Shown here one piece after another: positions 1 to 26,867 of a DNA stretch of 26,867 nt. The position numbers and the translations under genes are program-made. Under the pieces are notes generated by a model. The model was given only the letters and a program-made list of their open reading frames with translations. It was not told the DNA's origin and made no database searches. Position 1 is the first letter of the stretch; every line of letters starts with the position of its first letter. Origin of the DNA: a virus; the IMG/VR virus record IMGVR_UViG_3300030060_002720, positions 1-26,867 of that record; one strand, written 5' to 3'.

Positions 1-337
1 ATCCTTTCTCAGTAAAAAAATATTTAAAATATCTTACTCCCTTTAATGTATAATCTTTTTCTGCAATAAAATCAATCATCCAAACATTTTTTCCTCCACC
101 ATCATAACCATACCGAGGAAACTTAAGTGTTTTTAAATACTTATCAATGTGTTCTTGTTTAGGAAACCCCCATGTACCAAAGACAACTGGCTTACCTTTT
201 TCATAAATTATTTTATATTGATCAAGTAGAATTGGTAATAAGACACATCTGCATATTTCTTCTACTGTCCAAGTTTTATGCAAAGGACTTTCAAGCATAA
301 ATATTAAAACACTTTGTAAATCTTTAAACTTACTCAT
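1..337 (-). CDS. HlyC/RtxC-type toxin-activating lysine acyltransferase (3' part outside window)
   Basis: Reading the minus strand from the ATG at 337 gives 112 residues with no stop before the window edge, so the C-terminus is missing. The protein has the signature of the HlyC family, enzymes that move a fatty acyl chain from acyl-ACP to internal lysines of RTX toxins. Near the N-terminus is S-P-L-H-K-T-W (residues 17-23), matching HlyC's S-P-L-H-R-x-W with its catalytic His (here His20). At about residues 80-92 is GGGKNVWMIDFIA, matching HlyC's SGDRKWFIDWIAPFG around its catalytic Asp. The PVVFGTWGF segment also matches HlyC's PVAYCSWAN. The ATG overlaps the terL stop codon (ATGA), so the gene is probably translated by coupling to terL. 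No RTX protein is visible in the window, so the substrate is unknown; a virion or host lysine is possible. The family call is strong, the biological role is not. Confidence 0.82.
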   Translation of the reverse strand, partial: MSKFKDLQSVLIFMLESPLHKTWTVEEICRCVLLPILLDQYKIIYEKGKPVVFGTWGFPKQEHIDKYLKTLKFPRYGYDGGGKNVWMIDFIAEKDYTLKGVRYFKYFFTEKG

Positions 338-1620
338 GCAAAAATATTATAATCATTATCAGCAACAGCTTGTGGTGGCTTGGTGTAGGTCGTTCTATTA
401 TTGATGCCTATGGCTAGATAACGGAACGCATCTGCTGCATGAGAGGTGTAGTCATGTCTTGGCTGATCTCTAAATCTTTTCTTCTTCTCATCCCACTCTT
501 GTCTATACTGTTTCATCATCTCAAGTCCTGTATGACACTTGTCTCTATCAAAATAACATTTTGGCATCAGCAATCGTGCAGCATTAATACCATCTGCTAC
601 TTTCATTTTTGATACCACCTTAAAACGAATACCGAGACTAAACGCTGTCTCCATCCTGGATTTGCCTGACCCCAACTCTCTAATCTCAATATCGTGTGGA
701 GCAAGGTGATCTCCATAATGATAATCTTTTTGGCGAAGTACCTCTGCATAATGGTCAAGTCCAAAGCCAGTATTTTCATAATAGTCGATAACATTAACAG
801 CACCTCCTCTGTAAACCTGCGCAAACCAAATCGCAGTTGAATCGTTAATACCTAAATCCCAAGCTGTATAAACTGGCAAGGCAGGATCATATGGAACTCT
901 TGTAATCCTCCCAGCATCTTCAGCTTCGACAAGCAATCTTCCGTAATACGCACCAATAATCGCAGCAGTAAATGAACATTCATACTCTTGTTCATACTGC
1001 TCAAGTGTCATCTGAGACTTTGCAGCATCTAACTCCGTATCTTTGACAAGTTGTGTTTCACTTGCCTTCGCAATCTTCCAATACCAATAATCAGATCCCT
1101 CTTCTGTTTCATGCTTGGCTTGCGTTAAGATTTCATAAAAATGGTTATGGCCATTTGGTGTACCTAAAAATATGGCAGCACCCTCTCTATCGGATAGTGC
1201 AGGTCTTACAACCTCCCCCCATACTCTAGGATTCTGCATCCCATACTCATCAAATACACACAAGTCTAAGTAAATACCTCTCAAGGCATCAGGATTTTCA
1301 CCTGACAACAACATAATCCTTCCACCATTAGGGAAGTCTGCTCTCAGTTCTGTCTCGTTAAAACTTACACCAGGTATCACACCTGCATAATATTTTACAT
1401 AATCCCAACTTATCCTCTTGGCCTGACTAAAAGTAGGCGCAACCAAAGCAACTCTTGGTCTTGGTAAAGGACAAGTCAACGCATGCTTTATCATGTGATT
1501 GACTGCAAACACAGTTTTGCCAAACCTTCTGTGCATCACAAGCACATTCCAACGCTTTAAATCTCTGTGCATCTCTGCTTGTAGCACTCTAGGCTTATAC
1601 GGAATCTTTATTTGTGCCAT
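334..1620 (-). CDS. terL: Terminase large subunit (packaging ATPase/nuclease)
   Basis: A 428-residue protein with the full set of large-terminase motifs. The N-terminal ATPase has Walker A at residues 30-36 (HRRFGKT), Walker B at about 119-125 (DLCVFDE, with Asp124 and catalytic Glu125) and the coupling motif GTPNG at 153-157. The C-terminal RNase H-like nuclease has the first acidic residue in AWDLG (Asp255), a second acidic cluster in HDIEIRE (about 309-315) and the final motif near residues 390-400 (HDYTSHAADAFRY). It pumps DNA into the procapsid through the portal and cuts concatemers. The start lies inside the 3' end of terS (26-nt overlap), with GGGA five bases upstream of the ATG. The stop overlaps the start of the acyltransferase gene. 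The length is complete though somewhat shorter than many TerL proteins. Confidence 0.95.
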   Translation of the reverse strand: MAQIKIPYKPRVLQAEMHRDLKRWNVLVMHRRFGKTVFAVNHMIKHALTCPLPRPRVALVAPTFSQAKRISWDYVKYYAGVIPGVSFNETELRADFPNGGRIMLLSGENPDALRGIYLDLCVFDEYGMQNPRVWGEVVRPALSDREGAAIFLGTPNGHNHFYEILTQAKHETEEGSDYWYWKIAKASETQLVKDTELDAAKSQMTLEQYEQEYECSFTAAIIGAYYGRLLVEAEDAGRITRVPYDPALPVYTAWDLGINDSTAIWFAQVYRGGAVNVIDYYENTGFGLDHYAEVLRQKDYHYGDHLAPHDIEIRELGSGKSRMETAFSLGIRFKVVSKMKVADGINAARLLMPKCYFDRDKCHTGLEMMKQYRQEWDEKKKRFRDQPRHDYTSHAADAFRYLAIGINNRTTYTKPPQAVADNDYNIFA

Positions 1621-1993
1621 CTGTTTCCCATACTACTCTTAATGTTCCATCACTTATCTCAACACCAGTCCTTGATTTGCCTTCACCAAACTTCTCTGGC
1701 AATACTTTTTGCACCTTCCATCTGACATGTGTTGCATAATCTCTTAATAAATTAGGATCGTATAGCTTTCTTTTGTGCAAAGTATCTAAGAACATGCCTT
1801 CTAACTCCTCTAAGGCTTTCTCAGCAGCTTGTTTCTGTGCAGTACGCACAGTATCATTCAACTCCTCATCTTTGGCCATGTGGCGATAAAAGGTAGCTCT
1901 GCTTACCTTCTCGTCTTTGCATGCTTGATACAGACTATGTCCGTCTGTAATCTTTGCTAGTATCTTGTTCTTCTTGTATTTACTGATTGGCAT
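1595..1993 (-). CDS. terS: Terminase small subunit-like DNA-binding protein
   Basis: A 132-residue protein directly upstream of and overlapping terL. Residues about 10-42 form a helix-turn-helix of the kind found in Sf6/lambda-type small terminase subunits (repeated-use pattern: ITDGHSLYQACKDEKVSRAT then FYRHMAKDEEL). It is followed by a long charged helix (about 45-75) suited to oligomerisation and a C-terminal tail that could contact TerL. Its expected job is to recognise the packaging site and start DNA cutting by TerL. There is no good Shine-Dalgarno sequence before the ATG at 1993 (the upstream stretch is CACCATAAAAACACACA), which is unusual in this genome. The call rests on the fold pattern and position; sequence identity to a specific TerS family was not established. 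Confidence 0.8.
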   Translation of the reverse strand: MPISKYKKNKILAKITDGHSLYQACKDEKVSRATFYRHMAKDEELNDTVRTAQKQAAEKALEELEGMFLDTLHKRKLYDPNLLRDYATHVRWKVQKVLPEKFGEGKSRTGVEISDGTLRVVWETDGTNKDSV

Positions 1994-2077
1994 TGTGTGT
2001 TTTTATGGTGTTATTAATATACATATATGTGTGCGTGTGTGTCTTGGGCCTGTGTGCCTTTGCAAATACTCCCCCCA

Positions 2078-2107
2078 GCTGTTGCAATGCTGTTGCATTT
2101 TTGCAAC
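2078..2107. repeat. GCTGTTGCA direct repeats and GTTGCA hairpin near terS
   Basis: Two copies of GCTGTTGCA (2078-2086 and 2089-2097) are two bases apart. The second forms a perfect 6-bp inverted repeat with TGCAAC at 2102-2107 over a TTTT loop. The cluster lies about 115 bases upstream of the terS start and would suit a protein-binding site such as a TerS recognition site, but that is not shown. Confidence 0.5.
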
Positions 2108-2253
2108 TATAAATCTTTTTTGTAGTTTTTTATATACTATGCTGCGTATCATTGTCTCATAAAGTGTTTATAAAAACATATAAAGCCTATACTATATATA
2201 AGCTCCAGGAAAGCAAACAAATAAAAAAAAATTGCTACTATAAAATAATATAC

Positions 2254-2283
2254 TTGACATATTGTAAAGTATAATCATATACT
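2254..2283 (+). promoter_or_regulatory. Sigma70-type promoter with dyad, for the 2314-3301 operon
   Basis: TTGACA (2254-2259) and TATACT (2278-2283) are separated by 18 bases, giving a near-consensus bacterial promoter about 30 bases upstream of the first small gene. The -35 box is part of CTTGACATATTGTAAAG (2253-2269), which matches 16 of 17 bases of the element in the promoter at 5778-5794, so both are likely controlled by the same regulator. Confidence 0.7.
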
Positions 2284-2313
2284 AAGTATAACTTAACAAC
2301 AGGAGTTTATTTT

Positions 2314-2493
2314 ATGAAATACGAAACAATATTAATGATAGCATTAGCACAATTCTTTTTATTGCTGCCAATATCATTCTACTTTTTATCCTTAAATTTG
2401 CCTTTGGTTTTTTTTATCTTACTAATGACTTCAGGTATGTTTACAATAGTAACTTTATACTATCCACTAATAACAATTCATAACAACAAATAG
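2314..2493 (+). CDS. Small hydrophobic membrane protein, two predicted spans
   Basis: A 59-residue protein beginning MKYETILMIALAQFFLL with a good ribosome binding site (AGGAG at 2301-2305). Almost the whole chain is hydrophobic, with two predicted membrane spans at roughly residues 6-27 and 30-53, ending in a short polar tail (HNNK). It is the first gene after the promoter at 2254-2283, so it is probably expressed early. I do not recognise the family. Small early membrane proteins of phages often change the host envelope or block superinfection, but nothing in the sequence proves this here. Confidence 0.65.
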   Translation: MKYETILMIALAQFFLLLPISFYFLSLNLPLVFFILLMTSGMFTIVTLYYPLITIHNNK

Positions 2494-2504
2494 GAGTTTT
2501 AACA

Positions 2505-2852
2505 ATGCCACATTTTACACAAACTTATAAGTACGAAGAGATACAAGAGTATTTTAATGATTACTTAAGAGATAATCTTGATTACTTAAAAGAAAATTAC
2601 CCAACAACATATTTAGATGATTTACATCATTACGCATTTAATGAAGATTATTATATTATTGGAACATACAAAGCCAAGCAATGGTTAGGAGATGAAGCCT
2701 TTGATATAATAAACATAATCAAAAACTATGAACAAGATAACTTTGGGGAAGTTACAACAGACTTTTCAGAACCTGAAAGAGTTGTGAACATGTATGTTTA
2801 TATTGTAGGCGAACAAATAGTTTACGACTACATTAATAAACAAGCAGCTTAA
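2505..2852 (+). CDS. Acidic conserved phage protein of unknown function
   Basis: A 115-residue protein with AGGAG (2492-2496) overlapping the stop of the preceding gene and the ATG eight bases further on. It is strongly acidic: I count 22 Asp/Glu against 8 Lys/Arg. The central part (about residues 45-85), with the pattern FNEDYYIIGTYKAKQWLG followed by NYEQDNFGE, and the later VVNMYVYIVGE resemble a family I recall from cyanophages and other marine phages without a known role. The charge and early position would fit a DNA mimic or anti-restriction protein, which is speculation. It is followed by a hairpin terminator. Confidence 0.75.
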   Translation: MPHFTQTYKYEEIQEYFNDYLRDNLDYLKENYPTTYLDDLHHYAFNEDYYIIGTYKAKQWLGDEAFDIINIIKNYEQDNFGEVTTDFSEPERVVNMYVYIVGEQIVYDYINKQAA

Positions 2853-2862
2853 GTTAGTCTCT

Positions 2863-2887
2863 AACACCTGGACTTACTCCAGGTGTT
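2863..2887 (+). terminator. Hairpin terminator-like element
   Basis: A perfect 9-bp stem, AACACCTGG pairing with CCAGGTGTT, encloses a 7-base loop about 10 bases after the stop at 2852. The following T run is short (the stem's own TT plus one T), so it may only attenuate transcription into the next two genes. Confidence 0.6.
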
Positions 2888-2933
2888 TAAGATTTACTTA
2901 GTAAATCATAACAACATAGAAAGAAGGTACATT

Positions 2934-3125
2934 ATGACTAAAAAAGATATAAAGAAAGCTATTAAATTTTTTCTAAAATATAAAGATAAATGGCATAGTT
3001 ACGCAAACGATAATAAGACAATAAAAGTAATTTGTTATCTTGTTAATCTTAAAATCCTTAATCATAATAATTTTAATCAAGTAAAGATTAATGTTCATAA
3101 TGCAGAATTATATTTGAGAGGATAA
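2934..3125 (+). CDS. Small basic protein of unknown function
   Basis: A 63-residue lysine-rich protein starting MTKKDIKKAIKFFLKYKDKW. The ATG at 2934 has AGAAGG (2922-2927) at proper spacing, which argues against the in-frame ATG at 2883, which lies inside the upstream terminator stem and would add 17 residues. The sequence looks mostly helical at the N-terminus and ends in an Asn-rich segment. It is not recognised. It lies two bases before the next small gene, so the two are co-translated. Confidence 0.6.
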   Translation: MTKKDIKKAIKFFLKYKDKWHSYANDNKTIKVICYLVNLKILNHNNFNQVKINVHNAELYLRG

Positions 3126-3127
3126 CA

Positions 3128-3301
3128 ATGAATAGAAAATATTTAAACATGCACATAGACCAAGCTACACCAAAAAAGATGAGCAAAAGAGAAAAGATTA
3201 TTTTAACTATAGAAAGCATTGCAATTGTGATGCTTTTTATATTTTTTATCTTTTTATTCTTAATATCAGATATTATAGAAAACTATTTTTTAGGCTTGTA
3301 G
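3128..3301 (+). CDS. Small single-span membrane protein
   Basis: A 57-residue protein two bases downstream of the preceding stop, with GAGAGG (3116-3121) as ribosome binding site. Residues 1-24 are polar and positively charged (KKMSKREK), followed by one hydrophobic span at about 28-48 and a short acidic tail, which predicts the N-terminus in the cytoplasm. Not recognised. Together with the 59-residue protein at 2314 it makes a second membrane miniprotein in the same operon, which suggests that the operon acts on the host envelope. Confidence 0.6.
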   Translation: MNRKYLNMHIDQATPKKMSKREKIILTIESIAIVMLFIFFIFLFLISDIIENYFLGL

Positions 3302-3320
3302 AGAGCATAAAACTATATTT

Positions 3321-3346
3321 AGGCTAGTGAAGTACCAAACTAGCCT
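3321..3346 (+). terminator. Hairpin at the end of the small-gene operon
   Basis: AGGCTAGT (3321-3328) pairs with ACTAGCCT (3339-3346) over a 10-base loop, 20 bases after the last stop codon of the plus-strand operon. Only a short T run follows, so termination strength is uncertain. Confidence 0.45.
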
Positions 3347-3580
3347 TTACATAGCCTTACAAGCCTTTAAATCGTCATTAAACAACATATAAGAAAGATA
3401 AATACGCATAGTATAGCATATAAGCATAGTATATAAACTATTATAGTATATAAACTTATATATATTTTTATATATAAATATTACTGTAATAGATACTATG
3501 CTTAGTATATAAACTATTATAGTATATATGCTGCGTAGCATAGTAGAGAAAGAGTATCACAACTTTTAAAAATCACAAAG
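3347..3580. repeat. AT-rich non-coding island with 26-bp direct repeat
   Basis: No credible gene is seen between the two convergent operons. The island is made of TATA-like steps and contains an exact 26-bp direct repeat at 3427-3452 and 3503-3528 (core ATATAAACTATTATAGTATA). Immediately after the second copy is an inverted repeat, TATGCT-GCGT-AGCATA (3527-3542). The sequence GCATAGTATATAAA at 3424-3437 also occurs inverted at 2129-2142, and TATGCTGCGTA occurs at both 2138-2148 and 3527-3537. Such iterated, easily melted DNA fits a replication origin or a recombination site; the role is inferred. Confidence 0.6.
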
Positions 3581-3607
3581 AAAAAAAATGAGAGGGAAAA
3601 CTCCCTC
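3581..3607 (-). terminator. Rho-independent terminator of the methyltransferase operon
   Basis: Read on the minus strand, GAGGGA-GTTT-TCCCTC (3607-3592) forms a 6-bp GC-rich stem followed, after three bases, by eight T (3588-3581). It lies about 80 bases after the stop of the DUF6378 gene and ends the minus-strand operon. Confidence 0.75.
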
Positions 3608-3687
3608 CCATCTTCTCATCTTAACAACATAGAGTTAGATAACAGAATCTTACTCAGCAGTAAAAGTAAAAGAGAAAGCAAAAAAAA

Positions 3688-3951
3688 TCAATCTTTTTTA
3701 TCTTCTCCACCAAGCGCACCATAACCACAAATATCTGTCCAGCTATCCACATGACCTGGACTCTTCACTAATCGAGAAATTTTAAGTGCAATCAAACAAA
3801 GATACACCATGCGAACTGATACCTTTATGCCAAGAATAGCTGACCACATTGTCGCAACTCTTTGATGATTATCAAACGCATCACCATAATCTTTTGCTCT
3901 ATCCCCATTGATTAAATCTGCTGCTCTTTTTAAATACCAATCTCTTTTCAT
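3688..3951 (-). CDS. DUF6378 domain protein
   Basis: An 87-residue protein with the pattern I associate with DUF6378: an N-terminal helix followed by GDRAKDYGDAFDNHQRVATM (residues 16-35), a W-x-x-I-L-G turn, a long hydrophobic helix with KISRLVKSPGH (57-67) and DSWTDICGYGALGGE (69-83). The family is common in phages, often near nucleotide or DNA-modification genes, and has no proven function that I know of. The Asp/His/Glu pattern on helices is reminiscent of all-alpha MazG-like pyrophosphatases, but this is only a resemblance. The start overlaps the stop of the nuclease gene (ATGA), so it is translated as the last gene of the operon. Confidence 0.8.
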   Translation of the reverse strand: MKRDWYLKRAADLINGDRAKDYGDAFDNHQRVATMWSAILGIKVSVRMVYLCLIALKISRLVKSPGHVDSWTDICGYGALGGEDKKD

Positions 3952-4319
3952 ATCTTATCCCTTACAATAAAAAACCAAGTATCAATATCAACTTCACACA
4001 CCAAGTCTTTGCTCGAAGAGAAAGCAGAATCCAACACCTCAAGCCTTATCACACATTTGATGGGATGATTATTAAACTTGTAAATGAGAACTGGCTGCCT
4101 ATCTCCAGCATTGTCAACACATTGCTGCCACCAACTTGGCCTATAAGTTGTGCCTTTTTGATAAGCCTTACACTCTATTGACCAACCAGGTATTTCTATA
4201 TCTGCGCCACCAATTTGATATTGGTCTAAGTTTCTTTTTGCATCATAGCCAAGCGCATCTTTGATGAGAGAGCAGATCTTTCTCTCAAAACCAGCGCCTT
4301 TGTCTCTGCTATTCGCCAT
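3948..4319 (-). CDS. PD-(D/E)XK nuclease, Holliday-junction resolvase-like
   Basis: A 123-residue protein with the compact arrangement of phage/archaeal Hjc-like nucleases: KGAGFERKI with Glu12 in the first helix, then GGADIEIPGWSIECKAYQKG with Asp40, Glu49 and Lys51 as the catalytic D...ExK, and a downstream helix WWQQCVDNAG. It would cut branched DNA during recombination or before packaging. Its start lies inside the 3' end of the methyltransferase gene (11-nt overlap) and its stop overlaps the DUF6378 start, so it is tightly linked to both. Being partnered with a methyltransferase, it could instead act in a restriction-modification pair, but its size and the first-helix Glu favour a resolvase. 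Catalytic residues appear intact. Confidence 0.75.
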   Translation of the reverse strand: MANSRDKGAGFERKICSLIKDALGYDAKRNLDQYQIGGADIEIPGWSIECKAYQKGTTYRPSWWQQCVDNAGDRQPVLIYKFNNHPIKCVIRLEVLDSAFSSSKDLVCEVDIDTWFFIVRDKI

Positions 4320-5544
4320 ACTCAGCTACCCTTATCGCATAAAATAACTCTGCAACAACCTGTGGCACAATACTATTACCGAGTGCCTTTAGCTTTTTCG
4401 TTCTGTCTTTTTGGTTTGTGGCAACTCTTGGGATGTCTGCTGGCTCTTCGGAGAAATGTCCAGATAATGCTTCGGATATCCCATCAGCCATGTAACCCAT
4501 TCTGCATTGAGTTGCCCTGTGTTTTGTTGTTGGTGTACTGCTCTTGGCAAACTCATCCTCTCTCTGTTTTCTTTCCAATTGCTTATGTTGCCTGAATCCT
4601 TGTAGTCTCTTGTCGTTGGAGTTGGCAGCATCTTTTGTCTCTGTAACTGTGCTACTGCTGTTACTAGACTTATCTGCCCATCCTTTTCTCTGAGATGCTT
4701 CTCTGATCTTGGCCCTCTCTGTCCATCCCATGCGTTTGGTGTTGGGAACATCTGTTGCGATAACTTCTTCCCTCTCTGTCTTAGACCTACTGATATTTCT
4801 ACTTCTTCCTCTAAAACCTTCCCCCCTTTGCCATTCGGTCTGCTCCCAGGATTTGCTGCTCTCGGTGTCGGCCATAACTTCATTGTGTCTGCTAGGTTCA
4901 AAGAATGACTGCTCTTTCCATCCTTGCTCAATCGTCTGTTGTTCTTTGTCAATGTTAGTTTTGGATGTTCTATTTCTTGTGTTGTTGGTGTTGGAAACAT
5001 CTCCCAACCACTTTTCATTGACGGACTCATTTGATTGGCTGTAGATGTTGGAGTGTGCAATAATCCATACTCTGTCTCGTCTGTGTGGTGCATTTTTACT
5101 TGCAGCTGGAATAACAACCGATTGTACGGAGTAACCTTCTTTTTCCAAATCAGTTTGCACTTGTTCGAATAAAATCCCTTGGTTGATGTTAATAAGACCG
5201 ACAACATTTTCTCCAATGACCCATTTCGGTTTACAATCTTGTATAATTCTAAGCATTTCATCCCAGAGCCACCGATCATCTTCTGTTGCTTTTTGTAGTC
5301 CAGCTTGACTGACTGCCTGGCAGGGAAATCCTCCTGCAACGATATCAATTGTTCCAAGTCCAGTTGCATCTATTGTCCTAACATCATCATAAATGGGAAC
5401 ATCTTTCCAATGCTTGCGCAACACTTGTTGACAAAACTCATCCTGTTCACAAAAGGCAACAGTCTCATAGCCACCAACAAGTTTCTCTGCTGCGTAACTG
5501 AAACCACCAATTCCACTAAACAAGTCAAGTAAACGCATAACCAT
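4309..5544 (-). CDS. DNA (cytosine-5) methyltransferase
   Basis: A 411-residue C5 methyltransferase. Motif I (SAM binding) is DLFSGIGGFS at 7-16, motif IV is GGFPCQAVS at 71-79 with catalytic Cys75, motif VI is ENV at 112-114, motif VIII is PHRRDRVW at 153-160, and motifs IX/X are at the C-terminus (RTKKLKALGNSIVPQVVAEL, 381-400). It flips a cytosine in its target and methylates C5, probably to protect phage DNA from host restriction or to alter expression. Residues about 165-365, where the target-recognition domain should be, are polar and low-complexity with repeated N/D-T/S-N/K units (VSNTNN, VMADTES, DVPNTKR, DAANSND). This same stretch is open in the +1 frame over 326 codons (separate entry). 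The gene follows the repressor gene by one base and overlaps the nuclease gene. ATG at 5544 or 5538 are both possible. Confidence 0.93.
   Translation of the reverse strand: MVMRLLDLFSGIGGFSYAAEKLVGGYETVAFCEQDEFCQQVLRKHWKDVPIYDDVRTIDATGLGTIDIVAGGFPCQAVSQAGLQKATEDDRWLWDEMLRIIQDCKPKWVIGENVVGLININQGILFEQVQTDLEKEGYSVQSVVIPAASKNAPHRRDRVWIIAHSNIYSQSNESVNEKWLGDVSNTNNTRNRTSKTNIDKEQQTIEQGWKEQSFFEPSRHNEVMADTESSKSWEQTEWQRGEGFRGRSRNISRSKTEREEVIATDVPNTKRMGWTERAKIREASQRKGWADKSSNSSSTVTETKDAANSNDKRLQGFRQHKQLERKQREDEFAKSSTPTTKHRATQCRMGYMADGISEALSGHFSEEPADIPRVATNQKDRTKKLKALGNSIVPQVVAELFYAIRVAEYGE
4389..5369 (-). CDS. Overlapping +1-frame reading frame inside the methyltransferase gene
   Basis: A 326-codon frame, +1 relative to the methyltransferase, nested in its last three quarters. 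It is not random: residues about 55-110 (LLTSTKGFYSNKCKLIWKKK, then NRLLFQL and TDETEYGLLHTPTS) match the pattern of a phage/bacterial protein family I recall as fused to or adjacent to C5 methyltransferases. There are repeated x-P-T-P units (LHTPTS 104, MFPTPTT 124, LWPTPRA 165, MFPTPNAWD 207, MLPTPTTRD 247) and a final GQLNAEWVTWLMGYPKHYLD (285-304), a hallmark of that family. The ATG at 5369 has AGGA six bases upstream. Either it is translated from this internal start, or it is reached by frameshifting, or it is the fossil of a former frame. The overlap with an intact methyltransferase makes it dual-coding. That the frame is meaningful is fairly sure; that it is translated is not shown. Confidence 0.55.
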   Translation of the reverse strand: MQLDLEQLISLQEDFPARQSVKLDYKKQQKMIGGSGMKCLELYKIVNRNGSLEKMLSVLLTSTKGFYSNKCKLIWKKKVTPYNRLLFQLQVKMHHTDETEYGLLHTPTSTANQMSPSMKSGWEMFPTPTTQEIEHPKLTLTKNNRRLSKDGKSSHSLNLADTMKLWPTPRAANPGSRPNGKGGKVLEEEVEISVGLRQRGKKLSQQMFPTPNAWDGQRGPRSEKHLREKDGQISLVTAVAQLQRQKMLPTPTTRDYKDSGNISNWKENRERMSLPRAVHQQQNTGQLNAEWVTWLMGYPKHYLDISPKSQQTSQELPQTKKTERKS

Positions 5545-5545
5545 T

Positions 5546-5758
5546 TCATTTGCCTACCATATTAAGCTGTGCTTGTTTCATAAAGTCATTGGCCTTAACT
5601 TCTCCATCAGTTGCTAATTCAATCTTGTTCATAGTCTCTGGTCGAGGAAATCTTTTGCCTTGCAATAGTAGAGAGATAGTAGACTCATTCATGCCACACA
5701 TCTTGGCAAATCTATATTGTGAAATCTTTTTGGTTTTTAAATAATCTTTTAATAACAT
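5546..5758 (-). CDS. Cro/CI-type helix-turn-helix repressor
   Basis: A 70-residue XRE-family protein: MLLKDYLKTKKISQYRFAKM, then CGMNESTISLLLQGKRFPRPETM. The helix-turn-helix occupies roughly residues 12-34, followed by the usual third helix and loop (GKRFPRP). The size fits a Cro-like dimeric repressor without a cleavable C-terminal domain. It is the first gene of the minus-strand methyltransferase operon and is divergent from the recombination operon at 5825, the usual place for an early switch. There is no Shine-Dalgarno sequence: the ATG is preceded by T-A10-T. A -10-like TAAAAA just before it would give a leaderless message. Its likely operator is the dyad at 5779-5793. Confidence 0.88.
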   Translation of the reverse strand: MLLKDYLKTKKISQYRFAKMCGMNESTISLLLQGKRFPRPETMNKIELATDGEVKANDFMKQAQLNMVGK

Positions 5759-5824
5759 ATTTTTTTTTTACCACATGCTTGACATAATGTAAAGAACAAT
5801 ATAATAATATATGTGGAGGTGCTA
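5759..5824. promoter_or_regulatory. Divergent control region with operator-like dyad
   Basis: On the plus strand TTGACA (5779-5784) precedes an AT-rich -10 (TAATAA at 5802-5807 with 17-base spacing, or TATAAT at 5800-5805 with 15). This drives the operon at 5825, whose ribosome site GGAGG is at 5815-5819. On the minus strand TTTACA (5793-5788) and TAAAAA (5770-5765) are 17 bases apart and would start transcription at about the repressor ATG. Both -35 boxes lie in one near-perfect dyad, TTGACAT-A-ATGTAAA (5779-5793, 6 of 7 pairs), so one bound dimer would block both promoters. Confidence 0.7.
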
Positions 5825-6715
5825 ATGACAATACCAATTTACAGAAGAACTTTTGGCAGTTTGCATGAATCAGCAAGCAATGGAAACTTGCCAGAAGATC
5901 AAGCGATACTAAAGCTATATCTTAGAAAAGAGCATAGCATAAACTATCCAGATGCAGCGCCAATGATGCTTGGTCGTATGGTGCAAAAAGGATTAGATCA
6001 TCATTTAGGTTTGCATGATTATTCACAGGAACAAGGACAACAAGAAGGTCTTGAGATAAACCAGGCTATTAGAGAAGCCTTGACAGAATATCAAGTATAC
6101 ACACCGAGGACTTGGGATAACGGAAAAGACCAGTCAGCTTACGATAGCTTCCAAGACTTCTTGCCAGACATGGTTAAATGTGCAGCAGAGGGATTGAAGC
6201 AATATTTTCAGAATGTCAATGCTATCGAGGGAGAGTTTGCACAAAGATATAACGAGCCATTGATTGATGTACCAATATTATTTTATCAAGATTATTCTGG
6301 TGGTGGTAAGCAGATAGACTTGAAGTGCCAAGTGCCAAGAAAAAATCCTACAAAGAAAGATGGCACATTTACTTACTCAGCACCAAAACCTAAGACAGAA
6401 CCATCTCCTGCATGGATAAGACAACAAGCAGTTTATTGGAAAGCAACAGGACAGAAACCTGCTCTGCTTTGTGTGAGTGCAAAAGATTATCATATCATTG
6501 ATGAAACGAATTGTGAGCAGCTACAAGATGATTACTTGCAAGTTGCTTATGATGACATGGTGCGTAGCTGGTTAGTGCTGCAAAACAAACTCAAGGATAG
6601 TCAAGGCAGTTGGAAACATATTGTTGAAAGAACTAAACTTGATGGAGCAGAAATACTAAACAGATATGGGCCAAATATATATAAACTATCTCAACAACTA
6701 TGGAGTATTAAATGA
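5825..6715 (+). CDS. PD-(D/E)XK exonuclease, RecB/Cas4-like
   Basis: A 296-residue protein. The ATG at 5825 has GGAGG five bases upstream; the in-frame GTG at 5813 would place the ribosome site inside the gene and is rejected. Features of RecB-family/Cas4-like nucleases are visible: GRMVQKGLDHHLG (50-62) as the helix that usually carries the first metal ligand, YQDYSGGGKQIDLK with Asp156 and Asp165-x-Lys167 as the D...(D/E)xK core, and QQAVYWKATGQKP (200-212) matching motif QxxxY. It probably resects dsDNA ends to give ssDNA for the annealing protein at 7774, like lambda Exo with Beta. It is the first gene of the plus-strand operon and overlaps the next gene by 4 nt. The core has Asp instead of the more common Glu before x-Lys, as in many members. 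Confidence 0.8.
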   Translation: MTIPIYRRTFGSLHESASNGNLPEDQAILKLYLRKEHSINYPDAAPMMLGRMVQKGLDHHLGLHDYSQEQGQQEGLEINQAIREALTEYQVYTPRTWDNGKDQSAYDSFQDFLPDMVKCAAEGLKQYFQNVNAIEGEFAQRYNEPLIDVPILFYQDYSGGGKQIDLKCQVPRKNPTKKDGTFTYSAPKPKTEPSPAWIRQQAVYWKATGQKPALLCVSAKDYHIIDETNCEQLQDDYLQVAYDDMVRSWLVLQNKLKDSQGSWKHIVERTKLDGAEILNRYGPNIYKLSQQLWSIK

Positions 6716-7062
6716 CAGAAAGACACACACTACACAGAAAAGATGCAAGCGAAACAAGTATTGAAGCTGCATATACTGTACCACTAGGCAAGATGGAAGC
6801 GCTTGTCTACAAAACAATAGATGACTTTGGAACATCTGGTTGCATACAAGATGATGTACTTGAAAAACTTAGTAACTATCCTTATTCATCTGTTACTGCT
6901 CGATTTAAGAGCCTGGAGAGCAAGAAACTGATTACTAGGTGTAAAACCTTTGCAAAAGGCAGATCAGGCTCTAGGCAAGAATATATGATGTCTAAACGAT
7001 TTTATGATTTAGATGAGGATTTGACAGAAGAAGAAAAGCAACAAGGAATACTTGGAGTTTAA
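6712..7062 (+). CDS. Winged-helix DNA-binding protein
   Basis: A 116-residue protein overlapping the exonuclease stop (ATGA). Residues about 27-77 have winged-helix character: a first helix KMEALVYKTIDDFG, a second CIQDDVLEKLSNY, a recognition helix SSVTARFKSLESKKLIT, then a basic wing TFAKGRSGSRQEYMM (83-98). The C-terminal tail is acidic (DLDEDLTEEEKQQ). It resembles small phage winged-helix proteins that lie next to replication or recombination genes. A transcriptional regulator or an exonuclease partner are both possible. No catalytic motif is seen. Confidence 0.65.
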   Translation: MTERHTLHRKDASETSIEAAYTVPLGKMEALVYKTIDDFGTSGCIQDDVLEKLSNYPYSSVTARFKSLESKKLITRCKTFAKGRSGSRQEYMMSKRFYDLDEDLTEEEKQQGILGV

Positions 7063-7063
7063 G

Positions 7064-7360
7064 ATGGCAAGATTGAGCAAAAAAGATTTAAAACAAGGCA
7101 CAGGTTTTTTAGCAGATCATGCCAAGAAAAAATTTTTCAAAGAATTACAACTTTTATTTATTAATGTTGAATATAAAAGAAATTATATTCAAAAAAAAAC
7201 ATCTGAAATTGCTGAAGCAGAACATTTAATACAGCAAAATAAAAATGAAATACTAATCAATAAAAAGTTATTACAAGGATTTGAAGAAAAATTAGTTATT
7301 GCACTAAACAGAATTTGTGTAAACAAAGATGGAACAAGAGAGGTAAAATATGATGGATAA
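7064..7360 (+). CDS. Small coiled-coil protein of unknown function
   Basis: A 98-residue basic protein beginning MARLSKKDLKQGTGFLADHA. GGAG (7054-7057) six bases upstream supports the ATG at 7064; a TTG at 7052 in the same frame is less likely because it overlaps this ribosome site. Residues about 40-80 (heptad-like, rich in K/E/I/L/N) predict a coiled coil, followed by a short conserved-looking end with a CVNKDGT turn. Not recognised. The gene lies between the winged-helix gene and the annealing protein and is presumably part of the recombination operon. Confidence 0.65.
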   Translation: MARLSKKDLKQGTGFLADHAKKKFFKELQLLFINVEYKRNYIQKKTSEIAEAEHLIQQNKNEILINKKLLQGFEEKLVIALNRICVNKDGTREVKYDG

Positions 7361-7387
7361 CAAAACAAGGAATATTAGGAGTATAAT

Positions 7388-7582
7388 ATGACCTATACAA
7401 TAGATGCAAATGCGAGAAAAAGTATGAAAAATGCTCGTGCTTGGATTGATAGACTTAAAAATGATTCATCTTTGACTAGAAACACTAAAGGTTGGGCAAT
7501 ATCTGTTATGACATTAAGAGCAAAACGAGATGGGCAAAATGAGGTTGCTGCATTTTTAAAAAAAGCAAGAAAAGAATTTTAA
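7388..7582 (+). CDS. Small basic protein of unknown function
   Basis: A 64-residue protein with AGGAG (7377-7381) six bases upstream of the ATG. It is basic and helical (MTYTIDANARKSMKNARAWI, ending KKARKEF) with a Trp pair in the middle. Basic charge and position in the recombination operon suggest nucleic-acid binding, but no family is recognised. Confidence 0.6.
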   Translation: MTYTIDANARKSMKNARAWIDRLKNDSSLTRNTKGWAISVMTLRAKRDGQNEVAAFLKKARKEF

Positions 7583-7601
7583 CAATATAAGGAAAAATAA
7601 A

Positions 7602-7781
7602 ATGGACAATAAACAACAAAACTTACATGTTAACGAGCATGAAATAGAACAGAGGATTGATAATCTTAGGTTTGAATTAGATAAAATAGATAGTGAAATA
7701 CAGAAACTGCATAGCACAAAGAACAAGCTACAAGATGCTCTTGCTTTGGTAAGACTTGTGTCTGGTGGTAAGCATGGCTAA
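7602..7781 (+). CDS. Small coiled-coil protein overlapping the annealing-protein gene
   Basis: A 59-residue protein (MDNKQQNLHVNEHEIEQRID...) with AAGGA (7589-7593) upstream of the ATG. Residues about 13-51 have a clear heptad pattern of I/L/F and E/K/Q, predicting a coiled coil that could dimerise. Its last codons overlap the start of the next gene by 8 nt, so translation is coupled and the two products are made together. Such a pair suggests a partner of the annealing protein, which is inference. Confidence 0.6.
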   Translation: MDNKQQNLHVNEHEIEQRIDNLRFELDKIDSEIQKLHSTKNKLQDALALVRLVSGGKHG

Positions 7782-8493
7782 AACAAATGTGCCAAAAAAA
7801 GTGCTTGATCTGTTAGCTGAAGTTGGTTTATCTACGCACCAAGCTGGATGGGACTGTCATGGTACTTGGGTAATGTATCATAAAGCAGCAGAAAAACTTG
7901 CTGGATATAAAAAAGTAAAGTTTGATAAGCCAGAAATTATACATCAAGATGTTGGCCAAAAAGAAGTTGTGATGCTTGTTACAGGACATTGTGGTGGTAT
8001 TACAGAGTGGAGTTTTGGTGAAGCAACACCAGGCAACAATAAAAACGCATATCCTTATGCAATGGCTGAGAAGAGAGCAAAAGATAGAGTTATACTAAAA
8101 CTTCTTGGCTTTCATGGAGATGTTTATACTGATACAGAAATTGATGACCAATTGCAACAACAATTAAAACGACAAGCTGAAAGAAATATTGAGAATACCT
8201 CAGAACAAGAGGTAAAAGAACAGAAGGAGAGTAGCACTTCCAACAACTCTTCTTCTGTACCAATGAGTAGCAGCAAGATGTTTGACAAGATAAAGAAACA
8301 CATAGAGTTGATACAAAGAAAAGGCTACAAAGAAAACAAAGAGCAACTACAACATGAAGAGTTAGTTGCTTATTTTGTAGAGTGCAACGACACTCACTTT
8401 AAAACTATGGATAAAAAACATGTTGAAGATTTAACAAAAGAGTTTTTCAGAATTGAAAAAGAACTTAAATTTTATATAGAGAGGGCAAAATGA
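7774..8493 (+). CDS. Probable single-strand annealing protein (Rad52/ERF-like)
   Basis: A 239-residue protein. The ATG at 7774 is chosen over an upstream TTG because GGTGG lies five bases before it and it yields the clean start MAKTNVPKKVL. The N-terminal 125 residues contain the pattern typical of phage annealing proteins: an amphipathic first helix, a hydrophobic strand pair with VVMLVTGHCGGITEWSFGEA (65-84) and the basic helix AYPYAMAEKRAKDRVILKLLG (92-112), the likely ssDNA-binding segment. Residues about 140-168 are a Ser/Asn/Gln/Glu-rich linker and the C-terminus is helical. It would anneal ssDNA made by the exonuclease at 5825 and work with the SSB-like protein it overlaps. The exact superfamily (Rad52-like or ERF/DUF1071-like) cannot be settled from sequence alone. 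Confidence 0.6.
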   Translation: MAKTNVPKKVLDLLAEVGLSTHQAGWDCHGTWVMYHKAAEKLAGYKKVKFDKPEIIHQDVGQKEVVMLVTGHCGGITEWSFGEATPGNNKNAYPYAMAEKRAKDRVILKLLGFHGDVYTDTEIDDQLQQQLKRQAERNIENTSEQEVKEQKESSTSNNSSSVPMSSSKMFDKIKKHIELIQRKGYKENKEQLQHEELVAYFVECNDTHFKTMDKKHVEDLTKEFFRIEKELKFYIERAK

Positions 8494-8819
8494 AACAATA
8501 TAAAAAAATATTAAATATAAATTTATTTAAAAATCATGGTGGCAAAGTGGTGGCAGGAAACTCTAACTGGATTCCAATGCAAAATAAACAAGCAGTAGAC
8601 ATTCTTTTAAGCAAAGACAAACTGTATCAAGTTTCTTTATTTCAAAACGACAATGGCTCACAATCAATATCAATATCAGAAATTATTGATGAGTATGCTG
8701 GTGTAAAGTTTGATAAAGTATCAGATCAAGTATCACAACCAGCAATGAAGTCTATTGCAGAAGCGCTTGAAAGCAATAAAGAAAAGAAATCAGATGATGA
8801 TGATGAGATACCTTTTTAG
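8490..8819 (+). CDS. Small SSB-like protein with acidic C-terminal tip
   Basis: A 109-residue protein overlapping the annealing-protein stop (ATGA). It ends in SDDDDEIPF, the acidic-then-IPF tip by which bacterial SSBs recruit partner proteins. The body (residues 1-75) has alternating hydrophobic strand-like segments (KILNINLF, KLYQVSLFQ, SQSISISEII) compatible with a small OB fold, though no classical SSB sequence match is visible. Its place beside the exonuclease and annealing protein fits an ssDNA-binding role. The terminal codons lie within the terminator hairpin at 8802. Confidence 0.6.
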   Translation: MKQYKKILNINLFKNHGGKVVAGNSNWIPMQNKQAVDILLSKDKLYQVSLFQNDNGSQSISISEIIDEYAGVKFDKVSDQVSQPAMKSIAEALESNKEKKSDDDDEIPF

Positions 8820-8834
8820 TTATCTCATCTTTTT
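8802..8834 (+). terminator. Terminator overlapping both stop codons of converging genes
   Basis: GATGAGATA (8802-8810) pairs perfectly with TATCTCATC (8821-8829) over the loop CCTTTTTAGT and is followed by five T, a standard terminator for the plus-strand operon. The loop holds the plus-strand stop TAG (8817-8819), and the minus-strand stop TAA (8822-8820) straddles the loop/stem junction. On the minus strand the stem lacks a T run. Confidence 0.75.
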
Positions 8835-9059
8835 CTTTGGTTTCTTACCAGCTTTTTTCATGGCAATGGCAGTTGCAGCTTGCTTCTTCATCTTAGCTGA
8901 CTTGCCTTTGCCTTTTTTTCCGTAATGTCCTGGCATATCTCTCTCCTTTTCCATTTGTTGTAGTTTGAATTGTACGCTATTAGAGTTTACTTTTCTAAAT
9001 TTATTTATCAACCAATTTAGTAAGTTTTTAATTTTTTGTATTAATATTTTTGTGAGCAT
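8820..9059 (-). CDS. Small lysine-rich marine-phage protein (MPGHYGKK type), with upstream extension
   Basis: The frame from the ATG at 9059 encodes 79 residues, with GGAG (9068-9065) five bases upstream. A second in-frame ATG at 8936 has an even better ribosome site (AGGAG at 8947-8943, six-base spacing) and starts MPGHYGKKGKGKSAKMKK, a very basic 38-residue protein of a type common in marine phages. The longer form adds an amphipathic, hydrophobic N-terminus (LTKILIQKIKNLLNWLINK). Either the shorter protein is the real product or both forms are made. Function unknown; the lysine-rich tail suggests nucleic-acid or envelope binding. It is the last gene of the late operon and ends in the shared terminator. 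Confidence 0.6.
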   Translation of the reverse strand: MLTKILIQKIKNLLNWLINKFRKVNSNSVQFKLQQMEKERDMPGHYGKKGKGKSAKMKKQAATAIAMKKAGKKPKKKMR

Positions 9060-9069
9060 AAAATCTCCA

Positions 9070-9366
9070 TTATGTTTTTTTCTTTTTAGCTTTGTTTCTT
9101 TTGCTAATTGCTCTTGCTTTCTTTCTAGCATCAGCAGAACTACTTGCTCCCCATTGACGGAGTGATAATAATTTTCTTGTTGGTTTGCCTTTGGAATCAT
9201 AGTCTGGCCCTTTTGCGTTTCCCATTCTTGCAAGAAAACTTGCTCTTCTTGGACTATCTCCAGACTTGATAGGTCTTTTTAAATTTGCGCCCTCAGTTCT
9301 TTTAAAAAAAGCACGACCAGCAGCGTTTAGACCACCTTTGGGATTCTGATATTTTTTAGCTACCAT
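9070..9366 (-). CDS. DUF6321-like small basic protein
   Basis: A 98-residue basic protein with the pattern KKYQNPKGGLNAAGRAFFKR (4-23) and PRRASFLARMGNAKGP (39-54) typical of DUF6321, a family I know from many marine phages and metagenomic contigs. The C-terminus is a Lys/Arg tail. Proteins with the same GGL(N/S)AAGR pattern are often beside lysis and structural genes; the function is not established. The start overlaps the endolysin 3' end by 11 nt, so the gene is translationally coupled. A different minus-strand frame crossing 9070-9233 is considered non-coding. Confidence 0.82.
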   Translation of the reverse strand: MVAKKYQNPKGGLNAAGRAFFKRTEGANLKRPIKSGDSPRRASFLARMGNAKGPDYDSKGKPTRKLLSLRQWGASSSADARKKARAISKRNKAKKKKT

Positions 9367-9805
9367 CTATCAAACCTATCCTTGTGCCATGAAAGTTGTC
9401 TATGGTAAGTTTCTGCTTTCTTCCGTTTGGCACATAGCTGCAATGAATCCATCCACTATTGCCACCAGAATAATATTCTAAGATCAACTGATCGTATGGC
9501 AAGTTATCAGCAATCCATAATGCAAGTTCATAGTTATCAACACCTGGTACTTCAAAGTCTGCTGCTTGCCCTTTGGCGTGCTGACTTGTAGCTTTCGAAT
9601 TTATGGCTTCACACAAAGCCACACTTCTGTAACCACTTGATACAATAAAAGGCCCGAACTCATCACGAATAGGTTGCAAGATATTCTCACACAGTTCAAT
9701 CATACACTTTACTTGCTCATCATTTGGTGAGTTGTTTATGTTCTTGCGTAAAGCTGTGCTGCTTTTGCACATCTCTTCTAGTGAAAAGTTTGGTGATAAG
9801 TACAT
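9356..9805 (-). CDS. Endolysin, M15 family peptidase
   Basis: A 149-residue zinc peptidase of the M15A (Peptidase_M15_3) group. The motifs are SSGYRSVALCEAI (56-68), SQHAKGQAADFEV (74-86) with metal ligands His76 and Asp83, Glu110 as the likely general base region, and WIHCSY (119-124) with His121 as the third ligand. It cuts peptide cross-links in peptidoglycan at lysis. There is no signal peptide, so release would depend on the holin at 10506. The N-terminal half MYLSPNFSLEEMCKSSTALR is the usual family start. The start overlaps the preceding stop by one base (TAATG). Confidence 0.9.
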   Translation of the reverse strand: MYLSPNFSLEEMCKSSTALRKNINNSPNDEQVKCMIELCENILQPIRDEFGPFIVSSGYRSVALCEAINSKATSQHAKGQAADFEVPGVDNYELALWIADNLPYDQLILEYYSGGNSGWIHCSYVPNGRKQKLTIDNFHGTRIGLIDGS

Positions 9806-9951
9806 TACACAGACTTTCTTTTCTTCTTCATAACTTTCTTTGCAGTTGTAGAGTTTCTAAGTTTCTTAAAATCTGCACCAGTAATTTTATTTCTTGGTGG
9901 TGCAACTCTAGCTAACTTCTTTTGCTTTGGACTGTATTTACTAAATGGCAT
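9805..9951 (-). CDS. Small basic conserved phage protein (MPFSKYSPKQKK type)
   Basis: A 48-residue protein (MPFSKYSPKQKKLARVAPPR, then NKITGADFKKLRNS and a Lys/Arg tail). It starts and ends in TAATG junctions with its neighbours, which supports it as a real gene in spite of its size. I recall closely similar short proteins in marine phages. Function unknown. At physiological pH it is strongly positive and probably binds nucleic acid or phosphate-rich surfaces. Confidence 0.7.
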   Translation of the reverse strand: MPFSKYSPKQKKLARVAPPRNKITGADFKKLRNSTTAKKVMKKKRKSV

Positions 9952-10196
9952 TACTTTCTCCTTGTTGTTTTTTTCTTTGTTGTTTTCTTTTTACCTCTTA
10001 ATAAATCTGAATCTGCTTTTCTAGCGCCACCTTTGCCACTTACAAAAGACTTTACTCTGCCCATTGCCCATTGGTGTGCAGAAACTTTTGGTCTACTACC
10101 AGACGAATAGTATGCACCTAAACCTCTTTTGTAAACTTTATCGAGTGTTCCCTTTGAGTATCGTGATGCACCTGATATACCTGCATATCTTGACAT
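9951..10196 (-). CDS. DUF5824-like small basic protein
   Basis: An 81-residue protein that matches the DUF5824 pattern: SRYAGISGASRYSKGTLDKV, then RGLGAYYSSGSRPKVSAHQW (25-44), MGRVKSFVSGKGGARKADSD (45-64), and a KKK/TT-rich tail. The family is very common in marine viruses, including giant-virus and phage genomes, and its function is unknown to me. The Gly/Ser/Arg-rich middle with a conserved HQW is its most distinctive part. TAATG and TAA/ATG junctions link it to both neighbours. Confidence 0.85.
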   Translation of the reverse strand: MSRYAGISGASRYSKGTLDKVYKRGLGAYYSSGSRPKVSAHQWAMGRVKSFVSGKGGARKADSDLLRGKKKTTKKKTTRRK

Positions 10197-10378
10197 TATC
10201 CCTTACTCCTTCTCTTGCTTATGGCATCCATCATAGCCTTTGTAAGTTTGCCCTGTCTATATAGTTTGCGTGTACGCAGTATTTCTTTTTCTCTTGCACT
10301 AGGATTCTTTGCACCAGATACATACTTTTTTGGCACACCTCTTTTAGTCTTTGCGACTTTGGCAAACTTTCTTCTCAT
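10196..10378 (-). CDS. Small basic conserved phage protein (KTKRGVPKKYVSGAKNP type)
   Basis: A 60-residue protein: VAKTKRGVPKKYVSGAKNPS (8-27), AREKEILRTRKLYRQGKLTK (28-47), AMMDAISKRRS. About one third of the residues are Lys or Arg. I recall the same GVPKKYxSGAKNPxAREKEI pattern from other marine phages but cannot name the family with certainty. Helical C-terminal half. It abuts its neighbours with overlapping start/stop codons. Confidence 0.75.
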   Translation of the reverse strand: MRRKFAKVAKTKRGVPKKYVSGAKNPSAREKEILRTRKLYRQGKLTKAMMDAISKRRSKG

Positions 10379-10509
10379 CTCTTTTTTCTCTTTGCTTGTT
10401 TAAAATTCTTGGCAGTTGGTGCGCCTTTTGATCCAGGTCTACGCATCTTCTCACCACTTCCTGCTTTTATTCTTTTTCTTTTTGCGTGTATGTTTCTATA
10501 TAAACTCAT
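10375..10509 (-). CDS. Tiny arginine/lysine-rich protein (MSLYRNIHAKRKRIK type)
   Basis: A 44-residue protein: MSLYRNIHAKRKRIKAGSGE, KMRRPGSKGAPTAKNFKQAK, RKKR. It starts in an ATGA overlap with the holin stop and ends in an ATGA overlap with the next start. MSLY-x-N-I-x-x-K/R/K starts recur in small proteins of marine phages. It is likely unstructured and nucleic-acid binding; function unknown. Confidence 0.68.
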   Translation of the reverse strand: MSLYRNIHAKRKRIKAGSGEKMRRPGSKGAPTAKNFKQAKRKKR

Positions 10510-10919
10510 TTCTTCATGTTCTCCCTTGCTACACCTTTTGACTTTTCATAGGATCTCATTCCTCCAAGTCCTAAAAGTGAAAGTGTCAAAGTCATAAGTT
10601 CGCCTGTCTGTAAACTAGGCAAAGTTATATCTGGCATCCATATCGCTGTTGCCCATTCTGCAATAGGCATAATAAAAAACTGTGTGAGTAAACCAAGTGC
10701 GCAGATCCACATTATCGCTGGCCTAGCACCGGCAACAAATATGCTAGGATGTTTTGCCTGTTCTGCATTAGCAGCTATCTGCCCTTTGGCAAGTTCCTGC
10801 GCATGCCTTGAAGCAAGCGTAGCTAAGTCATGTGCCAATTTATTTTTCTGATCTTTGTCCTCAATAAACTTACCGACAAGTTTACTAACTGGGCCTATTA
10901 ACGCTTGTAACATTACCAT
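10506..10919 (-). CDS. Holin, 3TM family
   Basis: A 137-residue protein with the pattern of Holin_3TMs, a family linked to phage and gene-transfer-agent release. The N-terminal 55 residues are an amphipathic, charged helical region (LVGKFIEDKDQKNKLAHDLA). Then come HPSIFVAGARPAIMWICALG and LLTQFFIMPI (residues 57-86) as the first membrane span, a short loop with a Trp-rich turn, and a span at about 106-122 (LMTLTLSLLGLGG). The C-terminus is basic. It would open the inner membrane at lysis to release the M15 endolysin at 9356. ATG at 10919 or 10913 are both possible. Confidence 0.85.
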   Translation of the reverse strand: MVMLQALIGPVSKLVGKFIEDKDQKNKLAHDLATLASRHAQELAKGQIAANAEQAKHPSIFVAGARPAIMWICALGLLTQFFIMPIAEWATAIWMPDITLPSLQTGELMTLTLSLLGLGGMRSYEKSKGVARENMKK

Positions 10920-11107
10920 AACCTCATTTGTTCATTTACTTTAACAAGTTTTACAAAACAATCATACTTTTTTGTTTCTTGGCCTATTGTAACAGATTGA
11001 TTGTCAAGATACGACTTAAAATAATCTGCTGTCTTTACTGATTGAAAATGTAATGTTCCTGCTGGATTTCCTGCAAGATAGCACATGAGCAGAAACGCTG
11101 GTTTCAT
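10913..11107 (-). CDS. Small secreted or envelope protein of the lysis cluster
   Basis: A 64-residue protein with a hydrophobic N-terminus (MKPAFLLMCYLAGNPAGTLH) that could be a signal peptide or membrane anchor with a cysteine near position 9, followed by a polar domain containing a second Cys (KKYDCFVKL). Similar short proteins occur beside holins in marine phages. A spanin-like or antiholin role is possible, but no lipobox or proline-rich spanin pattern is seen. Coupled to the EF-hand gene by an ATGA overlap. Confidence 0.65.
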   Translation of the reverse strand: MKPAFLLMCYLAGNPAGTLHFQSVKTADYFKSYLDNQSVTIGQETKKYDCFVKLVKVNEQMRLW

Positions 11108-11424
11108 TTTCCGTTCCTATTCATTATAGCTGATGCACCCATGTAAGCAGCGACAATACCACCACCTGTGATGTAAAAAAGATTAGAAATATCTGCCAAG
11201 GCTTTGACTCTTTCAAGATCAACAAAGAACATTGCAGCAGTAAAAGTAGCCATAGCAACCAAACTGGCAGTTGCCATTCGTCTTTGCGCCCTCTGCTTTC
11301 TAAGATCATGTTCAAGTCTTTTAATCTCTGCCATATGCTCAAATTCTTCATCACTAACTACTCCGTCTTGATTGATGTCGTAAGAAGCATATTTAGATTT
11401 ATCTTGTAGTTTTTTTTGTTTCAT
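11104..11424 (-). CDS. EF-hand membrane protein
   Basis: A 106-residue protein. The ATG at 11424 is chosen because AAGGA lies six bases upstream and it overlaps the previous stop (ATGA); a longer frame reaching 11508 lacks such support. Residues 16-27 (DINQDGVVSDEE) are a canonical EF-hand loop: Asp at 1, Asn at 3, Asp at 5, Gly at 6, Val at 8 and Glu at 12. A charged helix follows (28-50), then two predicted membrane spans (about 51-68 and 82-100). Calcium binding by a small membrane protein next to the holin suggests a role in timing or stability of lysis, or in the virion membrane contact. The loop is complete; function is inferred. Confidence 0.72.
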   Translation of the reverse strand: MKQKKLQDKSKYASYDINQDGVVSDEEFEHMAEIKRLEHDLRKQRAQRRMATASLVAMATFTAAMFFVDLERVKALADISNLFYITGGGIVAAYMGASAIMNRNGK

Positions 11425-11900
11425 CTGCTTTCCTTGTATAACCAGGCAAGAACAAATATAAATCCAATAACGGTGCAAAACAATACAAACCAGCCTACAC
11501 CTTCCCATATCTTGCGTATAACCTCTTGTCTTTCGTAAATCTCTTTCTTTCTTTGCAACCTTATTTCTTTTTCCATGTGCAAAATTTCATTCCAAGAATT
11601 AGCACCATAATGAAAATTTATAAACGACTTGAGTTCTTGGCGCTGTGCTTCTAGTTTTTTCTTGGCAGTAAACGCTTCAATTGCACTAGCTTCTATCTCT
11701 TTGCCTTTAAATAATTTACGAAGTGGTGATGCGTTTTTGGCCGACTTCTCAACATTGTCAATGTCTGATACTGCGCCCATCCAACGAGATAAATCTTTGC
11801 CCATAGACTCTATCTCTCGACCTGCTGCAAATCCAGCCTTTATTGCGCCAAATGCTTTTGATGCTGCTGTTATTGCAAGACCTATTGAAGCTGGATCCAC
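11421..11900 (-). CDS. Membrane-anchored helical protein of unknown function
   Basis: A 159-residue protein. The GTG at 11900 has GAGG five bases upstream and begins two bases after the preceding stop; an upstream ATG at 12014 would overlap the neighbouring gene by more than 110 bases and is rejected. It starts MDPASIGLAITAASKAFGAI, a glycine/alanine amphipathic helix, continues with KDLSRWMGAVSDIDNVEKSA (35-54), a long coiled-coil-like charged region, and a C-terminal membrane span (about 134-154, WFVLFCTVIGFIFVLAWLY). I recall similar proteins in marine phages near lysis genes. It could be a structural or lysis accessory protein. Confidence 0.7.
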   Translation of the reverse strand: MDPASIGLAITAASKAFGAIKAGFAAGREIESMGKDLSRWMGAVSDIDNVEKSAKNASPLRKLFKGKEIEASAIEAFTAKKKLEAQRQELKSFINFHYGANSWNEILHMEKEIRLQRKKEIYERQEVIRKIWEGVGWFVLFCTVIGFIFVLAWLYKESR

Positions 11901-11902
11901 TT

Positions 11903-12097
11903 TTACCTCACTAACAATCCTATTAATAAAACTATTGTTGTACCTGCTGTACCTATCATAATATGCTCTATGCGTTTTATACGAAGGATAGTTTCTTTCC
12001 ATCTTTCTGCACATACAGCTTCATGCGTATCTATCTGAGACTTTACTTCTGTTACTGATGGTCTAGGCATATATTCTAAAATTATCCCCCACATCAT
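11903..12097 (-). CDS. Small single-span membrane protein (RPSVxEVKSQIDTHEAVCAERW type)
   Basis: A 64-residue protein if started at the ATG overlapping the previous stop (ATGA), or 55 residues from the ATG at 12070, which gives MPRPSVTEVKSQIDTHEAVC, a start pattern I recall from related phage proteins. Residues about 40-62 are one membrane span (IGTAGTTIVLLIGLLV). The cytoplasmic part is a charged helix (ERWKETILRIKRIEHI). It is a small membrane component of the lysis/late region; a spanin or holin-regulating role is possible. No lipobox. Confidence 0.7.
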   Translation of the reverse strand: MMWGIILEYMPRPSVTEVKSQIDTHEAVCAERWKETILRIKRIEHIMIGTAGTTIVLLIGLLVR

Positions 12098-12645
12098 ATC
12101 TCTTTTGGAAAGTCATATATTGGTGCATTTCCAGTAGGAACTCCATCTTTATCCATAGGTGTATCAAACAACTTAATAAAATCAGCTAACTTTTTACAAG
12201 CATTAATATTAGTTTCTATTTCTGCACATTTAGTTCTAACACTATCTCTAAATGTAGTAGTAGCATCTGGTATAGCTGTGCCTTTTTCAGACTTGCGAGT
12301 AACTAACCAATCTGTTCTAGATAACATATTATTAGCTGTTTCTTTAGTTTGTCTTATCCATATTGTTTTTAATCCCTCATTGATAAGTTTTGTTTTGCCA
12401 TCCTCTTCATACAACTGTTTGCCATCAGCATCTTTTGCATCTTCATCATCAAGTTTTCTTTCAACACCTTTTGACCAATAAAAACGATTATCAAAACTTG
12501 TATCTTCTTCTGCTTCCCAAACTAACTTAAATTTCTTTTTGTCTGCATCACTCCAAGCACTTGCCCAGTTATAAGGATGTTTATATGTGCCATCTGACCA
12601 AGACTTTCCCTCTTTGATTATTATTCCATTATGTTTCCAAGGCAT
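12094..12645 (-). CDS. Tail fibre assembly-like protein
   Basis: A 183-residue protein directly downstream of the two fibre genes, with a clear AGGAG before the ATG at 12645. The C-terminal half has the pattern of tail fibre assembly chaperones: NMLSRTDWLVTRKSEKGTAI (residues 106-125), then IPDATTTFRDSVRTKCAEIE. The N-terminal half (PWKHNGIIIKEGKSWSDGTY) has several Trp and a Gly turn typical for proteins that hold fibre tips. It probably folds or trimerises the adhesin at 12655, or is itself a minor fibre part. Confidence 0.72.
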   Translation of the reverse strand: MPWKHNGIIIKEGKSWSDGTYKHPYNWASAWSDADKKKFKLVWEAEEDTSFDNRFYWSKGVERKLDDEDAKDADGKQLYEEDGKTKLINEGLKTIWIRQTKETANNMLSRTDWLVTRKSEKGTAIPDATTTFRDSVRTKCAEIETNINACKKLADFIKLFDTPMDKDGVPTGNAPIYDFPKEI

Positions 12646-12654
12646 TTTTTTCTC

Positions 12655-15066
12655 CTATCTTGCATTACTAAATTTAAATGGCTGTTCTGCAAAAGCCATA
12701 TAGATAAATGTTCCACTACTTGCATTCATAGCAGAACCATCTTCCTTTAATTTTACTCCATTACTTACAAAGTCTACAAATCCACCAGTTTGTTCTGATT
12801 CAGCACCACTTGTATTTGGAAATAAACCTTGTGCAACTCTATTATCTGGATCTCTTTTATTATCATACAGCAACCAATTGCCTGTAGAATCAGTTCTTTT
12901 TAATAAAAACCAAGCAGGTCTAAAACCTAAGTAAATAAATGTTCCATCTGTTGCACCATTGCCAGTATAAGTGCCAATTTTAGAGTAACCCTCTATATTT
13001 GCAAATGTATAACAAACATAAGTTCCAGAACTTGTATTCACACTTCCTGCTGTACCTAAATTTATAACTGTAGATGTTGCAGTTGAACTATTCCAATAAG
13101 TTGTATCATATACAGAAGCACCAGTTCCATTTAACAAAAGATACCTAACTCCTGCACCTAAACCATCTACATTATAATAAACTACCCAATTATCTGCACT
13201 ATCTCTTCTTTTTACCCAAGCCATTTGAGGTGCAATTCCTAATCCGTGTCCAATCGTTGCATTAGCACCAGTGCCAGTATAAGTTACAATGCTAAATCCT
13301 GCTTTTGTACTTGCTTGTACTGTTGATGTTATGCTTCCATCTGTATTACTGCTAGTTGTACCACCATTAGCTTTCCAGTTCCATGCTACAATAGGTTCTG
13401 AACTTTTATTTAAATTGACTGCTGAACCTACTGAAAATCCATCGGAATCAAAAGATGTAATATTATTTACGCTTGAACTTTCTGCTCCAGTTCCATTTGA
13501 ATATAATCTATTAGTACCACCTCTACTACTATCCAATAAAAAATGCCACAAAGAACCATCATTTCTAGTCTTTGCCCAAACCCAGTCTGGCTGAAAACCA
13601 ACACCAGTAATTGATTGTGAAGTACCATTACCAGTATAAAGTACTGTATTAAAATGATCATCTGCTTGTTCAGATTGATTTGGACTTAGTGTAGTATCTG
13701 GTAGGTTGCTTGAGCATAGTGCTAAATGACCACTTGGAACAGAATATTTAAAATTGCCCACACCATTCCCATCGCTGTTACCACCAGCAGTTTCATTACC
13801 TACAAAAGTTCCTTCTTGACCAGCATTTAAAATCCAACTTGAACTATTGTAACAATCAAAAACTGGCAAATATGTGCCAGATGGTAAACTTGAATATGCT
13901 ACACCTTGAGAACTTCCATTTTTATAAAATGTTAAAGTATCTCCATCTAAATCTAAGGCAACACCTATTATATCTCCAGAAGTATATGAAGCACCATAAG
14001 AAGCACTTGAGTTATTGTTATATTTTACTCCACTAAAAACATAAACATATTCATTAGAAAGAATGCCAGAATCACCAGTTGAAGTAGGGTCAAATGGTGT
14101 TCTAACTATTCCAGTATTAGAGTACTGTGCTGAACCACTTGCTCTTACTTCCCAATACCATTTGCCACTAGAAACACCAAAAGTACCAGTCATTATTCCA
14201 GACACAGAAGCAGAAGCACCAACAACTTTTAAATTACCCTCACTAAATGTTGCACTACTATTAGACCTTTGTTGAAGATGATTTAAAGTACAGAAATTGT
14301 TAGTGGGCGAATCAGTACAGACATCTGTAGAAGCTAATCCACTAGATGTAAAATCATTGCCATTACCACTTGTGTCATCTCCTAAAGCACTACTATTTGC
14401 AAAAGTAAATCTAAATCCATTTGTTCCATAAGAACCAGTATAGGCTTTTGGAATCCATACACCATTTTTTGTTTCTCCAAAACTATCTGCTGTTAATGCT
14501 TGACCATCAATAAAATTAACTTCAGCTATATAGCCATCAAAATTCTGTGAGTTAGCTCTCTGTCCACCTATGTACTGAGTATAAGAACTATTATTCCACC
14601 ATACACTTTCATAGTCAGCACCAACACCATCATTTCTAAAATTTAAATTTACTTGTGTCCCATTAACATAGAGCCTTACTGAGTCTGCATCAGAGGAGTA
14701 GGTGTCTGTTTGCCAATAAATAACGCAATGATACCAGTTTGTAGTATCTCTGAAAACCATATCAGTTGTAGCTCCAAAAGTTGAAGTACGAGATGTATTT
14801 CTATACTCAAATATCTCCAATTTATCATCTGGAAAATATACTGTGAATCCATTTTCACTAGCTGATTTTGGTGAAGAGAATATTGTTTTTTCTCCAAGAT
14901 TCGACCTTTTCATCCACCAAGAAAGTGTCCAAATTTTTCTATTACCTGCACTACCCCAAGTTGTGCTTAATCTAGAATTATCCCCATCCTCAAATCGTAA
15001 AGATTGGTTTATAGTTTCAGGATAAAATTCTGCACTAGCACCAAACCATTTATCAGAGCTAAACAT
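12655..15066 (-). CDS. Second tail fibre/adhesin with LamG-like, SPRY-like and triple repeat domains
   Basis: An 803-residue extended protein. Residues about 22-190 form a LamG/concanavalin-like beta sandwich (WTLSWWMKR, TNWYHCVIYW, DSVRLYVNGTQV, YIGGQRANSQNFDGYIAEV). Residues about 285-425 match a SPRY-type domain (GKWYWEVRAS, IIGVALDLDGDTLTFYKNG, YLPVFDCYNSS). From about 472 there are three repeats of about 100-120 residues beginning at 472, 591 and 694 (TVLYTGNGTSQSITGVGFQP, IVTYTGTGANATIGHGLGIA, IGTYTGNGATDGTFIYLGFR), each with a W/V-K-R pattern, as in DUF7483-like repeats. All three domain types bind carbohydrate or protein surfaces, which fits host recognition. It begins in a TAATG overlap with the gp17-like fibre gene. 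Confidence 0.88.
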   Translation of the reverse strand: MFSSDKWFGASAEFYPETINQSLRFEDGDNSRLSTTWGSAGNRKIWTLSWWMKRSNLGEKTIFSSPKSASENGFTVYFPDDKLEIFEYRNTSRTSTFGATTDMVFRDTTNWYHCVIYWQTDTYSSDADSVRLYVNGTQVNLNFRNDGVGADYESVWWNNSSYTQYIGGQRANSQNFDGYIAEVNFIDGQALTADSFGETKNGVWIPKAYTGSYGTNGFRFTFANSSALGDDTSGNGNDFTSSGLASTDVCTDSPTNNFCTLNHLQQRSNSSATFSEGNLKVVGASASVSGIMTGTFGVSSGKWYWEVRASGSAQYSNTGIVRTPFDPTSTGDSGILSNEYVYVFSGVKYNNNSSASYGASYTSGDIIGVALDLDGDTLTFYKNGSSQGVAYSSLPSGTYLPVFDCYNSSSWILNAGQEGTFVGNETAGGNSDGNGVGNFKYSVPSGHLALCSSNLPDTTLSPNQSEQADDHFNTVLYTGNGTSQSITGVGFQPDWVWAKTRNDGSLWHFLLDSSRGGTNRLYSNGTGAESSSVNNITSFDSDGFSVGSAVNLNKSSEPIVAWNWKANGGTTSSNTDGSITSTVQASTKAGFSIVTYTGTGANATIGHGLGIAPQMAWVKRRDSADNWVVYYNVDGLGAGVRYLLLNGTGASVYDTTYWNSSTATSTVINLGTAGSVNTSSGTYVCYTFANIEGYSKIGTYTGNGATDGTFIYLGFRPAWFLLKRTDSTGNWLLYDNKRDPDNRVAQGLFPNTSGAESEQTGGFVDFVSNGVKLKEDGSAMNASSGTFIYMAFAEQPFKFSNAR

Positions 15067-16835
15067 TAGCTAAAAGCCAACTGTGGTGTACCAAGTAAAA
15101 TAGAATTATCTGCTTTGATTATATATGGAACTACATCATAAGCACTATTTGCACTTGATAAAGTTAAACCACTACCACCAACAGTTTCATAATCTGTACC
15201 TAAAGATACTGTTCCTGCTGATCCTGAACTAGGTTGAATAAATATAATAACACCAGTTTGACCAATATTAGATGCTTCTGTTGTTGGATTTGATAAAGTG
15301 TTAGCACCAGAACCAAGAGTAAGGATAAAATTTTGTTTTGTGTCGAAGTCAAGAGTTTTACTTGATGATATTGTTGCTGTTTCTGTTGAAGGTATCTGTG
15401 ATGCAGTAAACGTGCTTTGTGCATTAGTCGTTACAATGTTTGCTCCTGCAAGACTAGTAGCACCAGTACCACCTTTTGATACTGCAACTTGTCCTGATAA
15501 TTGTGATACTCCTATTGTTTTATTAGTAAGAGTTTGTGTAGCAGAAGCACCAACAATCTCTTGATCTCCACCTGGAGGTAATGTTAAAACATTTGTAACA
15601 CTAGCTGAATGTGGTTGTGATTTTACAGTTTGACCATGTGAGTTTGATTCACAATTAAATACCAATGTACCTGGATTTGTGTTGCCTTTTAAAACTGTTT
15701 TGCCAGTTCCATTTGGTGCAAGTTCTATATCTGCATTTGATGTGGTAACTATGTCTTGTCCATTCATATCAAGATCACCACCAAGTTGAGGAGATGTGTC
15801 TCCTGACAACTCAGTTAAACTTCCTGCTCCATCATTTCCAGAATACGAAAAGTCAACTCGTATACCATCTGAATTGCTAAATGTGCCATTTGATACAAGA
15901 TGTGATACAGGAACTTTTGTATATCCAGATTCATCTGTGATTGCACCAGTAACTTTGTATAAGGCAAAAGTAGATGCAGTACCTTCTTTTTCTATATGTA
16001 TTAATCCTCTAGCTGTTGCGTTACTTGCATCATCAAAACTTTGCACAAAAGAGGAAATATCTGCACCATTATCATCTGCATCATCAAAAAACAAAACAGA
16101 TACAGAGCTAAGAGTTGCATTATTAAAAGCTAGTTTGCCTGCTCCTGGATCTGCATCAGATGTGCTATTGCTAAATGTCATTTGCAACCCAGCAGAGTTA
16201 CCAGTTGCACCAGTCGCTCCTGTTGGCAAACCAAGTGCCAAGGCTAATGCACCTGTACTTGCAGTATATGTTGCACTTGCTGTTGGACTGCCACCAGCAG
16301 ATACAGCAGATGCAGTTGCAGTTACAGTATCTACTTTTCCCTCTGTAACAGTTAAGTCTCCAGAACCATCAAAACTTAAAATCTTGTTTGCTCTTTCAGT
16401 AGCAGATGTTGTAAACTCTGAAGAAGATATTGTGTTTGTTTTAGAAACTTTAATTGATCTGCCTAGTTCCTCTTCTATCTCTTGTGCAATAAATGTTAAT
16501 TTATCTAAAGCGTTTTCATGACTTTCTGCTGGGAATGGATCATTTGCTACATAATCAGTAAGCTGCGTTCTTGCAGTTGATCTTAACAGCACGACTGTTT
16601 CTCCACTTGCAGGAATATTACCACTTGTAAAAGTAACATTACCTCCACTTGAATCTCCGACACCTGATACAGTATAATGTGTTGTTTTTGTTTTGGTAAC
16701 TTCTGCTCCAGTTGAGTCTGTTCTAATAATTACAGCAATATCGTCATCACTAAATATTTTAAAATTATAAGGAAAAGCAGATGTGCTTCCATTTCCTGAA
16801 GCAGAGTTTTTTGTGGTTGTACTACTTACTGTCAT
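15066..16835 (-). CDS. Tail fibre with T7 gp17-like N-terminal domain
   Basis: A 589-residue protein. Residues 1 to about 150 have the T7 tail fibre N-terminal pattern that binds the tail: FPYNFKIFSDDDIAVII (21-37), HYTVSGVGDSSGGNVTFTSG, PASGETVVLLRSTARTQLTD, then ENALDKLTFIAQEIEEELGR. Beyond this are low-complexity Ser/Thr/Gly/Ala segments with a short collagen-like stretch (GATGATGNSAG) and two fibre motifs often seen in podoviral and siphoviral fibres, TLTNKTIGVSQLSGQVAVSK and GGTGATSLAGA. It mounts on the tail and carries or complements the adhesin encoded next. GAGG seven bases upstream of the ATG supports the start. Confidence 0.9.
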   Translation of the reverse strand: MTVSSTTTKNSASGNGSTSAFPYNFKIFSDDDIAVIIRTDSTGAEVTKTKTTHYTVSGVGDSSGGNVTFTSGNIPASGETVVLLRSTARTQLTDYVANDPFPAESHENALDKLTFIAQEIEEELGRSIKVSKTNTISSSEFTTSATERANKILSFDGSGDLTVTEGKVDTVTATASAVSAGGSPTASATYTASTGALALALGLPTGATGATGNSAGLQMTFSNSTSDADPGAGKLAFNNATLSSVSVLFFDDADDNGADISSFVQSFDDASNATARGLIHIEKEGTASTFALYKVTGAITDESGYTKVPVSHLVSNGTFSNSDGIRVDFSYSGNDGAGSLTELSGDTSPQLGGDLDMNGQDIVTTSNADIELAPNGTGKTVLKGNTNPGTLVFNCESNSHGQTVKSQPHSASVTNVLTLPPGGDQEIVGASATQTLTNKTIGVSQLSGQVAVSKGGTGATSLAGANIVTTNAQSTFTASQIPSTETATISSSKTLDFDTKQNFILTLGSGANTLSNPTTEASNIGQTGVIIFIQPSSGSAGTVSLGTDYETVGGSGLTLSSANSAYDVVPYIIKADNSILLGTPQLAFS

Positions 16836-16885
16836 GTTTTACCTCATTTTTATTTTTTACATTATTTACAACTAATTCTCAACAA

Positions 16886-19417
16886 TTATCTAATTAATCC
16901 ACTTGTGTCTTGTGGACTTACTAAAAAGTCTTGCTCGAAATCTTTGTTAATTCGTCTCTCCATTTTTCTTAAAAAACCAGGTTTTGCCAACTCCTGCAAG
17001 TCATGCAAAAACAAATAATCTAATGCAAGTTTTGTATAAAATAAATTTATAAATGGTGTATTTTCAAGTGCAAGTTTGAGTATCTTCTGTGTTGGCACAT
17101 CACCAGAAGCAAACTTACCAAATATTTTAAATATATCATCAACTGCACCAGCAGTAGGCCCAAGTAATGTTTCTTGAAAGCTGCGACCATATCTATTGTA
17201 TTCGTTAAATATGAAATCTCCGTATATTCCTGCACCTCCACCTTGAAGAAAAGCCATTTTTAAAAGATTTGTGTTAAACTCTCCATCACCAAGAAACACA
17301 CTTCTTGGCTCTTTGCCCTTTAGTATGTCTTTGAGACAAATTGACAAGTAACCCATAACAGTAGATCCAACCATCATTTTAGCTACACCATAGTAACCAG
17401 CATGTGCTTTTTGTCTTGATAAACCTTTTGTAATATATGTTATTGGAAAACCTTTGAGTTGCATAATCATTCGTATTGCTTCACCTAAAACTGTACCTCT
17501 AGGCAATCCTTGATTCATTATGGCTCTTTCTCTTGCTCCTGGTGTAGGTATCGCTGCATCTGCACTATCAGCGTAATACATATTTATTTTTGTTCTAAAT
17601 TTATCTCTAAAATCTTGTCTGAGTTTGTCTGTTATATCAAGTGTACCTTCTTTGTTTCTAATAACTGAGTCAATTACATCATTTGAGAGTTCGTCAACTT
17701 TGCTTGCAAACACATAGTTTCTGCCATCTTCTGCTTTTTCAACAAGTTGGGAAAAAACTTTCCAATCATTTTCATCAATATCGTATAGTTTCAATAATCT
17801 TTGTGTTTCAGGTGGCACTTTGTCAAAACTTAGTTTGGAATACACAGCTAAATCAGCAGATAACATCCTTGCTAGACCAGTCTTTTGGCTATTGTTCCAC
17901 CATTGCATGCCATTTAGTTTGAAGAAAAACTGATGCGCTTTTGCCATTTTTCCAGGGCCAGAGTCGTTTGCACCAAATCTTGCATGCACATCATTCAACA
18001 TGTTATCCACACCTACACCAAGTAAATAACCAAGTTCTTTTCTTTTTTTACCTTGAAACCCCTCAAGAACATCAATAAATGCTCTTGCATAACTGCTAAA
18101 TACACCTCTCTCTGTGTTTGCATTTATAAAAGCTGCTTTTGTTGATATATCTGAAAAACTACTTATAGTTGCAAAGCCTAACTTTGACATATTTTGTATC
18201 ATTCGCCAACCAGCAGATATACCAGCAAAACTAACATCCATACCTAGAAAGTTTTTTGATATACCTTTTTGTCTTGTAGTGCCATCTAGTTCTGCAAATT
18301 GATTACGCAATGATCTTTCGTTCAGTTTTCTTAAAATATTTATATCTTTTGTATCTTTTAAATCTTTTATAATTCGTTCGAACATGCTTTTTGGATTTGT
18401 TCCAAAAGTTTCTAACAGCGCAATACTTTGTGCATCATGTGTAAAACCAGACAAAACTCCCTCACTCAAAGTCATTCTGGCATACTGCTTACTGTATTTA
18501 TAAGATGATGCACCATTTTTAAAGTGTAAAACTCTTGATTGACTCATTGATTTAGCTAAATTTTTTGGCCCTACAAAACCATCAACAAAATATTTTGAAC
18601 CATCAATAGAGTTTAGATCAGAGGTTTTTGTATGATTACCTGTTACAAGATTTGTAAAAATATCTCCTAAATACTCATCCTCACTTTTTCCTTCAGGCTT
18701 CCCATCAAAAGTTTTTTCTCTATTTAGAAGTGGCTTTACAAAATTTATCCATTCTTGTTTTGAGCCTTCCATATCTTTAAAATTTTTCATCATAAGTAGT
18801 GGATCGTGCATCTGTCTTACAACATAATTATCAAGTTCTCCTATGTTTGCGCCTGCTCTATTTTTTCTATCAAGTAAATTCTTTTGGTGTTTCTTAATTA
18901 TTTCTGCAATCTTTCTTGCATTTACATCTCCTGATGAACCAAAGCCATCAAACATTTCAATATAAATTTTTTCATCTAAATCACCAAGTCTAAAAATATC
19001 TAGCACTTCTGCTTTTGATAAAGCAGCAGCCAGAGTTCCCATAGAGTCAATCATTATTGCATGGCCTTTGGCATCAACACTATCAAGTCTTGTTCTTACA
19101 TCTCCTACTAAAATGCCAGATAATGCTTTCGTTGGATTGTTAGAGTTTTTAAGTTCTGTAATTATTTTTACATAGGCTCTTTTGTTTAGAAGTGCATTTC
19201 TCTTTTCTATTTTAGCTGCAATCTTTGCATTAAGTGCAATCTTTGCTGCCTGTGTATACATCTTGCTTATCGTATCTTCGCCAACACTACCTTTGTGATT
19301 TTTTATCCAATCATTAAGTTGATCAACAATGCTTTCAGCTTCTTCTCTTGATATTTCTTTGCCTTGTTTTCTTAAAACAGCAGCAATAACTTCATCTGGG
19401 CATAATTTAACTGTCAT
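16886..19417 (-). CDS. Large internal virion/ejection protein
   Basis: An 843-residue protein from the ATG at 19417, which has AAGGA seven bases upstream and overlaps the preceding stop (ATGA); an upstream start at 19438 would lie within the previous gene. It is mainly helical with long polar helices and hydrophobic segments near 670-690 and 720-740 (VAKMMVGSTVMGYLSICLKD). No lysozyme or transglycosylase motif is visible, unlike T7 gp16. By position, last of the ejection cluster before the fibre gene, it is the gp16 counterpart and would help move DNA across the envelope. The identification rests on gene order and size; sequence similarity was not established. Confidence 0.72.
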   Translation of the reverse strand: MTVKLCPDEVIAAVLRKQGKEISREEAESIVDQLNDWIKNHKGSVGEDTISKMYTQAAKIALNAKIAAKIEKRNALLNKRAYVKIITELKNSNNPTKALSGILVGDVRTRLDSVDAKGHAIMIDSMGTLAAALSKAEVLDIFRLGDLDEKIYIEMFDGFGSSGDVNARKIAEIIKKHQKNLLDRKNRAGANIGELDNYVVRQMHDPLLMMKNFKDMEGSKQEWINFVKPLLNREKTFDGKPEGKSEDEYLGDIFTNLVTGNHTKTSDLNSIDGSKYFVDGFVGPKNLAKSMSQSRVLHFKNGASSYKYSKQYARMTLSEGVLSGFTHDAQSIALLETFGTNPKSMFERIIKDLKDTKDINILRKLNERSLRNQFAELDGTTRQKGISKNFLGMDVSFAGISAGWRMIQNMSKLGFATISSFSDISTKAAFINANTERGVFSSYARAFIDVLEGFQGKKRKELGYLLGVGVDNMLNDVHARFGANDSGPGKMAKAHQFFFKLNGMQWWNNSQKTGLARMLSADLAVYSKLSFDKVPPETQRLLKLYDIDENDWKVFSQLVEKAEDGRNYVFASKVDELSNDVIDSVIRNKEGTLDITDKLRQDFRDKFRTKINMYYADSADAAIPTPGARERAIMNQGLPRGTVLGEAIRMIMQLKGFPITYITKGLSRQKAHAGYYGVAKMMVGSTVMGYLSICLKDILKGKEPRSVFLGDGEFNTNLLKMAFLQGGGAGIYGDFIFNEYNRYGRSFQETLLGPTAGAVDDIFKIFGKFASGDVPTQKILKLALENTPFINLFYTKLALDYLFLHDLQELAKPGFLRKMERRINKDFEQDFLVSPQDTSGLIR

Positions 19418-21105
19418 TTTGTGTTCCTTATAATACAACTTGCAGCAGCATCAGTAGCAGTTGTGTAACTTTCATCTGCTTTTGCAATCAAATCGTCTGC
19501 TGCTTTTATGTTAGCATCAAATGCTGCTAAGTCATCTTTATCAATATTAGATGCGTTAGATGTATTTTCTGCATCAAATTCAAGTGTTTCTATTTCTGCG
19601 TCTAACTCTGCTTCTCTTGCATCTATCCTAAAAGTAGGATCAATACCTGCGTTCATAATAACACTTTCTTCGTAACCTTGCTTGAAGTTTCCCATATTAT
19701 AATCATTTATTTGAGCATCAACTTTAGCATCATCAAACTGTTGTATTGTTTGTGTTGATGTTCTATCTATTGAGTCTGAAAGAGCAGCATCTTCATTTAT
19801 TCTATATTGATCTAAAGCTATACTATATGCTTCTATTATCTCATCTTCAGTCATATTAGTAGGATCTACTCCTAATTCATCTAGTTCTTGAAGTCTTTTT
19901 TGTGCTGATGTGTAGGCTTGGTACTGTGCTTCTTGATCTTTTGAATAAAGTATTTCACCTCTTTGCTCTCTATCTATTAAGTCCAATAAATCTCTAGGAG
20001 TTGCGCCATCTATGCCATAGTCTAAATCTGTTTTATCTAAAAAATAACCAGCTTCTTGTACTCTTTGTGTCATTACATCTAAACTTAAACCATCTTTTCT
20101 TGTAACACCAAATGTTCCTTTATCTAATGATACTCTTAAGTCTCCTATATTTGGATCGTCTGATTTTATACCACCTTGTTCTTTGATAAATTGTATAAGT
20201 GTTTTTGGTTTTTTTACATTTAAACTGTCTGGCAACTTTTTCTTTCCAGTTCTTGTAACCTCTTCTAATGTTTTAGGCTTGTCTTGTGCTAAATCATTTT
20301 GTTTTTCAAGGTCTTTCTTTTTTGTTTCCTCGAGGTCTGCTTTTATTATTGGTGTTACATTAACCTCTTGATCTGTTAATGTTTGTTTTACTGCTGTAAC
20401 AACTGCTTCTTGCTTTGTCCTTTGACTTCTTCTTTCAATAACATCAGATAGTTTTCCAAAGCCTACATGCAAACCACCTCCAAGAACACCACCAACAGTA
20501 ACATTTAAAAAGCTATCTAACAGGTTATAGTTTTCATCTTGCTCTAATGCTGCTTGACCAAGAACAATAGGCTCTACAATAGCTGCACCAACTGAACCTT
20601 CAACAACACCTCTTAATGCTCTTGCCTTAGTTTTGCCAAATTTCGTTACAAGATGTGCATATCTCGCTGCTGGGAAAACAGGTATAAAAGCAGATGCAAC
20701 ATTGATAGGATCTAATACTGAACCTAATAACATAGTTCCAAACTGCGCTGAACCAAGTGCAAATCCACCTTTTGATCTTGATAATGTTTGTGTTATGGCT
20801 GCTCTTTTATCATAGTTTTGTGCTAGTAATTGTGCATAGCCTTCCTTAATACCATCTTCAGGCGCTTCAAGTCCTTCTCTAAAGTATTCGCTTTCTTTGT
20901 ACTGCTCTGGACTAAGTATGTTGCCTGTTGTTCCAGGCCCAAACTGCATTTGTAAGAAACGATCTAAAGCATTAGTTGGATTGTAATAAAATGTATCTTC
21001 AAGTGTTGCACCTAACACATCAAGAGTACCCACTTTTGTTGTGTCAAAATATTTATCTAATCTGTTTTGGTTAAACTCAACCTCTGGTATTTGAACATCA
21101 ACCAT
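19414..21105 (-). CDS. Internal virion/ejection protein with membrane-active segments
   Basis: A 563-residue protein. The first 220 residues include glycine-rich hydrophobic stretches (about 113-148, FALGSAQFGTMLLGSVLDPI; 165-185; 198-216, NVTVGGVLGGGLHVGFG) that could enter the host membrane. The rest is acidic and helical with long coiled-coil-like stretches, ending in an Ala/Asp-rich tail. It lies between two other large virion proteins in the gp15/gp16 position. It is likely ejected with DNA and forms part of the trans-envelope channel; the role is inferred from context. Confidence 0.7.
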   Translation of the reverse strand: MVDVQIPEVEFNQNRLDKYFDTTKVGTLDVLGATLEDTFYYNPTNALDRFLQMQFGPGTTGNILSPEQYKESEYFREGLEAPEDGIKEGYAQLLAQNYDKRAAITQTLSRSKGGFALGSAQFGTMLLGSVLDPINVASAFIPVFPAARYAHLVTKFGKTKARALRGVVEGSVGAAIVEPIVLGQAALEQDENYNLLDSFLNVTVGGVLGGGLHVGFGKLSDVIERRSQRTKQEAVVTAVKQTLTDQEVNVTPIIKADLEETKKKDLEKQNDLAQDKPKTLEEVTRTGKKKLPDSLNVKKPKTLIQFIKEQGGIKSDDPNIGDLRVSLDKGTFGVTRKDGLSLDVMTQRVQEAGYFLDKTDLDYGIDGATPRDLLDLIDREQRGEILYSKDQEAQYQAYTSAQKRLQELDELGVDPTNMTEDEIIEAYSIALDQYRINEDAALSDSIDRTSTQTIQQFDDAKVDAQINDYNMGNFKQGYEESVIMNAGIDPTFRIDAREAELDAEIETLEFDAENTSNASNIDKDDLAAFDANIKAADDLIAKADESYTTATDAAASCIIRNTK

Positions 21106-23672
21106 TAATATTTATCTTTCAAAAAGTTTTGCACAGCTATTTGCTTGTTTCTAATAGAACCAGATGTATTTCTATATAGTTCTGCTGCTGTAGAAATCTC
21201 TGCAAATGATAGTTGAAATACAACATCCTCAGCACCACCAAGTGTATCTTTTCTTATAACCACAGGATTACCAGTCTGATCTACAAGTATTACTCCAGAG
21301 TTGTCAGACTTTGTTAAGAATTTTCCTCTTGACATAACTTCTTTAAGATAATTCCCACCTAAATCATCAGCAGGAGTTACAATATCTAATCCATTAAATA
21401 TTTGCATGTTTTCTGTATTATTTAACACAACAGAATCTAAAACTTTTTCAAAAGTATTTGAATCTCCTACAATGCTTTTTGGCAGTCTAACAACACCACC
21501 ACCATCTCCAGGTGTTATAAAGTCAAACTTTCTATTTATAACATTGTCAGTTGCTTTTTTTACTGCTTCTTCAATACTTAAATCTCCAGCAACATAATAA
21601 TATCCTGCTAAATCATAGACTAAATTTTGCATATTGATTGTGTGGTTGACTCTTGCAGTTGTTGCTCCTTGGGATGCAAAGTCATAATCTGTAGATATTT
21701 GCCCACTAACACTTTCTGAATAATCAGCTAGTTCTGATCTTACTTTTGTATTGAGTGAATCACGATCATCTTTTGGTAATTTTTTAACTTGATCTTTGAC
21801 ATCCTTAGAAGCTGAAACAAATAAATCTGCTGTAACTAAATTATCAGGCTCTGCTAAAAATATATTATCACGAAGAGTTATACCACCTCTTCTTATCATA
21901 TTTCTTACTATTTCGTTTTGATCTTCGTTAGAAAAGTTATTAAAAAACTGTTGATAAGTTGCTCTTTTTTCATCTAAATCTGTAGTTGTATTATATGTTT
22001 TTAAAAAGTTATTTTCTGTTGCAACCGATATAAGCCTTCTGTCAGCAAGTGGCACACCTGCTTCAATCTGTGCATTAAGTATATCTCTTGCTGTTGGTGC
22101 TTCCTGTCCTGGCTGAACATCTTTTAGAAGCTGTGTTTCAAAATATTTATAGGGATCGTCTTTAATTTGTTTTGCTCTTGCTTCATGTAAACTAGCAAAC
22201 AATTCTTTTTTCTTTGTTATTTGAAGTTTTTTCTCTAAGTTTTGTTCGTTTCTTTCAGCTTGATTAAGTTCATTTAAGGTTGCTGTAATTTCATTGCTGT
22301 TATCAAACTTAGATGTTTCAAACAAATCCAATGCTTCATTTGTTGCAGTCAATGTCATCTGAAGGTTTTTCGCCATTACACCTGAGTCATCTATTGACAA
22401 AGCAAGATTTGTTGTTTCTTTAATTAATTTTTGTGTGTTGTCGTTTATTTCTGCATCTACCTTGATTGCATTTTGTATTTGTTCAATATTATTTTTATAA
22501 GTAACATTTGCTAATGCTTGTTTTTTTGTAACTTTAGAATTTAGTGTAGCTAAAAGACTTTGTCTTACTGGAAAACTTACTCCAGAAAACTCGCCTGTGC
22601 CTTGAAATATTGCTTTTTGTTTGGATTTCATGCTTGCAAGAGATGGATTAGTTTTTAAATAGCTAATCAAACTTGTTCTGCCAGTTTTTAGTTCAAAACC
22701 TTGCGCTCTGTTTGATGCAATGTTTAAGGCAGAGATAAGTTTGTTTCTACCATCTTGATCTAAATTTGATATATCAATACTTTTTTCTTCTCCACCTTCA
22801 GTATAAATAAAACTATCTAACCCTCTCACAACTGCATTTTTTGAAGTTGTAAAAGTTGTTTCTGAAGCCTTAGCACCAATAAGACTGCTAACTATACCAT
22901 CAATTTGATTGTCTACATTTTCGTTGTATTTTGCTTCACCGATATTTATAAGATTTGCTTTTTCTGCAAAATCTAATGTCGTATCGTTTTGGACATTTGT
23001 TTTGTAAGAACTTAAAGATGTTTTAGATGTAAGGTTGTTTGTTTGTTTTAGGAAGTTTCCTTTTTTTACAGCTAAATCAAAGCTATATTGATTGTATTTA
23101 TATCTTCTTCCATACTTCTTGTTGTTATCAAATATTAAATTTTTATCTGATTCTGCTGATATGAATTCTACTGAATCTGGTGGAAAATTCACCATTATAT
23201 CTAGATTTTTTTCTAATTGCTGATTGCCAAGATTTGTTGCGTTGAACTCACCTAGATTGTATGCCCTTTGTTGTCCTTCAAGATTTTTAAGAGACACACT
23301 TCTATTAACTCTGTTCAGAACTAATCTTTTTCTTCTTGAACTAAAGTTATTTGTATTTTTATCAATCCAGTTATCTTTCCATTTATTAAAATTTGTTTTA
23401 AATGTCTCTGTATTGTCTGTTGGATTATCACGAATGTATTGTGTACTGTCCTCTACAAATTTTAGATTAGTTTTTTGTATTGCATCTTCATCTTGTTTTC
23501 TTTGTTCAGCTTGACCAAAGTTAAATGCAATTTGATCTGCTGAATTTGCAAAGACTGCTCTTGCTTGACCAGGAGCAGTAAATGCACCAACATTTGCAGA
23601 TGGCGATAATGAGCCTGTTGCTAACTGTTGCGTTGTTCCTCTGCCTTGATTGTATAGTGGTATTCTTGCCAT
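21105..23672 (-). CDS. Large internal virion/ejection protein
   Basis: An 855-residue protein with the start MARIPLYNQGRGTTQQLATG, a start pattern I recall from marine podovirus internal proteins. It is helical and Asn/Asp/Lys-rich throughout, without membrane spans and without recognised enzymatic motifs. It follows the gp14-like gene and occupies the gp15 position of the T7 order, so a core/ejection protein is likely. The stop overlaps the next ATG by one base (TAATG). Confidence 0.72.
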   Translation of the reverse strand: MARIPLYNQGRGTTQQLATGSLSPSANVGAFTAPGQARAVFANSADQIAFNFGQAEQRKQDEDAIQKTNLKFVEDSTQYIRDNPTDNTETFKTNFNKWKDNWIDKNTNNFSSRRKRLVLNRVNRSVSLKNLEGQQRAYNLGEFNATNLGNQQLEKNLDIMVNFPPDSVEFISAESDKNLIFDNNKKYGRRYKYNQYSFDLAVKKGNFLKQTNNLTSKTSLSSYKTNVQNDTTLDFAEKANLINIGEAKYNENVDNQIDGIVSSLIGAKASETTFTTSKNAVVRGLDSFIYTEGGEEKSIDISNLDQDGRNKLISALNIASNRAQGFELKTGRTSLISYLKTNPSLASMKSKQKAIFQGTGEFSGVSFPVRQSLLATLNSKVTKKQALANVTYKNNIEQIQNAIKVDAEINDNTQKLIKETTNLALSIDDSGVMAKNLQMTLTATNEALDLFETSKFDNSNEITATLNELNQAERNEQNLEKKLQITKKKELFASLHEARAKQIKDDPYKYFETQLLKDVQPGQEAPTARDILNAQIEAGVPLADRRLISVATENNFLKTYNTTTDLDEKRATYQQFFNNFSNEDQNEIVRNMIRRGGITLRDNIFLAEPDNLVTADLFVSASKDVKDQVKKLPKDDRDSLNTKVRSELADYSESVSGQISTDYDFASQGATTARVNHTINMQNLVYDLAGYYYVAGDLSIEEAVKKATDNVINRKFDFITPGDGGGVVRLPKSIVGDSNTFEKVLDSVVLNNTENMQIFNGLDIVTPADDLGGNYLKEVMSRGKFLTKSDNSGVILVDQTGNPVVIRKDTLGGAEDVVFQLSFAEISTAAELYRNTSGSIRNKQIAVQNFLKDKY

Positions 23673-23674
23673 AA

Positions 23675-24133
23675 TTAACTCATCAATGTTGCTGCTTTTG
23701 TGCCACTCTCAAGTAAACTTTGATAGGCCTTTGTTCTTAATGCGCTTGATCTAGCTGCACCTTCTGCTCTTAATAAGGTTGCTGCGCTTATCTTTTGCGT
23801 TTGTTGAATGTCAGATGCGTACTGTATTTTTAAAGCATCATACTCTGTATTAAAATATGTGTCTGCCAAGGCTTGCATTGGACTACCACTCATTGTGATT
23901 CCAGACTTAGCTGTTTGAACTCTTTGTGTTGAAATCAGTCTTTCTGATTGGTTTCTTAGTTGATTTTCTTCATCAACTTTTGCCCTTTGTAAAAGTATTG
24001 CTTCATTCTCTTGCACTTTAGCATTGTACTCTGCTGTTTGTCTCGCTGCTTTAGCGGCTGCCATGTTTCCTTTAAATCCAAGAAACCCAGATGCTGCTGT
24101 CGCTGCTGCTGCTGCTGCTACTACTGGACTCAT
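23675..24133 (-). CDS. Internal virion protein, T7 gp14-like
   Basis: A 152-residue protein from the ATG at 24133, which sits in a TAATG overlap with the preceding stop and has GGTGA upstream; the in-frame ATG at 24145 would overlap the previous gene further. It starts with an alanine-rich hydrophobic segment (SPVVAAAAAATAASGFLGFK), followed by long helices (AAKAARQTAEYNAKVQENEA, then RAKVDEENQLRNQSERLIST) and RVQTAKSGITMSGSPMQALA, the pattern of gp14-like proteins that form the first part of the ejection channel in the outer membrane. Gene order agrees. Confidence 0.85.
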   Translation of the reverse strand: MSPVVAAAAAATAASGFLGFKGNMAAAKAARQTAEYNAKVQENEAILLQRAKVDEENQLRNQSERLISTQRVQTAKSGITMSGSPMQALADTYFNTEYDALKIQYASDIQQTQKISAATLLRAEGAARSSALRTKAYQSLLESGTKAATLMS

Positions 24134-24552
24134 TATTTCACCCAAGCATAACGAAAGTAATCTACACCATCTGGCCCAAACTTCTTCATTATTCCCTCTT
24201 CTTCAAACTTTAACCATCTAATAAATCTTACTGCTTTCTTATCATTTTTACACACACTTGCTTGTAAACGAAACAATTTATTTTCATCAATTAATTTTGT
24301 AATCATATTTTTCACTAATCTTGCTAATCTTGTTGGAAACAGTTTACCAATATTTCCTATAATAAACCATCCCTCTCCGACACCTTCCCAAAGAATACTT
24401 ACACCACCAATAGCTACAACTGTATCTCCAAGTGTTGCTGCGTAGCCATTAATACATTCTTTGCATAATAATTCTCTATGATAAAATGAAAAATCAAAGT
24501 CTGTTTCAATGTTTTGAACATGCTCTGGAGATAGTTGTACAATATTAAGCAT
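24133..24552 (-). CDS. T7 gp13-like GNAT-fold protein
   Basis: A 139-residue protein between the tail tubular and gp14-like genes, as gp13 is in T7. The pattern is that of the gp13 group within the GNAT clan: a strand with AATLGDTVVAIGGVSILWEG, then GWFIIGNIGKLFPTRLARLV (acetyl-CoA-site-like), a helix to KLIDENKLFRLQASVCKNDK, and KAVRFIRWLKFEEEGIMKKF. In T7 the gp13 protein is needed for particles to carry internal proteins. Whether it acetylates anything is unknown. AGGAGG lies 10 bases before a TTG at 24555 and 13 before the ATG at 24552; either may be used. Confidence 0.82.
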   Translation of the reverse strand: MLNIVQLSPEHVQNIETDFDFSFYHRELLCKECINGYAATLGDTVVAIGGVSILWEGVGEGWFIIGNIGKLFPTRLARLVKNMITKLIDENKLFRLQASVCKNDKKAVRFIRWLKFEEEGIMKKFGPDGVDYFRYAWVK

Positions 24553-26867
24553 CAAAAGTATTTGACCTCCTCATAATAGCAACCACAGTCATAGGTAATG
24601 GTTGTGATTGTCTAATAACAACTTGTGCGTCATTGTCATATCCTGCTGGAAAAGATATTTCCTTATCTCCTGTAAACATAGGAACAGCAACATCCATAGC
24701 CATGCTACTATCTCTAAAAGGTATTCTATCTAAACTTGTTATTTCTGGCCCAAGTTCTGCACCAACAGTATCTAAAAATCTGGCTGTAACACCATGTATT
24801 CTTTTTATTTTTCCTTGAGAAACACCATCATTAGCACCACCTTCAAGTCTTAAAGTTTTTATTATGCTTGAGTATCCTAAGCCAATATGAACTTTTTTAG
24901 CAGACCTATCTAATGTTATGCTTCCACCTGAAACAGTTTTATCTGGATGGGCAGATCCATCAGCTAATATTTGTACTGTTTGCCCTTCTAAATGATTTAA
25001 TCCTGTAATCGTTGTTGTGGCTGTTCCAGAATATGTCAAACCACTATCAACAAAGAAAGCATCATTAATATCTGTTCCAAAGTTTATTGAGTTCATCAAC
25101 ACAACATGCCTTACTGTAGAGCCATCTATTGTAAGCTGAACTGTCATATAGACCTGATCTTCTGCACCACTTGGTATAGCTGTAATACTTTCAACGATAG
25201 GCGCTTGCTGATTTGTAGTGGCTAACCTTGTAGTGTCTGAAGATACAATACTTAGATAACCATAGGCTGTAGGTGTTGTTTCGTTAATTGTAACAACATT
25301 TGAAGCAGGATTAGCTACTGTAAAATCTGCATGTGAATTGATAGCTGTAAAAATATTATCTGCTGTTGTGTCATTATTTGTGTTTGGTCGAAAACCTAAA
25401 GAACTTGAAGGACTACTAGAACCAGCAGCTTCACTTGTAAATGTAACAGTTGTACCATCAGATTTAGTTAGTTCTAATGTTGTTCCTACTGCTATGTTTG
25501 CATAATCTGTTACTGTGATTGTTGCGCTTCCAGACCTACCACCTATTTTATGATCGTGCCAACCAACTGTTCCGTTTGCTCTGTCATAAGTTAGGCCAAC
25601 AAATCTTCCATCTGCTGCAACAAACCATAAAATAAGTTCTGGTTCTTGTTGCCATATCATATCTGTTAAACCACCTCTGGTTATGTGATCTGCAAGCACA
25701 GTTAAGTCTACACCTAATAATCCATCTGTGTCTAAATCAAATGTAATTTCTTTTACTTTTTCAGTTCCTTTTTGCACAAGTATTGTTGAGTTACCTGCTC
25801 GAAGAGGTCTTACTTGTGATGTGCCAAAAGTTGTTTCTCTTAAAACATTAATGTTAGTTGGTGTTACTGCCTGTGTGCCAGAACCTCCAGATAGTGTAAA
25901 TTCTGCACTTGTTGTTAATATTTGTAAAAATCTACCAGGTAATAAATGTTTTATAACATTCACTTGGTCTGATGCTATCGTTATGTTTACAGCATCATCA
26001 TCATTTGTTCCAGGACTATGATTCTCAAAATCAGCAGATACACTACCAAATATAGATTGAGGTTGATGTGTTGTTCCTGCAAAGAAGAGTCTTTCCTCAT
26101 AAAATGCAAGAGCCTTTGGAAACCCCCGCACAGAACTAAATGCTCCTTCTGACCATTTTGTTGTTGGATTGCTTGAGCCTACAACTGAAGCAGGAAGTGT
26201 GCTTTTAACATCTGCTGCAACTTGTGTTGAACTTGTAAATCCAGTTATCTTTACAAAACCTGTGCCACTATGTTGAAACTCCCAGTCAATACTACCATAG
26301 GTTTCTGTACCAGTTGTATGTACTGGCGCAGTTGTGCCACTAGTATGTGAGCCTGAATTTGTTTTTTTGTAAACATTACCTGCGTTTCTAACAGTATCAT
26401 TTTGTGCATAACTTGTTGACGCTGCCCAAGCATCATGGCTTGTTTCAATAATCTCTCTAAACCTAAACAATGCACCAACATGCCCACTTTCAAAAGTTGC
26501 TGCTGATGCAACAAGATTTATTCCTGTGCCTGTAGCAGCACTTGCATATATTGTAGTTGTGCTGATGTTTTCGTCTAAGTATGGGCCATCTGTAAAATCA
26601 ATATCTGTTAAAGTAAAACTTGTTGTGCTTGTTCTTGTAAGTTTTGCTGGTTCGTGTGATTTGTGCGCAATAAATAAAACATCTGCTGACTGTGCAAAGT
26701 TAAGTTCAAATATCTCAGTTACGCTATAAGTTGTTGTAACTTCTACTATTTTTCCACTTGTGCCACCTGATCCATAAGTTGTAAAACCAGAACTATCTAC
26801 ACCAGATAATTCAAATGTGTTAGTTGTTTTATTTGCAACAGTAAACTCTCTGTTGTTTACTTCTGTC
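24545..26867 (-). CDS. Tail tubular/nozzle protein, T7 gp12-like (5' end outside window)
   Basis: The minus-strand frame stays open from the window edge to the stop at 24545, giving at least 774 codons, so the protein start is not in the window. The visible N-terminal part (VNNREFTVANKTTNTFELSG near the edge, then VTEIFELNFAQSADVLFIAH and KSHEPAKLTRTS) is a pattern found in tail tubular protein B-like proteins of marine phages. Further on are FPKALAFYEERLFFAGTTHQ and PQSIFGSVSADFENHSPG, a second strong hallmark, and IASDQVNVIKHLLPGRFLQI. It forms the lower tail nozzle to which fibres attach. An FCCH-type domain is usual in this family and fits the edge segment. The 3' end overlaps the gp13-like gene. 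Confidence 0.88.
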   Translation of the reverse strand, partial: TEVNNREFTVANKTTNTFELSGVDSSGFTTYGSGGTSGKIVEVTTTYSVTEIFELNFAQSADVLFIAHKSHEPAKLTRTSTTSFTLTDIDFTDGPYLDENISTTTIYASAATGTGINLVASAATFESGHVGALFRFREIIETSHDAWAASTSYAQNDTVRNAGNVYKKTNSGSHTSGTTAPVHTTGTETYGSIDWEFQHSGTGFVKITGFTSSTQVAADVKSTLPASVVGSSNPTTKWSEGAFSSVRGFPKALAFYEERLFFAGTTHQPQSIFGSVSADFENHSPGTNDDDAVNITIASDQVNVIKHLLPGRFLQILTTSAEFTLSGGSGTQAVTPTNINVLRETTFGTSQVRPLRAGNSTILVQKGTEKVKEITFDLDTDGLLGVDLTVLADHITRGGLTDMIWQQEPELILWFVAADGRFVGLTYDRANGTVGWHDHKIGGRSGSATITVTDYANIAVGTTLELTKSDGTTVTFTSEAAGSSSPSSSLGFRPNTNNDTTADNIFTAINSHADFTVANPASNVVTINETTPTAYGYLSIVSSDTTRLATTNQQAPIVESITAIPSGAEDQVYMTVQLTIDGSTVRHVVLMNSINFGTDINDAFFVDSGLTYSGTATTTITGLNHLEGQTVQILADGSAHPDKTVSGGSITLDRSAKKVHIGLGYSSIIKTLRLEGGANDGVSQGKIKRIHGVTARFLDTVGAELGPEITSLDRIPFRDSSMAMDVAVPMFTGDKEISFPAGYDNDAQVVIRQSQPLPMTVVAIMRRSNTFDA

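Follow-up and report, generated by a model that had tools for sequence, protein, structure and literature searches.

A phage C5-cytosine methyltransferase gene with a second reading frame that is under selection and probably encodes a motif IX-bearing subunit

M.EcoHK31I (YGGCCR) is a two-polypeptide C5-cytosine methyltransferase of E. coli, and Lee et al. in 1995 reportedly found its small subunit to be encoded inside the gene of the large subunit, in another frame. The multispecific C5 methyltransferases of phages, of the SPbeta, phi3T and SPR type, are said from the work of Trautner et al. in 1996 to carry tandem recognition modules of approximately 40 residues before motif IX. In M.EcoHK31I, all of motifs I-VIII and X reside in the large subunit, which leaves motif IX alone for the small one; M.AquI (alpha and beta subunits) is split between motifs VIII and IX into two polypeptides (PMC3404938). 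The predicted recognition domain of M.EcoHK31I was assigned to the large subunit, and this enzyme belongs, as described, to a restriction-modification pair. That a C5 methyltransferase can be divided between two polypeptides is already known. What appears to be new in the locus described here is a phylum-wide phage and bacterial family with exchangeable modules in the second frame and selection partitioned between the frames. No identifiable EcoHK31I locus was returned by searches of the phage and plasmid collections, and no report of the present family as a nested recognition subunit was found in the literature covered (most subscription papers and REBASE lay outside its scope).

The window, i.e. 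the whole stretch of DNA analysed, is a 26.9-kb virus record containing genes for terminase, endolysin, tail and a T7-like internal virion protein. On its minus strand, an intact C5-cytosine methyltransferase gene of 411 aa (F1, bp 4309–5544) with motifs I-VIII and X was located, inside which a 326-codon ORF (F2, bp 4389–5369, minus strand, 326 aa) is nested in the +1 frame relative to F1, overlying F1 codons 59-385 (79%). Nesting of one protein inside the other in another frame is also the trait reported for M.EcoHK31I. A sequence-only reading had pointed out this 326-codon frame inside an intact methyltransferase gene, and all the sequence details that it gave were correct: an ATG (bp 5369) lies 6 nt downstream of an AGGA (bp 5379–5376), F2 contains five PTP/HTP units and a closing LNAEWVTWLMGYPKHYLD block, and motif VIII of F1 (PHRRDRVWIIAH) overlies HHTDETEYGLLHTP in F2.

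F1 matched PF00145 (E=9.4e-47), TIGR00675 (E=2.5e-40; 139 bits vs a cut-off of 100.65) and phrog_363 (E=2.4e-74), and by sequence it matched M.HhaI (E=3.5e-21). The AdoMet-binding and catalytic motifs I (DLFSGIGGF), IV (GFPCQ, with PCQ), VI (ENV) and VIII (PHRRDRVWI) were present and invariant in A4, and motif X (KALGNSIVPQV) was found near the C-terminus. AlphaFold2 (AF2) modelled two parts of F1 with mostly good confidence, namely the catalytic domain (residues 1-168, bp 5041–5544, minus strand; pLDDT mostly 80-96, matching M.HhaI 2uyc) and the motif X region (residues 381-409, KALGNSIVPQVVAELF, bp 4318–4404, minus strand; pLDDT 80-89), which superposes with the C-terminus of HhaI. Residues 169-378 between them (bp 4411–5040, minus strand) had a pLDDT of about 30 and are predicted to form a disordered linker, which must stay open. 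The best match of the model was M.HhaI (2uyc; Z 24.1, rmsd 3.4, 225 aligned residues), compared with which the recognition region was the only part missing. Neither motif IX nor a folded target-recognition region was found in the F1 chain itself by means of a motif-IX HMM and the AF2 model; the canonical motif-IX HMM reached at best 0.6 bits on F1 of the window, with no credible site.

The longest open run in the +1 frame was 326 codons. Among 5000 synonymous shuffles that kept the F1 protein and codon usage, this run averaged 130 codons and reached 315 at most, and none of them (0/5000) left F2 open. The third frame was ordinary, its longest run being 36 codons (P 0.49). In the F1-F2 family, the longest +1 run occupied 77% of the gene and 155 of 173 genes beat their shuffles, whereas in 76 ordinary HhaI-type C5 methyltransferase genes the run occupied a median of 17% and only one gene did so.

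Selection was estimated on pairs of relatives by an overlap-aware dN/dS: each difference was scored as synonymous or nonsynonymous for either frame on its own, and changes nonsynonymous in both frames were set against those that were so in just the other frame. For the catalytic part within the overlap, dN/dS was 0.23-0.44 for F1 and 0.45-0.67 for F2, and in the variable part (codons 166-382) it was 0.81-0.88 for F1, the range that applies to the predicted linker, and 0.30-0.71 for F2. Outside the overlap, the same +1 frame gave values of 0.58-1.45 with a CI including 1 in all bands but one, the pairs and relatives being phylogenetically non-independent so that the intervals are too narrow and the P values of pooled pairs and of shuffles optimistic, although the contrast with this outside control is large; the exceptional band, that of the most diverged pairs past the F2 stop, had a +1-frame dN/dS above 1. 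In the closest pairs, synonymous change of F1 was 0.049 inside vs 0.113 outside the overlap. When F1 was synonymously shuffled in 25 relatives, the F2 alignment score dropped every time (z 3.6 to 23), i.e. F2 similarity stood 3.6-23 SD above the shuffles even at about 30% F1 identity. These relatives had no stop in F2, vs an average of 6-12 expected from the F1 shuffles. F1 likewise had none, vs 11.8 expected when synonymous codons of F2 were shuffled. Because of the dN/dS with its outside control and the shuffles in both directions, we conclude that both frames are kept, as the sequence-only reading had proposed: purifying selection acts in both, with F1 close to neutral and F2 constrained across the variable part.

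F2 is not only coding but has a start of its own, which in almost every close relative lies about 175 nt inside F1. In the window, an in-frame (+1) TAG directly precedes the F2 ATG, and the AGGA (bp 5376–5379, minus strand) represents a Shine-Dalgarno-like (SD-like) site, SD-like words being found in relatives as well. Ahead of the best F2 start, SD-like words of 5 nt or longer were present in 103 of 162 distinct loci vs 22 of 162 control starts (other +1-frame start codons of the catalytic region, in equal number). With words of 4 nt or longer the counts were nearly equal (152 vs 131 of 162), and in the window itself the site consists of AGGA alone. It was also observed that a 59-codon ORF in the F2 frame (bp 5370–5549) begins within an overlap with the end of the adjacent HTH gene and that its TAG abuts the F2 ATG. 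Termination-reinitiation from this ORF into F2 is possible, but the ORF lacks conservation in relatives such as L016.

The closing block of F2 (residues 285-304, GQLNAEWVTWLMGYPKHYLD, bp 4458–4517, minus strand) corresponds to motif IX, with LNAEWVTWLMGYP aligning with LHPRECARVMGYP of HhaI. Of the 64 ordinary methyltransferases with any match to an HMM of 25 F2 columns, 57 were hit at the position of HhaI residues 283-289, albeit with low individual scores; the corresponding counts for column-shuffled controls were 0-5, and once 27. With hhalign, QLNAEWVTWLMGYPKHYL was paired with KLHPRECARVMGYPDSYK at a probability of 88%, and a reversed-profile control using a longer F2 segment aligned nothing. 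In the opposite direction, the ordinary motif-IX HMM picked the MG block in 111 of 111 F2s, with scores that were low (≤4.5 bits). Homology of F2 to ordinary methyltransferases was confined to these approximately 20 residues. In 81% of 189 loci, the DNA that encodes motif IX in F2 overlapped that matched in F1 by the motif X profile. As judged from these profile comparisons, motif IX is located in F2 only and is absent from F1, which is the same motif split as that of M.EcoHK31I.

Over most of its length (residues 5-319 of 326), F2 matched phrog_1008 ('DNA methyltransferase', E=6.9e-33). Scans of Pfam and NCBIfam revealed no family for F2 or for 111 relatives, and a search of PDB sequences with the F2 profile gave chance matches only. 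The AF2 model of F2 was poor overall (pTM 0.30), the confident part being mainly residues 20-92 (SLEKML...KLIWKKKVTPYNRLLFQL, bp 5094–5312, minus strand; pLDDT mostly 70-87, dN/dS 0.45-0.67), a predicted helix-helix-hairpin domain overprinted on the catalytic domain of F1. Fold searches with the model were uninformative (best VIA, Z 5.0 over 60 residues), and a BFVD search returned one F2 relative and one unnamed entry below 1e-3.

Between this domain and motif IX, F2s carry 1-6 units starting with [ML][WLF]PTPxA (median length 38.5). Grouping by average linkage gave 59 recurrent types and 84 singletons, single-linkage clustering having merged most modules. The F2 of the window has the architecture M4-M2-M7-M8-M15, all on the minus strand: module 1, type M4 (LLHTPTSTANQ..., bp 5001–5063), a type seen in 10 F2s and always in the first slot; module 2, type M2 (MFPTPTTQEIEHP..., bp 4878–5000), in 16 F2s at slots 1-4; module 3, type M7 (LWPTPRAANPGSRPNGKGGK..., bp 4752–4877), in 7 F2s at slots 2-3; module 4, type M8 (MFPTPNAWDGQRGPRSEKHL..., bp 4632–4751), in 7 F2s at slots 1-4; and module 5, type M15 (MLPTPTTRDYKDSG..., bp 4521–4631), in 5 F2s at slots 2, 4 and 5. 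The modules have been reshuffled, the same type occurring in different slots and neighbourhoods and 82 distinct architectures being found among 92 F2s; no F2 had the same type twice, while 5.8 such cases were expected (P 0.001).

A recognition-domain consensus, P(STCA)PT(ILV)(TASV), has been described 10-50 residues before motif IX (PMC2413257). The last PTP of F2 lies a median of 48 residues from the MG of motif IX, and the PTP-x-A block resembles this published TL motif, a likeness that is suggestive only. When the whole PTP module plus motif IX was aligned with ordinary methyltransferases by hhalign, only motif IX aligned, and the PTP units had no match to known recognition domains. The units may nevertheless be interchangeable recognition modules, of which mix-and-match arrangement and lack of repeats would be expected. 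The SPbeta/phi3T/SPR-type enzymes reportedly also have several tandem modules of such length ahead of motif IX; they differ in being a single chain in one frame, whereas the F2 modules are located in a nested second frame.

Searching with F2 by tblastn detected 59 phage records, mostly of Paenibacillus phages, and several of these already annotate two overlapping methyltransferase genes (e.g. Leyra gp61/gp62, where gp62 is the F2 homologue nested inside gp61). Besides phrog_1008, of which F2 is a member, paired 'DNA methylase' genes are on record for phages of Paenibacillus, Streptomyces, Arthrobacter and Mycobacterium; in these records both genes are called methyltransferase, and the role of a second subunit is unstated. 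The proteins with a PTP/WLMG pattern that the sequence-only reading described as annotated as parts or neighbours of phage methyltransferases correspond to phrog_1008, which would be the overlapping second subunit, rather than to translation artefacts. Profile searches with F2 revealed at least 244 loci among bacterial genomes and no fewer than 408 among viral contigs; in an even sample of one bacterial class, 12 of 369 genomes gave a match; loci with the F1-F2 layout came from many bacterial phyla as well as phages. F2 accompanied F1 in every locus examined, most loci having been found through the F2 profile itself and thus forming a biased sample of methyltransferases. In 170 of approximately 180 distinct loci, the catalytic part is in frame f, the N-terminal part and motif IX of F2 are in f+1, and motif X returns to frame f, on the ORF that also holds the catalytic part. 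The +1 frame was stop-free in these 170, contrary to what the sequence-only reading had named as fatal to its claim (stops or no constraint in related phages), and together with selection in both frames this common layout argues that one locus encodes two proteins.

Two other arrangements were noticed. In L051 and L060 (Brevibacillus), L212 (phiBT1), L213 (Vash) and L215 (ArV1), the first ORF stops beyond motif VIII, and motifs IX and X are found in the second frame. With both motifs there, all five, among them the actinophages phiBT1 and Vash, resemble M.AquI, from which the window differs in having motif X in the first frame, so that its frames interleave. In L089, L095, L099 and L021, the catalytic frame carries motif IX and a third frame carries motif X, as after one net indel; a pseudogene, a sequencing error and a real single-chain variant are possible alternatives for them. 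Many records annotate one frame only, or set the F2 start too far downstream. The phiBT1 record annotates gp9.1 alone, as 'may be inactive', leaving the second frame without annotation, and in actinophage records (L213, bp 1378–2370; L315, Mycobacterium phage Gladiator gp86/gp87) the start of the second 'DNA methylase' is annotated well downstream, the conserved N-terminal part of F2 in Vash starting about 290 nt upstream of the annotated start. Five copies of one F1-F2 locus with identical matches (L101-L105) were present on a single uncultured Roseovarius chromosome (OX638333.1); they are probably repeated prophages.

Two neighbouring genes lie outside the F1-F2 unit, a putative phage PDDEXK nuclease gene (bp 3948–4319, minus strand; PF24608, E=2.2e-10) and an HTH regulator gene (bp 5546–5758, minus strand; PF01381, E=3.7e-7). 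The start of the former overlaps the end of F1, and its product also matches the RusA-like phrog_244. Flanking genes co-occurred with the unit in 33 (PDDEXK), 25 (HTH) and 21 of 204 loci, mostly of close relatives, and no restriction gene was recognised adjoining the unit within the window. For these two reasons F1-F2 is likely to be an orphan, anti-restriction phage methyltransferase; occurrence in phages without an obvious restriction gene is one respect in which it differs from M.EcoHK31I. Rfam and tRNA scans gave no matches, and a promoter scan was uninformative (11 promoter-like sites vs 5.8 expected).

Based on these data, we consider F1-F2 most likely to be a two-subunit phage C5-cytosine methyltransferase, probably an orphan, whose subunits are encoded by overlapping frames. 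F1, translated from bp 5544, would bind AdoMet and catalyse the reaction (motifs I-VIII) and would contribute motif X, and ribosomes would also initiate internally at the ATG at bp 5369 to produce F2. F2 would then bind F1 in trans, adding the missing motif IX and the DNA-recognition part; a recognition region residing in F2, with up to six exchangeable modules, would be a further difference from M.EcoHK31I. The part of F1 opposite the recognition modules may serve as an unstructured tether, kept open for translation of motif X. Each PTP unit of about 40 residues may act as a separate DNA-binding recognition module, several modules per phage may protect several restriction sites, and phages may exchange modules whose lengths leave the two frames open.

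Other explanations of F2 were weighed against this two-subunit enzyme. That F2 is unexpressed, its frame being a by-product of composition or of F1 repeats, has some appeal in that the shuffled null already averages 130 codons, codon usage favours an open +1 frame, and F2N profiles faintly match the +1 frame of ordinary methyltransferases, which is a leak from F1 homology; however, given the two-way shuffles, the frame-specific dN/dS with its outside control, the contrast in long runs (155/173 vs 1/76) and the conserved starts, we regard it as scarcely credible. A programmed frameshift from F1 into F2, giving a single chain of the catalytic part, the F2 modules and motif IX, is also very improbable. 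Chimeric F1-F2 frames do occur in L021, L089, L095 and L099, though they look like single net indels, but F2 is conserved from its N-terminal part (dN/dS 0.45-0.67), upstream of plausible or useful shift sites, SD-like sites and start codons are conserved, and the resulting chain would be without motif X. Since a frameshift out of F1 is unneeded for the conserved N-terminal part of F2 and would not yield it, the switching of C-termini suggested by the sequence-only reading was abandoned as the main mechanism; its idea of altered target recognition holds in so far as F2 has motif IX and, most likely, recognition modules.

F2 could instead be a separate overprinted protein with a role of its own outside the enzyme, e.g. 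a regulator of F1 or an anti-restriction factor. Overprinted genes are often accessory, and the N-terminal domain of about 90 residues is without known relatives, but an ordinary methyltransferase needs motif IX, and a motif IX-like block is present in F2 and absent from F1; F2 is always beside F1 in the loci examined; and where motif X is carried in the F2 frame (L051, L060 and the actinophages) F1 alone would be incomplete, so this reading seems unlikely to us. The part of the two-subunit enzyme more exposed to doubt concerns the PTP units, which might be a scaffold or bind another protein even if the F1-F2 pair is right. The lack of a sequence match to known recognition domains and the low-confidence structure of F2 would fit such a role, which we take as the weaker but still appreciable possibility, whereas the position of the units directly before motif IX, the likeness of PTP-x-A to the TL motif (PMC2413257), the length of about 40 residues, the exchange between phages and the absence of repeats favour recognition modules.

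The F1-F2 overlap recurs in hundreds of loci, which suggests a source for puzzling 'second methylases' and for unannotated PTP/WLMG proteins. To our knowledge, long, ancient same-strand overlaps functional in both frames have rarely been documented in bacteria and phages. Here, labour is divided between the frames, F2 folding where F1 need only stay open. Natural split methyltransferases serve as tools for targeted methylation (PMC3439449), which gives a large new collection of such pairs practical interest. Whether the loci together form a very widespread viral and bacterial class of methyltransferases, in which the second frame provides exchangeable DNA-recognition modules, F1 a disordered tether, and phages swap dual-frame modules to re-target several sites at once, is a wider proposition that we hold to be evenly balanced. 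Should F2 be the recognition subunit, annotating F1 only would overlook what determines specificity, and the catalogue of modules may be turned into a testable code predicting which sites a phage protects from restriction.
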